Shown one piece after another: positions 1 through 64,000 of a stretch of DNA of 64,000 nucleotides (positions are counted from its first letter, which is position 1; every line of letters begins with the position of its first letter). Source of the DNA: Candidatus Sysuiplasma jiujiangense (GTDB lineage Archaea; Thermoplasmatota; Thermoplasmata; Sysuiplasmatales; Sysuiplasmataceae); assembly GCA_019721075.1 (NCBI GenBank), contig JAHEAD010000004.1, positions 1-64,000 on the forward strand. Direction: 5' to 3'. The position numbers were made by a program, and so were the translations under genes. The notes beneath the pieces were generated by a model, which ran no database searches, was not told where the DNA came from, and saw only the letters and a list, made by a program, of their open reading frames with translations.

Positions 1-116
1 GCGAGTCGATGAGGCTGCGTGTAATGCTGGCTTTTCCTGTTTTCCTTATATATACTCATTCGATCCTAGTACTTCTGTTACGATCGTCTTCGGAGATACT
101 GGATGCCAATGCATCC

Positions 117-509
117 TCAGTGCCGGGAGGTGAAAATATATCTGGAGGGAACGTTCTTCCTGAGTCCTGTCCAGTATCTGCATGATCCGCAACTGTAACC
201 AAGCGTGACAGTTCCTCCGTATATGGTCATATTTTTCAGACGTGTGAGTTTGGAACCGCAGATCGGGCACTTGTGCGGTAGCTTGCTGTTCCTGGCTTCC
301 TTGTATTTTAGTTCAAGTTCTACCAGTCCCCTTCCTACGGCTATCATTCTGATTCTCCTGTCGCTGATCAGAAAGGCACTTTCCACATCCCTGATTTTCT
401 GTCTTACCAGTTTGCCGAGTTTCCTCTGGGAGTTTATTATCCCGTATTCGTTGAGGCAAGAAACTATTGCCCTGGCGACGTCTTCATCCGCGGGTATCCT
501 GTATTGCAT
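117..509 (-). CDS. Zinc-ribbon protein, conserved archaeal hypothetical
   Basis: A 130-residue protein of unknown function. The N-terminal 75 residues look helical and charged. The C-terminal third holds a zinc ribbon with CPIC at residues 81-84 and CGSC at 107-110, separated by a beta-rich stretch. There is no signal peptide or membrane segment, so it is probably cytosolic, perhaps a nucleic-acid or protein adaptor. The ATG at 509 is the first start after a run without coding character. The four spaced cysteines and the acidic/basic helical half argue for a real gene. The function is unassigned and I recognise no named family. Confidence 0.6.
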   Translation of the reverse strand: MQYRIPADEDVARAIVSCLNEYGIINSQRKLGKLVRQKIRDVESAFLISDRRIRMIAVGRGLVELELKYKEARNSKLPHKCPICGSKLTRLKNMTIYGGTVTLGYSCGSCRYWTGLRKNVPSRYIFTSRH

Positions 510-789
510 TCGTGGTCACACATGCTTACGGGATAATGTAATTTTTCAGTATCGGGTTCCGCAGTCCGCTGCCGTGAATAAGCGCAAAAAACCGGAAAGG
601 TCGTATCCCTCTTATTCAGATAATTACGATTATCGAATACTTCGCGACAGATGGCAGGGTAGTTGTGCCTGTTCATGGCCCAGAGGCAGCTCTTTAACTG
701 GTACAGAAGGTTCATTTCATCGATTCCCATTCCATCCTTATAATGGACAGGCATAATGCTTAATACAACAGGTACCGGTACTTGCCAGT

Positions 790-975
790 ATGGCTAAATT
801 TGAGTTCAAGTGCAAAGACGTGGGCATGAACTGCGGTTTTGAAACATCCGCTAAGACTAAAGAAGAACTTATGCCAAAAATAATGGAGCATGCAAAGACC
901 GCGCATGGAATGACAAGCATTCCGGATGACATGAAGAAGAAAGTTGAGGGTGCGATACAGAAGAAGATGTTTTAG
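790..975 (+). CDS. DUF1059-type small protein
   Basis: A 61-residue soluble protein. It begins MAKFEFKCKD and carries two cysteines (residues 8 and 15), a helix with an H-A-x-x-x-H pattern (EHAKTAHGM, residues 33-41), then a basic tail. This matches the small DUF1059 family common in archaea, where spaced Cys and His residues suggest a metal site. The biochemical role is unknown. It stands alone between a minus-strand gene and the thiamine transporter locus. The spacing to the next gene leaves room for the TPP riboswitch, so the two are probably separate transcripts. Confidence 0.75.
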   Translation: MAKFEFKCKDVGMNCGFETSAKTKEELMPKIMEHAKTAHGMTSIPDDMKKKVEGAIQKKMF

Positions 976-1246
976 CCGGCCAATCGACTTTTTGAAAGCG
1001 CATTGACAGAAACATCTCAATCTTTTTGATTTTTGGCGTAATGGGAACAGGAAAGAAACAAGTGGGGATGGGGGTGTTATGAAGTGATGGAATCGCCAAT
1101 TGTTAGAAACAGTCGGCTGTGTTGCTTTGATCGCTGTTTGAAAAGGCGCGACTTGTCTCCAGATTCCAGTGTCCGGCCAACACATTTCATTCACGCTGTC
1201 TGAGAAGGTAAAAAGCTATTAGGATGCAGGAATATGCCTATTTAGC

Positions 1247-1334
1247 TAGGGGAGCGTTTAGATAATGCTGAGAGGGTGGCACCGACTGCCACCGACCCTT
1301 GAACCTGATCCGGATAATACCGGCGAAGGAAAGC
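1247..1334 (+). ncRNA. TPP riboswitch (THI element)
   Basis: The conserved THI-box blocks are present in order. GGGGAGC lies at 1249-1255, CTGAGAGGGT follows at about 1268, a GC-rich hairpin (GGTGGC/GCCACC) comes next, then the ACCCTTGAACCTGATC block, and finally GGATAATACCGGCGAAGGA ending near 1331. These are the residues that bind the pyrimidine and pyrophosphate of thiamine pyrophosphate in the known family. It lies 40 nt upstream of a thiamine-type ABC transporter, the expected target. The downstream segment can pair with the Shine-Dalgarno sequence (separate entry), so control is probably of translation start. Confidence 0.95.
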
Positions 1335-1338
1335 AGAC

Positions 1339-1366
1339 ATTTCTGACGGCTTCTCTGGCAGGAAAT
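1339..1366 (+). promoter_or_regulatory. SD-sequestering hairpin of the TPP riboswitch
   Basis: ATTTCTG at 1339-1345 can pair with CAGGAAAT at 1359-1366 (ATTTC/GAAAT plus TG/CA with one bulged G). The second strand contains the purine-rich Shine-Dalgarno sequence that lies 6-12 nt before the ATG at 1373. The first strand starts directly after the distal P1 side of the TPP element, so ligand binding could set whether this hairpin forms. The pairing is read from the sequence; the switching mechanism is inferred. Confidence 0.5.
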
Positions 1367-1372
1367 GGTTAA

Positions 1373-2518
1373 ATGACTCCTGCAAGAGATGTTAAGGATA
1401 GGAAAAAATTCAGACTTCGGCCCTTCGAAAAACGACTGATTGCTGTGCTTGTTGCGGTTGTGATCGTCACGGCTGCATACACACTGTATGCAGACACCGG
1501 ATTCAAGACAGGAAAGACAACCCTCGTAGTTTACACCTACAGTTCGTTCCTGGCCTACGGCTCCAACAAATCTGCGGCGTTCAATGTTGTTTTCGGCACA
1601 TTCGAGAAGGAATATGATGTCAGGATCGTCGTTGAAACGCCACAGAACGGCTTAATCCAGTCTCTTCAATTATACAAGCAGCATCCACAGGCGAATCTGG
1701 TCGTCGGGTTGAATAACATCAACGGTGTTCAGGCTGTCAGGGACGGTCTTCTTCTCAAATACACACCGTCGTCTATTGCATACGTGAATTCGACTCTCAT
1801 CTCCGAACTGGGCGGGGCTGCCGGATATATTACTCCCTATGAGTATGCCTACCTCGGTATTGACTACAATGTAAGTCTTATAGCGCACAATCAGTCTTTC
1901 CGTCCCACTTTCCAGGAAATTGCCTCCAATGCCACGCTTGCTCAAAACCTGCTTCTTGAATATCCGTATACTTCCGCAACAGGAGAAGCATTCCTCCTGT
2001 GGCAGATTTCCTATTACACATATGTCCTTCATCAGAACTGGACAGTATGGTGGAATCAGATAAGGCCATATGTGGGAGGTCATGTATTCCTGTCGTGGTC
2101 ACAGGCATTTGCAAAGTTTGGGTCAGGACCGGGAACAGGCATGGTTGTTAGTTACGCTACAGATCCGGCCTACAACGAGTATTTCGGTTATGGCAACAGC
2201 ATTAATTCAACAGTGATTTACTACAATGGGAATCCGTACGGCTGGCGCACCGTTTACGGCATCGCCATAGTTAACCACTCTTCTCACCTTTCCCTTGAGG
2301 AGAAATTCATCAATTATTTCCTCAGTCCTGTTGTCCAGAATGAACTGCCGCTGAATGAATGGATGTACCCTGCAAATTCAAGCACGCAGCTGCCGCAGGT
2401 CTACGAATATGCCATCAATCCGAAAAATGTCATACCCCTGAACAATTACATCAACTCAACAGCCATCGCTGAAAACATGTCTTCCTGGGTGGATGAATGG
2501 ATAGCCATAATGGGCTGA
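1373..2518 (+). CDS. thiB: Thiamine ABC transporter substrate-binding protein
   Basis: Extracytoplasmic binding protein of 381 residues that would deliver thiamine (or TPP/TMP) to the ThiP permease. A basic N-terminus precedes one hydrophobic segment (about residues 22-40). There is no lipobox cysteine, so it is probably held by an uncleaved anchor facing outward. The mature part starts with TTLVVYTYSSF, typical of ThiB/iron-type binding proteins. Many N-x-S/T sequons occur, as expected for a surface protein of an archaeon. It is the first gene of thiBPQ, directly below a TPP riboswitch, which makes the substrate assignment firm. Its 3' end overlaps thiP by 22 nt. Confidence 0.9.
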   Translation: MTPARDVKDRKKFRLRPFEKRLIAVLVAVVIVTAAYTLYADTGFKTGKTTLVVYTYSSFLAYGSNKSAAFNVVFGTFEKEYDVRIVVETPQNGLIQSLQLYKQHPQANLVVGLNNINGVQAVRDGLLLKYTPSSIAYVNSTLISELGGAAGYITPYEYAYLGIDYNVSLIAHNQSFRPTFQEIASNATLAQNLLLEYPYTSATGEAFLLWQISYYTYVLHQNWTVWWNQIRPYVGGHVFLSWSQAFAKFGSGPGTGMVVSYATDPAYNEYFGYGNSINSTVIYYNGNPYGWRTVYGIAIVNHSSHLSLEEKFINYFLSPVVQNELPLNEWMYPANSSTQLPQVYEYAINPKNVIPLNNYINSTAIAENMSSWVDEWIAIMG

Positions 2519-4134
2519 AAGATCTTATCAGAGATAAGCAGGCTTTATTGCTTATGCTCCTGCCTTCGCTATTTCTGATTTCTGTTGTCGTCGTCCCGTT
2601 CGTAATGCTGGCTGATACGTTCGGTGCAAAGAATTATGCCGGATTGCTTTTCAGCAACAGCTTCGATGCCAGGCTTGCCCGTGAAGCATTTGTAAACTCT
2701 CTTGAGCAGGGAGCGGTCAGCGCAATTCTTTCTTTCTGTGCTGGTTTCCCCCTCGGTCTGTTTTTGGGAAGATATGACTTCCGATACCGGAGACTTCTTG
2801 CCTCTCTGTCAATTCTTCCCTTTTTCCTGCCTTCCATTGTCGTTGTTTTCGCCTTTATTTTGTCTTTTGGACCCGCTTCGCCGGCTGCAGCCATCTTCCC
2901 GCCCCTTTCCGCACTGTCAAGGGGATTCACCGGCATCGTGGCAGTCAATGTATTCTTCAATGCTCCTCTGGTGGTCCTCACAACAATGGTTGCAGTCATG
3001 GGCTATGATCCACAGCTGGAAGAGGCGTCAAAATCGCTGGGGGCAGGCCGCCTGAAGACATTCATAACGACATGGGGAAAGGAAGGAATTGCGTACGGTG
3101 CATGGGGCTCGCTTCTTTCATTCATTTATTCGTTTTCCGGCTTCACTGCGCCGCTCATCATTGGGGGGCAGAGGTATTTTACGCTTGAAACCTGGATTTA
3201 TTTTCTCGCAAAGGTGCTTGACCAGATAGGCAATGCAACATTCATAAGTCTGGTCCAGGTAACCTTTCTCTTCATACCAGCAATTGCCTATGTCTACCTT
3301 TTCCGATCAAGGATGCAGAATCTATATTCCTCCAGGCAATTCCGGAGAGCAGACTCAGGCAGCAGATGGTTTCTTGCAGGTGCGTTATATGCGGCAATTT
3401 TCCTGCTCGCTGAAACATACATATTTTCAGCCGTAATAGAAGCTTCACTGAATTTTGGTAATGGCGGGCTGATCCGAAATTTCATAATGCTGTTCAGCCC
3501 TAATGTTGCCTCGTCCATCGGCATAACCACGTTCGGCGCATTGCTTAATTCTCTCTTCTACGGTGTTATCACGGCACTGTCTGTAACCTTCCTCGCTCTG
3601 TCATGGATTTTCTCCCGCAGACGGCTGCAGACAAGCTTCGATCCGATGGATGCGCTTCAGTTCATGCCTCTCATAATTTCCGCCATAATTCTGGCACTTT
3701 CGCTGTCAGCCGCGTTTTCGCCGATTGTACCTGCCGATTCAGTCTGGGTGTTGATTGTAATGGCACAGAGTGTTGTCTCTATTCCACTGGTCTTCAGAAT
3801 AGTTCTTGCCGGATTTTCTAACATTCCACTCAGGCTCCGTGAAGCATCGGTGATTCTGGGCGGTAACGCATTTTTTGAAATTGAGGTTCCGCTTGCATAT
3901 TCAGCTGTTTCAACAGCCATGCTCTTCGGATTTGCAACCAGCCTCGGCGAGTTTGCGGCAACGAATTTTCTCACCACGCCACGGTTCATCTCCCTGACGG
4001 TTGAAATCTATTCCCTTCAGAGTGTTCGTCTCTTCCATATTGCCGACGCAGCAGTTGCGTTCCTTCTTCTCATAAGCATTGTTCTCTTCACAGCAATTCA
4101 GGGCATCGGGGATGGTTTAGCTGGCATTCGTTGA
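2497..4134 (+). CDS. thiP: Thiamine ABC transporter permease
   Basis: Polytopic membrane protein of 545 residues, the length of bacterial ThiP. It is two fused MetI-like permease halves with about twelve hydrophobic segments. Each half carries an EAA-type loop that docks on the ATPase: EEASKSLGAGRLKTFITT in the first half, and REASVILGGNAFFEIEVP in the second. The start ATG lies inside the end of thiB, which implies translational coupling. It forms the channel for the substrate delivered by ThiB, with ThiQ as the motor. Confidence 0.93.
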   Translation: MDSHNGLKDLIRDKQALLLMLLPSLFLISVVVVPFVMLADTFGAKNYAGLLFSNSFDARLAREAFVNSLEQGAVSAILSFCAGFPLGLFLGRYDFRYRRLLASLSILPFFLPSIVVVFAFILSFGPASPAAAIFPPLSALSRGFTGIVAVNVFFNAPLVVLTTMVAVMGYDPQLEEASKSLGAGRLKTFITTWGKEGIAYGAWGSLLSFIYSFSGFTAPLIIGGQRYFTLETWIYFLAKVLDQIGNATFISLVQVTFLFIPAIAYVYLFRSRMQNLYSSRQFRRADSGSRWFLAGALYAAIFLLAETYIFSAVIEASLNFGNGGLIRNFIMLFSPNVASSIGITTFGALLNSLFYGVITALSVTFLALSWIFSRRRLQTSFDPMDALQFMPLIISAIILALSLSAAFSPIVPADSVWVLIVMAQSVVSIPLVFRIVLAGFSNIPLRLREASVILGGNAFFEIEVPLAYSAVSTAMLFGFATSLGEFAATNFLTTPRFISLTVEIYSLQSVRLFHIADAAVAFLLLISIVLFTAIQGIGDGLAGIR

Positions 4135-5065
4135 AATAATAAATCTGAACCGGAAGTACGGCGATTTTTCGCTCAGAGACATCAATCTGGAGATGGATGC
4201 AAAGAGAACGATGACGCTCATGGGTCCAAGCGGCTCAGGTAAAACCTCCCTCATGAGGAACATTGCGGGCTTCGACACACCGGACAGCGGCCGGATATTG
4301 ATAGATGGGGAGGACGTTACGAGAATGCCAGTCAACAAGAGGAATGTCGGAATGATATTCCAGGAACTCGCGCTTTTCCCTAATATGAGTGTATTTGACA
4401 ACATTGCGTACGGACTGAAATCGAAGAGGTTGGCAGAAAGTGAGATCAGACATGTTGTAAATTCACTCGCCTCCTCTCTGCGAATAGAGAGCCTTCTGAC
4501 AAGACGCCCGCATCAACTATCCGCAGGCGAGAGGCAGAGAACTGCTCTGGCGCGGTCTGTTGCCGTAGAACCCCGTCTTCTGTTGCTCGATGAGCCTTTC
4601 AGTTCGGTCGACAGCCACCTGAGGATTGAATTGAGAAGCGAGCTGAAAAGATTCGCATCTGAATTCGGTCTTACAATGATGTTTGTGACACATGACAGCA
4701 GAGAAGGATTTTACATGGCGGACGATGTCTGTGTAATTGATGAGGGCCTGATAATAAGGAAGGACACCCCTTTCGGGGTGTTCAACAATCCAGGAAGCGA
4801 ACAGGTAGCAACGCTCATTGGCTACAATGTAATGCTTTTGAATGGAAAGAAGATTGCCTTTTCCCCTTCAAAGGCAAAAATTTCAGAAAAAGGCGGTATA
4901 CCCGTAACGATTTTATCATCCGGATATGAGGGGGAGCAAACAAGAGTGGCCGTAAGGACAGATTCAGGACAAACAATCAACGTGTACGCCGATTCCGGCA
5001 CACACACATATGATCAGGGAAAATCCTTTTCACTTGTTATTGAGAATTATGTTGTTATTGAATAA
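4121..5065 (+). CDS. thiQ: Thiamine ABC transporter ATPase, non-ATG start
   Basis: ATPase subunit of the ThiBPQ importer. It has a Walker A GPSGSGKT, Q-loop, signature LSAGERQR, Walker B LLLLDEPF and switch His in VTHDSR, followed by a C-terminal regulatory-type domain. The first ATG (4193) leaves only nine residues before the Walker A motif and would delete the first beta-strands of the fold. The same frame is open back to a stop at 4118-4120 and encodes the expected ABC N-terminus (AFVEIINLNRKYGDFSLRD). No ATG, GTG or TTG exists in that stretch. CTG at 4121, preceded by GGGGATGG, is therefore the best candidate start. It overlaps the end of thiP by 14 nt. Confidence 0.85.
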   Translation: MAFVEIINLNRKYGDFSLRDINLEMDAKRTMTLMGPSGSGKTSLMRNIAGFDTPDSGRILIDGEDVTRMPVNKRNVGMIFQELALFPNMSVFDNIAYGLKSKRLAESEIRHVVNSLASSLRIESLLTRRPHQLSAGERQRTALARSVAVEPRLLLLDEPFSSVDSHLRIELRSELKRFASEFGLTMMFVTHDSREGFYMADDVCVIDEGLIIRKDTPFGVFNNPGSEQVATLIGYNVMLLNGKKIAFSPSKAKISEKGGIPVTILSSGYEGEQTRVAVRTDSGQTINVYADSGTHTYDQGKSFSLVIENYVVIE

Positions 5066-5770
5066 TCGCGAAGGTGTGTTTAAAACATGATTATTCAGTA
5101 ATGCCGTCAAGTAATCCTCCTGCAACAGAGTCGAGGTACTGATCACTCACTACGGCTAAATCCCTGACCCCGCTGATTTAAGAAATTGGTATCCCGATTC
5201 CTAGCTTTTTCTTCAGCGTGCCGGGCTGCTTCGGTATCTCCGGCAGCATTCTCACGAATTGTTATGGAAACAGCAGTTCCGCATAGAGAACGCGATTGCG
5301 GCATTGTGCCTGATTCTGCCCCTCTCCTGACGTTTGCCTGAACTGATTCATACTATTGATGCTGAAGCATATTCTCAAATCTGCCAAGCTGTGGATATAG
5401 TCTCTTCTTCTCGTTGTGACACCTAAAGGGCGGATTGCGGCAGTTTCATCGGAACGATGGTCAGGGCGGGGTTATCTTGAAAATAGCTGGCGTTTTCCTC
5501 GATATTCAGTCAGATGTGCCTTCTATATGGGCAGGGCCCCTTGGCAGGATTTCGCGCACTTACTAAAATTTCCAAGTGGCCTGAGGTACGCGTCGGCGGG
5601 TTATATGCAGGCTCCTGGCAACGTTCAGGTACCATCTTCTGGCTCCCGTGTCAGACGGCAGGCAGCCGTGCTTTGAATAATGTCCCGTAGCCCTTCATGG
5701 GTACGGACCTTTTTGCTGAATGAAAGTGATTCAAAGCCCAAAATATGACTGTGCCTGACAGTAAATCAAT
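5066..5770. other. Intergenic region, no gene recognised
   Basis: About 700 bases between the thiamine transporter and tRNA-Pro. Only short open frames without family motifs, plausible starts or coding character are present on either strand. I saw no tRNA, no repeat array and no clear promoter except what the flanking genes need. It may contain decayed sequence or an unrecognised small RNA. Confidence 0.5.
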
Positions 5771-5843
5771 TGGGTCCGTCCAGATTTGAACTGGAGTCAC
5801 CAGCACCCCAAGCTGGAAGGATACCAAGCTACCCCACGGACCC
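5771..5843 (-). tRNA. tRNA-Pro (anticodon GGG)
   Basis: Read on the minus strand, the acceptor arms GGGTCCG and CGGACCC pair over seven bases with discriminator A. The anticodon arm is CCAGC-TTGGGGT-GCTGG, giving anticodon GGG for proline. The T-arm is TCCAG-TTCAAAT-CTGGA. The 3' CCA is not encoded and no intron is seen. It lies 36 nt downstream of rpoN on the same strand and may be co-transcribed with the ribosomal operon. Confidence 0.95.
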
Positions 5844-5879
5844 TGTTTAAATGCTTCCTGCAAGGAAGATGAAACGGTA

Positions 5880-6074
5880 TCAGTGGAACGGTATCACTTC
5901 GTCGATGAGGTCCGCATGTGAAATTATCATCCTGCGGCAGCAGTAGCGGTTTATGCCGAGAGAATCCAGGACATCCTTTGGTACTTCGCCCATCTTCACT
6001 CTCTTTATGTAAATCTCGTATGAACTCCCGAGCACTTTTCCGCAACTGAAACATCTGACCGGTATTATCAACAA
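5880..6074 (-). CDS. rpoN: DNA-directed RNA polymerase subunit N (Rpb10)
   Basis: A 64-residue small polymerase subunit homologous to eukaryotic Rpb10. It has the diagnostic zinc-binding N-terminus MLIIPVRCFSCGKVLG and the paired cysteines of RYCCRRM. It helps assemble the Rpo3/Rpo11 platform of the archaeal enzyme. It lies directly after rps9 with one base between them, in the conserved archaeal order rpl18e-rpl13-rps9-rpoN. Confidence 0.97.
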   Translation of the reverse strand: MLIIPVRCFSCGKVLGSSYEIYIKRVKMGEVPKDVLDSLGINRYCCRRMIISHADLIDEVIPFH

Positions 6075-6075
6075 A

Positions 6076-6483
6076 TCACCTGTATGACTTCTGTTTTCTC
6101 TTTCTTGCGCCTCTGCCTGCTGGATTCTTCGGGAGTTTCCTTCTTGGGTCGCTTATGAGAAGGGAACGATCATACTGCCTGAACACCTTCTCAAGTTCTT
6201 CATCTTTTAGGAATGAAACCAGGCTCTTTGCTATGGCAGTTCTGGCAGCCTCCGCCTGTCCCATAATGCCGCCGCCCATGACATCAACGGTAATGTCAAG
6301 CCCCTTCGCCTTATCACCAGCCAGCAAAACAGGTTCAAGCATTTTCCTTCTCGCAATTTCAGGATAGTGAATTTCAATGGGGATGCTGTTTACCCTAATT
6401 CTTCCTGCACCAATGCGGGCGATAGCCTTTGCCACTGCTGTCTTCCTCTTTCCGACAGTCAGAACGGGTGTGATCTCAGACAT
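6076..6483 (-). CDS. rps9: 30S ribosomal protein S9
   Basis: Small-subunit protein uS9, 135 residues. It shows the family N-terminal TVGKRKTAVAKA, central GGGIMGQAEAARTAIAKSL, and the basic tail ending in KSYR, which reaches the P-site tRNA in ribosome structures. The start codon overlaps the rpl13 stop by one base, so the two are translationally coupled. Confidence 0.97.
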   Translation of the reverse strand: MSEITPVLTVGKRKTAVAKAIARIGAGRIRVNSIPIEIHYPEIARRKMLEPVLLAGDKAKGLDITVDVMGGGIMGQAEAARTAIAKSLVSFLKDEELEKVFRQYDRSLLISDPRRKLPKNPAGRGARKRKQKSYR

Positions 6484-6902
6484 CAGTTCACCCTTGCCCC
6501 GAGCAACTTGGAAATTTCACCAAGCCGCGTATATCTTTTGCCCCTGGCCGCCTTCTGCTGGATTTCTGGTTTGGCATCCCCTATGACTCGTGGTACGCCG
6601 GTATAAACCTTGAGATTTCTGTATGCGTTTTTGCCCCTTGATGTCTTGATGGGGAGCATTCCCCTTACAGCCCTTCTAAGAATGCCGTCAGGCATCCTCG
6701 GATAATACGGTCCCTTTATTGCCTTTCCTCTCTGATAAGCTGAAAAGTATTCCTCATAACTTTTTTGAGCGGATCCGGAAATCAACACCTTTTCCGCATT
6801 GATAATTGTAATCTCTTCCCCGTTTAGAAGTCTCTTTGCTATACTGCTGGACAACCTTCCCAGAATCGCACCATCCGCATCGACAACCGCCATTTCTGCC
6901 AC
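6483..6902 (-). CDS. rpl13: 50S ribosomal protein L13
   Basis: Large-subunit protein uL13, 139 residues. It starts with VVDADGAILGRLSSSIAKRL and contains the typical GPYYPRMPDGILRRAVRGML core. It is the second gene of the L18e-L13-S9-RpoN operon, one base after rpl18e. It has the normal length for archaea. Confidence 0.97.
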   Translation of the reverse strand: MAEMAVVDADGAILGRLSSSIAKRLLNGEEITIINAEKVLISGSAQKSYEEYFSAYQRGKAIKGPYYPRMPDGILRRAVRGMLPIKTSRGKNAYRNLKVYTGVPRVIGDAKPEIQQKAARGKRYTRLGEISKLLGARVN

Positions 6903-6903
6903 C

Positions 6904-7281
6904 TCAAGCCATGAGTCTCAGACCCGAGCCTTTAGGATTCGAATTTGCAAGCGTTTCCAGGTCATGTATCTCGCATCCAGCTTTCTCCAATTTCGCTTTT
7001 GCGGAACTGGAAACAGAGTAGGCAGAAACGGTAATTTTCTTGGATATTCCACCGCTTCCAAGTACCTTCCCGGGCACTACGATTGAATCGCCATTGCTGA
7101 CAAGTCTGTCAAGACGCGAAAGGTTAACCACTGGCCTGTTTGCAAGCGGTCCCTCAAGTCTCAGTGCAACAGTTCTCCAAATAGGTGCGTTCTCCCTTGC
7201 GGATAAGTTAAAGAGTTCAGCGATCAGTCTATTGAGTTCAGGATTCGTCTTTACGTTTCTCTTTCTGCTCTTTACGCCCAT
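6904..7281 (-). CDS. rpl18e: 50S ribosomal protein L18e
   Basis: Large-subunit protein eL18, 125 residues, an archaeal/eukaryotic family. It has the family core NRPVVNLSRLDR and VVPGKVLGSGGISKKITVSA. It is the first gene of the operon, and a strong TATA element lies upstream (separate entry). It starts at the ATG giving MGVKSRKRNVK, the usual basic N-terminus. Confidence 0.97.
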   Translation of the reverse strand: MGVKSRKRNVKTNPELNRLIAELFNLSARENAPIWRTVALRLEGPLANRPVVNLSRLDRLVSNGDSIVVPGKVLGSGGISKKITVSAYSVSSSAKAKLEKAGCEIHDLETLANSNPKGSGLRLMA

Positions 7282-7322
7282 CTTGTTCAGCTTCCGGATG
7301 AATCATTCTCTAAACGGCATCT

Positions 7323-7331
7323 CTTTATAAA
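7323..7331 (-). promoter_or_regulatory. TATA box of the L18e-L13-S9-RpoN operon
   Basis: On the minus strand the sequence reads GAAAAGTTTATAAAGA, a purine-rich BRE followed by an archaeal TATA box, centred about 46 bases before the rpl18e ATG. A start site some 26 bases downstream would give a leader of about 20 nt. Confidence 0.65.
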
Positions 7332-7888
7332 CTTTTCACATGTCTCATGAACGGCAGGTATTCCAAGTCATCTCAAAAGGAAAATTCAATTGACCCACAG
7401 TTGCACAGCCTTCTATTGTCTTTTAGTCCATGATACGCCGGGGACGAGCTGGAACGTGCATTCCTGATTACCTCATGCCTGTTCTCCTCCCGATAACTCA
7501 TGGCAGGGTGCGGCTGGACAGAATGCATGCTGAAATCAGCTTCAATTCTGTCTGTATGTTCCGAAAGAGCGGTTTCAGAACATCTGTCGTTGGTATCAGC
7601 CGAAAGTGATTTTCAAAATCTGAAGACACCGGATTATGCATCATTTCATGGTGTAAGATGCACCATTGGAACATTCCGTCTATGACCCGGCCGGGCGAAG
7701 TGCAAAAGTTATTGTAAGAGTGCGTGTTTGCCTGAAACCATTGATTACAACTTTTGATGTCGATCGTTTTTATACTAAATTCAATTTCGGTTCAACCGTT
7801 GCTCTACCCGTGTGTGGAAAAGAATGGGAGTACCGTTGCGCTGACTCCCGGAGCAGCTTAAAAATTGACTCTTCAAACAGGTGAATAG
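7332..7888. other. Divergent intergenic region
   Basis: About 560 bases between the ribosomal operon promoter and the endonuclease IV gene. No convincing gene or RNA is visible. Two AT-rich elements precede the nuclease: TTTTTATACTAAAT near 7767-7780 and CTTAAAAATTG near 7858-7868. Either could be its TATA box. Confidence 0.4.
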
Positions 7889-8911
7889 ATGATTCGCTTC
7901 GGTCCGTCTGGAATCCCGCTTTCCTGCAAAGGGAGGACATTGTTCGACGGCATAGAGGACGTTCACATGCTCGGGCTGACAGCCCTTGAAGTCCAGATGA
8001 TACGTAACAATATACTGCAACGTTCGCCAGATGATGAGGAAATCGGAAAACGGCCGGCTGAACTCGAGACTGACATGATTGTTCAGATTGATCGTCATGG
8101 CGGGAAAGGAACAAAGCCGATTAACGATCCTGATGAGAAGATACGCAGCGACGACACTCTGACGGTGCTTGAGAGCGGTCTGTGCCATTCATATGTTGAG
8201 TTATATGAAATGGCAGAGTATGCAAAGGATCACGACGTTCAGCTTTCGGTCCACTCATCATACTATGTCGACCTTTCGGGAAAAACTGATTTGGTGGAAC
8301 GGAGCAAGTATAATATAAAATGGGCCGGGCTGGTTTGCGCGGCGCTCGATGGTGTGGTTGTCAGTACCCAGCTGGGCTTCTATGGCAGCAAAGGAAAGAA
8401 GACCGGGACCGAGCTGATATTGAAGAATCTGAGGGACATTCGGGACTGGTGGAAGGAAAATAAGCTCAGGGCGCCGATTGGCCTTGAAACCAGCGGCAGG
8501 CAGGAAGTGTTCGGAAGTTTTGATGAAGTAATAGACACAGTGAAGAGGGTAAAGGGAACAGTTCCTGTAATCAATTTCGCTCATCTTCATTCACGCGAGG
8601 GCGGCTCGCTCAGGGAACAGGAGGATTTCAGAAGAGTAATATCCAGAGCCCAGAAGGTTTCGGAAGGACTGATTTACACTTCATTCTCAGGTGTCGAACA
8701 TCATGGTGGAAATGAACTGAGGCTCACACCGATCAAAAGGGGGGACCTTAGATTCGAACCACTCGCCGAATTAATAGTAGATGAAAACTACGAAATGACA
8801 GTGATTTCATCATCGCCTTTGCTCGAACATGATGCAATTTACATGAAAGTAATATTCGAAAGGATGCTTTCCAGACAGGTCACCAAGGAAGTCAGGGAAA
8901 AGGTTGGCTGA
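7889..8911 (+). CDS. nfo: Endonuclease IV-like AP endonuclease (TIM barrel)
   Basis: Base-excision-repair nuclease of the endonuclease IV family. It would cut the backbone 5' of abasic sites using a zinc cluster. It begins with the strand MIRFGPSGIPLSC. Metal-ligand motifs occur in barrel order: VHSSYYVDL, GLETSGRQEVFG, NFAHLHSREGG and SGVEHHGGNE. It has 340 residues, longer than the bacterial enzyme (about 280) but usual for archaeal members. AGGTGA, four bases before the ATG, supports the start. It converges with the ubiquitin-like operon, 56 bases from the JAMM stop. Confidence 0.88.
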   Translation: MIRFGPSGIPLSCKGRTLFDGIEDVHMLGLTALEVQMIRNNILQRSPDDEEIGKRPAELETDMIVQIDRHGGKGTKPINDPDEKIRSDDTLTVLESGLCHSYVELYEMAEYAKDHDVQLSVHSSYYVDLSGKTDLVERSKYNIKWAGLVCAALDGVVVSTQLGFYGSKGKKTGTELILKNLRDIRDWWKENKLRAPIGLETSGRQEVFGSFDEVIDTVKRVKGTVPVINFAHLHSREGGSLREQEDFRRVISRAQKVSEGLIYTSFSGVEHHGGNELRLTPIKRGDLRFEPLAELIVDENYEMTVISSSPLLEHDAIYMKVIFERMLSRQVTKEVREKVG

Positions 8912-8967
8912 GTCGTTCCTCAGTCCGAGTGCATATCCGGAATCCCTCCTTTGCTGAAAGACCGTAC

Positions 8968-9510
8968 CTATTTTTCGTCAAATATGCAGTAAGCAGGGCT
9001 GTAAAACATGTTACCCTTCGAAGCGAAGACTTCAAAGTTCCCGTCAGACCCTTCAATGACAAGTGCAACTGAATATGCCTGCGTGAACCATCTTTGATGT
9101 GTCCTTGTATCGGTTGAGGAAAGAAAGCAGCCCTGGCCAGTGTGGGAGTGATACCATCCGACAATAAGTTCGCCATCTCTGATGCCGATCTCAAAATTGT
9201 CTCCGGTGTCCCTGTCTATTTCGACATGGTGTGCAGTTGCGATTGCCGGTAGTTCAACGACACCGGATATCCGTATCTTCATTTTCCCTCCGGAAAGGAA
9301 TGGTCTTCCAAGCAGATAGCCGAGTGCTTCCTTTCCCTCGGAAAAGGAGGTCCTGGCGCTAGCAATCGCCTTCCTTAAGGCCTCCGAGCAAAGAAAAACA
9401 TGTATATCCCGTGGAACCGGTGAAGGGCCGTGCTGACAGCAGCCCGGTTCTTCCTCCTCAGCCATTCTGAATTCGTATCCGCTGTGTACTTCAATTGGCA
9501 TTTTTCTCAA
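8968..9510 (-). CDS. JAMM/MPN+ metalloprotease (ubiquitin-like deconjugase)
   Basis: Zinc metallopeptidase of the JAB1/MPN+ (RPN11, AMSH) fold. All ligand and catalytic positions are present: Glu61 (KEALGYLLG), then HSH at 121-123 in GWYHSHTGQGCF, Ser131 and Asp134, matching E-x(n)-H-S/T-H-x7-S-x2-D. In known systems this class cleaves after the C-terminal Gly-Gly of ubiquitin-like proteins. Here the natural substrate is the neighbouring protein, whose Gly-Gly is followed by five residues. An acidic, Cys-containing extension covers about residues 17-30. It is the last gene of the E1-Ubl-E2-JAMM operon and overlaps E2. The start is TTG at 9510, or ATG at 9501 (177 residues). Confidence 0.92.
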   Translation of the reverse strand: MRKMPIEVHSGYEFRMAEEEEPGCCQHGPSPVPRDIHVFLCSEALRKAIASARTSFSEGKEALGYLLGRPFLSGGKMKIRISGVVELPAIATAHHVEIDRDTGDNFEIGIRDGELIVGWYHSHTGQGCFLSSTDTRTHQRWFTQAYSVALVIEGSDGNFEVFASKGNMFYSPAYCIFDEK

Positions 9511-9961
9511 TTTCCGTCAAATATCTTACTGCGGATTCGCAACTTTCAAAGCCGAGCGGCTCCTTTCGGTTTGGATTTTCGACAAGATGAGCGATTCCCG
9601 CAATCAGTGAATTCAACGTTCTTTCCGTTTTCCATTCCTGAAGCAGTTTCGTGCATACGATTCCTCCATTCTCTGGCGTGCTGATATTCGGATGGAATAT
9701 TCCGGATTGCCATATTATGCCTGGCTTCAGCACAGGGTAGTCCCTGAATACCACAATTCTGAAGCGGTGATCGCTCTTTTCCACAATCTTCCCGTCTTTC
9801 ATGCGGTCCAGTCCCCTCACACCTGTAAGACGGACATCGATAGTATAAGGGAAGTTCATGCCTGGCTCATCGCTATATTCGAATTCTGCGCCCTGTATCC
9901 CCTCCAGCATTTTCAGTTCGTTTCTCAACCTTCTCTTCAGCAATTCTAAAGGGATTGCCAT
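9491..9961 (-). CDS. E2-like ubiquitin-conjugating enzyme (UBC fold)
   Basis: A 156-residue protein with the E2 signature. It has a YPVLKPGIIWQS strand pair, the HPN motif at 90-92, the candidate catalytic Cys103 in ENGGIVCTKLLQEW, and the downstream Trp110, NSLIAGIAHLVENPNRKEPL helix and PNP-like turn. It would accept the ubiquitin-like protein from the E1 as a Cys103 thioester. Its start codon lies within the last codons of the ubiquitin-like gene, whose Gly-Gly codons form its purine-rich ribosome-binding site. Genuine E2s are rare in archaea; RWD-type inactive relatives lack the Cys, which is present here. Confidence 0.93.
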   Translation of the reverse strand: MAIPLELLKRRLRNELKMLEGIQGAEFEYSDEPGMNFPYTIDVRLTGVRGLDRMKDGKIVEKSDHRFRIVVFRDYPVLKPGIIWQSGIFHPNISTPENGGIVCTKLLQEWKTERTLNSLIAGIAHLVENPNRKEPLGFESCESAVRYLTEIEKNAN

Positions 9962-10203
9962 TGTCCTCCCTCGGGATCGGGAAGAAGGTCGATCGTATCA
10001 CCGTCATTGAGGCTTGCTTCCGAAACGGTTTTAGATGCCGAAACAAGTTTCTTTCCCACCTTCATTAGATAAGGTTCATCAGGCAATTCCCAGAACTCCA
10101 CTGCACTGTCCAGAACTTCCTGCAGTTTTGTGGAGTTGTCTACTTCCATAAGTGCACTGTTTCCCGTTTGCGTATTTCTTACGCTCAGTTTCATAGTTTT
10201 CAT
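9946..10203 (-). CDS. Ubiquitin-like modifier with C-terminal Gly-Gly plus tail
   Basis: An 85-residue protein with beta-grasp character: MKLSVRNTQTG hairpin, a central helix KLQEVLDSAVEFW, then GKKLVSASKTVSEASLNDGDTIDLLP, like ubiquitin's last strands. It ends in LLPDPEGGQWQSL, so a Gly-Gly at 79-80 is followed by QWQSL. The tail would have to be removed before activation, the job of the JAMM protease in the same operon. It starts directly after the E1 stop with GGAAGG upstream. It could be called a SAMP/MoaD relative, but the E2 next door argues for a protein modifier rather than only a sulfur carrier. Confidence 0.9.
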   Translation of the reverse strand: MKTMKLSVRNTQTGNSALMEVDNSTKLQEVLDSAVEFWELPDEPYLMKVGKKLVSASKTVSEASLNDGDTIDLLPDPEGGQWQSL

Positions 10204-11010
10204 TTATATCCTTCCATGGTTCTGACAATTTGGATTCACTTCAGCCACAATCTCCTCAATGCTGGTCGTCATTCCGTCGAACATCATAAGAACGCCGTTC
10301 TGCCTGATGCCTGAAATTATCTTTATGGCCTCAAGAGACTGGACAGATCCTATGATTCCCGGAATAGACGGCTCCGAGCCAATGTGCCGGGAGTAGGCAT
10401 TCGCTTCTCTGCCCGTGCACGTGTATGTGCGGTCAATCGTAGACAGGTGGCTGCCATTCACGGTGCACTCATAGCAGGCACCTGCAGGTGGTATAACGAC
10501 CTGCACGCGTCCGATCAGGCCGTCTATGCCGCCGTCGACGTAGGGAGTTCCGGCGAAAAAACAGTTTGAGTTGATATGGAGCCTCGTTTTCACCGAATCA
10601 ACACACCCTATTACGAGGGTGTATTTTGAAAAGAAGGTGTAATTCAGTCGCTCCGCATCCGTACGCATTGCCCGCAGGTTGCAGTCAGGATTAATCTCTC
10701 TCGCTCTTGAACGCACGACCTCTACCTTGCTTCTGGACTTATCCGCGTCCGCCCTGCTGAACAAAAAGCAGCGCCCAAGATTTGTAGTTTCAACCACGTC
10801 CCTGTCAACGACCGTAATCTGAGAAGGAGCATAGAGCACCAGGTTTTTGACAACCTCATTCCCGAGCGCACCCGCTCCTATGATGCATATCCTGGAAGAC
10901 TGCACTGCATCGAGATCAATTCCATCCACCAGCCTGACGCGCGAATACCTGTCCGCGCTTTTCAGCATGTTCTGTGTTCTGCTCACTTCTGCCCGAATGC
11001 ACTTATCCAT
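10204..11010 (-). CDS. E1-like ubiquitin-activating enzyme (ThiF/MoeB fold)
   Basis: Adenylating enzyme of the ThiF/MoeB/E1 superfamily, 268 residues, single domain. It has the nucleotide loop GAGALG (45-50), acidic VVDRDVVETTNLGRC (67-81, with the Arg finger), K91/K95 in DADKSRSKVE and Asp138 in GCVDSVKTR. A zinc site is formed by CYEC (179-182) and CQNH (262-265), so the fourth ligand would be His instead of the usual Cys. Cys198 in TYTCTG, just before GIIGSVQSLEAIK, is the likely thioester cysteine by alignment with MoeB. It is the first gene of the four-gene operon. A TATATAA directly before ATG 11010 suggests translation may instead begin at Met15 (10968). Confidence 0.93.
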   Translation of the reverse strand: MDKCIRAEVSRTQNMLKSADRYSRVRLVDGIDLDAVQSSRICIIGAGALGNEVVKNLVLYAPSQITVVDRDVVETTNLGRCFLFSRADADKSRSKVEVVRSRAREINPDCNLRAMRTDAERLNYTFFSKYTLVIGCVDSVKTRLHINSNCFFAGTPYVDGGIDGLIGRVQVVIPPAGACYECTVNGSHLSTIDRTYTCTGREANAYSRHIGSEPSIPGIIGSVQSLEAIKIISGIRQNGVLMMFDGMTTSIEEIVAEVNPNCQNHGRI

Positions 11011-11215
11011 TTATATACCGAGCGGGAGAATCCTGAACATGTCTGGAGGGAGTATTAAAGCAGGCTGACGCTGCCATATATGCCTGAAATCACCGTGGAA
11101 GCGCAACTTCTGGTATATCGGACTTATTCCGACCTGCTGTGGCGTTGCTTCAGCGTATAAAGGGGATTAAACATGGCCAGCGCAATCGCGTATAGTCCGG
11201 AATCGGTGAAAGGGC

Positions 11216-11226
11216 AAAGTTTATGA
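11216..11226 (+). promoter_or_regulatory. Probable TATA box of the trpS-pheS operon
   Basis: AAGTTTATGAC lies about 48 bases before the trpS ATG, downstream of a purine-rich AAAGGG stretch. Transcription starting about 26 bases later would leave a leader of some 20 nt holding GGTG before the start codon. Confidence 0.4.
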
Positions 11227-11267
11227 CCGATTCTACTTTCTTCCACAAAGTGTATATGGTGCTGTAG

Positions 11268-12392
11268 ATGACTGGTGATTTTGTTGTCACGCCATGGGAG
11301 GTGCGTGGCGAAGTCGATTATGACAAACTGGTGAGCCGGTTTGGCACTTCCTATATTACGGCGGACTTGATAAGGAGGATACCAGGTGGAGAGAATAATA
11401 TTTTCCTGCAGAGGAAAATATTTTATTCCCATCGGGATCTTGACTGGATACTCCTCAATTATGAGAAAGGGAAGAGGTTCTATCTGTACACAGGAAGGGG
11501 CCCGTCAAGCGGCACTCATATTGGCCACATGATACCCTGGATTTTCACCAGACAGATGCAGGAAGCTTTCAATTCAAAACTGTATTTTCAGATGACGGAT
11601 GATGAAAAATTTCTATTCAAGGAAAATCTGACGCTCGAAGACACTCGAAAATCGACCTTTGACAACATACTTGATTTTATTGCGCTTGGTTTCGATCCTG
11701 CAAGGACCAAGATAGTCATCGACACTAAGGATATCTCCTTACTCTACAGGACAGCTCTGAAGGTTTCGAAGAGAGTTACGTTTTCAACCGCAAAGGCCGT
11801 GTTCGGCTTCGACAACAGCACAAATATAGGATCCATATTCTTCACATCTATTCAGTCAGTCCCGGCCTTCCTCGAATCAGAACTTAAGGGCGAAAACGTG
11901 CCCTGCCTTATTCCATGCGGCATTGACCAGGATCCTCATTTCAGGGTAACAAGAGATGTGGCCCCCGCACTGGGCTACTTTAAACCCGCGCTTATACACT
12001 GCAAGATGCTTCCAGGTCTGACGGGAGGCAAAATGTCAAGCACCGGGGAGGCTGCGATATACACAACCGACACGGATGCTGCAATCACGAAAAAGATAAT
12101 GAACGCGTTTACGGGCGGCAGGGCAACGGTCGAGGAGCAGAGAAGACTTGGCGCGAACCCAGACATCTGTCCGGTCTATCACCATTATGAGTTTCTTTTC
12201 GAACCTGATCCGGCAAAACTGAAGAAGATTGAAGAGGACTGCAGGAGCGGCGCCCTGCTCTGTGGCGATTGCAAGGCGAACCTTCTGTCAAAGGTGAAGC
12301 TTTTCATGACTCAACACAGAAAGAACAGGGAACGTGCCTCCGAGATTGTGGATGATTTCATGCTCAGCGCAAAGGGACTGGAGGAAGGGTGA
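11268..12392 (+). CDS. trpS: Tryptophan--tRNA ligase
   Basis: Class I aminoacyl-tRNA synthetase, 374 residues, charging tRNA-Trp. It has the archaeal/eukaryotic-type N-terminal extension (TPWEV), the signature HIGH at 84-87 in GPSSGTHIGH, QMTDDEKFLF, and the KMSKS equivalent GGKMSS at 253-258. The archaeal form lacks the bacterial compact N-terminus, as here. It heads a pair with pheS, which starts just after its stop. Confidence 0.96.
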   Translation: MTGDFVVTPWEVRGEVDYDKLVSRFGTSYITADLIRRIPGGENNIFLQRKIFYSHRDLDWILLNYEKGKRFYLYTGRGPSSGTHIGHMIPWIFTRQMQEAFNSKLYFQMTDDEKFLFKENLTLEDTRKSTFDNILDFIALGFDPARTKIVIDTKDISLLYRTALKVSKRVTFSTAKAVFGFDNSTNIGSIFFTSIQSVPAFLESELKGENVPCLIPCGIDQDPHFRVTRDVAPALGYFKPALIHCKMLPGLTGGKMSSTGEAAIYTTDTDAAITKKIMNAFTGGRATVEEQRRLGANPDICPVYHHYEFLFEPDPAKLKKIEEDCRSGALLCGDCKANLLSKVKLFMTQHRKNRERASEIVDDFMLSAKGLEEG

Positions 12393-12393
12393 T

Positions 12394-13902
12394 ATGGTGC
12401 CATCTTCGGCAGGCGGTGCGGAAAGCCTGAGTATTTCGGAAAAAAAGGTACTCTCTGCCCTTTCAAGACTTGGCGGAAACGCATCACTCGGGCAGATATC
12501 GGCAGTGGCCAGTTTCAGGAATCCAACTGAACTCATGAATGCGCTCAACTGGTTGAAGGCCAAGGGTTATGTGCGTGTCGACGAGAAAGTGATGCGTTTC
12601 TACACCCTCAAAGAGGAGGCAAAGCATCAACGCCTTCCGGAGAGGATAGCGCTTGAGGAGATAGCCAGAGGATCTGTTGGACTTGATGAGCTCGGACTGC
12701 GTTTGGGAGATTCGAAACTTGTCCCTGTCGCGGTTGGATGGCTGAGACGAAGGAACTGGGCATCAATTGACAGCAACAGGAAACTGATAATCACGGAGGA
12801 GGGCAGGAAAGCGATTCTTAGCCCCGCCGAGGATGAGTTGCTTCTCGAACATCTGGAACGGGGAGAAGTAGAGGAGAATGACGGAAACAGGAAGGTACTG
12901 AGGGAACTGCTGTCACGTCGTGATTTTGTCAAGGAGCATGACAGAATAGTCAGAGAGGTAAGCCTCATTGAAAAGGGGCTGATGGCTGTTTCGGAGGGCC
13001 TTACATTCGAAGAAGACGTATCGCTGCTTACCAGCGAACTGCTGAAGACAGGAAAGTGGAAAAACCTGCGTTTCAGGCCATACGATCTCAAGGCGCCGGT
13101 TGAAGTTATAGGGGGTCCGAGACACCATCCGCTCCTTCGCACGATCAACCAGGTATCCACAGTCTTTGCCGAAATGGGCTTCACTGAAATAGAAGACGAT
13201 GTTGTCCAGTCTGCATTCTGGGACATGGACGTACTCTTTACACCTCAGGACCATCCTGCAAGGGACATGCAGGATACGTTCTATCTCTCTAACCCATCCC
13301 ATTGGAAAATCGAACGGAAACTTGCGTCAAGAATCCGCTCTGCACATGAGCAAGGCGGCTCGACAGGTTCGTCCGGATGGGGATACCGGTGGAGCGAGGA
13401 TGAAGCATCAAAAATGCTGCTGAGGACACATACGACAGTTGCGACGATACGATATCTGGCAAATCACAGGAAGCAGCCGGTAAAGGCATTCGCGGTCGGC
13501 AGGATATTCAGGCATGAAGCCATGGATTCCACCCATCTGTCCGAATTTCATCAGATAGAGGGTATTCTGATGGAAAAAGGTGCGTCATTCGACATGCTAT
13601 GCAATGTCCTCTCCGAATTCTACAGAAAAATGGGATTTGATAAATTCAGGCTGCGCCCTGGCTACTTCCCGTACACCGAGCCTTCGATGGAGATAGATGT
13701 TCTCTACAACGGCAGGTGGATGGAACTTGGCGGTTCAGGAATGTTCAGACCGGAAGTCCTTGCTCCTCTCGGTATACGGCATCCGGTCCTTGCATGGGGG
13801 CTCGGCCTGGAGAGGCTTGTCATGATAAAATACGGCTTCAGCGATATTCGGGATCTTTACCTCAGCGATCTGTCTGCGCTGCAGAAAATGCCGGTAATCT
13901 AA
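12394..13902 (+). CDS. pheS: Phenylalanine--tRNA ligase alpha subunit
   Basis: Catalytic subunit of the heterotetrameric PheRS, 502 residues. The N-terminal part (about 1-200) has winged-helix repeats, as in archaeal and cytosolic enzymes. The class II core includes HHPLLRTINQV, ARDMQDTFYL, LRTHTTVATIRYLAN (motif 2), EFHQIEGILM and the motif 3 GLGLERLVMIKYG. The frame is open further upstream, but GGAGGAAGG in the end of trpS, eight bases before the ATG at 12394, fixes the start. The partner pheT is not beside it in this window. Confidence 0.95.
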   Translation: MVPSSAGGAESLSISEKKVLSALSRLGGNASLGQISAVASFRNPTELMNALNWLKAKGYVRVDEKVMRFYTLKEEAKHQRLPERIALEEIARGSVGLDELGLRLGDSKLVPVAVGWLRRRNWASIDSNRKLIITEEGRKAILSPAEDELLLEHLERGEVEENDGNRKVLRELLSRRDFVKEHDRIVREVSLIEKGLMAVSEGLTFEEDVSLLTSELLKTGKWKNLRFRPYDLKAPVEVIGGPRHHPLLRTINQVSTVFAEMGFTEIEDDVVQSAFWDMDVLFTPQDHPARDMQDTFYLSNPSHWKIERKLASRIRSAHEQGGSTGSSGWGYRWSEDEASKMLLRTHTTVATIRYLANHRKQPVKAFAVGRIFRHEAMDSTHLSEFHQIEGILMEKGASFDMLCNVLSEFYRKMGFDKFRLRPGYFPYTEPSMEIDVLYNGRWMELGGSGMFRPEVLAPLGIRHPVLAWGLGLERLVMIKYGFSDIRDLYLSDLSALQKMPVI

Positions 13903-15098
13903 TTCCCGTTCATATCCATCAGGCCTCGAAGTTTTGCCTCGATTCTGGCCGCCTCCCTGTAATTCCCTTCCTCCCTCTCGATTTTAGCTAGAAGGCCGTA
14001 ATTCATTTTGGAGTCAAGAACTGATCCGGTCGAAGTTGAGTTCCTGAGAGCAATATTGAGTTCATCCCTTGCCCGTGCATAATCCCGAGAATGGGCTGCT
14101 ATCCTGGCCCTTATCCGATGAAATTGCGAGACATTGTGATGAGCTCTGCCAGAATCAATACCACCTATCATGTCCATTGCTCTTTTAATCTCCCCCTCCA
14201 TCGCCAGCGCTTCAGCCATGGTGAGGTCCTGTTCAAATCCCTCGCCGCCTGTTCCACCGAACAACTTAATAACCTGCCCGCTGCGCTCTTCGGATAAGCA
14301 GATTCTTGCGGCAATTTTCCTGATATTTTTCATTCCACCAGACGATGGCATAAAATCGATTATGACGTTTTTCAGATCCGCATCCTGTGATGCTTCTATT
14401 TCGTTCGGATGGAATGAAGCCGTCCTCTCCGCTTCAGAATGACGCCGGCACATCAGAAGGTATTTCATTCTGCCAGCGTAATCCATTGCCTCCAGGCAGT
14501 AGTCGGCCATTGCACCAAGGCAGAGATTGCGGATACCCTTATCCTGCAAGATCGCGTCTATTGCACTACCTGACGATTCAAGCAGGGATATTTTGTTTCC
14601 TCCTGCATTCACTGTGAATGGAAGCTTTCCGTCGACGTGGAGGAGGTGTCTGTCAAGCGGTGTACCGGCAATACGCAGCATGCAGAGTTTGATAATATCT
14701 CGCTTGTCCATCTTTGAAAGCACTTCGTCTGCCGACACCCTTCCAGGATAAGCCACCGCCTTATCGATGAGCCTCTTCTGTTCAATTCGCATGTACAGGC
14801 GTTCGGCATACTCCTTTCCGTGTGAAGTCAAAAGGTAAATCTTGGTTTCTCTGCTGTTTCCCTTCACTCTTGCCAGATCGCTGTAAAAGAGTCCCTTCGA
14901 GGAGCCTCTTTCCAGTTCAATGGCGACATGGGCTCTGCTGAGCATCAGTGAATCTGAAATGCCGTCCTGAGTCAGGAGGTATTCCTCTTTTCTGCCACCT
15001 GCTTTCGCTGTCGTTTCGGAAATGTGAATTATGATCCTGTCGCGAACCGTCAGGTTTTGATCCTTCTCGGGCAATGTGATTCGGGTAGGTAATTTCAT
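13899..15098 (-). CDS. Winged-helix protein with helical (TPR-like) repeats
   Basis: A 399-residue protein of unknown target. The first 110 residues look like a winged helix-turn-helix (VRDRIIIHISETTAK...LTQDGISDSLMLSRAHVAIELERG...KIYLLTSHGKEYAERL). The rest is alpha-helical with repeat-like pairs near the end (RAHHNVSQFHRIRARIAAHS, YARARDELNIALRN, NYREAARIEAKL) typical of TPR. The architecture is common in Thermoplasmata and methanogens as DNA-binding regulators. Its 3' end overlaps the end of pheS by four bases (convergent). There is no signal peptide or membrane segment. Confidence 0.75.
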   Translation of the reverse strand: MKLPTRITLPEKDQNLTVRDRIIIHISETTAKAGGRKEEYLLTQDGISDSLMLSRAHVAIELERGSSKGLFYSDLARVKGNSRETKIYLLTSHGKEYAERLYMRIEQKRLIDKAVAYPGRVSADEVLSKMDKRDIIKLCMLRIAGTPLDRHLLHVDGKLPFTVNAGGNKISLLESSGSAIDAILQDKGIRNLCLGAMADYCLEAMDYAGRMKYLLMCRRHSEAERTASFHPNEIEASQDADLKNVIIDFMPSSGGMKNIRKIAARICLSEERSGQVIKLFGGTGGEGFEQDLTMAEALAMEGEIKRAMDMIGGIDSGRAHHNVSQFHRIRARIAAHSRDYARARDELNIALRNSTSTGSVLDSKMNYGLLAKIEREEGNYREAARIEAKLRGLMDMNGN

Positions 15099-15249
15099 TC
15101 AGTGATAAGGAATTTGTTATCAATCCGGCGAAGCTGATAAATTTTTTTGCGAAACCCGCTTTGCTCCTACCTACATACCCGAATATCATTTGGTCCCTTG
15201 TGATGGCGTTCAAGCCGATCATGTAAGGATTTGTGCCATTTGAAAGGAT

Positions 15250-15504
15250 TTGCTGCCTGATGGCGACTTCAGGGACATGGTGAACACTGCCATTGACAGG
15301 ACACTGAAGGAGGGTATAGCATCCCGCAACAGACTGTCAGCTGCCGTTTACAGGGAGTTGGTGGAGAAGCATTCAGTTTGTTTCCAAATATTCAATTTAA
15401 CAATTCGTCAGTGCCGTTATTTGTGGTTTGACAGAAGTGCTCGTATCATCCGAGATGGCTGCAGTGAAGGGTGGCATTTCGCCCTTTGTACAGTAAACCG
15501 GTGA
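15250..15504 (+). pseudogene. Possible TnpB (IS605-type) remnant
   Basis: A short frame starting near a TTG/CTG reads DFRDMVNTAIDRTLKEGIASRNRLSAAVYRELVEKHSV before losing sense. The piece SRNRLSAAVYRELVEK resembles the N-terminal region of archaeal TnpB proteins of the IS200/IS605 group. Nothing like the RuvC catalytic motifs follows, so this would be a decayed fragment. It sits in an otherwise gene-free 560-base stretch. The identification rests on recall of the family pattern only. Confidence 0.3.
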
Positions 15505-15661
15505 GTGCAATCAAAATGCCCGTGTGATAAAAGAATTCGTATTGTCTGATGAATTCACTGTCCTGCTGCAACGATCTCAAAACGGCAAGTGCCATCACGT
15601 TTTTTGACACGAAAGACTTGACATTCACGATGCCGATAGGGTAGAGTGCTGATGCATTGAG

Positions 15662-17280
15662 ATGGCGCATACAAGACTCATGAAGCTTTTTGCCGTTATC
15701 GCCTCTGTTGTCATCATGGCTGCAGGAGCAGGATATGCCCTTCATGTGTACAGCCGGAGAAGTGTTTCACGGCCCAAACCCAAGCCTGCCGGTTATTTCG
15801 GTCCGCGAATGGTTGTGAATTCAGGCAGCCCGACAGACAGCATTGCCAACAACACAACCATCAATGTGCAGATTTTCTCTGCCGTCCCCTCGGCATTCGC
15901 GAAGACAGGACTTAGCTTCTACAGCATTGCCCAGGGCAATCAGTGGAACAACAGTGTCAACGATGAGCTGCTGAATTCAACGATGCTGCCTGGAAACGCC
16001 TCGACCGGCAAGTTCTTCCTGTCGACACAGTTCAATTCAATTGCAAAGGAATGGATGTCCCTTCTCTCACCGGACACGGGAACGAACTACCCTTCACTCA
16101 CAGTCGAGGCGGTCAAGACAGTCGTGCTGAACGGAAGCATGCTGCTCTACCAGTACTACAACAACATTCCTTTCTATCCTTTCAGCCTGTCCGTTGTCAG
16201 CGCAAACAGCACAGTGCTCTCAAACAGCACGCTTCTCGCATCAACGGGACTGGAGAGCTGGTTTGGCGGCAGCAATGTCAGTCTTTCGAACTATTCTCAG
16301 ATATCACTGACGGACGAGGTTTCAGCCTGACGCTTGTCTTTCCCTCTGTACCCATACAGGTCATATCTGCCAATGCTTCTGCAAACGGAGACCTGTCCCA
16401 TTCTTATGCGGGAACTCCCGCCTCTGCCGTTCCCTCACCCGATAGCTGCCATTGGGCATACTACTACACCTATCCGAGCACCACAAGCAACACGCTGGAA
16501 AGGACGACCTATGCGAACGGAACACTTCCGTTGCCGGGCGTGCACATGGGCAGGAATGCAGACCAGGGCAATTCACAGATAGTTCTTGCCGCCAGCGTTT
16601 ACATCCAGAATGACACAATCAATTTCAATTCAAACCAGGTCTACGCCAATCCTTCTGGATCGATAACAACGACAATGAGCACGCAGCCATCCTTCTCTCA
16701 CATGGCAAACGTAACTGTTGGCAACTCAGGAGGTGGAACGGATGCCATCCCGCAAGGCATTTCGGAACTCTTAGACAACCACAGCTACGCGCAGAATCTG
16801 ACAACGGGATTTGCAGGCATCCAGGGTGTCGAGTATGAATTCCAGCACTACAACAGGTACACCTGCAATTACAGGTATTACCGGGAACAATTCATCTGCC
16901 CTCCATACAGGTATCCGCCCCATCTCCTTTCCCAGACACTTGTTTCGAAGGTCTATGACGGCAACTTCACAATAGGCGAAATTGTTCATGTCAAAACAAC
17001 AGCAGGACTTGTTGTTAAGGCATCACATCTTTCGATATGGGAGGCCTGGGTAATTCAGCACCTTCTTCTGTCGCATTCCAACGGCACTCTTATCCTGAAT
17101 GACAATGGACTTAACACCTCTTATCGAAGTTCAATCGTTTGGGCGGTGACATACGGGTGGACAAATGCCGCAAATGTAGTCATGGAGACTTCGGAAGGCA
17201 TTGTCTATGTTTTGCACAGCAATTCCGCGCTGTCTCGCCATCATATCGGTGATTGCTGTTGCGAATGGACTAGATCTTGA
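15662..17280 (+). pseudogene. Secreted/surface protein interrupted by a frameshift
   Basis: The reading frame starting at 15662 has a basic N-terminus and one hydrophobic segment (residues 8-27), then a Ser/Thr/Asn-rich exterior with many N-x-S/T sequons. It ends at 16330. The same kind of sequence continues at once in another frame (GFSLTLVFPSVPIQVISANAS onward) to 17280, which implies a shift at or just before 16310. The C-terminus ends in an odd Cys-rich tail. A different frame there reads CLAIISVIAVANGL, which may be the lost membrane anchor, so a second shift is possible. No family is recognised. It could be a sequencing error, a true pseudogene or phase variation. Confidence 0.6.
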
Positions 17281-17719
17281 TGCTGGTGAACCGGCCGTCA
17301 TACCAGATGCTGCAAGCTTGGTTGCAGATACACTTTCCTGTCCTCGGTGCTGTCACACATCATTTCTTCAGCCATTAAATAGAGCTTATCACTGGTGGTG
17401 GATGGTTATTTCTGATTGTGAACCGCATAGATCTTCGGATGTGGTAGTGTCAGAAACATCAAGCATAGACCTCGATCTGAATGCGTGCATTAACATCACT
17501 GCCAGGGGGTCAGATATGTCTGAAACGATCCATTCCAATAGACCAGCCAGGTGAAGCAGTGAACCGGAATCCTGTTTGCATGACTGAACAGGTAATCCGG
17601 GGAGCAAATGGTGGGAAGCACCGAAATTCATTCGGAAGCGGATGAATTTAGGAGCAAAGCCTGCGAAACCATTAAAATAAAGGCAGGATATGTGAAGAAT
17701 TGCAAGAGGTAAAGAGAAT
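17281..17719. other. Intergenic region, no gene recognised
   Basis: About 440 bases after the broken surface protein. No coding or RNA features are seen apart from a likely TATA element, CCATTAAAATAAAG near 17668-17681, serving the next gene. Parts may be the decayed end of the surface-protein gene. Confidence 0.4.
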
Positions 17720-18187
17720 TTGCCCAATCCGCATGCAGGAGTCAGTGAAATTATTGGGCTCCTGGAAGCCGTAAATGATTTTGATGGAAACGTGAACGCT
17801 TCTGTACTCGCTGATGATTTTGACCTGGAAATCGATGAGATCTATCCGGCCATCGAAAGTGCTGAAATGCTAGGTCTCATCTCCACCCCAGAAGGGGATG
17901 TCAGACTCACCGATGCAGGTAGGGCATTCCTGAAGGCCGACATTCAGAATAGGAAGGACATCCTCAGGGAGCAGATGCTGAAGGTTGAAAGTTTTTCAAA
18001 ACTAATCGAAAAGCTACGGACATCTTCGGAACACCGGATGAAGAGGACCGAAGTCATGAAATATATTTCAGACACCATGAAGTCGATGCATCCTGACCTG
18101 CTTTTCACAACACTGACAAACTGGGCAAGATATGCAGAACTTCTGAGATTCGACGCAGATGAGGATGAAGTTTATCTTGTAGGATGA
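17720..18187 (+). CDS. Winged-helix protein, AAA-associated domain-like
   Basis: Soluble 155-residue protein beginning at a TTG preceded by AGAGGTAAAGAG. The first half is a winged helix (EIIGLLEAVNDFDGNVNASVLADDFDLEIDEIYPAIESAEMLGLI, then a DVRLTDAGRAFL wing). The second half is a helical region with EQMLKVESFSKLIEKL and a TLTNWARYAELLRFD segment. This pattern is like the AAA-associated C-terminal domain (PF09821 type) found behind nitrate/sulfonate ABC ATPases, here as a stand-alone protein. That suggests a regulator or adaptor; no ABC transporter is adjacent. Its end overlaps the convergent HAD gene by 16 bases. Confidence 0.7.
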   Translation: MPNPHAGVSEIIGLLEAVNDFDGNVNASVLADDFDLEIDEIYPAIESAEMLGLISTPEGDVRLTDAGRAFLKADIQNRKDILREQMLKVESFSKLIEKLRTSSEHRMKRTEVMKYISDTMKSMHPDLLFTTLTNWARYAELLRFDADEDEVYLVG

Positions 18188-18849
18188 TCGAGTTCGTTAA
18201 TGACTTCAAAAAGTGAATTAAATACCTTCTCAGCCCCGGCCTCCTCCAGTTCATCGTAAGCCGCCATTCCGCCAGTTATACCGAACGGCGTTACGCCGCA
18301 TGCGAGAAAGGCACTTATGTCCACAACGCTGTCGCCCAGTCCGAATGTCTCCTCAGGGCGGGCAGAAAGCGTTTCAAGCGCAATCCGAACCGCTCTTGGA
18401 TTTGGCTTCATTTCCCACAGCACATCATCCCTGGAAACTGATATGTCGACAAAACCGTCAAGATCCAATCTCCTGAGGCAGCTGTTTATCGCCTCGCAGC
18501 AGTTGGAGCTTGTTATGGCTGTCATTATTTTCCTGTTTTTCAGGTATTTCAGAAGGTCCATGCATCCGTCTTTCATGGAAGCTCTCATAGCCCCTCTGCA
18601 TTCGTAAACGCACAGTTTGTGAGATGCCTCAGACCATCTTTCCTTCCTTGTCCTTTCGGGACCGCTGTCAAATCTTGCCGACTCCCTGAGCAGGCTTACA
18701 GGCAGGTATTTCAGTCCGGAGATGTCAAAGCCGTTTCTGAGAAGAATGCTGCCAACCTCAATGCCGGCTGATTTCCAGTCAACAATATCAGACATGTCGA
18801 CAAGCGTGAGGTCGAAGTCAAGCAGTGCTGCCTTGTAACGGTAATTCAA
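18172..18849 (-). CDS. HAD-superfamily phosphatase
   Basis: Cytosolic hydrolase of 225 residues. HAD motif I is LLDFDLTLVDM, motif II falls in AITSSNC, and motif III/IV is GLGDSVVDISAFLACG. A helical cap lies between motifs I and II. It is probably a small-molecule phosphatase of the phosphoglycolate/phosphoserine phosphatase group; the substrate is not deducible. The start is a TTG with AGGGG upstream. The next gene upstream is the ferredoxin oxidoreductase beta subunit, on the same strand, 54 bases away. Confidence 0.8.
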   Translation of the reverse strand: MNYRYKAALLDFDLTLVDMSDIVDWKSAGIEVGSILLRNGFDISGLKYLPVSLLRESARFDSGPERTRKERWSEASHKLCVYECRGAMRASMKDGCMDLLKYLKNRKIMTAITSSNCCEAINSCLRRLDLDGFVDISVSRDDVLWEMKPNPRAVRIALETLSARPEETFGLGDSVVDISAFLACGVTPFGITGGMAAYDELEEAGAEKVFNSLFEVINELDHPTR

Positions 18850-18903
18850 TCTTTTTCCCCTGCGGAGGGTGGATGCGTATTACTAAATGAGATATACTGT
18901 TTA

Positions 18904-19779
18904 TCACTCGAACAGTGAAAGCGCCAGATTTCTTTCGGTTTCATTGAACTTCCTGACGCCACTTACCGGAGCAATGCCTCCGTTTGTCTGTTTCAGCTGT
19001 TCCTCAAAAGTCGGCAAATCCTCTCTTCTGTAGAAGATGCCCAGCGGTATTTTTTCGCTCTCATGAGCCCTGCTCATTGCGGCGTTGAAATCGGAAGAAT
19101 CGTGCTTCACTGAATCAAGATCGTACATTTTCGCCCTGATTTCGTCATATATGTCGTTCCAGGTAACGCATGGGCTCAGAATGTCCACCAGTGCAAAACC
19201 GCGATGGTGTATTGCTTCCTCTATCATTCGTGTGAGCGGTTTGACCTGGCCGGAAAATCCTCTCGCGACAAATGTCGCACCTATCCCTAGAAGGGAGGAA
19301 AGGGGATTCAACGGATAAATGCTGCTGCCATACGGCGTAGTTTTTGTCTTCTGGCCAAGTTTGGAAGTGGGTGAAAGCTGACCCGTTGTCAGCCCGTATA
19401 TTTCATTATTCAGCACAAGGAGTTTTATGTCATGGTTCCGTCTCGCAGCGTGCACAACATGATTGAAACCGATACCATATTCATCACCGTCCCCCGCAAT
19501 TGCCAGTACCGTCAGCGCAGGGTTGGCTATCTTTGCGCCGACTGCAACAGGAACAGGCCTTCCATGAAGGCCATGGTGGCCGTATGTCCTTATATAACCG
19601 GGAAAATTCGATGAGCACCCTATTCCCGAGGAGATCAGGACGTTGTGCGGCTCTATTCCGAGTCCTGCGAGCGCATTTTTGACGGCAGACAGCGCACCGA
19701 AATCACCGCATCCGGGGCACCAGTCCGGTCTTATGTCGCTTTCAAATGTTTTCAGATCTATCAATTGTTTTTCCAACAT
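18904..19779 (-). CDS. korB: 2-oxoacid:ferredoxin oxidoreductase, beta subunit
   Basis: TPP-binding beta subunit (291 residues) of a two-subunit oxidoreductase that turns 2-oxoacids plus CoA into acyl-CoA and reduced ferredoxin. It has the cluster motif WCPGCGDFG with a further Cys in SSGIGCSSNFPGY and another in LSPCVTWND, as in Sulfolobus-type enzymes with one 4Fe-4S cluster. The TPP motif is AGDGDEYGIGFNHV followed by NNEIYGLTTGQ. It is adjacent to the alpha subunit with no spacer. The exact 2-oxoacid (2-oxoglutarate, pyruvate or broad) cannot be told from sequence. Confidence 0.93.
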   Translation of the reverse strand: MLEKQLIDLKTFESDIRPDWCPGCGDFGALSAVKNALAGLGIEPHNVLISSGIGCSSNFPGYIRTYGHHGLHGRPVPVAVGAKIANPALTVLAIAGDGDEYGIGFNHVVHAARRNHDIKLLVLNNEIYGLTTGQLSPTSKLGQKTKTTPYGSSIYPLNPLSSLLGIGATFVARGFSGQVKPLTRMIEEAIHHRGFALVDILSPCVTWNDIYDEIRAKMYDLDSVKHDSSDFNAAMSRAHESEKIPLGIFYRREDLPTFEEQLKQTNGGIAPVSGVRKFNETERNLALSLFE

Positions 19780-21564
19780 TTAACTCGCCTTCGTTTTCAA
19801 AAGTTCTTTAATCCTGTTTACGATCTCAGCAGGCTCAATCGGTTCCCCCGAGTAGGAGAGTAAGCGATCTGCTATTATCGTCCCAGTCTCCCTCGCAATG
19901 AGTCCGGCCATCTGTCCGGTATAATTCGCCTCTATGTCGAGCAGCCTCTTCGCACTGTGCAGCATGGCAGAAATTTCGCTCCATCGGAGCGGGAAGATAT
20001 CCGTGAATTCTATGGAGTTGACGCTGAAACCCTCTTTCCAGAGCGTCCTGAGCGCTTCACGCACAGGATTGGATGTGCTTCCCCAGCACACAATGGACAG
20101 ATCAGCATCTTTCGGCCCGGCAATTTCGGGTAATTTCATCTCGCCGGCTATGCCGTTCAGCTTCCCCATTCTCTTTTTCATCATCTTGATTCTCATATCG
20201 ACTGCACTCGCGAGTCCCGCTTCCACATCGCTAAGATCGTGTCCGTACTCGTCATGTTCATCGGTTTTCGCAACAAACATCCCATTGGGTGTTCCTGGAA
20301 GGACACGCGGGGAAATGCCGTCTTCTGTAAGCTGATATCTCCTGAACCAGGCAGAGCCATTCTTTTCCACGTCTGCGATGAGTTTGCCTCTGTCAATGTC
20401 TTCATCGAAATTCAGGTTCTCGATTGTGGAATAGCCTCCGTCGCCTATGCCGAAGTCTAGGAGGACGATAACCGGAACCTGATATTTTTCAGCAATATTG
20501 AACGCCCTTGACATCGTGTTGAATGTTTCTTCCGGATTCCTCGGAGCAATGATGACGCGCGGAAAGTCATCCTGCGAAATGCCAAGCATCATGTTCAGAT
20601 CCCCCTGGGCGGTCTTGGTAGGCAATCCCGTAGAAGGTCCTGCCCTCATAACGTCCACAACCACGATCGGTGTTTCGTTCATCGCCGCCATTCCAAAAGC
20701 CTCCTGCATAAGGGCGAATCCTCCGCCGCTCGTTCCGCACATCGCTCTCGCGCCTGTGAATGCTGCACCGATAGTCGACCCTATTGCTGAAATTTCATCC
20801 TCAGCAAGCAGAACAGATATGCCCATTTTCTTGGCATTATAGGCCATAAAATGCAGTATCGGACTCGCTGGAGACATCGGGTAGGCAGCGTAGAATCTGC
20901 ATCCTGCATTGACTGCACCGGCAGCAAGAGCAAAATTCGCATGTGTGTATTTCCTTCTAATGCTGTAATCGAATTCGAGTGTCTTTGTCGGTACGAAATC
21001 CACCTCTGTCTTCAAATACCCCTCCACTGCGGCCTTTACATTGCCCTCGATAACTTCCGGGCGCTTCGATGCAAACTGTTCCCTGATCACATTTTCGAGT
21101 ATTCGCCTGTCAATGTTGAGTATGCCTGCAATAGCTCCTATTCCGACCGTGTTCTTCATTAGCGGTCTCTTGTCATATTTGAGTGCGATTTCGGTAAGCG
21201 GAAGAGGAACGGGAGTAACACCCTCTGGAACAGGACCCGCCTTGACAAACTTTGGATCGTAGATGACGGCGCCGCCTCTGTTTATCCTGCCTACATGCTC
21301 GTCAAATGCGAGCTGTGTAAGCGCAAGCAGATAGTCTATTCCATAGCCGAGGGACGTGACCCTCCAATTTCCTGCATGAATGTGGAACCAGACATGCCCT
21401 CCTCTTATGAGGGACTGGTTCCCGTTATATGTCACAACATACTGTCCGCTTCTCGAAAGCATTCTTGTGACTATCTCACCGGCACTCTGTATGCCGTCCC
21501 CTGCCGCCGCGCCCAGTCTTATCGTTATATCCATTTCATTCAAGTTTATCGCCTGTGCAGCCAT
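19780..21564 (-). CDS. korA: 2-oxoacid:ferredoxin oxidoreductase, gamma-alpha fusion
   Basis: A 594-residue subunit. The N-terminal gamma domain (DITIRLGAAAGDGIQSAGEIV, residues about 11-190) is fused to the alpha domain (AAGAVNAGCRFYAAYPMSPASPIL onward), as in archaeal two-subunit enzymes. It pairs with the beta subunit to form the heterodimer unit. CoA-binding and domain III regions are intact (GPSTGLPTKTAQGDL is the YPITP/TGLPT-type loop). ATG 21564 is the longest start. An AT-rich TTTATGAAT just before it suggests the TATA box may lie there and translation begin at Met11 (21534). Confidence 0.93.
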   Translation of the reverse strand: MAAQAINLNEMDITIRLGAAAGDGIQSAGEIVTRMLSRSGQYVVTYNGNQSLIRGGHVWFHIHAGNWRVTSLGYGIDYLLALTQLAFDEHVGRINRGGAVIYDPKFVKAGPVPEGVTPVPLPLTEIALKYDKRPLMKNTVGIGAIAGILNIDRRILENVIREQFASKRPEVIEGNVKAAVEGYLKTEVDFVPTKTLEFDYSIRRKYTHANFALAAGAVNAGCRFYAAYPMSPASPILHFMAYNAKKMGISVLLAEDEISAIGSTIGAAFTGARAMCGTSGGGFALMQEAFGMAAMNETPIVVVDVMRAGPSTGLPTKTAQGDLNMMLGISQDDFPRVIIAPRNPEETFNTMSRAFNIAEKYQVPVIVLLDFGIGDGGYSTIENLNFDEDIDRGKLIADVEKNGSAWFRRYQLTEDGISPRVLPGTPNGMFVAKTDEHDEYGHDLSDVEAGLASAVDMRIKMMKKRMGKLNGIAGEMKLPEIAGPKDADLSIVCWGSTSNPVREALRTLWKEGFSVNSIEFTDIFPLRWSEISAMLHSAKRLLDIEANYTGQMAGLIARETGTIIADRLLSYSGEPIEPAEIVNRIKELLKTKAS

Positions 21565-21828
21565 TCATAAATACGTAATTGTCCTATTGCATTATCTGTC
21601 TACATTCTTAATGTTTTTGAATTCGCTATGTTTATATTGGCAGGTAGGAGCGTTCCGCGCCGGTTTCGGACCTTTTCTGCATTTGCCTGCTCTTTATTCA
21701 TCTTTCTGCATTCGCTGCACTATGTCGGCGTATGAGGCAATGCCTTCCCGTCTTATTGTCTGACGACTGTCAGTCAAAATCAGTTAAAATTAAATAAACA
21801 GTTTATGATTAAGGTACCAAGGGATGGT

Positions 21829-22275
21829 ATGTCTCCTTTATTCGAACTGTTCATTGTGCTGTGGGTAATAGTTTCGCTGTCACTCTCAATCTGGACATAT
21901 AACGATGCATTCCTTCTTTCTTACAGCAGGGCATGGGCCATAGCTGTCTTTTTCTTCTCGCCTGCATTTTTCCCCCTCTATCTGTTCTGGTCAAGATGGC
22001 GCAAAATCCCAGCTGGAAACTTCAGGAAACCGGACTATGAGGTGAACACTGCGGTATTCAGTCCTCAAACGGTTAACAGCCCGCCTGCAGAACCAGCGCC
22101 GCGCTCTGAACCGGCCGCAAAGGCTGCTGTTTCCGCCGCTGAGGACGATTTGGCGTATCTGTCCCAGGGACTCCCGAGATGCCCCGGCTGCAATACGGCA
22201 GTTTCATTTTACGATGTCCAGTGTCTCAAATGCGGTCAGCCTCTGAAGAGAATAGCAACTGAGACGGCATTCTGA
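21829..22275 (+). CDS. Membrane protein with C-terminal zinc ribbon
   Basis: About 148 residues. Two hydrophobic segments at the N-terminus (LFELFIVLWVIVSLSLSIW and AWAIAVFFFSPAFFPLYLFW) are followed by a Pro/Ala-rich linker and a zinc ribbon CPGC...CLKCG. The layout suits a membrane-tethered cytoplasmic zinc-ribbon module, as in many archaeal hypotheticals. An upstream ATG (21805) is in frame. AAGGGATGGT before the ATG at 21829, and a TTAAAATTAAATAAAC promoter-like element only 20-45 bases upstream, favour the later start. The function is unknown. Confidence 0.65.
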   Translation: MSPLFELFIVLWVIVSLSLSIWTYNDAFLLSYSRAWAIAVFFFSPAFFPLYLFWSRWRKIPAGNFRKPDYEVNTAVFSPQTVNSPPAEPAPRSEPAAKAAVSAAEDDLAYLSQGLPRCPGCNTAVSFYDVQCLKCGQPLKRIATETAF

Positions 22276-22281
22276 ATTAAG

Positions 22282-23478
22282 TTAGTCCCGATCCTGAACC
22301 TTCAGCTCCTTTACTATTCTGTCATGCGTCTGCATGATGCCCTCTACCCCAGTGTTAAGGAGTACGCATCTGGAAGATTCCACCTCTCTCCTGAAAAATT
22401 CTTCCTGCCTCCTGTCGTCCCTGACAAGGAGATAGGGGTTGTACCAGGCCTCCTGCGCAATGGTTCCCCACTTCTCTTTCGGTCCTGCACCCGGTCTTAT
22501 CATGTATTTTCCCTCAAGGAGAACCCTCACGGCCTCATCAGGATCCAGGTTTACCTGCGCAGGCGATGTGCTGTCCCTCCTGAGAAGCACAAGGAGATTA
22601 AGCGTTGCAAAATCCCCCACTTTCTCCTCCCCCTTCATCCATTCCCTGGGCAGGAGTGCCCTGGCGTTTGCAAAGGCATAGAAACACCACTCCCTTCCTT
22701 CGTCAAAAACACACTTTCGCTCGCCCCTGGCGCATCTGTCCCAGCATGACTGATTCTGGCAGTCCTGCTTTCTCATTACCACGTTCTCGCACTTGCAGCC
22801 GTCGAGAATTGGTCTGAGCCAAGGCTCGTTCTCCTCATTCTCTGTTCTGACATATAGCCTTCTTTCCGGCTGCCTTACAATAAAAGTGTGGTCCTTGCCG
22901 TCCCTGAGTCCGGGGGGATGCTCAATGTACACCCAGTCGTCTCCGACAACCTTTCCGTTGGGATGCTGAAAGAGCCTGTTGACCTGAGTTGTCTTACCAG
23001 TCCCCGTAGGAGCAACGATTACTACCCCTCTTCCACCCAGTTCGGCGCAGGCACCATGAATGGAGTGCGTATTGTAATGTCTCTCGAGAATTGCCGCAGC
23101 CATACCGAGTGCCCAGCTTTTTGCCTGCCCGTAATATTCGGTATTCACAAACAGGGAAGTGTTGAGTTCCGGCGAGTAGAAAGCCTGAGGCTCCATGTCA
23201 GGAACGCCCACGACGCTGTACATGAATGCGTGCGGAAGCACATCCCTATTATTCGGTGCCGGCCACCAGTTTTCCCTCCAGAAGTCATACTGGTGCTCGC
23301 TGTTCCCCACATACCTCACAATGATGCCGTTGATATTTGCGTCCCAGACATATTTCCTGTGATATGGAATGTAATTCGAAACATGAGCCAGGAGTCCGTT
23401 CATTTCTTTTGCCGGCACATCTTTTCTGGACTTCGCCCTTGAAGTCTCCTTTGTTATGTAATTGTTGAGCATCGACAT
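22282..23478 (-). CDS. HprK-like P-loop kinase with Cys-rich insert
   Basis: A 398-residue protein. The P-loop is VAPTGTGKTTQVNRLF (155-170), followed by VVGDDWVYIEHP (178-188), the paired acidic residues expected in HPr kinase/phosphorylase and PEP-carboxykinase-type folds. An insert with seven cysteines lies between residues 228 and 265 (CKC, CQNQSCWDRC, KCVF, WCFY) and may bind metal. The first 140 residues are Trp/Tyr-rich with no obvious family. HPr is not known in this lineage, so the target is probably another protein or small molecule. It is convergent with the zinc-ribbon gene and not in an operon. Confidence 0.7.
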   Translation of the reverse strand: MSMLNNYITKETSRAKSRKDVPAKEMNGLLAHVSNYIPYHRKYVWDANINGIIVRYVGNSEHQYDFWRENWWPAPNNRDVLPHAFMYSVVGVPDMEPQAFYSPELNTSLFVNTEYYGQAKSWALGMAAAILERHYNTHSIHGACAELGGRGVVIVAPTGTGKTTQVNRLFQHPNGKVVGDDWVYIEHPPGLRDGKDHTFIVRQPERRLYVRTENEENEPWLRPILDGCKCENVVMRKQDCQNQSCWDRCARGERKCVFDEGREWCFYAFANARALLPREWMKGEEKVGDFATLNLLVLLRRDSTSPAQVNLDPDEAVRVLLEGKYMIRPGAGPKEKWGTIAQEAWYNPYLLVRDDRRQEEFFRREVESSRCVLLNTGVEGIMQTHDRIVKELKVQDRD

Positions 23479-23633
23479 TCAGACACCGGCTAACAATTCG
23501 CAGTGTTGTATTAAAATAATGGCAAAAGGAATGTCATCGTTTGTCAGTGCGGCATGACACTTTACTGGCACTTCCGTGCCGTCTATTTTAATGGAGGAGA
23601 ACATTCACCCGACAGGGAAGGCAGGGAATTGCT

Positions 23634-24392
23634 GTGGTTCTTAGAATGCTCGTCGACGAAAGAGGCCGTAAATTTCTTTTCGAGGGAGACAGAGGGAGTG
23701 TGAAGATCGGCGGGCTGGGCGTGGTCAGCATTGACAGGCTTGTAAAATTCAGTGATGGGGACGAAGTGCAAATTGCAGGTAAAAAGTTCAGACTGCTTCC
23801 GCCGACAATTGAAGATGTCCTTTCCTCTATTTACCGGGGACCGCAGATAATAATGCCAAAGGATGCCGCCCTGATAGTGCACCACCTGAGCATCGGGTGC
23901 GGCTCCACAGTGGTTGAGGGAGGTTCCGGTTCCGGAAGTCTGGCACTCTCTCTCCTCAAGGCGGTATACCCGACAGGAAGGGTCATTAGCTTCGACAACA
24001 GGAAAGAACATCTCAGCATAGCATCAAGGAACGTCCACGCATCAGGCATGTCGTCGTCATGGTATCCGGTGCTCGGAGACATCAGGAACGTATCCTTAGG
24101 AAGAAAGGTGGATGCCATGGCCGTTGATATTCCGGATCCCTGGAATGTGTTTTCTGCCGCATCCTCAATCCTTAAAACAGGAGGTATTCTTGCGATATAT
24201 GTCCCCACTATAAATCAGACGGAAAGAACCGTCGTTTCCTCAGCCGGAACTGTTTTTTCCCATGAGGTCAGCTTTGAAAGCATTTTCAGAAAGCTGGAAA
24301 TCAATGAGGGCGCAAGCAGACACAGTTTTGACACCCTCGGTCATTCTGGTTACATCTCGATATTCAGAAAGACGTTCGAAATGCCTGTATGA
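23634..24392 (+). CDS. trmI: tRNA (adenine-N1)-methyltransferase TrmI-type
   Basis: S-adenosylmethionine-dependent enzyme of 252 residues making m1A in tRNA (A57/A58 in archaea). The N-terminal small beta domain is followed by PPTIEDVLSSIYRGPQIIMPKDAALIVHHL, then SAM motif I VVEGGSGSGSLALSLL, motif II VISFDNRKEH, and the catalytic DIPDPWN, the family DxPxPW signature. This is the normal archaeal TrmI length. The start is a GTG at 23634; ATG 23646 is a possible alternative. It is a single gene, with the MarC gene 81 bases downstream. Confidence 0.9.
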   Translation: MVLRMLVDERGRKFLFEGDRGSVKIGGLGVVSIDRLVKFSDGDEVQIAGKKFRLLPPTIEDVLSSIYRGPQIIMPKDAALIVHHLSIGCGSTVVEGGSGSGSLALSLLKAVYPTGRVISFDNRKEHLSIASRNVHASGMSSSWYPVLGDIRNVSLGRKVDAMAVDIPDPWNVFSAASSILKTGGILAIYVPTINQTERTVVSSAGTVFSHEVSFESIFRKLEINEGASRHSFDTLGHSGYISIFRKTFEMPV

Positions 24393-24473
24393 TCGGATGA
24401 TACTGCCAGCCGAAGTTTCAACAGTTTTTAATCCAGGCAATGATTAGAGGGAACTGTCAGGAGTCGGAAGCTG

Positions 24474-25106
24474 TTGGCAGACATTGCATTCTTTATCGCA
24501 TCCGCCGCTGCGATATTCGTTGTCGTGAACCCAATCGGAAACGTGCCATTTTTCCAGACGCTCACAGCAGGTTATGACAGTGCAATGAAGAAGAGGGTGA
24601 TTATGAAGGTGATCTACATAACACTCGGTGCACTGATACTTTTCGGTCTCTTTGGTAAATTCATTTTCGCAATTTACGGAATAACACTTCCTGCATTCGA
24701 GATTGCGGGTGGCATACTTCTTTTTACAACCTCCTTCTCGATGCTGCAGGGTGAAAATCCGAGGACCAAAGCCTCTAAGGAGGATGAAGATGAAGCGCTT
24801 GCGAGGGAATCCGTTGGTATCGTGCCCCTCGGAATACCGCTGTTTGCAGGACCAGGTGCCATAACAACGGTGATAATCTTCTTCGGTGAGGCGAAAGGTG
24901 TTCTGGACGCCATTTTTGTGCTTGTTTCAATAGCGATAACAGTTGTTGCATCCTACGTTGCGCTTGTTTATTCCGAGCCTCTCTTCAGGCGAATGGGAAG
25001 GATGGGGGCGATGGCATTCTCCAGAATTGAGGGGATATTGCTCGCTGCACTGGCGGTTCAGTTCATTATCACCGGCGTTACCGCTGTACTCCATGCGGTG
25101 CTCTGA
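24474..25106 (+). CDS. MarC family integral membrane protein
   Basis: A 210-residue protein with six hydrophobic segments and the family hallmarks FVVVNPIGNVPFF near the N-terminus and GIVPLGIPLFAGPGAITTV in the middle, with a cytoplasmic acidic loop (SKEDEDEALARES) between. The family (UPF0056) is thought to be a membrane transport or channel-like protein of uncertain substrate. The name does not imply antibiotic resistance here. The likely start is TTG at 24474. It is downstream of trmI on the same strand. Confidence 0.88.
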   Translation: MADIAFFIASAAAIFVVVNPIGNVPFFQTLTAGYDSAMKKRVIMKVIYITLGALILFGLFGKFIFAIYGITLPAFEIAGGILLFTTSFSMLQGENPRTKASKEDEDEALARESVGIVPLGIPLFAGPGAITTVIIFFGEAKGVLDAIFVLVSIAITVVASYVALVYSEPLFRRMGRMGAMAFSRIEGILLAALAVQFIITGVTAVLHAVL

Positions 25107-25764
25107 CTGAAGCCTGCTTGTCACATCGTTGTAATGTTCGTTCCCGCGCCTCTTTGGTCTTATCAGCCGCATAATATTTGCCTGTGCTTTCCATGTCTAT
25201 GCAGACTCCGATGATACATCTGGTTTGATGACGGGCCCATCCTAAAACTCAGCAGGAAAAATGAAGCAGGGCATCTTGTTTTTCTCATCATGGCCATTGC
25301 CTTTCTGTCTTATACGAAGTATACGAAATTCCTGAACTTGTGAAAAACCGTGTCGGTGTATGCGTATCAACCACTTTAAGGATCTCAATGGCATATGGGT
25401 GAGGACAACCGTCAGAAGAGACAGCAGGTATGCCCGAAACTCCGGGCGATTCACCAGCTCAGATCGTAAATGAAACCAGCCGGCATACCCGGCATTGCAA
25501 TTGTCCCGCATTACACCGGCAGTGAATATTTCACGTGCTCTGGATAAATGAGATAAGCATGCCTGAATGATCCTGTTTCAAATTCGTTTCCTGCTGTTTT
25601 GAGGGGTGAAGCTAATTTTGCCGTGTTCCTCAACTTCTGGAACATGACTGCGGTCAGCAGGTCCGTTGTTGCGGCTGCTAATGCTGGCAACACATTACCA
25701 CGGTCTAAAGCTCCGAAGCTTCAGAGAGTAACAGCTTACAAAGATTAAAGACACCGATAAGTTT
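25107..25764. other. Intergenic region, no gene recognised
   Basis: About 660 bases with only short frames on both strands. Minus-strand pieces (for example around 25242-25690) lack recognisable motifs or good starts. There is no tRNA or repeat structure. It could be decayed mobile DNA, but I cannot show it. Confidence 0.4.
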
Positions 25765-25812
25765 TTGCGCCAGTCTGTCAGCCATTGGAGATTGAAAATT
25801 CAGGTGTGCTAT

Positions 25813-27015
25813 ATGCCGGCTCTGCGCGATGAACTTATGCTCGACAACCGGCCCCTGTGGTCCATCGGCTTCGCTGTCATGATAAGGTCCATCGGTTTCG
25901 GTGCAACCTGGCCGTTCATGGCAATATTTTTCAACAGGGAGCTGAAGGTGCCTATCTACGAGGTTGGTCTCATATTCGCCATGCTTGCAGTGAGCGGTGT
26001 TTTCTTTCAGATATTCGGAGGCTATCTGGCAGATTTCCGCGGCAGACGTTTTTCACTTCTGTTCGGCAGCGCATCCGGCATTGTCATTTACACGTCCATC
26101 ATCATACTCCTTCTGGATCGAGCCGGAGTCGTTCCAGTAATTGCACTTTTTATACTCACATCCATTTCCGGGTCGATAATATTTCCGGCCGCCAATGCAT
26201 ACGTGGCGGACGTGACCTCTCCTGCTCAGAGGAGCAGGGCGTACTCAATTTACAGGATACTTGCAAACACGGGATGGGCCGTTGGTCCACTGACCGGGTC
26301 GCAGCTGTTCCAGTTCGGCATAGTCTGGATTTTCCTTCTGGTGGACGTAACACTGATTTTGCAATTCACCGTTCTGTATATACTTGTCAGCGACAGGAAA
26401 TCGCCGTCCGGAAAAGGCACGGGAATGAGGGAGAGATTTGCCATGCTACTTGTCTACGACTCCCAACTTTTGCTCTTCAGCGGAGCAACTTTTCTGCTTA
26501 TGATACTTGTATCCCAGTTTTCTGTAACGCTGCCTTCATTCGCAATAACCAGGGGGTCGATTGCAACATACCAGCTAGGCTACATCTACGCAGTGAACGG
26601 ACTGGTAGTTGTATTCGGCCAGTTTCCTGTGACTTCACTCGTCAGGAACATCAGGGAGATGAATGTGGTCATCTTCGGAGCACTCTTCTATATGCTTGGA
26701 TATTTCCTCCTCTCCTTCTCAGGCAGCCTGCTTCAGCTCATGTTCGATATGGCGGTAATCACAATTGGAGAAAATCTGGCTACACCTGGTATCAACGCTA
26801 TAGTTTCAAGATTGGCTCCGTCCGACAAAGTCGGAAGGTACATGGCGTTCAACGGCATGGCAAACTCTGCAGGCAGGGCTATGGGTCCGACAGTGGGATC
26901 CATTCTGCTGTTTGTTTTTGCCTATGACGGTCTGAAGGTGTGGTCATTTCTGGATATGTTTGGTGCTCTCGCTATCCTGCTTATGCTTGTTCTCCAGCGT
27001 ATGAGAAACTCATGA
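25813..27015 (+). CDS. MFS transporter
   Basis: Twelve-helix secondary carrier of about 400 residues. The first loop carries GGYLADFRGRRFSLLFGS, matching the MFS motif between helices 2 and 3, and PSDKVGRYMAFNGMANSAGRAMGP is the equivalent in the second half. The substrate is unknown; it is similar to drug/sugar-type efflux members. The frame is open to 25765, but ATG 25813 with AGGTG eight bases before it is the natural start, giving MPALRDELM. The next gene, purS, follows on the same strand with its own promoter-like element. Confidence 0.88.
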   Translation: MPALRDELMLDNRPLWSIGFAVMIRSIGFGATWPFMAIFFNRELKVPIYEVGLIFAMLAVSGVFFQIFGGYLADFRGRRFSLLFGSASGIVIYTSIIILLLDRAGVVPVIALFILTSISGSIIFPAANAYVADVTSPAQRSRAYSIYRILANTGWAVGPLTGSQLFQFGIVWIFLLVDVTLILQFTVLYILVSDRKSPSGKGTGMRERFAMLLVYDSQLLLFSGATFLLMILVSQFSVTLPSFAITRGSIATYQLGYIYAVNGLVVVFGQFPVTSLVRNIREMNVVIFGALFYMLGYFLLSFSGSLLQLMFDMAVITIGENLATPGINAIVSRLAPSDKVGRYMAFNGMANSAGRAMGPTVGSILLFVFAYDGLKVWSFLDMFGALAILLMLVLQRMRNS

Positions 27016-27110
27016 ATGAACTCCGAAACTCAGCATCTCCTGGAGACTGCCGCCCCCTGTCTTGTAGCATTGAATGCAGCATACTTAAAATACGGATTGT
27101 TATTCCAACC

Positions 27111-27368
27111 GTGGTTGGTCCCTTGCCGGAATATGAAGTCAGGATTTCATTGAAGGAGGGAATAGTCGATCCAGAAGGAGAGAACACCAGGAAAGCTCTT
27201 CAGCTCCTTGGCTTTAAACATCTGAAACAGGTTTCTTCCTTCAGGATGTACTTCCTGAAAGTCGAATGCAGCGGAGATGAGGCCGAGAAGGAAATCGAGG
27301 AAATGTGCAGGAAACTGCTTGCGAATCCTGCTATTCATAATTACAGTTACAGGAAGGTAAGTGATTGA
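27111..27368 (+). CDS. purS: Phosphoribosylformylglycinamidine synthase, PurS subunit
   Basis: Small structural subunit (85 residues) of the three-part FGAM synthase in purine synthesis. It has the characteristic YEVRISLKEGIVDPEGENTR and FKHLKQVSSFRMYFLKVE. The frame is open further upstream into the end of the MFS gene. GTG 27111 lies about 25 bases after a TATA-like ACTTAAAATAC (27083-27093), so a leaderless transcript from GTG is plausible. TTG 27123 is the alternative. It is followed immediately by purL, whose start overlaps its stop. Confidence 0.88.
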   Translation: MVGPLPEYEVRISLKEGIVDPEGENTRKALQLLGFKHLKQVSSFRMYFLKVECSGDEAEKEIEEMCRKLLANPAIHNYSYRKVSD

Positions 27369-29710
27369 AATCACACCCTGAATCCGGCTCGATGAGCGGA
27401 AAGGTGTTCTACCCTTCAGGCACCGGCGGGGTGTGGCATGTCAGGATAAGGGAAGCGGATGACAGGGAACTGCGATTTATCAATGATTTCATGTCGCTCG
27501 GTTTCAGCGAGCCGGAGCTTTACCGCGTCAGGGATTATTTTGTCAGGGTGGGAAGAGACGCAACCGATATAGAGCTTCAGTCGATTGCACAGGCCTGGAG
27601 CGAACACTGCAGCTACAAGACATCGAAGCCCGCCCTCAGGGAACATGTCTTCCCTCTTTCCAGGAGGGCCTATGCGAACGGCGATGCAGGCGTCATGGAG
27701 TTTGACGCGGAACATGTGTATTCGCTGAAGATGGAAAGCCACAATCATCCAAGCGCAATAGAACCATATGGCGGTGCTGGAACAGGTATCGGTGGAATTG
27801 TCAGAGACATACTCTGTATGGGTACCAGGCCGGTTGCACTTGCTGACCCTATCTTTTTCGGGGATCTGGACGCTCGCTACGAGGATCTGCCTCCCGGGAC
27901 GAAGCATCCGAAGTATCTTTTCTCAGGTGTCGTCGCAGGAATAAGGGATTACGGCAACCGGATCGGGGTTCCGACAATTTCAGGTCTGGTGATGTTTGAC
28001 CGGAGGTATTCATCCAGCTGTCTGGTCAATGCCGGATGTGTCGGATTTGGCAGGAAGGAGGACATTGTAAAGAATTCATTCCTCAATCCAGGTGATGTAA
28101 TAATACTTGCAGGCGGCCTGACCGGAAAGGACGGCATACATGGCGTGAATTTTGCATCCAGATCTTTTTCATCCGAATCACACGAAAGCGACAGGGGGGC
28201 AGTTCAGCTCGGTGACCCGATAACAAAGGAGCCGCTGATACACGCGGTACTTCAGCTTGTTTCAGAGAAGAAGATAAAGTCGATGAAGGATCTCGGCGGC
28301 GGAGGACTATCCGCTGTCGTGGGAGAGATGTGCCTTTCCGGCGGATTGGGCGCAACGATAGATATCGACCGCATTCCACTCAGAGAAAAGGGAATGAAAC
28401 CATGGGAGATATGGATATCAGAGTCGCAGGAGAGAATGCTAATTTCAGTAAGAGATGAGGATGTTAATGAAGCCCTTTCTGTCTTCGACTTCTGGGATGT
28501 TGCCGCTACATCCATAGGACGTGTTGAGGACGGCCATAAACTTGTAGTGACCAGCCAGGGCAGTAAAATACTGGAACTGGACACATCCTTTGTGGTGAAA
28601 CCGGAGGAATTCAAAAGACCAGCTGCAGGGAGGAACGGAACCATCCGCAGGGGGAAGCGAATCGAATACTCATTCGCCGCATGTGCAGACAAGGTGATGT
28701 CAGACATAAATGCATGCAGCCGCGACTGGATAGTACATATGTATGACTACGAGGTCGGGGGCAAAACAACAATCAAACCGCTGCATGGGCTGCCCGCCTT
28801 CCAGTCACATGGTGATGCGTCAGTACTCAAGCCGCTTGAGAGAAGCTGGAAGGGAATGGCTGTGACAGTAAGCGCAAAACCCAGGATTGCATCTGTCAAT
28901 CCCTATCAGGGCGCTCTTCATGCAGTGGATGAGCTGTGCCGCAATCTTGTTTCCGTCGGAGCAAGGCCTGATTCAATCACCAACTGTCTGAATTTCGGCA
29001 GCCCGGAGAGGGCGGAAGTGATGTGGGAGTTCAACGAGTCGGTCAGGGGGATGGCCGATGCTGCCGGTGCCTTGAGAATAGCGCTCCCCTCCGGCAACGT
29101 GAGCTTTTACAACGATTCGGAAACAGGTCCGATAATGCCCACAGTCTCCCTGATGGGTGTCGGGCTTGTTGACGACATCAGGAAATGCGTAACTTCGGAT
29201 TTTAAGAGGGAAGGCTCCCTCATTTATCTCATTGGTAAACCGGGAGAATCGCTTGGCTGCTCGGTAATTTCGGAGTCACTGGGACTTGGCAGCACTGATT
29301 TTATTCCCGTGGATCTCGAAAGGACAGTGAAGCTCTGTGACAGCATGCTTGAACTGTCGTCACGCAGTCTCTTCCTTTCCTGCCATGATGTTTCGGACGG
29401 CGGATTATTTTCCACTCTCGCTGAAATGGCATTCGGCGGTAACATCGGTTTTAGAATCGATGCCGCCAAAATTGAAAGCAGTCCGCCAGAGAGGCTCCTG
29501 TTTTCTGAGCCACCTGCATGCTGGGCCGTGGAAGTTACGGAGGAAGGTGCGGCCGAGATCGAGAAAGAATTCGATAAATACGCAAGGCTGATCGGAGAAA
29601 CCGGCGGTCAGGACATTGCAATTAACCTGGAAGGCGCGGAAATATACAGCACCGCACTGAGCAATCTCAGACAGAAATGGGCCGCTCCGTTATGGGAGAG
29701 GATGGGCTGA
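27365..29710 (+). CDS. purL: Phosphoribosylformylglycinamidine synthase II
   Basis: The synthetase subunit (781 residues) of FGAM synthase: ATP-dependent conversion of FGAR to FGAM using ammonia from PurQ. It is the small-type PurL, as used with PurS/PurQ. It contains ESHNHPSAIEPYGGAGTGIGG, GGGGLSAVVGEM, AGGLTGKDGIHG and the second-half SCHDVSDGGLFSTLAEM. TTG at 27365 with GGAAGGT seven bases upstream overlaps the purS stop, which indicates coupling; ATG 27392 has no such signal. It is in an operon with purS and purQ. Confidence 0.96.
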   Translation: MKSHPESGSMSGKVFYPSGTGGVWHVRIREADDRELRFINDFMSLGFSEPELYRVRDYFVRVGRDATDIELQSIAQAWSEHCSYKTSKPALREHVFPLSRRAYANGDAGVMEFDAEHVYSLKMESHNHPSAIEPYGGAGTGIGGIVRDILCMGTRPVALADPIFFGDLDARYEDLPPGTKHPKYLFSGVVAGIRDYGNRIGVPTISGLVMFDRRYSSSCLVNAGCVGFGRKEDIVKNSFLNPGDVIILAGGLTGKDGIHGVNFASRSFSSESHESDRGAVQLGDPITKEPLIHAVLQLVSEKKIKSMKDLGGGGLSAVVGEMCLSGGLGATIDIDRIPLREKGMKPWEIWISESQERMLISVRDEDVNEALSVFDFWDVAATSIGRVEDGHKLVVTSQGSKILELDTSFVVKPEEFKRPAAGRNGTIRRGKRIEYSFAACADKVMSDINACSRDWIVHMYDYEVGGKTTIKPLHGLPAFQSHGDASVLKPLERSWKGMAVTVSAKPRIASVNPYQGALHAVDELCRNLVSVGARPDSITNCLNFGSPERAEVMWEFNESVRGMADAAGALRIALPSGNVSFYNDSETGPIMPTVSLMGVGLVDDIRKCVTSDFKREGSLIYLIGKPGESLGCSVISESLGLGSTDFIPVDLERTVKLCDSMLELSSRSLFLSCHDVSDGGLFSTLAEMAFGGNIGFRIDAAKIESSPPERLLFSEPPACWAVEVTEEGAAEIEKEFDKYARLIGETGGQDIAINLEGAEIYSTALSNLRQKWAAPLWERMG

Positions 29711-30546
29711 TGAAAAGAGAGAACATCCGTGTCGCTGTTCTGCGAATTGAAGGGACCAATATGGAAGATGAGGCAGTTGCGGCATTCACTGCATCAGGAG
29801 TAAACGCTGAGGCCGTCCATCTGAAGCAACTGGAGGGAAGGTGCCCTTCGGTGATGCGGAGGAACCTTTCGGATTTCGCCATGCTTGTCATTCCCGGAGG
29901 TTTTTCCGCCGGTGACTATGTAAGGGCCGGTGCCATTTTCGCGGCCAGGATAAAGAGTTCAATGGCGCCTGAATTGCTTCGTTTTGTGGACGAAGGGAGA
30001 CCGGTTCTCGGCATATGCAACGGTTTCCAGGTACTCGTGGAACTGGGCCTGCTCCCGTCAGCAGGGGAGAAAGCAGAACTGCTGCCCCGGGCGGCACTTG
30101 CCACAAACATATCGACAAGGTATGAATGCAGGCCCGCCTTCCTTAAGAACGTAAAGCGGGGGCAGAGCATCTTCACCTCCAGAATCCCGGGTAATGCTGT
30201 GATTGCAGTACCGACAGCCCATGGGGAAGGCAAGATGACCTTTCCGCCCTCAAAATCGGAGGAGTGGGTTTCGAAACTTGAGGAGCTGGATGAAATTGTC
30301 TTCAGGTATGTCGACGGGAACGGTAACTTTGCCGGATATCCCTGGAATCCGAATGGAAGCGTTTACGACATTGCAGGTGTTACCGACGATACGGGATTTG
30401 TCCTCGGCATGATGCCTCATCCCGAGAGGACATACTGGCGTTATCTGCACACTGACTGGACGAGGAATCCCGAATGCGTGGAGGTGCGCGGAGACGGGAG
30501 TGCGATCATTGAATCCGCAATTTCCTACATCGAGAAGAAACTCTGA
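29710..30546 (+). CDS. purQ: Phosphoribosylformylglycinamidine synthase I (glutaminase)
   Basis: Class I glutamine amidotransferase, 278 residues, supplying ammonia to PurL. It has the nucleophile Cys in LGICNGFQVLVELG, the oxyanion/VIPGGFSAGDYVRAG region, and the His/Glu of MMPHPERTYW. It starts at the ATG that overlaps the purL stop (TGATG). An in-frame start upstream inside purL (29677) is not needed. It is the last gene of purSLQ. It converges with ribK, 17 bases away. Confidence 0.96.
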   Translation: MKRENIRVAVLRIEGTNMEDEAVAAFTASGVNAEAVHLKQLEGRCPSVMRRNLSDFAMLVIPGGFSAGDYVRAGAIFAARIKSSMAPELLRFVDEGRPVLGICNGFQVLVELGLLPSAGEKAELLPRAALATNISTRYECRPAFLKNVKRGQSIFTSRIPGNAVIAVPTAHGEGKMTFPPSKSEEWVSKLEELDEIVFRYVDGNGNFAGYPWNPNGSVYDIAGVTDDTGFVLGMMPHPERTYWRYLHTDWTRNPECVEVRGDGSAIIESAISYIEKKL

Positions 30547-30563
30547 CCGCCCGCGAATGCCGA

Positions 30564-31223
30564 TCAGTCGACATCCACGTTCACTTCCACCATATCCCCG
30601 TCCTTGAGTGAAAGGCGGGAACGAAGGTTGTCCTTTGCTATTATTTCCATGACATCAGTATAATGCGTCCTGACCGGAAGTATGACAGAGCATTCGATTC
30701 CCTGAAGTTCCGAAAGGAAGCATTTCACGTCACCGAACGTCCTCCCCTTGCTTACAAATCCGTCTATTCTAACTCCCTGTGAGTATGTAAGGCGTTCGAA
30801 CAGCGGCATGTCAGACTGGGCAACCCTGATGTTCAGCGTACCTTCATACGGTTCGAACAGGAGCTTTCTGACAAACTGCTGTTTGTATTTCTGCTGGGAA
30901 ATATAGTACCTGCCTTCTCCGAGCCCGCTGAACACCGTGCCATGAATCTGTATCTTCCTCTCAGGTTCAAATAGCAGTTTGTACTCCAGGTATTCCTTCC
31001 TCAAGAGCTCTGTCCCCCTGTTTGATACCATGAGCCGCTGGCCCTTGTGGCCAATCTGCCTTTCGATTAGACCGTTTTCTGCCAGTTTCAGTATTATCAT
31101 GGATGCAGCCTGCTGGCTTACACCTATCGCCCTTCCCAGCTTTGCGGTGGTTATGTCCGCAAACGAATTGAGTGCCCCCATGAGTGCGAGCTGCTTGAGT
31201 GCCGGTACATGTTCTCCTCTCAT
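30564..31223 (-). CDS. ribK: CTP-dependent riboflavin kinase with HTH domain
   Basis: Archaeal RibK (219 residues), converting riboflavin to FMN with CTP. A winged helix at residues about 8-75 (LMGALNSFADITTAKLGRAIGVSQQAASMIILKLAENGLI) precedes the kinase barrel: KIQIHGTVFSGLGEGRYYIS, PYEGTLNIRV, and the C-terminal LRSRLSLKDGDMVEVNV. The HTH fusion is common and makes it a possible self-regulator of riboflavin genes. It is the last gene of the rps6e-aIF2 gamma-PIN-ribK run on this strand, 48 bases after the PIN gene. Confidence 0.92.
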   Translation of the reverse strand: MRGEHVPALKQLALMGALNSFADITTAKLGRAIGVSQQAASMIILKLAENGLIERQIGHKGQRLMVSNRGTELLRKEYLEYKLLFEPERKIQIHGTVFSGLGEGRYYISQQKYKQQFVRKLLFEPYEGTLNIRVAQSDMPLFERLTYSQGVRIDGFVSKGRTFGDVKCFLSELQGIECSVILPVRTHYTDVMEIIAKDNLRSRLSLKDGDMVEVNVDVD

Positions 31224-31271
31224 TTCAGTTCACACATGCAGTTGCTGCGCTGAATTAAATCTTACTATGCT

Positions 31272-31643
31272 TCAGAGTGCTTCATCGGATCTGAAGAAAT
31301 CCAGTCTCCTCTTTCCTCTGAGAATAATCACCCGGTACCCTTTTGAGGCCAGTTCCTTTGCAAGGCGCATGTCGTTAGTCATTACCGCAAAGGCACCGAA
31401 GCGCTGTGCTGCCTCAATTATTGCGTCATCTCCCTTACTGGATGTTTCAACAGTCCTGAAATTTGAAGCAAGCCTTTCTGCCGACCTTGCCTCCTTCTTT
31501 CTGATCACCGACAGCTCTTGGATCGCAGATAACGGCACTATTATGTCATGGTCGCCTATGAGTCCATCCAGTTCCCTGTCGATATTCAGTCCGCTTTCAA
31601 AAACAGATACGATGGCGCTTGTATCAACTACGATGATCTGCAC
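31272..31643 (-). CDS. PIN-domain protein (FCF1/VapC-like nuclease)
   Basis: A 123-residue PIN domain. It has the first acidic motif VVDTSAIVSVFE, the central Glu in PLSAIQELSVIRK, and the late motif AVMTNDMRLAKELASKGYRV. These residues form the metal site of a probable RNase. It lacks a paired antitoxin gene. Its conserved place right after aIF2 gamma argues for a role in rRNA or translation-linked RNA processing rather than a toxin module. It starts seven bases after the aIF2 gamma stop. Confidence 0.87.
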   Translation of the reverse strand: MQIIVVDTSAIVSVFESGLNIDRELDGLIGDHDIIVPLSAIQELSVIRKKEARSAERLASNFRTVETSSKGDDAIIEAAQRFGAFAVMTNDMRLAKELASKGYRVIILRGKRRLDFFRSDEAL

Positions 31644-31650
31644 AATTGCA

Positions 31651-32883
31651 TCACACTACAATTCCAAAACCAATAAGCCGCCACTTCCCGGCGAATTTTC
31701 TTGATATCGCGACCCTCTGTCCCTTTTCAACGCAGACAGGTATTTTCAGGTTGAGATCACAAGTGCTGTTTCGCGCACTCGTAACCAGTCCCACAGTCGT
31801 AGAGGTTCCAAGATTCAGCATCAGCGGCTCATTTGTTTTTATGCTCTCGATCTTCTGTTCTTCCGGACTCCCGACAACTCTCTCGAGTAGATGAGCCTCC
31901 ATTGAAAAGTTCTGCAGCACTGGTGGAAGCGTTCCGGGTTTCCCTGCAATTTTGCCGACAAGGCTGTCAGACTTTGTTATCGATGGATCCAGTCTTGTTC
32001 CAACAGCTATCAGACCGCCCGGTCCGGCGGATTTGAACGTCTTGCCGCCGGAATGTATTGAGACAACTGTGGAGAATAACGGCTGCCAGGTGCTCCTGTT
32101 CCCGGTATCGATCCTCTTTCCGGGAACTATCTCGATATCATCGCCAACTGCAATTTTGCCCTGGGAAATAGTACCACCTATGACGCCTCCCTTAAGTTCT
32201 TCTATCGGCGTCCCGGGGACATTGACATCAAATGACCTTGCAATGTACATCCTTGCCGGCTTTGTAACGTCTCTTCTTGGTGTGGGAATGACTTTTTCTA
32301 TGCTCCACGCAAGGTAATCCAGATTTGTACGGTGGTGCGCGCTCACCGGAACAATGGGGGCATTTTCTGCAAACGTCCCTTTTACGAACTGTGTAATCTC
32401 GTTGTAGCTCTTTATCGCCTGTTCTTCGCTTACAATGTCTATTTTATTCTGGACAATTATTACATTTCTGACGCCTATAACGTCAAGCGCCATAAGGTGC
32501 TCCTTGGTCTGCGGCTGCGGGCATTTTTCATTTGCCGCAATGATGAGCAGTGCGCCGTCCATGATTGCTGCACCGGAAAGCATTGTCGCCATGAGCGTCT
32601 CGTGTCCCGGTGAGTCTACGAAAGATATGGAGCGGAGATACCTGACTGACTTGTCGCACTTCAGATAGCTCTCCTGTGTCGAATAGCAGTCCGGTCTTTC
32701 GCACTCCTCGCACTTGAATATGCTCGTGTCCGCATATCCAAGTTTTATGGAAATGCCCCGTTTTATCTCCTCGGAGTGCCTGTCAGTGGATTCGCCTGAA
32801 AGTGCCTTTACCAGACTTGTCTTGCCATGGTCTACATGCCCCACGAGCCCAACATTAACCTCGGGTTGACTTGGAACATGCAT
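31651..32883 (-). CDS. eif2g: Translation initiation factor aIF2 subunit gamma
   Basis: GTPase subunit of aIF2 that brings Met-tRNAi to the ribosome, 410 residues. It has G1 [15 protein letters not shown], switch [22 protein letters not shown], the zinc knuckle CEECERPDC...LKC, G3 [13 protein letters not shown] and NKID. Domains II/III follow to the C-terminus. Its ATG overlaps the rps6e stop by one base (TAATG). It is followed by a PIN gene and ribK. Confidence 0.97.
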
Positions 32884-33275
32884 TACTTGCTCTCCTTTTT
32901 CTGCAGGATGTCAGAAATGGGAGTTGGGCCAAAAACCGTCACCTTTAGATTGAGCTGCAGCGTCGACGGAGATACAGTGTTCCCCCTCACGTTTTTCCTT
33001 TTTCTGACTCCCTTTCTGGCCGGCTTGAAACCGACGCCACCGGAAAGCATAAGTTTCCTCCTCCCCTGTCCGGGCAGGTCGTGCCTCATGGGAAAACCGT
33101 CCTTGTCAGATCCACCTGTAATCAGCAATTTGTACCCGGGCAGTTTGAAATAAATACCGTCCACTGTGTCTCCGATCTTTTTTCCGACAAGTGCAGATGT
33201 TTGTGGACCTGCAACATCAACCTGATATGACTTCCCTGTTTTTGGATCATTCACTACGGCCTTAAAATCCGCCAT
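32883..33275 (-). CDS. rps6e: 30S ribosomal protein S6e
   Basis: Archaeal/eukaryotic eS6, 130 residues. It starts [21 protein letters not shown] and contains [29 protein letters not shown], the family signature. The frame extends upstream to 33341, but AGGTG before the ATG at 33275 and the family N-terminus decide the start. A TATA-like AGTTTAAGT (minus strand, about 33312-33321) lies about 42 bases upstream. It is the first gene of the rps6e-aIF2 gamma-PIN-ribK operon. Confidence 0.96.
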
Positions 33276-33490
33276 TTGTTCTAACACCTGTTGACGCTTC
33301 AAATTTGAACACTGACTTAAACTTTTCCTTGACAGGTCCATGGCAACTGAATTCTATTGTGCCTGACTCGTGACCGGCATCCGGGGCTGCACCGGCTTTC
33401 AGAAAATTCAGGAGAAGATACTGTTTCGTCCGTTCTGTCATACTCACAGAAGGCGCTAACTTTTTGAACACACTTGGCAATGTATACCGT

Positions 33491-33745
33491 ATGGCAGATG
33501 GCCAGAAGACATTCAGGGAGCAGGTGATCGGACAGTTTTCGGCACTGACAACGGCCGCATTCGGACTGATAGCAGCCCTTGCATGGAACGGTTTTATCAC
33601 ACTGCTCTTCCAGCATCTATTCGGCACCCAGAGCTCATTGCTGCCCCTGTTTCTGTATGCTGTCTTTGTGACAGTGCTGGCTGTTATAATGAGCATACTC
33701 ATAGCAAAAGCGGCAAGGAATGCACTCAAACAGGGACAAAAGTAG
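33491..33745 (+). CDS. Small membrane protein, DUF5654-like
   Basis: An 84-residue protein: charged N-terminus MADGQKTFREQVIGQFSALTTAAFGLIAALAWN, then two hydrophobic segments (TTAAFGLIAALAW and LLPLFLYAVFVTVLAVIMSIL) and a short basic tail. It fits the small archaeal DUF5654 membrane family of unknown role. Upstream in-frame ATG 33464 is possible, but MADGQK matches the usual N-terminus. It is convergent with the permease gene and followed by a T-run. Confidence 0.7.
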   Translation: MADGQKTFREQVIGQFSALTTAAFGLIAALAWNGFITLLFQHLFGTQSSLLPLFLYAVFVTVLAVIMSILIAKAARNALKQGQK

Positions 33746-33762
33746 GAGGCGAAACCATTTAT

Positions 33763-33770
33763 CTTTTTTT
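33763..33770 (+). terminator. T-run transcription terminator
   Basis: An uninterrupted run of eight T follows the stop of the small membrane protein by about 18 bases, on the coding strand. This is the standard form of an archaeal intrinsic terminator. It lies between convergent genes. Confidence 0.5.
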
Positions 33771-33809
33771 TACCGCAGACAGTCAGGGAACGTCCAGCTG
33801 CGGTCTATC

Positions 33810-35219
33810 TCACTTAGTGAATGTCGGCGCAACAACCTTTGCGCCGCTTCCCCCTTCAATCCTGCGTCTCTCAGCGATATAATATGTCAGGCCGGTAACA
33901 ATCAGTGCTACATAGTAACTTATGTCAGCACCGCCGAGGTAATTTGCCGATATGTATCCCGTATAACTCAGGTTGCTGTATCCCCAGGATATAAACGGCA
34001 CAGAGCAGAGTAAACCGAAAAGATAACTGAGCAAACCGCTCCTCCTGACTGCCGGGGCAGCTTCAACCTCCCTGTAATTTCTGTGTCCGAGGATGAAGAA
34101 ATCAATGAGAACAACCGCAAGCCATGGAGTTATCCAGTAGTCAAGCAGAAGCAGAAAGCCTTCATAAAATGATGTGAAACTGCCGGAGAGCGCTATGGTC
34201 AGGACCGAACCGATGATTCCGGACACTAATACGGCCTTCCACCTTTTAACCCTGATATCAAGAACAAGCGATGAAAGCGCACCTGTGTAAATGTTGAGAG
34301 CATTGGCTGAAAGGGTGCCCAATACGACGGCAACAAGCGCGGCAGTTCCCAGGGATCCGAGTATGTAACTGAACGAACCGATAATTCCGATGGCTGACGG
34401 ATTGGCAATGTTTCCGTAGATAAATGCTGCTATAAGTGCACCAAGCGCTTCAAACCAGAAGGACGCAATGAAACCACCCAAGAATGTGTTGGCAAATGCT
34501 TGCATCACATTCGTATCTTCCCTGAGATATCTTGAGTAATCGGAAGCATAGGGTCCCCAGCTCATAAGATATGAGAGCGATGCCCCGATGAGCAGAATCA
34601 TGCCGACCGTAAAGGACGGAACACCGGGTAATGCCGACGGATGATATAGCACAAATTTTCCAGAATGCATCATTACGATTACAGTGGCAACGGCAAAAAA
34701 CAGACCGAGCACAACAGCCATAATTTTTTCAAACTGGTGTATGAAATTATGCCCGTAAATTCCTATTGCAATCATTGCAGTGAGCAGAACAAGGGCTGAA
34801 GGAATATATCCGATGTGCAATAAATCGTTCATTGCAAATGATCCCAGAACTGCGTTTACTGTGAACCAGCCTACGGTGCTTGCCCATTGCAGCAGCGCGG
34901 GGAGGTATGCACCCCTGCGGCCAAAACTTCTTCTTGAAATAATCATCTGGGGATAGCCATATGAGGGACCGGTTGAGCTGGTGAAACCGAGCAGGACGCC
35001 TCCAATAATGTTCCCGATCAAAAGTGCAGTCAGTGAAGGCAATATCGGAAGCGAAAAAAGGGATACCGCCAGATAGCCGACAGCATAGCTGCCAATGGTA
35101 ACATTCGAAGCAAACCACAGTGTAAAAAGTCTTTTGGGATTACCATGCCGCTCCGAACCCGGAATATGCTCAATCCCGAACGGTTCCACCCTGAGTATGC
35201 TGTTTCCGTAGGAAACCAT
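33810..35219 (-). CDS. NCS1-family nucleobase/cation permease
   Basis: Polytopic carrier of 469 residues with about twelve hydrophobic segments. Family features: N-terminal RHGNPKRLFTLWFASNVTIGS, GPSYGYPQMIISRRSFGRRGAYLPA and WGPYASDYSRYLRED. It would import purines, cytosine, allantoin or a related compound, possibly linked to purine salvage. The substrate cannot be read off the sequence. It stands alone, and the region upstream before the aldo/keto reductase is divergent. Confidence 0.9.
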   Translation of the reverse strand: MVSYGNSILRVEPFGIEHIPGSERHGNPKRLFTLWFASNVTIGSYAVGYLAVSLFSLPILPSLTALLIGNIIGGVLLGFTSSTGPSYGYPQMIISRRSFGRRGAYLPALLQWASTVGWFTVNAVLGSFAMNDLLHIGYIPSALVLLTAMIAIGIYGHNFIHQFEKIMAVVLGLFFAVATVIVMMHSGKFVLYHPSALPGVPSFTVGMILLIGASLSYLMSWGPYASDYSRYLREDTNVMQAFANTFLGGFIASFWFEALGALIAAFIYGNIANPSAIGIIGSFSYILGSLGTAALVAVVLGTLSANALNIYTGALSSLVLDIRVKRWKAVLVSGIIGSVLTIALSGSFTSFYEGFLLLLDYWITPWLAVVLIDFFILGHRNYREVEAAPAVRRSGLLSYLFGLLCSVPFISWGYSNLSYTGYISANYLGGADISYYVALIVTGLTYYIAERRRIEGGSGAKVVAPTFTK

Positions 35220-35358
35220 TTGTCCCGATCTCTGAGAGGATCAGCAATAATGAATTAATTACACTTTCGCAATCAGCCTGCCGGCCAAACCAGTTTCCCG
35301 TGCAATCCCGCGAGCGCCTACGCCAAAGGATAAGTAGTATGTTTTGCAATCCCGGATT

Positions 35359-36354
35359 ATGAATTACAGGCGCATCGGCACGACTCCAATTAAGGTTTCC
35401 GAAATAGGCTTCGGTGCATGGTCCGTCGGTTCAAACTGGTGGGCCGAAAACAGCAGAGAGACTGAAATCAGGATGCTCAGTGCGGCCGTTGATTCAGGCG
35501 TGAATTTTTTTGACACTTCAAATGTTTATGGCGATGGGCGTAGTGAAGAGATTCTGGGGGAATTTCTGAAGGGCATGAGGGAGGATGTTGTTATTGCCTC
35601 GAAGTTCGGGTACGATGTAGATGCGCCAAGGACGGGCGGCCTGCATTCAGAGCGCCCGCAGCGCTTCGATCCTGTCTTTATGCGAAAATCACTGGATAAA
35701 TCGCTGAAGAATCTGCATACAGACTACATTGACCTCTATCAGCTGCACAATCCGAAAATGCCAGCACTGCAAAATGACGGGCTTTTCAATGAACTTCAGA
35801 AACTTGTGGATGAAAACGTCATCAGGTCGTATGGAGTGGCACTCGGACCCGCGATCGGCTGGAAGGAGGAAGGCATGTCCGCAATCAGGAACAGGCGGAT
35901 AAGCACCCTGCAGTCAGTTTACAACATACTTGAGCAGGAACCCGGCGGACAGCTCTTTTCTGAAGGAGCTTTATTTGGTGTTTCCGGGCTGGTCAGGGTT
36001 CCGCATGCATCGGGAGCGCTTGATGAACGTTACAAACCGAACGAGAAACTCAGAGCAGACGATCACAGGAACTACAGAATGAGAAAATGGCTTGAGGACA
36101 TGAAGCCATTTTCGGAGCGCCTTTCAAGAATAGCAGATGAAAACAATATGAGACTAACCCAGCTTGCCATGGCTTTTGCTCTTTCGAACGAAAACGTAGC
36201 GTCTGTGCTGCCAACATTTACCTCAGTTGATGATATCACACTGTTTATTTCGGACCGAAGCTCATCTACGCTGAGCCAGTCCGCTCTGGACAGTATAAAC
36301 AGTATTTATGAAGAGGCACGAAATGCTGCCATGGCATCTCAGTCTATACCCTGA
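35359..36354 (+). CDS. Aldo/keto reductase
   Basis: NADPH-dependent oxidoreductase barrel of 331 residues. It has GFGAWSVGSNWW, GVNFFDTSNVYGDGRSEEILGEFLK (catalytic Asp and Tyr), VIASKFGYD (catalytic Lys), and a HxDYIDLYQLHNPK segment with the active His. It belongs to the YghZ/AKR11-like bacterial-archaeal branch. The substrate is unknown. The frame is open to a TTG at 35344, but the ATG at 35359 gives the family N-terminus MNYRRIGTTPIKVSEIG. It converges with a CoA-binding gene. Confidence 0.93.
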   Translation: MNYRRIGTTPIKVSEIGFGAWSVGSNWWAENSRETEIRMLSAAVDSGVNFFDTSNVYGDGRSEEILGEFLKGMREDVVIASKFGYDVDAPRTGGLHSERPQRFDPVFMRKSLDKSLKNLHTDYIDLYQLHNPKMPALQNDGLFNELQKLVDENVIRSYGVALGPAIGWKEEGMSAIRNRRISTLQSVYNILEQEPGGQLFSEGALFGVSGLVRVPHASGALDERYKPNEKLRADDHRNYRMRKWLEDMKPFSERLSRIADENNMRLTQLAMAFALSNENVASVLPTFTSVDDITLFISDRSSSTLSQSALDSINSIYEEARNAAMASQSIP

Positions 36355-36790
36355 ATCCCGACATTTCTTCCCTGCCTGCCGCCTCGATCATTATGCACCG
36401 GTCTTGAACTGCACTAATTCCTTCGAGAGATGCCTTTGCCGCAGCCCCGTCATTCCTTATGCCAAGCTGAAGCCAGATTACGAACGGTCTTCCGGCCGAT
36501 CTTTTCATTCTTATTGCCTCATCCACAATGGCTGGGACTTCGTCCGATGGACGGAAAATATCGACAATTTCAATTTTGGATTTGAGTTCATCCGGAATTG
36601 ATGTCAGGGAAGGATACGCCTTCCTGTCAAGTACACTATCGGCCGTCGGGTTAACAGGTATTATTTCGAATCCCCTGTCAGCCAGATATTTTGCGACCAT
36701 GTGGCTGTCCTTGAAGGGATCCTTCGATAGACCGACAACTGCGACTGTCCTGTACCTCCTTAAGATTTCGTCTATTTCAGTCTCATGCAT
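36344..36790 (-). CDS. CoA-binding domain protein
   Basis: A Rossmann CoA-binding protein of 148 residues (YccU-like): TVAVVGLSKDPFKDSHMVAKYLADRGFEIIPVNP, then IEIVDIFRPSDEVPAIVDEAI and VIWLQLGI. This is the isolated N-terminal domain type of succinyl-CoA synthetase alpha. The role is unknown, probably CoA or nucleotide sensing. ATG 36790 (MHETEIDEIL) is preferred over a TTG at 36829. It overlaps the convergent aldo/keto reductase end by 11 bases. Confidence 0.88.
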   Translation of the reverse strand: MHETEIDEILRRYRTVAVVGLSKDPFKDSHMVAKYLADRGFEIIPVNPTADSVLDRKAYPSLTSIPDELKSKIEIVDIFRPSDEVPAIVDEAIRMKRSAGRPFVIWLQLGIRNDGAAAKASLEGISAVQDRCIMIEAAGREEMSGFRV

Positions 36791-36936
36791 TGTTGCCCGT
36801 CCCTCACCCAACGCATACTCTGACTTCAAGTTTGTCCACTTTGCATGAGCAAATCGCCAGTTGCCATCATTCAGTCTGTTTCAGGACTTCAGGGCAGGAA
36901 ACATGATTTATCATCAAACAGCTTAATGTCTGCTGC

Positions 36937-39060
36937 ATGCTTTCAAAAAGCCAGTCTCAGGAATCGCGGAACTCGAATGAAAAGGGAATTGAGTTCGCGA
37001 ATCTCATTCATCCCGGGAGTCTCGCAGTCGTGGGCGCTACTGAAACAACCGGCAGGCTCGGCAATCTTATACTGAAGTCCATTGCCGATTTCGGCTACGG
37101 AGGGAGGCTGTTTCCTGTCAACCCGAAGCATGATACCGCTTTCTCGCTGAAATGCTACCATTCAATTGCGGACGCAACAGTGGAAAACGGCCGGCCCATA
37201 GACATGGCATATCTGGCGCTTCCGGAAGAACTTGCCGGCGATGCAATCTATCAGTGCCTTTCCGCGCATGTCCGGACTATAGTGATTCTCTCGTCATCGG
37301 TAGCGGGAATTTCATCAGATACGGATGAAGAAAGAAAACTGATTCATAAAGCACGCGAATCAGGCAGCATAATTCTTGGTCCCAACTGCCTTGGAATCCA
37401 CAGCCCCTCCGGCGGTATAACGTTCAGTTCCAGGTTGAAGAACGCAGACGGTCCGTTAGTGTTCGTTTCACAGAGCGGCTCGATGTCCGAAATATTCGTT
37501 CTGTCGATGCAGGAAAGAGGGATAGGCGTTAAGGCCGCTGTGAGCACAGGCAACGAGCTTATGGTTTCCGCCGAGGATATTATTTCTTCGGCCGCTGCGA
37601 ATGCAGATGTGAGCGTAATTGCAGTCTACGCAGAACAACTCAGGAATCCTGAACAATTTGTGGATATATGCCGATCCCTGCCGGCTGATGTAACTCTCAT
37701 ACTCTACAAGGCAGGCACGACCACCTCAGGCAGGAAGGCAGCCCTCTCGCATACCGGTGCCATAGGCGGAAGTTACGAAGCCTACAGGGCAATCGCAAAA
37801 AAAGGGAATGCCGTGCTCGTGGACTCTTATGGTGCGCTAGTCGATTCGGTTATCGCAGCGTCGGCATCCCGCAGGTTTGCCGGACGCCGGATAGGTGTTA
37901 TTTCGGCGCCAGGCGGATTATGCGTGACGCTTTCCGATGCTCTTGAAAAGCATGGTTTTGAGTTGCCGAAATTTGACGGCAAGACTGTCGTCTCACTAAA
38001 AAAGCGGCTTAAGTTTAAGGGTAACCTGAGGAATCCGCTGGATCTGACTATGGCTGCAATTTCAAATCCGGATCTCTACAGGACATCTGCGTCTGAAATT
38101 GCAAGGACCCGCGATTTCGATGTGCTTGTTCTGGGCGCTCCCACTTCTTATTCAGTCATCCCCTTTGTAGAAAGGGTTGAACAGATTGCCTCGGAGACTT
38201 CTCTTCCCCTGGCTGTCGTATGGCAGGGGGATGATGATCCTGTCAGGGAAGGCACGGCCATGCTCAATCGTGCAGGAATCCCTGTGTTCGATTCCCCTGA
38301 AGCGCTTGCCTCCTCGATAGAAGTCATTGAAAATGCTGCTTCGAGGAAGAAGAGGAGAAAGTTCACTCTCAGACCGTTCTTTGGAACACACGCATATGCT
38401 GATGGCAGTCGCGGTTCCGGCGGAAGATGGCTTTCAACTGAGGAAATTGCAGAAATACTCCAGGCTTACGGCATTGGAAATTATACCGAATCAAAGGCAG
38501 ACAGCATGCGCGATGCCGTGGAAAACGCAAAGTCTGCAGGCTTTCCCGCTGTGATGAAGCTGCATTCCGATAGACTGATACACAAAACAGCTTCGGGCGG
38601 CGTCAGGATGTTTCTGAACGACGATGCTTCCGTCAGGAAGGCGTACAGGGAAATGCAGTTGACTGCCGCCCGGCTTGAACTTGCAGACTTCTACGTGACT
38701 GTTTCCAGACAGATTATCGGAGGGATCGAATTTGCCCTGGGTATGTTCAGGGGGCCCGGCAATTCTGCCGTAATGATGTTTGGCCTGGGAGGCATCCTTG
38801 TTGAATTTTCGGGTCACAAGTCGTTTGCTCTCTGTCCACTTTCACCAGTCGAAGCCCTGGAACTGATAGATGATTGTTCTCTCGGATCACTCTTCAAAGC
38901 CTACCGTGGCATCAGAAAGGCTGAACTTGCGGAGAAGTTGGTCAGTTTCTCGAAACTCGCAGCAGTGGAGGAGGATATAATCGAGATGGACGTGAATCCC
39001 CTGATTGCGGCAGAAGGCGGTTTCTATCCCGCGGACGTCAGGATATTCAGGAAAAACTGA
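36937..39060 (+). CDS. ADP-forming acyl-CoA (acetate--CoA) ligase, fused alpha-beta
   Basis: A 707-residue NDP-forming acyl-CoA synthetase making ATP from acyl-CoA, ADP and phosphate, or the reverse. The alpha part (about 1-460) has the CoA-binding LAVVGATETTGRLGNLILKS, the LGPNCLGIHSP loop and FVSQSGSMSEIF. SHTGAIGGSYEAYRA follows. The beta part (from about 485) is an ATP-grasp domain with KLHSDRLIHKTASGGVRMFL and EMDVNPLIA. Fused ACD proteins are usual in Thermoplasmata and can serve sugar or amino-acid fermentation and fatty-acid activation. Start at ATG 36937. Confidence 0.93.
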   Translation: MLSKSQSQESRNSNEKGIEFANLIHPGSLAVVGATETTGRLGNLILKSIADFGYGGRLFPVNPKHDTAFSLKCYHSIADATVENGRPIDMAYLALPEELAGDAIYQCLSAHVRTIVILSSSVAGISSDTDEERKLIHKARESGSIILGPNCLGIHSPSGGITFSSRLKNADGPLVFVSQSGSMSEIFVLSMQERGIGVKAAVSTGNELMVSAEDIISSAAANADVSVIAVYAEQLRNPEQFVDICRSLPADVTLILYKAGTTTSGRKAALSHTGAIGGSYEAYRAIAKKGNAVLVDSYGALVDSVIAASASRRFAGRRIGVISAPGGLCVTLSDALEKHGFELPKFDGKTVVSLKKRLKFKGNLRNPLDLTMAAISNPDLYRTSASEIARTRDFDVLVLGAPTSYSVIPFVERVEQIASETSLPLAVVWQGDDDPVREGTAMLNRAGIPVFDSPEALASSIEVIENAASRKKRRKFTLRPFFGTHAYADGSRGSGGRWLSTEEIAEILQAYGIGNYTESKADSMRDAVENAKSAGFPAVMKLHSDRLIHKTASGGVRMFLNDDASVRKAYREMQLTAARLELADFYVTVSRQIIGGIEFALGMFRGPGNSAVMMFGLGGILVEFSGHKSFALCPLSPVEALELIDDCSLGSLFKAYRGIRKAELAEKLVSFSKLAAVEEDIIEMDVNPLIAAEGGFYPADVRIFRKN

Positions 39061-39061
39061 A

Positions 39062-41608
39062 CTATTTTCTCTTCCTGGTGACCTTCCCCTTTGCCCCTGC
39101 GTCTGTAAATTTCTTCAGCAGAGAATCGACTGACGCTCTCAGCTCCCTGACATCCGAACGAACTCTGTCCATCTCATCGCGCAATTTCCTCTCCGAATCA
39201 TTTCCTGCACCGCCCTTAATCCTGGTTATCGCGTCATATGCCCTTCTTCTCAGTCTTCCATCCCGTTCTCTTTCAATGAGTGTTTCAAGCTCCGGAATAG
39301 CATCTCTGCTTCCTGCTATCTCGGCAGCTTCGATTGCAGCCTGCCTGTATCTCAGTTCTCCGTCCTTCAGCTGTCTGTAGATGAATTGCCTGACCCTTTT
39401 GTCCTCTTTCCCGAGTTCAGCCACCGTTCTTATAGCAGCACTCCTGACCCTCCATCCGTAGTTCCCCAGGGTGAACTGTTTCAGGAATTCGATATCGTCT
39501 TTATCCCCGAACTCAGTAAAGGAGTTAATCGCAGCCTGTCTTATCACATCGAGGTGCGACGGTATTTCGATTGCCTTCCTGATGACATCGTCTCTTTCGG
39601 CCACATCGATTTTTGCAAATGCGGTCACTGCTTCAGATGCGACTGCGTAGCTGTCGTCGTTAAACATCCTCTTCAGTGTTTCGGCGGATGCCCGCTCCCT
39701 GAACATGCCGATCGCTCCGACAACCGCTTTCCTTACTCTCGAGTCCTTCGCATTTGCCGATGAGAGAAGGGCGTCAAACGACTCCTTCCTGTTGATTTTA
39801 CCAAGTGCCTGGGCACAGGCTTCCCCGGCAGCCCAGAAATTATCTCCTTTCAGTTCCGCAGCAAGCGCTTCGCATATCCTTTTCTCGCTTTTCCTTGAAA
39901 GTTCCCTAGCGGCAAGTATTTTTTCGTAAGTTCTTCCCAGCTTCAACTGATAAAGCGCATCTTCTACAGGTCTGCTGAGCTTCAGCTTTTTGAGTATGTC
40001 ATTGTCCGGGTCTATGCTAACAAAAAGCGGCCTTTCGTCCGTCTCAAACTCAAAAATCTCCTCCCTGTCTCTCACTTCCAGTTTTCCGTCTTCTCTTCTT
40101 CCTTCTTTGTAGACGATCGAAAAAGGCAGGTCGATCCTGAACAGCGGTGTCTGTTCGTCGCATTTCTGGACCTGTCTGACGATCACCCTGACCTTTTTCT
40201 CGGATATTTCGTATTTCAGCTCGATTTCAAATTCGGGGAACCCCGCCCTGTACACCCACTGATCGAAGAACCACTGCAAATTTCTGCCAGTGGCCTCCTC
40301 AATCGCCTTTATCAGATCAGATGTCTCGACGTTCCTGAACATGTTATTTTTGCAGTACAGGCTTAGCGATCTGAAAAAGGATTCGTCACCAAGTTCCTTC
40401 CTCAGCATGTGCAGAACGAGTGCACCCTTCTGGTATGTCGTTCTGTCGAACAGCTCAGCCGGAACAAAGTATGAACGCTGGACTATTGGCCTCCTGTAGT
40501 TTTCACTGTCTTCCCTGAAGTAAATTTCGGCTGACTGATCCAGGAATGCACGCATCTCGTCTGCTCCAATGTCATGTTCTCTGAACAGCGCGTCAAAGAA
40601 GGTGGCGAAACCTTCATTAAGCCAGATATTCGACCAGTCCTTCGCTGTAAGAAGGTCTCCCCACCACTGGTGTGCCAGCTCATGAGCAACCAGGCCATGG
40701 CTTGGAAAATCGACTTCAGATCTGGCATCGTGAAGCGTCTCATCTGTCTGGGTGGTGCAGCTTATATTTTCCATTCCGCCCCAGATGAATCCCGAGACTG
40801 CAACCTGAGAGTACTTTTCATAGGGATAATCGACTCCTATTATCCTGGAAAAGAATTCAATCATTTTTGGCGTCTTCCGGAAAGACAATCTCCCTTCCTC
40901 CTCCCTCCCCGGCTGAACGTAGTATGTTACCGGTATGTTCTTCCACTTGTCCTCGATAACTGAAAAAGTGCCAGCCACGATCGAGTTAAGGTAGGTGGAA
41001 TGCGGCGCGCCTTCGCTCCAGTGGAATGTTCTCTTTCTTCTCTTTTTGTCTTCCGACACCTTCAGGAGTCTGCCGTTCGAAATTGCCAACGCGTCCCAAT
41101 CCACTGTTATTGCCATTTCTGTTGTGTATTTCATATTCGGATAGTCGAAACAGGGAAACCAGTAGGCAGAATACTCATCCTCCCCCTGCGACCATGCCTG
41201 AAGCGGTTTCTTCGGGTTGTTATTGTCAGGGGAAATGAAGTAGAGTCCTGCCTCAGGACTGCAGCTGTACATAATGCTGATTTCAACCTTCCTGCGCCCC
41301 TCACCTGATGTGAAGATATGCAACCTGCCTCCGATGTGTTCGAAAGAAGCGTTACGCCCCTGCACCCTGACATTCAAGATTTCCATTTCCCTGGCGTCCA
41401 GGACAATTGCTTCCGGGACAGTGTTGTGAGTGAACTCAATGTCGTATTCTGCGCGGCCTTCGAGCTTCTTTTCCTTCAGATCAACATCAAGGTGCAGTTT
41501 GAGATGGTTGATGCTGAATTCAAGATCCCTTGCATATTGTGATTTGGCAAAAGGAAGCTCAAAACGGCTCTTGATCTCGTGAACTGAGGCTTCGTAATCC
41601 ATATTCAT
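39062..41608 (-). CDS. M1-family zinc aminopeptidase with C-terminal HEAT repeats
   Basis: An 848-residue protein. The N-terminal saddle (1-240) is followed by the catalytic domain: substrate motif GGMEN (277-281) in place of GAMEN, zinc site HELAH (309-313) and Glu332 in WLNEGFATFF. From about residue 575 the sequence turns into HEAT-like helical repeats (LSRKSEKRICEALAAEL..., SRVRKAVVGAIGMFRERAS, YRQAAIEAAEIAGSRDAIPELE), ending in a coiled coil with a basic tail. It is similar in its first part to tricorn-interacting factors F2/F3 of Thermoplasma, which trim peptides. A TATA-like TTTTTAAAG 26 bases before the ATG suggests a leaderless transcript. Confidence 0.93.
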   Translation of the reverse strand: MNMDYEASVHEIKSRFELPFAKSQYARDLEFSINHLKLHLDVDLKEKKLEGRAEYDIEFTHNTVPEAIVLDAREMEILNVRVQGRNASFEHIGGRLHIFTSGEGRRKVEISIMYSCSPEAGLYFISPDNNNPKKPLQAWSQGEDEYSAYWFPCFDYPNMKYTTEMAITVDWDALAISNGRLLKVSEDKKRRKRTFHWSEGAPHSTYLNSIVAGTFSVIEDKWKNIPVTYYVQPGREEEGRLSFRKTPKMIEFFSRIIGVDYPYEKYSQVAVSGFIWGGMENISCTTQTDETLHDARSEVDFPSHGLVAHELAHQWWGDLLTAKDWSNIWLNEGFATFFDALFREHDIGADEMRAFLDQSAEIYFREDSENYRRPIVQRSYFVPAELFDRTTYQKGALVLHMLRKELGDESFFRSLSLYCKNNMFRNVETSDLIKAIEEATGRNLQWFFDQWVYRAGFPEFEIELKYEISEKKVRVIVRQVQKCDEQTPLFRIDLPFSIVYKEGRREDGKLEVRDREEIFEFETDERPLFVSIDPDNDILKKLKLSRPVEDALYQLKLGRTYEKILAARELSRKSEKRICEALAAELKGDNFWAAGEACAQALGKINRKESFDALLSSANAKDSRVRKAVVGAIGMFRERASAETLKRMFNDDSYAVASEAVTAFAKIDVAERDDVIRKAIEIPSHLDVIRQAAINSFTEFGDKDDIEFLKQFTLGNYGWRVRSAAIRTVAELGKEDKRVRQFIYRQLKDGELRYRQAAIEAAEIAGSRDAIPELETLIERERDGRLRRRAYDAITRIKGGAGNDSERKLRDEMDRVRSDVRELRASVDSLLKKFTDAGAKGKVTRKRK

Positions 41609-41777
41609 CGCACCGGTTAAAGTTGGACCGCTTTAAAAACTTATGACGCCTAAATGCGTACAGGAACGTCGCTCATCCCCCCTTTGGCTGATTTCCGGAA
41701 TGCAAATTTGTATCAGGCCATGCACACTGATTAAATATCAGTAGTCTGTTGCAAAAACGCAGACAGAGGTACAGTGT

Positions 41778-42218
41778 ATGTCCAGAATGCATTCCAGTCG
41801 TAAGGGCAAAGCATCATCAAAGAAGCCGGCAGTGACCTCAAGCCCTCAATGGGTTCAGGCTAGCAGGGAGGATGTTACAGATCAGATAATACAGATGGGT
41901 AAACTCGGTAGACCTGCCTCCCAGATAGGGCTTATCATGCGCGATCAGTACGGTGTTCCGAATGTCAAGCTGCTTACAGGCAAGCCTATCATACAGATTC
42001 TGGAGGAAGCAGGCATTAAGCCTCAACTTCCAGAAGATCTTGGCTCTCTTATTGAAAGGGTCAAAACGGTATCAGTACACACAAATGAAAACAGGAGCGA
42101 TCATAGCGCAGAGAGGGGTCTCCAGCTGATAGAATCGAAGATCCGCAGGCTTTCCAAATATTATATCAGGGAAGGGGTAATACCTTCGAACTGGAAATAT
42201 TCACCAGAGAGCAAGTGA
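41778..42218 (+). CDS. rps15: 30S ribosomal protein S15
   Basis: Small-subunit uS15 with the archaeal N-terminal extension, 146 residues: MSRMHSSRKGKASSKKP, then LGRPASQIGLIMRDQYGVP and the rRNA-binding LIESKIRRLSKYY. GAGGT lies about ten bases before the ATG, and a TTAAATATC element lies about 46 bases upstream. Its stop overlaps the following RecJ-like gene, the usual archaeal order. Confidence 0.95.
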   Translation: MSRMHSSRKGKASSKKPAVTSSPQWVQASREDVTDQIIQMGKLGRPASQIGLIMRDQYGVPNVKLLTGKPIIQILEEAGIKPQLPEDLGSLIERVKTVSVHTNENRSDHSAERGLQLIESKIRRLSKYYIREGVIPSNWKYSPESK

Positions 42219-43615
42219 AGATTTTCCAGCGAGTGAAAAACCAGATGACTGACCTTGAACTGCACCGCGTCCTCCAGGAACGGCTGAACGATGCGAAATC
42301 TGCACTTCTGAACTGTAATGGTGAGATAGTAAGGGTGGTAAGCCATTATGATTCCGATGGAATAAGTTCTGCATCAGTTCTCACATTGATGCTGTCCAGG
42401 ATGGGGCTGCCATTCCATGCGACGATGTCCAGGAGCCTGGACAGGCATGTCATCGAAAAACTCAGGAAAGAGCAGAGAAATATCTTCATCTTCTCAGACA
42501 TGGGCAGCGGCCAGCTTGATATGCTGCGGGAACTCAACTCAACAATTATTGTCCTGGATCACCATAAAGCGGTCGGTGACGTTAATGATGGCGATAAAGT
42601 CATTCATGTCAATCCTTCCTTGTTCGGCTCAAACGGAACAACCGAAATCAGCGGCTCAACAACCTGTTTTCTCCTTGCCCAGCATGTGGACAGCAGAAAC
42701 TGGGATGCATCTCCGCAGGCCCTCGCAGGCGCATACGGCGACATGCAGCACCTGGGCGGATTCAAAGGATTGAACGAAGCAATTCTGCAGAACGCCATTC
42801 AGAGGAACGTGCTGTATGGTAGGAAGATGCTGTCCCTCCAGGGATCAAATCTCATAGAATCGCTTAAACTTTCCCCGGAACCGTATTTTACCGGTCTGAC
42901 AGGCAGGGAGGAAAATATAATCAAGTATTTTGGCATGTTTGGCATAGATACCACAAAGCCATATGCCTCTTATGATGCAGACGACGTCAGGAAAGTATCC
43001 AGCGTTCTAATGGCTGTCCTTGCCTCAAACGGCGTTGATTTTGAAAATGTTTCACAGATTATCGCAACCCACTACTTTCTGCCGGGAAGGGAAATCAGCA
43101 TATCGGAACTCTCCAGCCTCGCAAACTCCTGCGGAAGGACGGAAAACTATTCCACCGGCCTTGCATTAGAGCTCGGCGACAGATCCGCGCTCGACGAAGC
43201 GAGGAAGCTCAGAAATGAATATAATTCAAGAATAGTCGAGAGAATGATTCCGCTTGAAGGAGGGATAGAGCAGTTGAACAGTATTCAGTATTTCGGTTCG
43301 GACGACGCCTCTCTGTCCGGGGCGCTCTGCGGCCTGTATATGTCATTTGTTGGAAAAAAGGACAAGCCGACAATTGTATACTCGAAGTCCGGGAGCGAAT
43401 TAAAAATCAGCGCACGGGGAACCAGAAAACTTGTTTCGGAAGGCCTCGATTTGGCAGCCAGTCTGTCAAAATCGGCAGCAGAGTGCGGCGGTCAGGGTGG
43501 AGGGCATGTAATTGCCTCCGGCGCATCTGTTCCTGTCGGCAAGATGGATATTTTCCTCAAAATGGTGGATGAAATTACATCAGAGCAGCTCAAGCGAAAT
43601 GTCAGCGCCACGTAA
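42215..43615 (+). CDS. Archaeal RecJ-like DHH nuclease
   Basis: DHH-superfamily phosphoesterase of 466 residues, a relative of archaeal RecJ/GAN that works with GINS-CMG replisomes or in RNA turnover. It has the catalytic VSHYDSDGISSASV and IIVLDHHKAV, and late GGQGGGHVIASGASVP (the DHHA1-type GGGH motif). It starts at GTG 42215 overlapping the rps15 stop. ATG 42245 (MTDLELHRVL) is an alternative. It is in an operon with rps15, as in many archaea. It converges with kae1 at the 3' end, overlapping by 14 bases. Confidence 0.9.
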   Translation: MKIFQRVKNQMTDLELHRVLQERLNDAKSALLNCNGEIVRVVSHYDSDGISSASVLTLMLSRMGLPFHATMSRSLDRHVIEKLRKEQRNIFIFSDMGSGQLDMLRELNSTIIVLDHHKAVGDVNDGDKVIHVNPSLFGSNGTTEISGSTTCFLLAQHVDSRNWDASPQALAGAYGDMQHLGGFKGLNEAILQNAIQRNVLYGRKMLSLQGSNLIESLKLSPEPYFTGLTGREENIIKYFGMFGIDTTKPYASYDADDVRKVSSVLMAVLASNGVDFENVSQIIATHYFLPGREISISELSSLANSCGRTENYSTGLALELGDRSALDEARKLRNEYNSRIVERMIPLEGGIEQLNSIQYFGSDDASLSGALCGLYMSFVGKKDKPTIVYSKSGSELKISARGTRKLVSEGLDLAASLSKSAAECGGQGGGHVIASGASVPVGKMDIFLKMVDEITSEQLKRNVSAT

Positions 43616-44582
43616 CACTGACCTGATCTGTCCTGTATCTCTGGTTTATCAACGTTTTCTCAAGCGGCATTCTCTGTCCTGAAGAATATGCAAGTATTCC
43701 GTTCCATGCAATCATCACACCGTTGTCAACCAGATATCTGTAGGGGGGCTCATAGACAGCTGCACCACGCTCCCCTGCCATCGTTTTCACCATTTCCACA
43801 AGTCTCCTGTTCCTAGCAACACCTCCCGCAAGCAGTATTTCGTTTTTTTCCGCCTGTGCGACAGCCCTCTCTGTTACTTCTGTAAGCATTGCGAATACCG
43901 TTTCCTGAACTGAGAAACATAGATCCTCTATTCTGCAGCCGTTGTGAAGATGCTGTCTTGCGGCAGTGAGAATCCCGGAGAAAGAAACATCCATCCCCTT
44001 TACAGAATAGGGCAGATCAAGGAGGTCACTGCCTTTAGACGCCAGTTCCTCAATCTTAGGCCCGGCATAGAAACCCAGCCCGGCTATGATGCCGAGTTTG
44101 TCCAGCAGATTTCCAACGCCGATGTCCATTGTTTCACCGAATACCCTGTACCGTCCTCCGGCATAGGCAATAACCTGTGTGTTTCCACCCGAACAGTAAA
44201 GCATCAGCGGATCCTTCGCATCACAGTTCATCCTGCCAATCTCGAGGTGTGCGACGCAGTGATTTACACCAATTATCGGCCTGTCAAGCGACAGTGAAAC
44301 TGCCCTGGCGGCAGTCGCGACTGTTCTAAGACAGGGCCCAAGACCAGGGCCCTGTGAAAAGGCCACAACATCTATCATTTCAGGCAAAATACCTGCGTTT
44401 TCAATGCTCTTCTCGATCAGAGGGACAACGAACTCTGCATGATGGTTGGCAGCCTCCCGAGGGTGTATCCCGCCCTTCGGCGGTCTGTACATGTCACTCG
44501 CCTCTGCAAGGATTTTGCGATCTGATGTCACGATCCCGACACCCACGGTGTGTGCCGTACCTTCAATACCAAGACATATCAC
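43602..44582 (-). CDS. kae1: tRNA threonylcarbamoyladenosine synthase Kae1 (KEOPS)
   Basis: Catalytic KEOPS subunit making t6A in tRNA, 326 residues. It has the ASKHA fold with LGIEGTAHTVGVGIV, the metal-binding HCVAH motif (HxxxH) in GVNHCVAHLEIG, YCSGGNTQVIAY and GGVARNRRLVEMV. It lacks the C-terminal Bud32 kinase that is fused in some archaea, so Bud32 must be encoded elsewhere. The GTG start lies about 27 bases from the centre of a TTATAAATA element, which suggests a leaderless message. Confidence 0.95.
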   Translation of the reverse strand: MICLGIEGTAHTVGVGIVTSDRKILAEASDMYRPPKGGIHPREAANHHAEFVVPLIEKSIENAGILPEMIDVVAFSQGPGLGPCLRTVATAARAVSLSLDRPIIGVNHCVAHLEIGRMNCDAKDPLMLYCSGGNTQVIAYAGGRYRVFGETMDIGVGNLLDKLGIIAGLGFYAGPKIEELASKGSDLLDLPYSVKGMDVSFSGILTAARQHLHNGCRIEDLCFSVQETVFAMLTEVTERAVAQAEKNEILLAGGVARNRRLVEMVKTMAGERGAAVYEPPYRYLVDNGVMIAWNGILAYSSGQRMPLEKTLINQRYRTDQVSVTWR

Positions 44583-44602
44583 GATTCATCATAGGAGTGT
44601 TG

Positions 44603-44616
44603 CTCTTATAAATATT
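44603..44616 (-). promoter_or_regulatory. TATA box of kae1
   Basis: On the minus strand the sequence is AATATTTATAAGAG. The TATA core is centred about 27 bases before the kae1 GTG, the usual archaeal distance from TATA to start site. Transcription would therefore begin at or next to the start codon. It also sits between divergent genes. Confidence 0.55.
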
Positions 44617-44692
44617 GCAATTTCGAATACATCCTGGCGGCTTTTGCCAAACTTTATTATTCTGTTGGACGTAATTAATGCAAAGATAAAAT

Positions 44693-45331
44693 ATGATAAA
44701 CGAGACAGATTGCGGCGGAAGCATGACATGCATCGAAGGCACTGGCTCTGAAAAAGGCAAACTGAACGGAGCATCCGATTATCTTGCATCATATGTCGCT
44801 TCGTTGAATACTCCAGAATTGGGAAAGGAGGAGCACATTGCAACAGAGGGGCTGGTCAGAATGATGGAATCAAAGATGGACTTCGGCGAGATATTCAAAA
44901 TTGTGAAGAAGACCGTGTATTCGAAACTCCGGAAGGAAAGGCCGGGCGTCGGTCTGATTCTTGCCAGCCTGCCGAACGAACTCGGTGCATTCTGGGAGAT
45001 TGGCGGAAATTATATTGTTCTCAATTCGACGCTTGTGGACGCAATGCGTGCTGTCAGCAAATATGAAACGGAATTCAATTCATTTATATTCACAATTCTC
45101 GCACACGAATATATACACTCCCTGGGTTACGTCGATGAGCTTGAGGCTAGGAGGCTGACCGCAAGTATAACCGTCAGTTCATTCGGCGAGGGACATCCTG
45201 CCAGCGTCATGGCTTCCGGCGACATATGGGAAATATACCCGTTCCTCAAATTTGTCCGTTCCGGAAATGCGAAAACATTCAGATTTGTCAGGAATTTCGA
45301 CAGCGATCAGACAAGGGATTATATCCGGTAG
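44693..45331 (+). CDS. Orphan HExxH metalloprotein
   Basis: A 212-residue protein not matched to a named family. The key motif is ILAHEYIHSLGYVDELEARRLT, with HEYIH at 138-142 and acidic Glu149/Glu151 downstream, a gluzincin-like zinc site. There is no signal peptide or membrane segment. The first 60 residues have an acidic, Met-rich character and little predicted structure. A TTTATTA element about 35 bases before the ATG supports a promoter. It is divergent from kae1. Whether it is a peptidase or a folded structural relative is not known. Confidence 0.7.
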   Translation: MINETDCGGSMTCIEGTGSEKGKLNGASDYLASYVASLNTPELGKEEHIATEGLVRMMESKMDFGEIFKIVKKTVYSKLRKERPGVGLILASLPNELGAFWEIGGNYIVLNSTLVDAMRAVSKYETEFNSFIFTILAHEYIHSLGYVDELEARRLTASITVSSFGEGHPASVMASGDIWEIYPFLKFVRSGNAKTFRFVRNFDSDQTRDYIR

Positions 45332-45725
45332 ATTGAAGTAAATATCACCGGTCGAGACATTGCGGTGCCGCTTATTGTTTATGCTGTGCGTCAGATTTTC
45401 CTGTGCCGGAAGAAAAGAAAGGATGACATATTTTATGGATCGTGAAAAAACCGGAACAGGAATTTTGCCGGATCAGACGGCGGTGCCGTCGATCCTTTTT
45501 CCAACCCTCGCTCAACCCAGCCACAGATGATACTTCATTGGTGGGGTAGAATCCGAGCCAGCTAACGCAGATGTCTGGTTCAGATAATTATGTGCATGCT
45601 CAGGTGTTTATTTCACCAGCAAGAGGAACGCGCGGTTGCATTTCGAAGGACACAGGTCCTTTGCTGGGCTTTCATCCGGCAACGATGACATTGCCTTAAG
45701 CAGGATTCTGATGTTCTTCCGGGTA
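45332..45725. other. Intergenic region, no gene recognised
   Basis: About 390 bases between the HExxH gene and the small winged-helix gene. No coding frame with motifs, tRNA or repeat is visible. Confidence 0.4.
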
Positions 45726-45959
45726 TCAGGAGGGCGGCTGCTGCTTCTTCAGCAGATAATATCCGGCAGCCTTCTCCCTTGCAATTCTTTTGATAATTCC
45801 CTTCTGTGCAAGGCTCTGCAGCGAATTTGCCACAAGTCCTTTGGGCTTTCCGCACTTCTTCGTAATGTCGTCGGCTGTCCTGATGGCGGTGTCGTTCGTA
45901 GCTCCAAGCTCTTCCATTACCTTGACTATGATTTCCTCAACCGGTGATAATTCGACCAT
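45726..45959 (-). CDS. Small winged-helix DNA-binding protein
   Basis: A 77-residue single-domain winged helix: MVELSPVEEIIVKVMEELG, TADDITKKCGKPKGLVANSLQSLAQKGIIKRI as the recognition region, then the wing REKAAGYYLL. It is probably a transcription regulator with unknown target. The frame is open to 46037. The ATG at 45959 has GGAGA before it and a TATA-like GTTAAATATTAC about 40 bases upstream, so the short form is real. It is divergent from the cyclophilin gene. Confidence 0.75.
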   Translation of the reverse strand: MVELSPVEEIIVKVMEELGATNDTAIRTADDITKKCGKPKGLVANSLQSLAQKGIIKRIAREKAAGYYLLKKQQPPS

Positions 45960-46153
45960 GTGTGGATCTCCATAAGTATGGATTGACCAAGGGTAATATT
46001 TAACTTGTTTTTCCGCACAACGGCGAAACGGTTCCACTACAGCAGCCGGGCATCTGCGAACTGAATTAGCGATTCCGTGATGCAGCAGATACTGTTGTAA
46101 ACTGACCGATGATAAACTTCTTAAGCTGTACGGAACCTGAAGGTCCTGATATT

Positions 46154-46609
46154 ATGTCTACAGCACTCGTTGAGACAAACATGGGAAACATAAAGATTGA
46201 GCTATTTGACAGTGTAATGCCTTTAACTGCCGGAAATTTCAGGAAACTCGTGGAGAAGAACTTTTACAACGGTGTTATTTTTCACAGAGTGATACCAGGT
46301 TTCATGATTCAGGGAGGCGATCCTACTGGAACCGGAATGGGCGGTCCGGGTTATTCGATCAAGGATGAATTTGCACCGGGCAACAGGAATAACAGAGGAA
46401 CAATTTCCATGGCAAATGCCGGTCCGAATACCGGCGGGAGCCAGTTCTTCATAAATGTGGCAGACAATAACTTCCTCGATTCGAAACATCCGGTTTTCGG
46501 AAGAGTCCTTGAAGGAATGGATACCGTAGACAGGATAAGCAATGTCCTGCGCAACAGGAGTGACAAACCACTGAAGGATGTTGTAATTCAGCGTGTTTCA
46601 ATCCTTTGA
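46154..46609 (+). CDS. Peptidyl-prolyl cis-trans isomerase, cyclophilin type
   Basis: Folding helper of 151 residues, without signal peptide and therefore cytosolic. It has the full cyclophilin core: TNMGNIKIELFDSVMPLTAGNF, FHRVIPGFMIQGGDPTGTGMGG (catalytic Arg), and NTGGSQFFINVADNNFLDSKHPVFGRV. ATG 46154 with GAAGGT upstream is preferred over the earlier in-frame start at 46109. It is a monocistronic gene. Confidence 0.96.
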   Translation: MSTALVETNMGNIKIELFDSVMPLTAGNFRKLVEKNFYNGVIFHRVIPGFMIQGGDPTGTGMGGPGYSIKDEFAPGNRNNRGTISMANAGPNTGGSQFFINVADNNFLDSKHPVFGRVLEGMDTVDRISNVLRNRSDKPLKDVVIQRVSIL

Positions 46610-46843
46610 ATCCTTTTTTAGCCCAATGCGAGTCAGTCTCGAAGTCAACAGGACGGAAAGCATAAGTTTTTCACTGTTTCGCATGACGTCCCTTTGGGAA
46701 GTCACAGTGCTGACTGCTGTATACATCGAAAGGCGTCTGATTCCCTCGTGATGCGGATTGGCGGCAGTACTTTGATGCATCGCATGGTCCAGACCGGGGA
46801 AGGTCCAGTCGATGTGAATGCACTCAAACGCACATTGAAATAT

Positions 46844-47680
46844 TCAATGCGGTTCAATCTTCAGAGAACGGAAGCCATCCAATATGCCGTCATCAGACGC
46901 CAGTTTCAGAAAGGCGGCATAATTCAGGCTCCTGTCTCTCAGCGCCTTCTTCCGGATATCATCTGCACGGGAAGTCATCTTCCGCTTCTTCAGAAAAAAC
47001 AGCGCGATGTCTATATCTCTTATTGAGCCGAGTACCTGCTGCCATTCTGCGAGAGTTTTGAGAGTGGGAGCTATCTTCTTGTTTTCCGGGAAAAGTTCCA
47101 GTGTATATCGCAGTTCCCTTATGTTCTTTCTAAGCCTGTGCAGAGCGTTGGCATCATCCTTTTTGGCGGCAACCATTCTGAGGCTTTCATCGCAAACCGC
47201 TGCATGCTTCTTTAGGACCTTTTCGAATCGGCAGCTCAATATTTTGCTGTTAATCTTATCGGATGAAATGTCTGGAATGCGGGTCTGATTGAGTGAATTT
47301 CCATACTCAAGAACGCCGGGTAAGTGCATCCTCCTCTGTTTTTCAATAAAACGTGATAACTCCGCACTGGTGCCCCTGTCCGCATATGCCGTGATACGCT
47401 CATTGATGATGTCCAGATCTCTTATACAGGCGCTTTTCCTGAAGAGCAGTTTGCATGCTGAAATGTACTCCACCAGCTTGCGTTCATTCCGCATGGATTT
47501 CGGAAGAAGTTCAGAGGCAACTCTCAATTTTCTTATTGCAATCCTCAGATCGTGCATTTCCTCAGCTCCCGGTAGGATGATGAAACTCTCAAGCCTATCC
47601 TGAAGGGATTGTAGATATCGGAAATAGCGCTGCAGGAAAGCAGGCGCTGAAACCTCATATCTGCGTATGGAGATAGTCAT
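46844..47680 (-). CDS. CHAD-domain polyphosphate-binding protein
   Basis: All-helical CHAD protein (278 residues). The CHAD fold binds inorganic polyphosphate through conserved His and basic residues: EEMHDLRIAIRKLRVASELL, IRDLDIINERI, ALHRLRKNIRELRYTLELF and LGSIRDIDIAL. It is the last gene of a five-gene operon with SixA, Ppx/GppA and two thymidylate-kinase-like proteins, overlapping the upstream kinase by 26 bases. Most CHAD genes in other genomes also sit beside polyphosphate genes. It is not fused to CYTH here. Confidence 0.92.
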   Translation of the reverse strand: MTISIRRYEVSAPAFLQRYFRYLQSLQDRLESFIILPGAEEMHDLRIAIRKLRVASELLPKSMRNERKLVEYISACKLLFRKSACIRDLDIINERITAYADRGTSAELSRFIEKQRRMHLPGVLEYGNSLNQTRIPDISSDKINSKILSCRFEKVLKKHAAVCDESLRMVAAKKDDANALHRLRKNIRELRYTLELFPENKKIAPTLKTLAEWQQVLGSIRDIDIALFFLKKRKMTSRADDIRKKALRDRSLNYAAFLKLASDDGILDGFRSLKIEPH

Positions 47681-48380
47681 TTATCCTCCTCTGCAGATCG
47701 GCACTGACTTCAGATATCGGTCTCTCTCCATTGATTTCGTTGATGCCGTATTTCCGCTCTATGCGCCTGAATTCTCTGGCGATCCTTTTCTGGTATCGGA
47801 TGAAGGAGGTATAGAGATTGTCGGCATGCTCTATGTCTCCCCCTGATTCGTAGTAGTCAAGGTAGCCGTATTTCTGGAATATCCGGTGGAAGAGTTCCCC
47901 AGCTTTCACATCAAGATAAAAAGTAAGATCAGGCTTGATTGCAAAGCCGAACAGCCTGTGCGACCAAACCCTGCTTATTCCGCGGACTGCATTCCTCGCC
48001 ATCAGGGTGTAAATATACCTGTCAGCCAGCACAACGTAACCAGCCTTCATGGCAGGTATGATATTGTGTTCCAGTCTGTCTGCAAAATCTGCAGCGTAAA
48101 ATAGAGCGAGCGTCTTGTCTCCAAGGGAAAGATTGCGCTTCGCTTCAAGTATTCCTGGACCAATGAGTTCCGATCTTTTCAGCCCCGTCGTGACAACGGC
48201 ATGGCCCTCTGCCTCGAGCTTGCCCATGATCATTTCGATATTGGTACTTCTGCCGGAACCATCAGGTCCCTCAATAACTATGAGGCGCCCCTTCACTTTT
48301 AGATTCTTGATGTAAGATATGCCTTCATCGTAAAATACGACTGGCCGGGGTCTTATTTTACTGCGTGTTTCTATCTCCAT
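47655..48380 (-). CDS. Thymidylate-kinase-like P-loop protein, Walker A Lys replaced by Arg
   Basis: A 241-residue relative of thymidylate kinase. The P-loop is GPDGSGRST (38-46), so the invariant Lys is Arg. DRY-type VLADRYIYTLMARNAVRG and FADRLEHNI are kept, as is DLTFYLDVKAGELF. The substrate motif TREPGGT is absent (TGLKRSEL in its place), so dTMP is unlikely to be the substrate. It is paired with a second homologue directly upstream and between Ppx and CHAD, pointing to polyphosphate or nucleotide-phosphate chemistry. PPK2 polyphosphate kinases share this fold; identity with PPK2 is not claimed. Confidence 0.85.
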   Translation of the reverse strand: MEIETRSKIRPRPVVFYDEGISYIKNLKVKGRLIVIEGPDGSGRSTNIEMIMGKLEAEGHAVVTTGLKRSELIGPGILEAKRNLSLGDKTLALFYAADFADRLEHNIIPAMKAGYVVLADRYIYTLMARNAVRGISRVWSHRLFGFAIKPDLTFYLDVKAGELFHRIFQKYGYLDYYESGGDIEHADNLYTSFIRYQKRIAREFRRIERKYGINEINGERPISEVSADLQRRINDYLHTQI

Positions 48381-49077
48381 CTGCCGACCTCCCGGTTGTT
48401 GTAATGGCTCCGTCAGGAATGAACGGCATTACGCTCTTTCTTACGAGAGCCTGCTGGACCTCTATATCTGTTGTACCGTCGATTATCACAAATCCGTCTT
48501 TGCGCTTCATCAGGTCATACTGCTCCAGTATCCTGCCCTGGAAGATCCTGTAACTCTCATAGGGATCGTTGCTCAGGTTCAAATCCATGCCGGCTTCGTA
48601 ATACTTGAGCTTCGATCTTCCATCGAGTATCCTGTTTATTGCAACTTCCACAGGGACTCGGAAGTACAAAGTGATATCCGGCTGCACAGCAAAACTGTAA
48701 ACTTTTCGCACCCACGATTCGGCGCATCCCCTGACGACATCTCTCGCATATGCAGTGTATATGTATCTGTCTGCCAGGACGAAATAACCTGCCCTGATGA
48801 GCGGAAAAATGTTTCGCTCGTACCTGTCAGCAAAGTCGGTCGCGTGAAGCAGACTGAATGTGGTGGGTGTGAGGAGGTCCTTCTTTTTGCCCTTGGATAT
48901 TATTCCCCTGACCATTTCAGAGGAATTCCATTCTGTCAGGAATGTCCGGAGACCTAGACTTATCAGCCATTTGTCCAGAAGATGAAGTTGAGTGGACTTT
49001 CCCGATCCATCGATTCCTTCGACAACTATCAGTTTTCCATTCCGCCTTGATTGCGGATGCAGTGGCTGAACGCTCAT
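48358..49077 (-). CDS. Thymidylate-kinase-like P-loop kinase
   Basis: A 239-residue paralogue of the next gene. It has an intact Walker A GIDGSGKST (21-29), FADRYERNIF and the DRY motif VLADRYIYTAYARDVVRG (100-117). TEWNSSEM stands where true thymidylate kinases have TREPGGT. The C-terminal half (KLKYYEAGMDLNLSNDPYESYRIF) is shared with its neighbour. It overlaps Ppx by four bases and the second kinase by 23, so it is co-translated. It may be a divergent nucleotide or polyphosphate kinase. A housekeeping tmk would be expected elsewhere in the genome. Confidence 0.88.
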   Translation of the reverse strand: MSVQPLHPQSRRNGKLIVVEGIDGSGKSTQLHLLDKWLISLGLRTFLTEWNSSEMVRGIISKGKKKDLLTPTTFSLLHATDFADRYERNIFPLIRAGYFVLADRYIYTAYARDVVRGCAESWVRKVYSFAVQPDITLYFRVPVEVAINRILDGRSKLKYYEAGMDLNLSNDPYESYRIFQGRILEQYDLMKRKDGFVIIDGTTDIEVQQALVRKSVMPFIPDGAITTTGRSADGDRNTQ

Positions 49078-50651
49078 TGCCGCTCTCTTTCCTCCTTCGG
49101 CATTCCGTATATGTTCCGTCCGGAAAGACCAGGTGCTAAACCGATCACCGCTATCCTTAGGGGCAGAACCAGATTGTTCCGAACATTTCTGGCAGTTTTT
49201 TCAAACAATTTTTCAGGAAACCTTACCCCCGGGTATACACGGATGTTGATGGCACGTCTATCTGCCGTGATATTGACCGCAGAACAGCCCTTCTCAAGGA
49301 GATCAATGAATTTCTGACATGAAGCGATCTTTGATATCGATCCCCTCTCCTCCCCGCTGAGCAGTTTTCCATACCTGAAAAGCAGTCTGTCTGAAGCGCG
49401 GGCATTCCTGCATCTGACTGCAGAAAGAGCTAGAACCAGCTGATGTCCCGGACTGAGCGTACAGTCCTCACCCATCAGTTTGTAAAAGAGAAACTCGGGC
49501 GACGATGCCGGTTCTCCGTCAATCCCGTCCCGCACCAGATGTGTAAGAATGAGGCTTTCGGAGGAGTTGATCGCACCATAGTCTTCAAATGCCCGTATCA
49601 TCTGATCAGACTTCCTGGGAGTGGGTGCCTCCTGTGCTGATTTCAGATGGCTCTCTATCGAAGCAACAAGATCCGCATCCTTATCGTGGTAAAGATGACC
49701 GTTTATGAATGAAGTCAGAATGCCGTCTCTGAGACCATGGGTGCTGACCACCAGTTCCTTCAGGCCCAGCTTCTTCATGAGGAGACCCACAACTGCAGAT
49801 CCTGCCGTTACGGTCGAAGCCCTGCCGTCACCAAATGACTGAACGTTCTGCAGTTTTTTAACCGGTGTTCTGGAAAATCTAAGTTTTGCTTTTTCGATGG
49901 AAGAGGATCTGACAGTGAAGTTGTGTATCTTGTCGAATGGATAACCCGATTTCTCCTGATCATATCTTGCAAGCGCTCTTACAGTGCCTCCGACGCCGAC
50001 AAGCGCGGCATCCCCGCTGAGGCCGAGTTCATCCCTATCCGGCAGTGACTCCGTTATGTGTTTTTCCATTCTGCTGTAGTTCTTTTCAGTGAAATTGCCA
50101 TCTCTGCCTGCGTACAGTTCCGTCAACCGGAGAGATCCGAGAGGTAGCGATAACAGACGTCTGATTCTGAAATTTTTCAGATAAACAATTTCAAGGCTTC
50201 CTCCGCCGAGGTCGAAAAACAATGAAGTTTTTCTTCCCGTTGACAGCATGGCGCCGAAAAGTGAATAAAGCGCTTCTTCTCCTGAGGACAGGACTCTTAT
50301 TCTGAAGCCGGTCTTTTGGAATATCAGCCTGAGGAATTTATCACGATTCTCCGCTTCTCTGAACGGACTTGTGCCCACAGTTATGGTGTGCCTTATCGAT
50401 TCGGCTCTGATGATCTCTCTGCAAATTTCCAGAGCATCAACTGTGCGTTTGACAGCTGCCGGAGCAAATGTCTTCCTTTTCACAAGGCCTTCGCCAAGTC
50501 TCGTCTTGACTCCGAATTCGCCGCATACGCGGATTAAATTTCCCCTTCTGACCTCGTAATTCACCATTTTGATGGAATTGAATCCTATGTCGATTACAGA
50601 CACCTTCAGCGCATGATCGGATTCCCGGCCCGGCACGATTATCTTCGGCAT
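49074..50651 (-). CDS. ppx: Exopolyphosphatase/pppGpp phosphohydrolase family protein
   Basis: A Ppx/GppA enzyme of 525 residues: ASKHA phosphatase fold with SVIDIGFNSIKMV, GTSPFREAENRD, GEEALYSLFGAM, LFFDLGGGSLEIV and VGVGGTVRALARY. A C-terminal HD-like helical region follows (residues about 310-460). In this family it releases phosphate from polyphosphate ends. Co-location with a CHAD protein favours polyphosphate over pppGpp. It directly follows SixA with no gap and overlaps the first kinase. Confidence 0.93.
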   Translation of the reverse strand: MPKIIVPGRESDHALKVSVIDIGFNSIKMVNYEVRRGNLIRVCGEFGVKTRLGEGLVKRKTFAPAAVKRTVDALEICREIIRAESIRHTITVGTSPFREAENRDKFLRLIFQKTGFRIRVLSSGEEALYSLFGAMLSTGRKTSLFFDLGGGSLEIVYLKNFRIRRLLSLPLGSLRLTELYAGRDGNFTEKNYSRMEKHITESLPDRDELGLSGDAALVGVGGTVRALARYDQEKSGYPFDKIHNFTVRSSSIEKAKLRFSRTPVKKLQNVQSFGDGRASTVTAGSAVVGLLMKKLGLKELVVSTHGLRDGILTSFINGHLYHDKDADLVASIESHLKSAQEAPTPRKSDQMIRAFEDYGAINSSESLILTHLVRDGIDGEPASSPEFLFYKLMGEDCTLSPGHQLVLALSAVRCRNARASDRLLFRYGKLLSGEERGSISKIASCQKFIDLLEKGCSAVNITADRRAINIRVYPGVRFPEKLFEKTARNVRNNLVLPLRIAVIGLAPGLSGRNIYGMPKEERERQ

Positions 50652-51146
50652 TTAGTCCATTCTCTTGATCTGCCCGGGCGTGAGAAGCCATCTGAGTCTG
50701 CCCTCAATCTTTGGAGTGAACGAAGCGACTGATATTTTCGCAAGTCCTGTTTTCTTAAGGGAAATTCTGCAACTGCACGTGTTGCATATGATATCTCCTA
50801 TCATGGAACTGAGGTAAGGTTCATGACCCACTATGAGTATTCTGGAAGAACGGTTCAGCTTTGACAGCCTGGCATAAAGCACAGCGCGGCTGCCTTCAGG
50901 TCTGAGTTCCTCCCAGTCTTCCACAGATGCACTGCGCATTCTACTGCCTATCAGAGCAGCCGTTTCGTGTGCCCGCTTCAGCGGGCTCGCAGCGATAATA
51001 TCAAACCTGTATTTGCGCCTTCGGATGCAGGAATATATCTCTTCGATCTCCTTCCTGCCTGGAACGGTCAGCGGCCTCTCCGAATCTTTCTTAGATACCG
51101 AAAGTCTTTTTCCGGCCTCTCCATGTCTCATGATGAACATTTCCAT
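50652..51146 (-). CDS. sixA: SixA-like histidine phosphatase
   Basis: Histidine-phosphatase-superfamily protein of 164 residues. It has the catalytic MRHGEAG at 6-12, SPLKRAHETAALIG with the second Arg, and the second catalytic His in ILIVGHEPYLSSMIGD. SixA members remove phosphate from phosphohistidine, and some act on small phosphates. It is the first gene of the polyphosphate operon, adjacent to ppx. It is possibly a regulator or a polyphosphate-related phosphatase here. Confidence 0.9.
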   Translation of the reverse strand: MEMFIMRHGEAGKRLSVSKKDSERPLTVPGRKEIEEIYSCIRRRKYRFDIIAASPLKRAHETAALIGSRMRSASVEDWEELRPEGSRAVLYARLSKLNRSSRILIVGHEPYLSSMIGDIICNTCSCRISLKKTGLAKISVASFTPKIEGRLRWLLTPGQIKRMD

Positions 51147-51664
51147 GCAATCAGTCCCCTTTCTCTTTTTCAGCGCAACGCCTGCGTGAATTGTTTTACG
51201 TTGCCGCGAATGCAGCGTATTCTCCCATCTTCATTCTTATCTCCCTCACCGGTCAGGCAATGGCGGCGGCACATGTCTCCTCCTGAAATACCACTTCCAT
51301 GGACATCTGCATCATTCTCAGCACAGCAGTTTCCTGTAACTTTCCATCGATGCCGTACCATTTCATCTTGCCCCTGATATGCAGTCACTGACCGCTGCAA
51401 CGGGAATGATGCTGCAGGAGTCCCGTCCCTGGCCGCTGCCCAAGCATTCATTCCCGGGCTTTATCGTGCTGGAAATCATACACTCTATTTCCCGCTGTAT
51501 CTCAGAACAGGCCTCGTATGTAGATAATCTGTTCATAGAAAATATAGAATACATAGGAGCTTACTTCTGTCGCCAATGCGGAATTTTCAGCTCGCCGATG
51601 CACCACCTTGCGGCAGATACTGTGTCGTCGCCACGGCGTAAATGCGGAATTGAGCGCTCTTTTC
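51147..51664. other. Intergenic region, no gene recognised
   Basis: About 520 bases between the polyphosphate operon and the phosphoesterase gene. It must hold the sixA promoter and the phosphoesterase terminator. No coding frame, tRNA or repeat is convincing. Confidence 0.4.
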
Positions 51665-53158
51665 TCATTTGTTTTTCCTTCTTCTCTTGAGAAACACGCC
51701 AATAACACTCAGAACTGAGATGATGGCAAAAAATGTGCCGAGCGTCACGTAATATGAAGCCGCATAAACGCCGTAGTTTGCTGGCACGAAAACGGATGTA
51801 TTCTGCATGGAAAGATTGCTTTCGCCCGAGCCGTTCAGCGTGTAGGGCAGATATCCGACAGGTATCTGTAGCGGCATAGGGAAATATGAAGAAAGGTTGA
51901 CGGGCTCCCGCGACGAACCGTAACCGAATGATATCGAGGAAGGTACCAGATTGCCGAAGAAGCCTGCCATGTTGATCGGCTGCCTGCGGATGAATCCTCC
52001 GGGATAGGTTCTGTTGAAGTTGAACATGTCGAGAGGAAGATTGGAGTACGATACGAACCTGTTTAACGCCGGCAGTCTCCAGTTGTAGTCTATGAAGGCT
52101 AGGATCGAAGCATGATTCATTACGGTGTCCGATACGTAGTCTTCCTTTGCATAAGGCGATATCAGGAACATCGGCACCCTGAAACCAAGCTGCACTCCGC
52201 AGGTTGCCGGAGGCGCAACCTGATCGTAATAACCGCCCCCTTCGTCATAATTAATGAAGATGGCGGTGGAATTCCACTCTGCGCTGTGCATCACTATGTC
52301 CACGATATAAAGCAGCCACATCTCCCCTATGAGCACATTGTCTGACGGGTGCTGGCTGTATCCTGATGCTCCGCCTCCGACGGGCATTACAAATGAAACC
52401 GGAGGGAGCGAGCCGCTGTTTACGTCTGAAACGAAACCACTCCACGGAGCTATGTTGGCGGAATAGCGTGTAATTCCCTGAAAATAATTGAGGGGGTAAG
52501 GAATTCCATTTGGCGTCTGAACATAATATTTCCAGAGAATGTCATGACTGGCAAGCTCGTAGAATATTGACTGCGCAACCGGTATCTCAGGTGGTGGATT
52601 CTGGTCGGAAGTAATCGGCGTGTATCCTGCGAGACTCATCAGCCTGTTGGGATCTGTTTCAGAGAGATAACTGGCAAAGTACCTGTCGGCTAGTGAAAAC
52701 TCCTCTGCTAGATCAAATTCAGGCGCGATCTGTGCGGAGGTGAAATAATACATGGACTGGGGACCCGAACCGTTGGCGAAACCGTTCATGCGTCCGTGAT
52801 TCCAGTCTGTGTGGTAGGGTCCGTAGCCTTCTATAGGATCGGGGGTGCTGAACCGTCCCACCGGAACGCTTTTCAATAAACCAGAGGGACGGGAGCTTAC
52901 GAGATTTGCAGGTATGGTGATGTTTGCTGCCGGAAAGGTCCCTCCCGGACGGATTTCCTCCGGGTAGACGCCGAACATATTGTCGAAACTGTGGTTTTCC
53001 ATCATCACTTCAATAACATGTTTTATTGGCGTCCGCGTGTCCTGACCGCCACTGCCGGCAGCAATGGCTGGTAGAATTACCGCGTTCAATGGAGTGAGCA
53101 GCAGGATCGTGGTGAGAACTAAGGTCAGTGCCCGGATCCTGCGCGTGCATGACGCCAT
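51665..53158 (-). CDS. Secreted, membrane-anchored phosphoesterase (AcpA/PLC type)
   Basis: A protein of about 497 residues from ATG 53158, with GAAGGA upstream. Signal peptide: MASCTRRIRALTLVLTTILLLTPLNAVILPAIA. The catalytic domain of the phospholipase C/acid phosphatase family (PF04185) has VIEVMMENHSFDNMFGVYP, FSLADRYFASYLSETDPNR, INYDEGGGYYDQVAPP, and GFRVPMFLISPYAK. A C-terminal membrane helix FFAIISVLSVIGVFL is followed by KRRRKNK, so the enzyme faces outward. Several sequons are present. It lies 22 bases behind the ECF transporter genes on the same strand, which suggests it frees a phosphorylated vitamin before uptake. Confidence 0.88.
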   Translation of the reverse strand: MASCTRRIRALTLVLTTILLLTPLNAVILPAIAAGSGGQDTRTPIKHVIEVMMENHSFDNMFGVYPEEIRPGGTFPAANITIPANLVSSRPSGLLKSVPVGRFSTPDPIEGYGPYHTDWNHGRMNGFANGSGPQSMYYFTSAQIAPEFDLAEEFSLADRYFASYLSETDPNRLMSLAGYTPITSDQNPPPEIPVAQSIFYELASHDILWKYYVQTPNGIPYPLNYFQGITRYSANIAPWSGFVSDVNSGSLPPVSFVMPVGGGASGYSQHPSDNVLIGEMWLLYIVDIVMHSAEWNSTAIFINYDEGGGYYDQVAPPATCGVQLGFRVPMFLISPYAKEDYVSDTVMNHASILAFIDYNWRLPALNRFVSYSNLPLDMFNFNRTYPGGFIRRQPINMAGFFGNLVPSSISFGYGSSREPVNLSSYFPMPLQIPVGYLPYTLNGSGESNLSMQNTSVFVPANYGVYAASYYVTLGTFFAIISVLSVIGVFLKRRRKNK

Positions 53159-53180
53159 AACATTTCCTTCTCGCTCCGAA

Positions 53181-54149
53181 TCAGCTGAGATATGGTAATG
53201 CCCTTCCGAAACCGCTCGCAATGGCTATCCCGGCGGTGACGACGATAAGAAGCATCACTGCAAACGAATAGTAATCAGCTCTGGAAAAGGATACCGGTTT
53301 CATATAGGTCATTCTGTCATACGCCCTGAAGGCCCTGGTATCGGCGGAAATTGCCGTGTCTCTCGCCCCTCTCAATATGAAAACAAGCACCGGCACGATG
53401 CTAGCAATCGCCGCTACAAGATAGTAGATCGGCCTGAACACCCTGAAGGATCCGGAACCAAGTCCACGCATGAACTGAATTTTTATGGCAGCCTCCATGG
53501 CTTCGAATATTCTCGGTATCGTTTTCATGGCTACGACTATTGAAAAAGTGAATGCTATCGGAACGCCGAGCCTGTTGAGCGATCTCAGTATTTCTGAGGG
53601 AGTGCTCGTCATCACAAGCAGAAGGCTGGCGAGCGAAATCGCAGTGAAACGCATCGAAATCTGCAGTCCATATATGATGCTCTGCAGTGTGAGGGCGGGT
53701 ACGTAGCCCATGTATGAAAAATACGACGGCCAGATCCACAGCGTGGTGAAGTGATGTGTGTGCAATGCGATGGCAAGCACAACAGGAGGTGTGAACGGAG
53801 CATATCCCCATGCCACGCCCACAACGGTCGTGATTGTAAGGTAGACAGCAAGCAGAAACTTTCTCTTCCCGTCGCGGAGAGTGAGATATGAAAGCGCAAT
53901 AGCCGCCGTGATGATGGCGCCAACCCACCAGATGGCTGCTGCCGACACAATCATCACAATGATACTCATGGCTATCTTCGTGACCGGGTTCAGGCGGTAG
54001 TAAAAACTGTCATGCTTCTCGAATCTGGTAATCTCCTTGAAACCGGAAAGGCCAATCGCCCTGAGAACGACGAGCAACGGAAGCCCGACGCCGAACGATA
54101 TCAGAAGCCAGCTTATGACGTTCACAAATATAATTCCAGCCAGTCCCAT
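53181..54149 (-). CDS. ecfT: ECF transporter transmembrane component (EcfT)
   Basis: Integral membrane scaffold of the energy-coupling-factor importer, 322 residues from ATG 54149. It has hydrophobic segments throughout and the coupling-helix motifs near LRSLNRLGVPIAFTFSIVVAMKTIPRIFEAMEAAIKIQFMRG (the A-R-G type signatures). AGGTG upstream and a TAATG overlap with the ATPase gene favour ATG 54149 over GTG 54158. It binds the fused ATPase and the S component. Confidence 0.9.
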   Translation of the reverse strand: MGLAGIIFVNVISWLLISFGVGLPLLVVLRAIGLSGFKEITRFEKHDSFYYRLNPVTKIAMSIIVMIVSAAAIWWVGAIITAAIALSYLTLRDGKRKFLLAVYLTITTVVGVAWGYAPFTPPVVLAIALHTHHFTTLWIWPSYFSYMGYVPALTLQSIIYGLQISMRFTAISLASLLLVMTSTPSEILRSLNRLGVPIAFTFSIVVAMKTIPRIFEAMEAAIKIQFMRGLGSGSFRVFRPIYYLVAAIASIVPVLVFILRGARDTAISADTRAFRAYDRMTYMKPVSFSRADYYSFAVMLLIVVTAGIAIASGFGRALPYLS

Positions 54150-55831
54150 TAACCGCACCTGACCAGAAAATCGCTAGGCGGAATTATTCCGTATTTTTCG
54201 CTCTCCCTGAAGCATTCCTCCGGTGTCCCCTCTATGACCTTCTTTCCGCCATCCATGATCATCATCATGTTTGCGTGTCTGTAAACGAATCTTGCGTCGT
54301 GAGTGACAACTACAAATGAAACCCCCTGACTCCTGAGGGATGAGAGCTCCTTGCCGAGCATTTCCCTGTGATAGAAGTCCTGCCCGGATGTGGGTTCATC
54401 CATCATTACTATCCTCGCCCCCGAAGAGAGCGCAGATGCCATGGCCACCCTTCTTCTCTGGCCAAAGCTCAATGTCAGCGGATCTCTGTCCTTCACTTCC
54501 CAGAGTGAGAACATCTTCAGAAAGTATTCTGTCCTTTCCCTCAGCTGTTTCCTGTCAGTCCTGCCACGTTTCCTCATGGAATATGATATTTCGTCCTCAA
54601 CTGTGCTGTTTATCAGGACGATGTCAAAGGCCTGCGGGATATATGCTATATGCCTGCCGACCTCCTGGACGGACGAGAAACTCAGATCATTGTCACCGAC
54701 CCGCAGAGAAATCTCGGCCTTCAGTCTCATGTCAAGCATTCCGCAGAGCGAATTCAGCAATGTGGACTTTCCGGCCCCGTTGCGACCCATTATCGCAAGC
54801 ATTTCTCCTTCAAAGAGCGAGAAACCGGTGTCCACTAGCGGGCATGGCCTGTCAGAATGAACGATGGAATGCGCATTCAACACCATCTTTCCAGTCACAG
54901 ACCTGTCGGGTGATCTGAAGTTCAGACCGCTTTCGGCAGCTATCTTTCTCACACTCTGAACATCTGTAGCATCGATTCCAAGCTTCCTTGCGACGAGGTA
55001 ATGCTCCGGAATTTCAATGCCTGCAGAAATGAGATCTTCCAGATGATCGGGAAGATCCTTCTTTTCTATGTCGAGCGTTATCCTGCCCCCGTCAACCAGG
55101 ATTATTCTGTCAACAAACGTAAGAACTCTTTCTACCTTGTGCTCGACAACCAGTATCGTCTTCTTACGGGCCAGCGATTTGAGCAATTCGAAGATCTTTT
55201 CCGTGCCTTCCGGATCTATATTGGAGGTTGGTTCGTCAAGTATCAGTATTTCCGGTTTCATCGCCAGCACGGATGCGAATGCCAGTCTCTGCATCTCTCC
55301 TCCTGACAGAGTATATGTTTCCCTGTCAAGCATCGTATTCATTCCTGTGATGTCTATCGCCTCCTTTACACGCGAGGCGATTTCCTCCGGCTGAAGACAG
55401 AGATTCTCAGGTCCGAATGCCACCTCCTCCTCTACGGTGTAATTCAGCACCTGTGTAGTCGGATCCTGCAACAGGGTACCGACATGGGAAGAGATTTTGA
55501 AGAGCGGTGTATCGCCGACTGTCAGTCCGCTTGTCATGACGGTCCCGGAAAGGTTTCCGTGGAAGATGTGCGGTATGACACCGTTGATACAGTTGACAAG
55601 CGTCGACTTGCCAGAACCCGATCTGCCGGTTATCAGTATCACTTCTCCCTCGCCGGCCTCGAATCTGTCCGCTTCCAGGGAACTTTCCGGAGCCCCTGTG
55701 TAGGAGAAAGAGAGATCCCGCACGAGTATGCGGCCACTTCCCGGAGACGATGGCTCTTCCCGAACGCCGCTTTCCCCACCAGTACCTAATCTGTGAACCA
55801 CCTGCAATTTCTTACCTGCCCTTTCAGACAC
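54149..55831 (-). CDS. ecfA: ECF transporter ATPase, two fused ABC domains
   Basis: A 560-residue fused A-A' ATPase. Domain 1 has Walker A GRSGSGKS, Q-loop LLQDPTTQVLNYTVEEEVAFG, signature LSGGEMQRLAFAS and LILDEPTSNIDPEG. Domain 2 has GRNGAGKS, YIPQAFDIVLINSTVEDEISY, LSFGQRRRVAMAS and VMMDEPTSGQ. GTG start. It pairs with EcfT (next gene) and the S component (previous gene), giving a dedicated group I-like ECF system. Fused ATPases are known in the YkoEDC thiamine-precursor importer and in other archaeal ECF systems. Confidence 0.92.
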   Translation of the reverse strand: MSERAGKKLQVVHRLGTGGESGVREEPSSPGSGRILVRDLSFSYTGAPESSLEADRFEAGEGEVILITGRSGSGKSTLVNCINGVIPHIFHGNLSGTVMTSGLTVGDTPLFKISSHVGTLLQDPTTQVLNYTVEEEVAFGPENLCLQPEEIASRVKEAIDITGMNTMLDRETYTLSGGEMQRLAFASVLAMKPEILILDEPTSNIDPEGTEKIFELLKSLARKKTILVVEHKVERVLTFVDRIILVDGGRITLDIEKKDLPDHLEDLISAGIEIPEHYLVARKLGIDATDVQSVRKIAAESGLNFRSPDRSVTGKMVLNAHSIVHSDRPCPLVDTGFSLFEGEMLAIMGRNGAGKSTLLNSLCGMLDMRLKAEISLRVGDNDLSFSSVQEVGRHIAYIPQAFDIVLINSTVEDEISYSMRKRGRTDRKQLRERTEYFLKMFSLWEVKDRDPLTLSFGQRRRVAMASALSSGARIVMMDEPTSGQDFYHREMLGKELSSLRSQGVSFVVVTHDARFVYRHANMMMIMDGGKKVIEGTPEECFRESEKYGIIPPSDFLVRCG

Positions 55832-55842
55832 CCCTGTTCATT

Positions 55843-56718
55843 TCAGTGTCCTATTGCCTTCACTATCCTGACAGACGCCAGCGCCGCGAGCACACCGATT
55901 ACAATGTCTCCAGGAATGAACGCATAGAGATCGAAGAACACCTTCGCCCAGTCCACGACTCCGCCGTAAAGGAATGGAGAGAAGAATGCCCTGTAGAGCA
56001 GGGCGTCCGGAAATGCCAGGAGTGCAGCCAGTGTTCCTCCCTCGACGATCGCCTTGAATGTGGTAGAATGTACGAACTCGTTAATGGCTGAGAGATAATT
56101 ACCGCCGCTCAGTCCGCTTTTGCTTTCGGGGGACACCTGTTTGCCTGCGACAACAGTATCGCTCTCTTCCCCGGAACCGCCAGTCACTCCCGCCTTCCGG
56201 CCCGTGAATGAGTTTATCCTGTTCCCCAGAACACCGAAAAGGTTGCCTCCAGTCATTGCTATGAACAGATCTATGAGCAGACCGTAGGTCAGTACTTCAT
56301 AGATCGTGTATATCGGCTCACCGCCGAAGCCGTAGCTTATTATGTCGCTGAGGAAGTTGAATATGAAGAGTGTCGACATTCCTACGCCGACCTTTCTTAC
56401 AAGAGCTGCAACTATGAACAGTATGAATATCCTGCCCCAGAATCCGACACTGATGAAAGGTGTACTGGGCAATGCTCTGCTTATGAATCCTGCAAGATAG
56501 AATTCCCAAACGACCGCAAATGCAGAACCTATGCCTATGTAGACAAGATCAAGCGTCGTAAACTTCTTCAATCCGCCGTATTTCTTTCCGAGTATGAATG
56601 CAGCCCCGATCGCAACCACGAAGTATAGCAGAACCAGCTCCCATGGTATCTCTCCAGGTGCATTCACTATCCCACTAATTCCGTTGAACCCCAAACTTTT
56701 CACCCTGACAACAGACAT
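55843..56718 (-). CDS. ECF transporter substrate-binding (S) component, substrate unknown
   Basis: A 291-residue protein from ATG 56718. It has about six to eight hydrophobic segments: WELVLLYFVVAIGAAFILG, LDLVYIGIGSAFAVVWEFYLAGF, FILFIVAALVRKVG, then a Ser/Gly-rich cytoplasmic linker (residues about 190-225) and a second membrane part (FKAIVEGGTLAALLAFPDALLY, GDIVIGVLAALASVRI). Gene order and the partner genes make it the S component. It is longer than typical S proteins (about 180-200 residues). The YkoE-like operon shape hints at a thiamine-type ligand, but no riboswitch precedes it. An earlier in-frame start (56784) is less likely. Confidence 0.75.
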   Translation of the reverse strand: MSVVRVKSLGFNGISGIVNAPGEIPWELVLLYFVVAIGAAFILGKKYGGLKKFTTLDLVYIGIGSAFAVVWEFYLAGFISRALPSTPFISVGFWGRIFILFIVAALVRKVGVGMSTLFIFNFLSDIISYGFGGEPIYTIYEVLTYGLLIDLFIAMTGGNLFGVLGNRINSFTGRKAGVTGGSGEESDTVVAGKQVSPESKSGLSGGNYLSAINEFVHSTTFKAIVEGGTLAALLAFPDALLYRAFFSPFLYGGVVDWAKVFFDLYAFIPGDIVIGVLAALASVRIVKAIGH

Positions 56719-56978
56719 CTTCAAGCGTGTATAAGCAAAAACTGCACATAGTCTAAGGTCTGCTTTGTTAACTACATAGACCAATCAGAACGCTGCTGCC
56801 GGAGTCTGCACAGAAACTGAAAATTTGTTCTGCCGCCCGGCAATAGAATGCGGTCTGTCCGAATTCTTAAATAAGACTCATTCGCAGCATATGTTTTCAA
56901 TCGCTCTACATAGTCCAATTAGTCCAATATATACTAAATCGGCCTGACATAAGTACCGCTTCGTTTCTCAGTCATCTT

Positions 56979-58256
56979 ATGATATCTTTGAAAGAAAATA
57001 GCGATCTGGTCGATAGTTCGAAACTTCAGGGTTTCGTCACTCCGCGTTATGACGGCAACTGTATCTCCAACATACCCGATACTATTTTCAAGCTTCTTCA
57101 TCTCAGATACCACAACCCGCTCCGGATGGATCCCATTTACGACGTAGGCGACGATACAGAAAATGTAATACTGCTGCTCCTTGACGGTGTCGGTTTCAAG
57201 TTGCTGGAATACGCCGAATCCAAATTCAGGGTACCTTCCCTTGACAGCACTTTCGGCAGATCCTTCAACGGCTCAATAACGAGTGTATTCCCCTCTACGA
57301 CCGCGACTGCGCTTACGACATTAAACACCGGCCTGACGCCGCAGGAGCACGGGATACTGGGTTATACCTCGTATTTCAGGAACTTTGGCTCAATCGTGAA
57401 CATGCTCAAGTTTGCGCCCATAAGCAACGAGGAAGTTTCGCTGTTTGATGGCGGGATGGAGCCATGGATGATAGTGCCTGGAATCACCATACATGAAAAG
57501 CTCCGCAAGGAAGGCATTGATCCTTACATGTATGTGAGCAATTCAATAAGGGACAACGGTCTGTCGAACGTGGTAAACAGAGGGGCCGAGGTGGTACCGC
57601 ATTTTTCAGCTGCAGACATGTTCGTTCAGCTTAGAAAGAATCTCATAAAGAAAAGAACCGGAACGTTTCATTTTGCGTATCTCTCAACTCCAGACAGGAT
57701 TGCCCACATGCGCGGGCCTTTCACAGAAGAGTTCGGGGGGGAGGTAAATTCGATATTCCACTCACTGAAAAATGAATTGTTTGACAAACTTGACAGTGAA
57801 ATTGGAAAAAAGACAACTATCATTGTCTCTGCCGACCATGGTCATGCACAGATTTCCAGGGAAAACGTGTTTGACCTTGCAAAAAACAGGGAACTTTCGG
57901 ACATGCTCGCACGGCCGCCGACAGGGGATTCCAGGGCGTTTTTCATGAGTGCAAAAACAGGCTGCTCGGATGCCATAATAGATTACTTCGGAAGATATCT
58001 GGAGAATTCATTTAGCGTCTTCAGATCGAAGGATTTCCTGGATATGGGAATACTTGGTGACGGTACTCCGTCCGCTGAAACGGTTGATCGCATAGGCGAC
58101 ATTGTTGCAGTCGCAAGGAATAATGCTGCTTTCGAAAATTCTTTTCTTTCGACGATTCAGAAGTCAAACGGAACATGGCTGGAAGGCAGGCATGGCGGTC
58201 TCAGCGAAAATGAAATGCTTGTGCCCATAATTGCCTCGCGCCTGAACTCGCCATGA
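56979..58256 (+). CDS. Nucleotide pyrophosphatase/phosphodiesterase (alkaline phosphatase fold)
   Basis: A 425-residue type I phosphodiesterase/nucleotide pyrophosphatase-like enzyme (PF01663). It has metal site Asp69 in ILLLLDGVGFKLL, nucleophile Thr in SVFPSTTATALTTLNTGLTPQEHGILGY (about 107), and SADHGHAQIS and GRHGGLS with late metal-binding His residues. There is no signal peptide, so it is cytosolic or exported by an unseen route. It is divergent from the ECF operon. An ATATATAC element about 50 bases before the ATG fits a promoter. Confidence 0.88.
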   Translation: MISLKENSDLVDSSKLQGFVTPRYDGNCISNIPDTIFKLLHLRYHNPLRMDPIYDVGDDTENVILLLLDGVGFKLLEYAESKFRVPSLDSTFGRSFNGSITSVFPSTTATALTTLNTGLTPQEHGILGYTSYFRNFGSIVNMLKFAPISNEEVSLFDGGMEPWMIVPGITIHEKLRKEGIDPYMYVSNSIRDNGLSNVVNRGAEVVPHFSAADMFVQLRKNLIKKRTGTFHFAYLSTPDRIAHMRGPFTEEFGGEVNSIFHSLKNELFDKLDSEIGKKTTIIVSADHGHAQISRENVFDLAKNRELSDMLARPPTGDSRAFFMSAKTGCSDAIIDYFGRYLENSFSVFRSKDFLDMGILGDGTPSAETVDRIGDIVAVARNNAAFENSFLSTIQKSNGTWLEGRHGGLSENEMLVPIIASRLNSP

Positions 58257-58412
58257 TGTCCTTGCCGCCAGATCAGTGCGCTGGAGTGAAGTTAGCACTT
58301 TAATCAGATTCATTGTCCCTGAAATAACCATTAGGTCACCGGCAGTAAATCATGCAGATCGCTATATAATCTAATCAGGACACATATTTTAGTCCCCTCT
58401 CAATTCTTCAAT

Positions 58413-59186
58413 ATGATGAAACCCGGAAACCACAATGGCCAGCTGCGATCGCATTCGAACAGTTCCCTTCCCGGAGCAGTATTCTTCGACCTTGATGAGA
58501 CGATATTCGAATTCAGGAGTTCATCGCGAGCAGGGCTGAAGGCTGTTATTTCCAGTTTTCCTCAATTATCTTCAGTTGGAGACGAGACGCTGGAAAGTCT
58601 GTACTGGAACCTTGGCAAAGAAACGCTGCAGCTGGTCAGATCAGGTAATCTTGAAATAGGGTGTGAAAGCGAATACAGATTCAAGAAGCTGCTTGAATTT
58701 TTGGGGCTGAATGTGAAAGAAGACGAATTGAGTTCACTGATAGTCTCCTATGATGCAGAATTCTCGAAACAGTGCCGAACCGTTCCGGGAGCAAGGGAAA
58801 TACTGGCAGGCATTAGAGATGGCGGCATAAAGATAGGGGTGATTACCAACGGCCCAAGGAAAACTCAAATAAAAACCCTTGAAAGACTGAAATTGAACCC
58901 TCTTATTGACTTTATGATCACTCCGGACGATGCAGGTGCTCTCAAACCTGACCCACGGATTTTCATCCGAGCAACAGACCTCGCTGAAGTTCCGCCCGAA
59001 AATTCGGTAATGGTGGGTGATTCATGGGCAAACGACATCCTTGGTGCAAGCAGTCTCGGTATAAAGCCAGTTTGGCTCAACAGAAAAGGTGAACAGATAC
59101 CACTGACTGATGTCGCGATATCGATAACCACTCTATGGGAACTGCCTGGAATCATAGGTCTGCAGCCGGTTATAAGTCCGCCATAA
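58413..59186 (+). CDS. HAD-superfamily hydrolase
   Basis: A 257-residue phosphatase: motif I VFFDLDETIFEF, motif II GVITNGPRKTQ, Lys in LKPDPRIF, and motif IV MVGDSWANDILGASSLG. The helical cap is of the haloacid dehalogenase/phosphoglycolate phosphatase class I type. The substrate is unknown. A TATTTTAG element about 26 bases before the ATG suggests a leaderless transcript. It is followed by 1.2 kb without a gene. Confidence 0.88.
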   Translation: MMKPGNHNGQLRSHSNSSLPGAVFFDLDETIFEFRSSSRAGLKAVISSFPQLSSVGDETLESLYWNLGKETLQLVRSGNLEIGCESEYRFKKLLEFLGLNVKEDELSSLIVSYDAEFSKQCRTVPGAREILAGIRDGGIKIGVITNGPRKTQIKTLERLKLNPLIDFMITPDDAGALKPDPRIFIRATDLAEVPPENSVMVGDSWANDILGASSLGIKPVWLNRKGEQIPLTDVAISITTLWELPGIIGLQPVISPP

Positions 59187-60390
59187 TGATATCGGACAAC
59201 ATATCGATTACTCTATCCGGGTGTATACCGTCCTTTACTGAGACAGGGACAGGCTGTTTCTTACATTTCAGTCTTGCAGACCGATTCCCAAGCAGCACCT
59301 CATGCGGGAAGGAGATTGCCGACCGATGCACATGTTTTGAAGACCGCTTTCGATATGTGCGGCCCTCCGACAACTGTATTCAATCAAAAAGTAAGGCAGT
59401 GCATCAATTTGCCGGTCTCAGATTTGAAACCCCTGTTTGCCGTAGGAGCCAGCAACCGTTACATTTTCAGGCCAGGAGGATATTGCGTTTCCAGTATGGA
59501 TGATATACCGGATGGACAAAACAATGCCGTAGCCAGGCATAGAAAGAAGAATGAGAGATTATTGGCTGCAAAAAGGTTCGAGGCTCTCCGGTGGGGGCAG
59601 TAAAAGGTTGGATGGACCGAGTGCATTACTGAACTGCAGGAATGTCACAGCAGTCACATCTGTTGCGACATTGCGATTCCGAAGTTTCTGTCTTTGAATT
59701 ATCGACGGCTTTCATTGGATGGGCATTGCCGCATAGATGCCGCCGGGAAAGTATTGTGACTGAGAAGCGCTTTCGTGCTTTCATGTGCATAAGGGAAAGG
59801 AGGGACATGAAGGATGGATTCCGTGCTGCTGTCGCAGATGACTTCTGAAAACGTACAGGCTTCAGGGAGGAGTCGGTGTTTGGGACATGACGTGGCCCGG
59901 ACGATTGGTGGATACGATACAGCATGCATGAACCTTTTCATGCGATTGCGGATTACCGTGCGAGTAACTCAAAGGATAAAATAGAACATTCGTCGCGATG
60001 AATACCAAATCAAGGGGAAAACATGTACATTGATATTTCCTGAAATGTAATGGCATTAGTTTAAATAAAATATTAATATATTTAAAATAAATATGACTCT
60101 ATTGCTGTGAAAACCCGAATGACAAATCTTTCTCTCCCGGTGTATTGCTTATAATTCCTCCACAATTGCTATAATGTACATATATCCCCCGAACCGCCAC
60201 ATATCCAGCTTTCTGACTCCTAATCTTCTGCCAACTCTTGTTTTCCATCTCAGCACAGTCTGGGATCATTGCCGGTTCGCAACAATATACATGACTGCAA
60301 GACGCCTCTCAAGTCCCTGTATTTTCCGTCTTTTTCCAAAAGAGGGCATAATTTAAAGTCAAAGAGACGAACAGGTTCTTAAGCTGAAAT
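59187..60390. other. 1.2-kb region without recognisable genes
   Basis: The longest empty stretch of the window. Several short frames exist on both strands but none has family motifs, and they overlap each other. A strongly AT-rich island lies at about 60056-60110, unlike the roughly half-GC surroundings. It could be decayed coding DNA, a non-coding RNA locus or an integration scar; nothing decides between them here. Confidence 0.45.
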
Positions 60391-61179
60391 TCACAGCATC
60401 GAACACGCTTCTATGGATAGATTCAATACATCCTCTCTGACGATATTTCTCTGCCTGGAGGCTCTAACGTCCCATATATCGCCACTAACATCATCGCCTG
60501 CATAGAGGACTTCTGCGAGAGGAACTCCTCTGAATTCGGCTACAGCGAACAGGGCCGAAGCTTCCATTTCTACGGTCATGCACCCCTCAGATTGCCTTAG
60601 TCTTATCTTCTCCTTGGTCTCGCGATAAAAAGCATCGGTAGTCCAGGTCTTAGTGAGAAGATACTTGACCCTGTGATGCGTCAGAGTCTCTGTCAAGGCT
60701 ACAATCGCAGGGGAACTTGCCCTGATTTCCCTTCCGGGCGGCAAATAATGATAGGATGTACCCTCATCCCTTACCGCTGAAGTCGGTATTAGCAAGTGCC
60801 CTACCGGAATTTTCCTGTCCAGGACTCCCGCACCGCCGCAGGCTATAAATTTTCTAGCTCCGTGAGATATAATCTCCTCGAGAAGTGCGGCTGCAAGAGG
60901 TGCCCCTATCCCAGGGTGGAACATGGCAATTTTCTTCCCGTTAAACTCAGACTGATATATGGGAAAGGAGCCTATTCCACACCTGACATCTCCTATTGTT
61001 TTTGTCAGTCCTTTCCTGTAAAACTTCTGAAGCACGTCGTTAAAAAAACATAGCACGCAATTTTCTGGTACTTTAAACGGATCGCTCGATGTTTCAGGAA
61101 CTGTAATAGACGCTCGGTCAGGATCGAATTCCAGTATTGGATACTCTTTTCTTTCAATTCTTGGGTTGTCATCTTTCAA
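60391..61179 (-). CDS. udp: Nucleoside phosphorylase (uridine phosphorylase family)
   Basis: A 262-residue nucleoside phosphorylase-I family enzyme. It has GIGAPLAAALLEEIISHGARKFIACGGAGVL, LIPTSAVRDEGTSYHYLPP and MTVEMEASALFAVAEFRGV (Met-Glu-Met ribose site). It would cleave uridine or related nucleosides for salvage. The only start in reach is TTG at 61179. An ATTATATATA element 22-31 bases upstream fits a leaderless or nearly leaderless message. Confidence 0.9.
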   Translation of the reverse strand: MKDDNPRIERKEYPILEFDPDRASITVPETSSDPFKVPENCVLCFFNDVLQKFYRKGLTKTIGDVRCGIGSFPIYQSEFNGKKIAMFHPGIGAPLAAALLEEIISHGARKFIACGGAGVLDRKIPVGHLLIPTSAVRDEGTSYHYLPPGREIRASSPAIVALTETLTHHRVKYLLTKTWTTDAFYRETKEKIRLRQSEGCMTVEMEASALFAVAEFRGVPLAEVLYAGDDVSGDIWDVRASRQRNIVREDVLNLSIEACSML

Positions 61180-61200
61180 TGCGAATCCCTAAATTTTTGA

Positions 61201-61210
61201 ATTATATATA
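61201..61210 (-). promoter_or_regulatory. TATA box of the nucleoside phosphorylase gene
   Basis: An ATATATAAT core is centred about 27 bases before the TTG start codon on the minus strand. No Shine-Dalgarno sequence fits between them. Confidence 0.5.
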
Positions 61211-61655
61211 TTGGTGCTGCCGTAGGTTGTTTCGGCGAATACATAGGTAACCGTTGTCAACAAAATGATCACGGATTATGTCAAGGGGACTCTGTGGTTT
61301 ACTTTGGCGGATATGCCCCGGGATTAAGATGTCAGCTGTTCATTCAAATATTTCTATAATACGTAGATTGGACTTATAGGAAGAACTTCTAGTAAACTCT
61401 CAATATGCCCGAGCAGGATCGTAATGTCTGAACGATGATTCTGTGGAATAAGCCGTGAAAACTGCATTTACACCGATTCTCAGCCAGTCCGTCGATCCGA
61501 TCACATTCCGGTCATGAGTTGCACACATGAAACAGAGGTCAGACGGCCTCGGTGCAGCCTAACGGGGAGAAAATGTTCGGGACACTTAAACGCTCGGCGC
61601 GTCCGTAGACATGCCACTGTCGCATATGTGTGCGGGATTACTGCCGTAATTGAAA
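61211..61655. other. Intergenic region, no gene recognised
   Basis: About 445 bases between the phosphorylase promoter and tRNA-Val, with no coding frame of quality. I see nothing beyond scattered AT-rich elements. Confidence 0.4.
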
Positions 61656-61750
61656 TGGGCTCATCCGGATTTGAACCGGAGACCTCCGCCGTTTCGACCA
61701 GCCGGAAGCCGGATGTCAAGGCGACGTCATAACCACTAGACCATGAGCCC
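61656..61750 (-). tRNA. tRNA-Val (anticodon GAC) with a 22-nt intron
   Basis: On the minus strand, acceptor GGGCTCA pairs with TGAGCCC and the discriminator is A. The D-arm is GGTCTAGTGGTTATGAC. Anticodon stem TCGCC is followed by TTGACA, so the anticodon is GAC (valine). Then 22 extra bases precede C-GGCGG, the stem's other half. The intron pairs its GTC with the anticodon GAC and forms a CGGC/GCTG hairpin, a bulge-helix-bulge-type fold at the canonical 37/38 site. The mature tRNA is 73 nt. CCA is not encoded. Confidence 0.93.
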
Positions 61751-61876
61751 GAGCATTCGCATAATCTGGTGCCATCGGGTGACGGCGAATCAGGTTTAGA
61801 CCGAACACATATAAGTACAGTTCCATTGAATGTGCACTCATATCACATCGATGTCCGCGGAGGAGATTGTATATTT

Positions 61877-62251
61877 CTACGCCTTCTCCTCTATCAGTTC
61901 AATCCATATGCCGTTGGGATCCTTTATGAATGATAGCCTTGTCTCGCCAAGTCTGTAGGGTTCTTTTGCAATCTCAACACCGGCCAGCCTCATCTTACTG
62001 ATTTCACTGTCCATATCACCAACACTGAATGCAATGTGATCCAGCTGATCTCCCTCTGTATACGGCCTTCCGTCATTCCACATTGTGAGTTCGATGTTAT
62101 GCGTCGTTCCTTCAGTCCCGAGAAATGCAATTTCCGCATTGTTCTGCGGTATTTCATGTCTTCTGATAAGCTTCATTCCCATAATTTCTGTGTAAAATTT
62201 TATACTCCTGTCCATGTCCTTTACCGTGACGGAAGTGTGCAATAGTTTCAT
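61877..62251 (-). CDS. VOC-superfamily glyoxalase I-like protein
   Basis: A 124-residue metal-dependent VOC protein: KLLHTSVTVKDMDRSIKFYTEIMGMKL, LDHIAFSVGDMDSEI and FIKDPNGIWIELIE. Metal ligands fit His5 in the first strand, the second His in LDHIAF, and Glu at the C-terminal strand. It resembles lactoylglutathione lyase, but the archaeal thiol cofactor is unknown, so the substrate is open. It is a single gene beside tRNA-Val. Confidence 0.9.
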   Translation of the reverse strand: MKLLHTSVTVKDMDRSIKFYTEIMGMKLIRRHEIPQNNAEIAFLGTEGTTHNIELTMWNDGRPYTEGDQLDHIAFSVGDMDSEISKMRLAGVEIAKEPYRLGETRLSFIKDPNGIWIELIEEKA

Positions 62252-62308
62252 TCAACCATATCAGAGAAATAAATTGGTCTATAAATCAAATTGCATTCTC
62301 GGTTGAAA

Positions 62309-62953
62309 TTAACAGCTTTTCGTATCGCATACAAGACCGTTATGTTCCAAAAATCCCCTGAGCTTCTCTGTAGATGAATAGAGATGTGATAAAATTCCTA
62401 TATTATTTGCAGCTTCAACGTTCTCAATTGCATCGTCCACAAACAGACATCTGGCTGATGATGTGCCTGCTGTTTGCAGGGCCACATCGAAAAGTCTTCT
62501 ATCCGGCTTAAGCATCTTATGCTGGTATGAAAGAACGGTAACATCAAAAAGGCCGTCTATCCCCTTCAAGCTTCTGATGAGTTTCCATGTATATTCCGGC
62601 ATGTTGCTTACCGCTACAATTCTGACATTATTCTGCTTCTTAACCTTCCTGTACAGCGAAATCACGTCTGTTTTTTCTTTCAGGCCCCTGTCATGAATGG
62701 CTGAAAACCTGCCCGGATCCATATTCACTCCGAGGGATCGCAGCGTAATTTCTGCAAATACACTGAAACTGATTTTGCCTGCGTCAAATTCCCTTGCGTT
62801 TAATTTCATCACCTGATAGGCATGGCCTGCATCTATTCCGTAATTGTTTCCGATGTATTCTGCAACAAAGATGTACGGGTTGCTGATGCATACGCCTCCT
62901 ATGTCGGTCAGGAGGGTGCTGTACTTCGACCCTGTCCGAATTTCTCCGCTCAT
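62309..62953 (-). CDS. HAD-superfamily hydrolase
   Basis: A 214-residue HAD protein: motif I LLTDIGGVCISNP (the second Asp replaced by Gly, as in the epoxide-hydrolase N-terminal/DxGGV subgroup), motif II VAVSNMPEY, MLKPDRRLFDVAL (Lys), and CLFVDDAIENVEAAN as motif IV. The substrate is unknown. The missing second Asp is common to the DxGGV branch, so it does not by itself mean inactivity. It is on the same strand as the EtfA gene, 55 bases downstream of it. Confidence 0.85.
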   Translation of the reverse strand: MSGEIRTGSKYSTLLTDIGGVCISNPYIFVAEYIGNNYGIDAGHAYQVMKLNAREFDAGKISFSVFAEITLRSLGVNMDPGRFSAIHDRGLKEKTDVISLYRKVKKQNNVRIVAVSNMPEYTWKLIRSLKGIDGLFDVTVLSYQHKMLKPDRRLFDVALQTAGTSSARCLFVDDAIENVEAANNIGILSHLYSSTEKLRGFLEHNGLVCDTKSC

Positions 62954-63008
62954 TGTCTTACCGACCCGTAAAATATGTGCATAAATCAGCTGCCTGACCT
63001 GGAGGTCA

Positions 63009-63977
63009 TCAAGTAAATGTTATGGACCTCGAATCTATAAATTTCAACAGTCCTTCAACAAATGAGAAGAGGTCTCCCACTATTGCAAGATCGGCGTAAT
63101 GGAATATTGGCGCATCCCTGTTGCTGTTTACCGCTATAACCTTGCCTGCGTATCTTATCCCCACCACATGATTATCCTGCCCGGAAATGCCCAGGGCGAT
63201 GTATACATCGGGGGATATTGAGAGACCCGTAAGTCCGACCTGCTGCTGCCGCGGTACCCATCCCGCATCAACGATCGGCCTGGAACCGGCTATAGCCGCA
63301 TCGAGTTTCTGAGCAAGTGGGAACACCCTTGCAACGTTTTCTCTGTTCTTCAGACCACGGCCAAGTCCTATGACTATCCGTGAGCTCTGAAGGGGCCTGT
63401 ACGTGCTCTCGACCGCTGTGAAACCCCTTCTCTTCACCCTTGGCTTTCCCGCAATACTGATTCTTTCAACACGCATTGGTGCGCTTCCGGTTTTCCTGCG
63501 AAGCATTCCGGGCCTTACCGTAGCCATCTCCGGCTTTGTTTTCGATGTAATTGCCGCAACGAGTCCACCGCCAAAAGCCGGTTTGTACTGAATGAGGCTG
63601 CCGTCTTTATAGGCAAGATCAATGCAGTCCGCTGTCAGGCCCAGGCCCAGTTTTGCGGCGACAGATGACGAAATTTCACGCCCGTCCACCGTTGAAGGAA
63701 GTACAACAAACATCGGTTTTTCAGCCGATATGCATGCGGCTAGTGTTTCAGCTATCAGCTCATTGTCTGTGCAATCCGTGTAACGGTAAGAATGGCACAG
63801 CATGCCCTGCAGTCTTTCGGGTTCGACATTTCCTGTCATCCTCACAAATGAATTGGTCCCGGCTGATATTTCCGCCAGTTTTGAAGAAATTTCGAAGGCA
63901 GTCTGGGCGTCATTCAGCGCGACACCCCAGATTTCACCGTTCAGTGAAGTGCTTTCCCGGAGTGTAATTGTCTCCAC
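63009..63977 (-). CDS. etfA: Electron transfer flavoprotein alpha subunit, possibly 5'-incomplete
   Basis: FAD-binding EtfA/FixB-type protein, 322 residues as seen from GTG 63977. The C-terminal FAD domain is complete: IVIGLGRGLKNRENV, AIAGSRPIVDAGWVPRQQQVGLTG, ISPDVYIALGISGQDNHVVGIRYAGKVIAVN and DAPIFHYADLAIVGD. With EtfB it passes electrons from dehydrogenases to a quinone oxidoreductase. No stop codon separates this frame from the window edge and no ribosome-binding site precedes the GTG, so the true start may lie further out. The partner etfB would be expected next, outside. Confidence 0.9.
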   Translation of the reverse strand: METITLRESTSLNGEIWGVALNDAQTAFEISSKLAEISAGTNSFVRMTGNVEPERLQGMLCHSYRYTDCTDNELIAETLAACISAEKPMFVVLPSTVDGREISSSVAAKLGLGLTADCIDLAYKDGSLIQYKPAFGGGLVAAITSKTKPEMATVRPGMLRRKTGSAPMRVERISIAGKPRVKRRGFTAVESTYRPLQSSRIVIGLGRGLKNRENVARVFPLAQKLDAAIAGSRPIVDAGWVPRQQQVGLTGLSISPDVYIALGISGQDNHVVGIRYAGKVIAVNSNRDAPIFHYADLAIVGDLFSFVEGLLKFIDSRSITFT

Positions 63978-64000
63978 GTTTCCGGCTGGTCTGCTCTTAA

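Follow-up and report, generated by a model that had tools for sequence, protein, structure and literature searches.

The genome of Candidatus Sysuiplasma jiujiangense carries an operon of four genes, coding for an E1-like activating enzyme, a ubiquitin-like modifier (Ubl), an E2 conjugating enzyme and a JAMM protease, which very probably form a dedicated, reversible system for covalent Ubl conjugation. The protein families, folds and catalytic residues of the four products all support this prediction. The operon lies in a 64,000 nt stretch of the genome (GCA_019721075.1, JAHEAD010000004.1:1–64000), referred to here as the window. It is a real unit: the same four genes, in the order E1-Ubl-E2-JAMM, were present at most of the 60 E2 loci of the class that were fetched first, and this conservation among relatives excludes chance as the origin of the gene set. 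A Ubl, an E1, an E2 and an Rpn11-like JAMM are also encoded together in the eukaryote-like ubiquitin systems of archaea.

Gene layout and protein families of the operon

An ORF check recovered all four genes on the minus strand, at the positions given in the initial annotation (Table 1). The E1 stop and the Ubl start abut (10204/10203) and the Ubl and E2 ORFs overlap by 16 nt, as that annotation had described. Its overlap of 20 nt between E2 and JAMM depends on a TTG start of the JAMM ORF. An in-frame ATG at 9501 is the more likely start, judged by its better fit to relatives, and would shorten this overlap to 11 nt. The E1 may begin at Met15, because a TATA-like sequence (TATATAA) abuts the first ATG. 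A Shine-Dalgarno-like GGAAGG is found upstream of the Ubl gene.

Table 1. Operon genes and conserved neighbours in the window.
Feature	Position	Strand	Remarks
Ribosomal S9	6076–6483	minus	named from sequence
Ribosomal L13	6483–6902	minus	named from sequence
Ribosomal L18e	6904–7281	minus	named from sequence
AP_endonuc_2 / xylose-isomerase-like TIM barrel	7889–8911	plus	Pfam 45.5 bits; convergent with operon
JAMM/MPN+ metalloprotease, Rpn11-like	8968–9510	minus	JAB 42 bits
E2 conjugating enzyme	9491–9961	minus	UBC fold; UQ_con 45.7 bits
Ubiquitin-like modifier (Ubl)	9946–10203	minus	85 aa precursor, ending PDPEGG then QWQSL
E1-like activating enzyme	10204–11010	minus	268 aa, single adenylation domain; ThiF PF00899 170 bits
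TrpRS/TyrRS-type aminoacyl-tRNA synthetase	11268–12392	plus	tRNA-synt_1b 93 bits; divergent from operon

The family assignments made at the outset (E1-like adenylator, UBC-type E2, JAMM+ protease and a ubiquitin-like protein ending in Gly-Gly plus a tail) were borne out for all four products. The ThiF, UQ_con and JAB scores of the E1, E2 and JAMM each exceed the curated Pfam cut-off. The Ubl gave Pfam matches to Rad60-SLD, ubiquitin and ThiS, all of them sub-threshold, and its profile similarity to ubiquitin is weak per domain, the low E-values arising from repeated domains. Its AlphaFold model (pLDDT 87.5) was matched by Foldseek against the PDB to SUMO and ubiquitin, including the ubiquitin of C. 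subterraneum (6fno, TM 0.80), and model, structural matches and alignment together confirm a beta-grasp fold with a C-terminal GG.

The adenylation domain of the E1 carries an ATP motif (GAGALGNE at residue 45) and zinc ligands (CxxC 179/182, CxxH 262/265), as in E1s of the Ub/Ubl type. A PDB profile search matched Uba1, UBA3 and SAE2 over the adenylation core, down to 2e-47, and MoeB, ThiF and UBA5 over the full length. The cysteine of a (F/Y)SC(T/S)G motif (C198) lies in the crossover-loop region and is invariant in 19 E1 relatives, making it a candidate for the crossover-loop thioester cysteine. Tandem adenylation domains of the Uba1 type, SCCH/FCCH domains and a UFD were not found in this 268 aa protein, which has one ThiF domain. 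It is without the domains by which Uba1 recruits E2 (no UFD), so that its architecture does not account for E1-E2 contact, a point that weighs against the conjugation reading.

The fold of the E2 had been named beforehand as a point on which the reading could fall, and the protein was found to lie inside the UBC fold. Its AlphaFold model has a pLDDT of 92, the 50 best Foldseek matches listed from the PDB were all UBC E2s (with moderate TM values of 0.61–0.71), and a PDB profile search returned UBE2E1 and UBE2A at 1e-14. No other protein of the 2.29-Mb genome matches UQ_con. The characteristic residues are present (H90-P91-N92, a catalytic-type Cys103, and W110), and the alignment of 29 sequences has 19 invariant columns, HPN and C103 among them. 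Cys103 is the predicted thioester site.

In the modifier, G79-G80 is followed by a 5 aa tail (QWQSL), and P75, D76, P77, G79 and G80 are invariant in 31 relatives. With no Lys or Arg close to the GG, trypsin would leave a long remnant of it on a target. A wider set of 146 Ubl sequences includes 139 with the PxPxGG motif and seven in which it is absent; 67 of the 146 terminate exactly at GG and 72 have a tail of 1–15 residues. In f25 and f28, the Ubl has N-terminal zinc ribbons and a DUF835 domain, and the JAMM has a long coiled coil.

The JAMM protein has a complete metal-site motif (E61, H121-x-H123-x7-S131-x2-D134), which is degenerate in one relative (L052). By PDB profile search it is nearest to Rpn11 (1.6e-26), followed by the Rpn11 of C. 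subterraneum (2.6e-22) and CSN5 (2.2e-20), and the NCBIfam desampylase model matches it weakly (27.5 bits, cut-off 130). Trimming of the modifier by this protease, as proposed initially, is not its sole likely role, considering the 67 relatives whose Ubl already ends at GG. Retention of the JAMM where the Ubl needs no trimming makes a deconjugating role likely.

Distribution, gene setting and descent

A scan using the single window E2 sequence found nothing, its patterns being too specific, while an alignment-based scan gave 296 loci. The E2 was detected in all eight genomes of the order, and in 121 of the 400 genomes of the class (about 30%), spread over 43 of 105 genera, so the expectation that such a gene set would be rare or unique in this class did not hold. 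With the E2 profile, about 25 genomes in other classes of the phylum scored above 180 bits, and most of the loci fetched from those classes had Ubl, E2 and JAMM together. The E2 matches include Methanomassiliicoccales and other Thermoplasmata/Thermoplasmatota, and the carriers probably include Methanomassiliicoccales gut methanogens in enrichment culture.

The surroundings of the operon are also conserved. In several families, it has PheRS/TrpRS genes on one side and, on the other, SIS and TIM-barrel genes together with the ribosomal L18e-L13-S9-RpoN run. In the window, a PheRS-family gene comes after the TrpRS/TyrRS-type gene, and the same neighbours occur in many relatives. The L18e-L13-S9 run (6076–7281) closes this conserved neighbourhood on its far side, and corresponds to clusters F5, F8 and F10 in relatives. 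The TIM-barrel gene is a neighbour outside the machinery. Its sequence cluster (F0, which may over-merge) was found in 94 of the loci compared, and a functional link of the operon to the TIM-barrel and SIS genes was set aside, as the synteny resembles a conserved housekeeping setting.

A tree of the four joined proteins required 14 changes for 15 families, which is the minimum, and was congruent with taxonomy; the family of the window (f1) forms its most divergent branch. The fixed gene setting and the family-congruent tree point to an old operon, passed on vertically and lost many times, rather than to a mobile island. Linkage has loosened in places: in f11 and f16 the E1 is unlinked to the operon, yet present in the genome (386–400 bits). 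In f7, one Ubl-E2 fusion lacks both the GG and the catalytic cysteine, which is lost only in the fusion proteins of this family. No E1 or JAMM adjoins it and the f7 genomes have only distant E1 relatives (≤123 bits), so that, on the sequences, the catalytic parts appear to have been lost together, which speaks for the conjugation reading.

A RING-zinc-ribbon protein beside ftsZ and psmA

No RING protein is encoded within the window operon or beside it, and searching the order with zf-RING_2 gave nothing above the cut-off but did return a weak match beside ftsZ. On the contig of the window, this weak match is a 234 aa protein encoded 61 kb outside the window, and its sequence CILC-x11-CDCGANYHRGC-x6-CSRC is followed by zinc ribbons. 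Across ten sequences, the RING-like finger keeps nine invariant columns and a C4HC3 pattern; it is below the cut-offs of both zf-RING_2 and Prok-RING_1. This RING-zinc-ribbon protein is probably the missing E3. The set described as complete in the initial annotation does comprise its four genes, but that description understated the system, with a likely E3 elsewhere on the same contig.

In the genome of the window, the RING gene, ftsZ and psmA (20S proteasome alpha) lie on one strand at 122,475–125,571 of the contig, the RING gene at about 124,875–125,571, with ftsZ and psmA assigned by Pfam. This three-gene array was seen in f1 and f14, the pair RING-ftsZ in f20, f30, f32 and f33, and the pair RING-psmA in f6, while in f3 and f19 the RING gene adjoins a convergent ftsZ. 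E2-negative genomes (L324, L326 and L335) have a psmA-ftsZ pair with no RING gene beside psmA, so the array in itself is no proof of function. Within f6, the psmA locus was fetched from ten E2-negative genomes and no RING gene was present at it; the E2-negative loci of this family that were read in detail have the same hdrA-like flank as is found beside RING-psmA in E2-positive relatives.

The finger and the E2 tend to occur in the same genomes. A 43-position finger profile matched 120 of 121 E2-positive and 76 of 279 E2-negative genomes, and the small RING-ribbon form, counting only matches that cover the RING part, was found in 92/121 and 5/279, respectively; both profiles drew on E2-positive genomes alone, and shared ancestry inflates these counts. 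The five E2-negative genomes with the small form all come from families in which E2 is otherwise present. A combined RING and ribbon profile (A8, at 1e-6) was discarded because zinc ribbons alone match it, giving 336 of 400 genomes. In a tree of psmA, E2 switches between present and absent six times, and RING co-varies in all three of the well-supported pairs (six when all branches are taken), a hand-picked sample of 3–6 independent pairs that cannot reach p < 0.05.

In other classes, giant coiled-coil proteins encoded immediately upstream of Ubl-E2-JAMM (L211, L213 and L226) end in the same finger, and one such protein adjoins the Ubl-E2 fusion of f7. As a general E3, these giant proteins were set aside as unspecific, since they also occur in E2-negative families.

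It is possible, if rather doubtful, that conjugation proceeds here without an E3 and that the RING-zinc-ribbon protein by ftsZ is unrelated, sharing with the operon only an ancestry of gene content. E2s can act alone, RING-like fingers are found in the coiled-coil proteins of E2-negative families, the independent co-losses number just 3–6, and the RING falls below Pfam cut-offs. Against these stand the strong skew of the small RING-ribbon form towards E2-positive genomes and the position of RING-bearing coiled-coil genes, directly upstream of Ubl-E2-JAMM and beside the f7 fusion.

Proposed pathway and relation to known systems

Two further readings concern the operon itself. The Ubl might be a sulfur carrier like MoaD, ThiS or SAMP2 that the E1 converts to a thiocarboxylate, and modify proteins only as a side role. 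Archaeal SAMPs act in both sulfur transfer and protein modification, and the full-length architecture of the E1 is MoeB/ThiF-like, with its CxxC...CxxH zinc ligands. Even so, this reading is very unlikely: sulfur transfer would have no use for a UBC E2 and an Rpn11-like JAMM, a ThiS-ThiF fusion ORF of 508 aa (MoaD-MoeB-type) and three other ThiS-family proteins above the cut-off are encoded separately in the genome, the Ubl itself scores 14 bits against ThiS (cut-off 22.5) and has a SUMO/Ub-like fold, and the E1 is far below the cut-offs of the NCBIfam SAMP-E1 and MoeB equivalog models. It is more improbable still that the genes are a bacterial-type antiviral Ubl module (Bil, CBASS Cap2/Cap3 or 6A/6E) acquired by gene transfer. 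The E1 does match PADLOC E1-E2 models (up to 45 bits, for a generic E1 domain), but the E2, Ubl and JAMM have no PADLOC match, the E2 has an HPN motif, the operon keeps its housekeeping setting between TrpRS/PheRS and L18e-L13-S9, and its occurrence almost throughout the order and its descent in step with the families are unlike those of a patchy defence island.

Under the preferred reading, reversible Ubl conjugation, the JAMM would remove QWQSL from the Ubl precursor and expose Gly80, which the minimal E1 would adenylate with ATP, probably followed by a thioester on Cys198. The Ubl would then pass to Cys103 of the E2 and be joined to lysines of target proteins, with the RING-zinc-ribbon protein beside ftsZ and psmA probably serving as E3 for the transfer, and the JAMM would also take the tag off its targets. 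Sequence comparison and structure prediction show the folds, the catalytic residues, the operon, its orthology across the phylum and its co-distribution with the RING protein; the chemical steps (from protein families), the E3 role of the RING protein, a hand-over to the 20S proteasome and the substrates are all inferred. It is only gene order and the Rpn11-like JAMM that suggest the proteasome link, and FtsZ as a substrate is speculation. In its furthest form, the proposal would be that the ancestor of Thermoplasmatota had a full pathway of E1, E2, RING E3, Ubl and Rpn11-like DUB tied to the 20S proteasome, and that the RING protein of the RING-ftsZ-psmA array marks FtsZ or the division site for Ubl-directed degradation. 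This is unlikely, but if true, cell division would be controlled by a ubiquitin-proteasome route in a lineage other than the Asgard/eukaryote branch.

Accounts of complete ubiquitin-like pathways in archaea usually centre on Caldiarchaeum/Aigarchaeota and the Asgard group, seen as stages on the way to eukaryotes. The E1-Ubl-E2-JAMM set of Thermoplasmatota, inherited vertically and co-distributed with a RING protein, would make such pathways more widespread in archaea, and with a minimal E1. The RING-ftsZ-psmA array offers a concrete first hypothesis on the purpose of archaeal Ubl conjugation, and as the phylum includes gut methanogens, this purpose could then be asked in living cells.

Among single-domain E1 systems, a close parallel is UFM1 (UBA5-UFC1), as UBA5 is a single-domain E1 with a crossover-loop cysteine and is matched in the PDB over the full length of the E1 described here. 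UFM1-specific proteases are cysteine proteases, whereas the candidate deconjugase here is a JAMM, and the E2 is a canonical UBC protein with HPN. The SAMP/UbaA/HvJAMM1 system of Haloferax has an archaeal Ubl, E1 and JAMM and reversibility in common with the present one, but is without E2 or RING. An E1, Ubl, E2 and JAMM set is likewise shared with the bacterial Bil operons (BilABCD; PMC11354881) and those of Iyer et al. 2006 (PMC1779556); two Ubl domains are present in BilA and a CEHH motif in BilB (PMC11354881), in contrast to the single Ubl and HPN-type E2 found here, and the bacterial operons differ from the housekeeping setting and archaeal vertical descent of the present genes.

Makarova and Koonin 2010 (PMC2948915) reported no archaeal E2, and Grau-Bove 2014 (PMC4327156) listed, for Euryarchaeota, UCH/RING genes from a single MGII genome. 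The open literature gave no report of the system in Thermoplasmata or Methanomassiliicoccales, of its phylum-wide spread or of a RING partner, although prior mention in subscription papers, preprints or supplements is possible. The JAMM-3 group of Fuchs et al. 2018 (PMC6043591), described in the main text as prokaryotic JAMMs closer to Rpn11/CSN5, may include the operon JAMM; that main-text description gives no taxa, distribution, synteny or RING.

Working E1/E2/RING/Ub/Rpn11 systems have been described in the archaeon C. subterraneum (PMC5654768, PMC6043591), and Asgard archaea are known to have complete sets. Shared with these are a Ub-fold modifier with a tailed GG, an E1, an E2 with HPN and cysteine, an Rpn11-like JAMM, a RING-type protein and the operon arrangement. 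The present E1 differs in being a single adenylation domain (about 268 aa) with no catalytic-Cys insert domain, the JAMM gene shares the strand of the others and ends the operon, and the Ubl is only distantly ubiquitin-like. The gene for the RING protein (srfp in the known systems) stands apart from the operon here, next to ftsZ and psmA. With this one feature of the C. subterraneum type missing (a RING gene in or next to the operon), the statement that the present system works like those systems is stronger than the statement that it is one of them. Its predicted chemistry is the same, and it is set apart by a one-domain E1, an Rpn11-like JAMM inside the operon and a RING protein encoded outside it.

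Genes adjoining the operon and a RING-like gene on the same contig

The presence of a gene for a RING-like and zinc-ribbon protein, the candidate E3 of the Ubl system, follows that of the E2 across the class. On the contig that holds the window, this gene lies in a co-directional array (see table).

At about 20 loci of family f3 (L059–L061 and relatives), a protein of about 390 aa (sequence cluster F12), predicted to be secreted or membrane-bound, is encoded 3′ of the JAMM gene on the same strand. Family f18 (L071, L072, L096) carries a squalene-hopene-cyclase-like gene on the opposite strand, between E1 and Ubl.

Features located in the window, on its contig and in a relative
Feature	Location	Remarks
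Endonuclease IV/xylose-isomerase-like TIM barrel	window 7889–8911	convergent with operon; adjacency conserved
RING-like + zinc-ribbon gene, ftsZ, proteasome alpha gene	G000 (genome of the window), contig C4, ~122,475–125,571 (L323)	co-directional array; outside window
JAMM homologue without metal site	L052 (G056, another E2-positive genome), 4380–4781	VGWFKS in place of VGWYHSH

Loss of catalytic residues and RING-like fingers

Despite the lost JAMM metal site at L052, the E1, the Ubl GG and the E2 Cys are all kept. In family f7 (L062, L063, L090, L097), Ubl and E2 are fused into proteins of 220–228 aa in which both the GG and the catalytic Cys are absent: a non-catalytic relic, either degenerate or repurposed. 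These fusions adjoin a giant coiled-coil protein with a RING-like finger at its end. Giant proteins (>1,200 to 2,700 aa), comprising coiled-coil unit repeats and then a terminal RING-like finger, are also encoded directly upstream of Ubl-E2-JAMM at L211, L213, L226, L231 and L238.

Variant architectures and a second set

At L075 and L076 (families f25 and f28), zinc ribbons and DUF835 precede Ubl in one fusion protein, JAMM is fused with a coiled coil (400–650 aa), and E1 is the last gene in order. A second, distinct E1/E2/JAMM/Ubl set is found in a few genomes of the phylum (L067, L068 and L069 of family f15; L227, L228). Its proteins are larger, its Ubl is of LDI(V/I)GG type, and by score (84 bits) it lies closer to eukaryotic UBC.

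Follow-up and report, generated by a model that had tools for sequence, protein, structure and literature searches.

A compact modifier–E2 junction in an archaeal E1–modifier–E2–JAMM operon, with a precursor tail that probably arose by stop-codon loss

The window, by which we mean the whole 64-kb stretch of DNA that was analysed, carries on its minus strand four genes in the order E1–modifier–E2–JAMM. The last two are co-directional and overlap by 11 nt. The genes, and the features found where the modifier gene runs into the E2 gene, are as follows:

10204..11010, minus strand: gene for an E1-like activating enzyme of the ThiF fold (268 aa; Pfam ThiF, 6.8e-50)
9946..10203, minus strand: gene for a ubiquitin-like modifier (85 aa, ending DPEGGQWQSL)
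9491..9961, minus strand: gene for an E2-like ubiquitin-conjugating enzyme (156 aa, MAIPLELL...; Pfam UQ_con, 6.5e-12; catalytic Cys in GGIVCTKLLQEW)
8968..9501, minus strand: gene for a JAMM/MPN+ metalloprotease (Pfam JAB, 7e-11; HxHx7SxxD intact, GWYHSHTGQGCFLSSTD)
9946..9961, minus strand: overlap of the modifier and E2 frames, 16 nt
9964..9972, minus strand: the codons GAG GGA GGA (Glu-Gly-Gly), also the Shine-Dalgarno (SD)-like site of E2
9965..9969, minus strand: GGAGG, the SD core, 3 nt before the E2 ATG and complementary to the 16S 3' end
9949..9963, minus strand: codons of the QWQSL tail; 9961-9963 is the position of the TGA stop in relatives, here CAA

The initial annotation had read these genes as an E1/modifier/E2/JAMM operon, and the Pfam, AF2 and Foldseek assignments bear this out. 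The Pfam score of the modifier is barely above nothing. Its AF2 model, built from an alignment of orthologues, is a beta-grasp fold (pLDDT 87.5), and the PDB neighbours found with Foldseek are SUMO, ubiquitin and the Caldiarchaeum ubiquitin 6fno (E 1e-6). Across 37 orthologues there is no variation at P75, D76, P77, G79 and G80. The best curated neighbours of the E1-like protein are ThiF, MoeB and UbaA, all with scores far under the cut-offs, and in most of the 85 orthologous loci described below its gene precedes that of the modifier, a conserved arrangement. The E2 catalytic cysteine is retained in the window and in the main clade. The locus has the parts that define an archaeal ubiquitin-type conjugation operon, namely a beta-grasp modifier with Gly-Gly, a ThiF-fold E1, an E2 with its cysteine, and a JAMM protein with HxHx7SxxD. 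Judged from sequence, it is a member of the already known archaeal E1–modifier–E2–JAMM type and a predicted conjugation system. Relatives of the E2 are present in 8 of 8 examined genomes of the family to which the window belongs; across the class, 97 of 300 genomes have one. Relatives of the modifier are also found outside the class. In four genomes outside the class (G311, G322, G330, G344) there are two modifier matches per genome, possibly representing two parallel systems. A literature search found no paper on this E2-bearing operon in the phylum, which is not proof of absence. At the upstream end of the operon, the sequence TATATAA (11011-11017, minus strand) abuts the predicted E1 ATG at 11010. 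This suggests that the operon promoter is there and that the true E1 start may lie further downstream, at M15 (~10968), the point from which homologues align.

On the minus strand the modifier gene ends GAG GGA GGA CAA TGG CAA TCC CTT TAG, translated as E-G-G-Q-W-Q-S-L-stop; the ATG of E2 occupies 9961-9959. The initial annotation had placed this ATG inside CAA-TGG and had taken the purine run encoding Glu-Gly-Gly as the only SD-like sequence available to E2, and on both points it was right. In this genome the 16S rRNA has the 3' end GGATCACCTCCTTT, so GGAGG (9969-9965) pairs with it and is a bona fide SD match; a site complementary to the anti-SD thus lies within the upstream coding sequence at SD distance, as expected of an intragenic SD. 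The duplex is estimated at about -10.0 kcal/mol, a value that only ~2% of random 20-mers within coding sequences of this 64-kb window reach. There is no other ATG, GTG or TTG upstream of 9961 in the stop-to-stop frame of E2, and the motif M-x-(L/I)-P, conserved at the N-terminus of E2, supports the start at 9961. No TATA-like element of a separate E2 promoter could be seen by eye just upstream of E2. E2 is probably initiated at the ATG at 9961 using GGAGG as its SD. A programmed frameshift leading to a modifier–E2 fusion was also considered and rejected by inspection, as there is no slippery sequence at GGA GGA CAA and the tail-less relatives have a stop there. In four orthologous loci (L006, L007, L009, L082) the conserved E2 start has no ATG, GTG or TTG (CTG, ATT, CGG-ACG and ACG are found), and in L007 a single T-to-G change would abolish the stop of the modifier together with the candidate CTG start of E2.

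The initial annotation had called this junction an unusual overlap of protein and translation signals, a view that other gene pairs in the window and the literature (PMC2784483, PMC6728339, PMC10666635) contradict; features of this kind are common where operons are compact. Using a simple ORF model, 17 close pairs were found in the 64 kb, defined as co-directional genes in which the downstream start lies -40 to +20 nt from the upstream stop. Nine of these, including the present one, have an SD-like site (<= -7 kcal/mol) that lies at the upstream gene's 3' end or reaches into its stop (starts at 2497, 12394, 29710, 54149, 49077, 48380, 47680, 6483 and 9961), and three of the nine (2497, 48380, 47680) have overlaps of 22-26 nt. 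The proposal that the junction ties the expression of JAMM and E2 to the modifier likewise amounts to ordinary operon overlap. Pairs with an intragenic SD and termination-reinitiation are known from archaea and bacteria (PMC2784483, PMC6728339, PMC10666635) and resemble this one in having the SD of the downstream gene inside the 3' end of the upstream coding sequence, with start and stop overlapping. Their typical overlap is -4 or -1, which are also the commonest arrangements across 1,695 species (PMC10666635), whereas in the window it is 16 nt, after loss of a stop codon. Termination-reinitiation goes with stop/start overlaps of about 1-8 nt; the congeners, at 1-4 nt, fall in this range and the window does not. 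Classical -4/-1 reinitiation is less likely in the window than in the congeners, since the modifier stop lies 13 nt beyond the E2 ATG.

It could be argued that the Glu-Gly-Gly codons have been selected as a ribosome-binding site, so that the needs of E2 set the codon usage of the modifier. The strength of the window site, in the top 2% of 20-mers within coding sequences, and the presence of GGAGG also in the relatives L006-L009 would fit this. The effect was examined with a synonymous null, in which modifier codons upstream of the E2 start were resampled at locus-specific codon frequencies. Here the observed -10.0 kcal/mol compares with a null mean of -8.7 kcal/mol (p=0.36). In the 68 loci where E2 starts at most 9 nt from the Gly-Gly, the SD sites fall short of the null by a mean of 1.6 kcal/mol (z=-4.1 when combined by genus, with deeper phylogeny uncorrected), and the first Gly codon is GGC, which breaks GGAGG, in 50 of the 68. 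Selection of the Gly-Gly codons for SD strength was rejected on these grounds, and the reading as a whole appears improbable. Within the family of the window, six of nine loci have an SD that slightly exceeds the synonymous null in strength, with p of 0.04-0.06 for L008 and L009, and weak local selection on the SD is possible there. The dual coding and SD role is better seen as a by-product of the peptide and the gene spacing, because GAR GGN GGN is purine-rich by default.

The next question is why the modifier carries residues beyond its Gly-Gly. The initial annotation held that it cannot end at Gly-Gly, as the E2 start and its SD would force the tail, a built-in control coupling the maturation of the modifier to JAMM and to the synthesis of E2. 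To compare orthologous junctions, 91 E2-bearing loci were taken; of these, 85 show upstream a legible end of the modifier with the invariant P[DE]P[EQ]GG. The tail past Gly-Gly is 0 aa long in 42 of them, 1 aa in 24, 2 aa in 8 and 3-15 aa in 11. Tail and overlap occur together at 22 junctions, a tail without overlap at 21 (in 11 genera), an overlap without a tail at 7, and neither at 35. Wherever the overlap reaches at least 13 nt, at seven loci, there is a tail, as geometry dictates. An intact JAMM also adjoins the operon, and in Caldiarchaeum the pro-ubiquitin, with a tail of nine residues, is refractory to E1 until the JAMM protein Rpn11 cuts it after Gly-Gly (PMC5654768, PMC6043591). These points speak for a forced tail, but the wider comparison goes against it. 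The three congeners (L002, L003, L004) read GGTGGATGATG; in all three the modifier stops at DPEGG*, its TGA sharing nucleotides with the E2 ATG. In close relatives the SD sits within the Gly-Gly codons and yet the stop falls at Gly-Gly, by way of a GGN-TGA-TG stop/start overlap; this geometry, with overlaps of 1-4 nt and no tail, is shared by L002-L006, L008 and L009. Conversely, tails occur without any overlap. In L044, L046, L047, L052 and L055 the tail is H or Q and the stop lies 14-15 nt before the ATG, mostly with an intergenic AAAGGAG; L048, L061, L063 and L066 likewise have tails and long gaps, and some tailed, non-overlapping loci have gaps of 9-18 nt and an intergenic SD of their own. 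Outside the class, one-residue tails are seen in L111 and L112, whose E2 lies 86-101 nt away; in L108-L110, L113 and L115 Gly-Gly-stop comes immediately before the ATG. Tail sequences vary even between sister species, and JAMM is kept in 38 tail-less loci. Tailed orthologues without overlap were what the initial annotation itself had named as evidence against its proposal, which fails in both directions. A forced tail with built-in control can be given almost no credence; the feature was real and correctly read, and the mechanistic story around it was mostly wrong.

Some tails stand out by themselves. Three loci of family f11 (L028, L037, L057) have unusually long ones, 13-15 residues past Gly-Gly; in L058, a congener of L057, the tail is one Ala. 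In L120 and L121, outside the class, DPVGG replaces DPEGG and the tail is dictated by an E2 overlap of ~25 nt.

The origin of QWQSL can be traced in the family of the window, where the codon directly past Gly-Gly is TGA at seven of nine loci, CAA in the window and GGA in L007. As TGA is now CAA in the window species, translation would continue for five codons in the alternative E2 frame, up to the next in-frame stop, adding QWQSL. In L007, where this stop was lost independently (TGA to GGA), the same reading gives GRRYP. The same outcome is seen in other lineages: L027/L032 (FSGPPY, YSGPPL), L064/L069 (CRWDFPALC, CRWGSPGLC) and L076 (RQWVW). By parsimony on an E2 tree, overlaps of at least 13 nt arose five times and tail presence changed at least eight times; these counts are approximate, as the tree was built quickly and some of its branches are long. 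The missing stop might instead be an artefact of assembly or consensus, the real modifier ending DPEGG* as in the congeners; TGA is there in all three of them and in most of the family, and the window species is represented by one genome. Yet TGA to CAA needs two substitutions in frames that are otherwise intact, and the independent loss in L007 and the same outcome in the unrelated L027/L032, L064/L069 and L076 also make an artefact very improbable.

Very probably, then, the junction is of an ordinary compact kind, within a widespread E1–modifier–E2–JAMM operon of archaea, and its tail comes from a stop loss in the lineage of the window species. Directly observed are the sequences, the geometry, the stop position in relatives and the lack of SD excess over the synonymous null; the steps that link them would be the following. 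The modifier C-terminus Pro-Asp-Pro-Glu-Gly-Gly is purine-rich whichever codons are used, and with E2 starting within a few nucleotides the purine stretch would land at the SD position. In most relatives the modifier stop is at Gly-Gly or 1-3 residues past it and adjoins the E2 start, and E2 could there be translated by termination-reinitiation, with help from the intragenic SD. In the lineage of the window species, the TGA that overlapped the ATG of E2 would have changed to CAA, and QWQSL, once added by read-on, would be removed by the neighbouring JAMM before E1 activation.

Such trimming by the window JAMM is plausible, and the earlier claim that a tailed modifier needs proteolytic maturation has a precedent in the Caldiarchaeum homologue, where trimming before E1 activation was demonstrated (PMC5654768, PMC6043591). 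Rpn11 of Caldiarchaeum removes conjugated ubiquitin too (PMC5654768, PMC6043591). Among the orthologous loci an intact JAMM stands beside 38 tail-less and 42 tailed modifiers. As the 38 tail-less loci keep it, JAMM is not retained merely for tail trimming and must do something else too; its other general job is most likely deconjugation. In genus g18 (L073, L075, L082, L093-L099) the genomes share, where JAMM would lie, a homologous gene with no HxHx7SxxD metal site (pseudo-JAMM). In clade g18 all seven loci have such a protein (no HxHxnD), and the six modifiers that are visible are all tail-less, ending PDPQGG or PDPEGG. The pattern suits a co-dependence of tail and JAMM, in a single lineage and not significantly. 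In genus g49, related to g18, five genomes (G091, G118, G130, G140, G145) have weak modifier matches that stop short of Gly-Gly, possibly degenerate or repurposed modifiers. In family f7 (L087-L091) a modifier-like domain without Gly-Gly is fused in frame to an E2 domain whose catalytic Cys position is replaced (VK, VS, IH, VR), and no E1 or JAMM match was found within 1.5-kb flanks; from its sequence this looks like a dead modifier–E2 fusion kept for another role. A further idea is that the stop loss made the modifier an obligatory pro-modifier, shifted E2 from reinitiation to SD-driven initiation and made active modifier dependent on JAMM. We regard this as rather unlikely. If it were true, repeated stop losses in separate lineages alongside an active JAMM, together with uniformly tail-less modifiers in g18 with its dead JAMM, would make tail and protease co-dependent.

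The comparison corrects an attractive but wrong inference, in that gene overlap does not explain the precursor form of ubiquitin-like modifiers. Orthologues in more than 30 genera show that in this archaeal system precursor tails are gained and lost around a fixed Gly-Gly end. With 42 tail-less and 43 tailed junctions, a dead-JAMM clade and a clade of fused, cysteine-less E2, the operon offers a natural experiment on the co-evolution of tail and protease.

Among known systems, the bacterial E1-E2 antiphage system (PADLOC E1-E2) was rejected as a match, since only the ThiF core of the E1 matches parts of the models, and the E2, modifier and JAMM of the window gave zero PADLOC hits. The SAMP systems of haloarchaea with the desampylase HvJAMM1 are alike in having a Gly-Gly modifier, a ThiF/UbaA-like E1 and a JAMM protease. 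The window JAMM scores weakly against the desampylase model, all curated cut-offs for SAMP systems are missed, and the window operon differs by adding an E2-like enzyme. The ubiquitin operon of Caldiarchaeum subterraneum (CsUb, E1, E2, the E3 srfp and Rpn11/JAMM; PMC5654768, PMC6043591) is similar in its clustering of a Gly-Gly modifier of the ubiquitin fold with E1-like, E2-like and JAMM proteins. No RING-finger E3 gene was noticed between or next to the four genes, within the 1.5-kb flanks that were inspected. The CsUb precursor extends nine residues past Gly-Gly, compared with five in the window, which are absent in close relatives. Unlike the Caldiarchaeum operon, that of the window has a JAMM gene co-directional with and overlapping E2, a short ThiF-type E1 of 268 aa, and the order E1–modifier–E2–JAMM.
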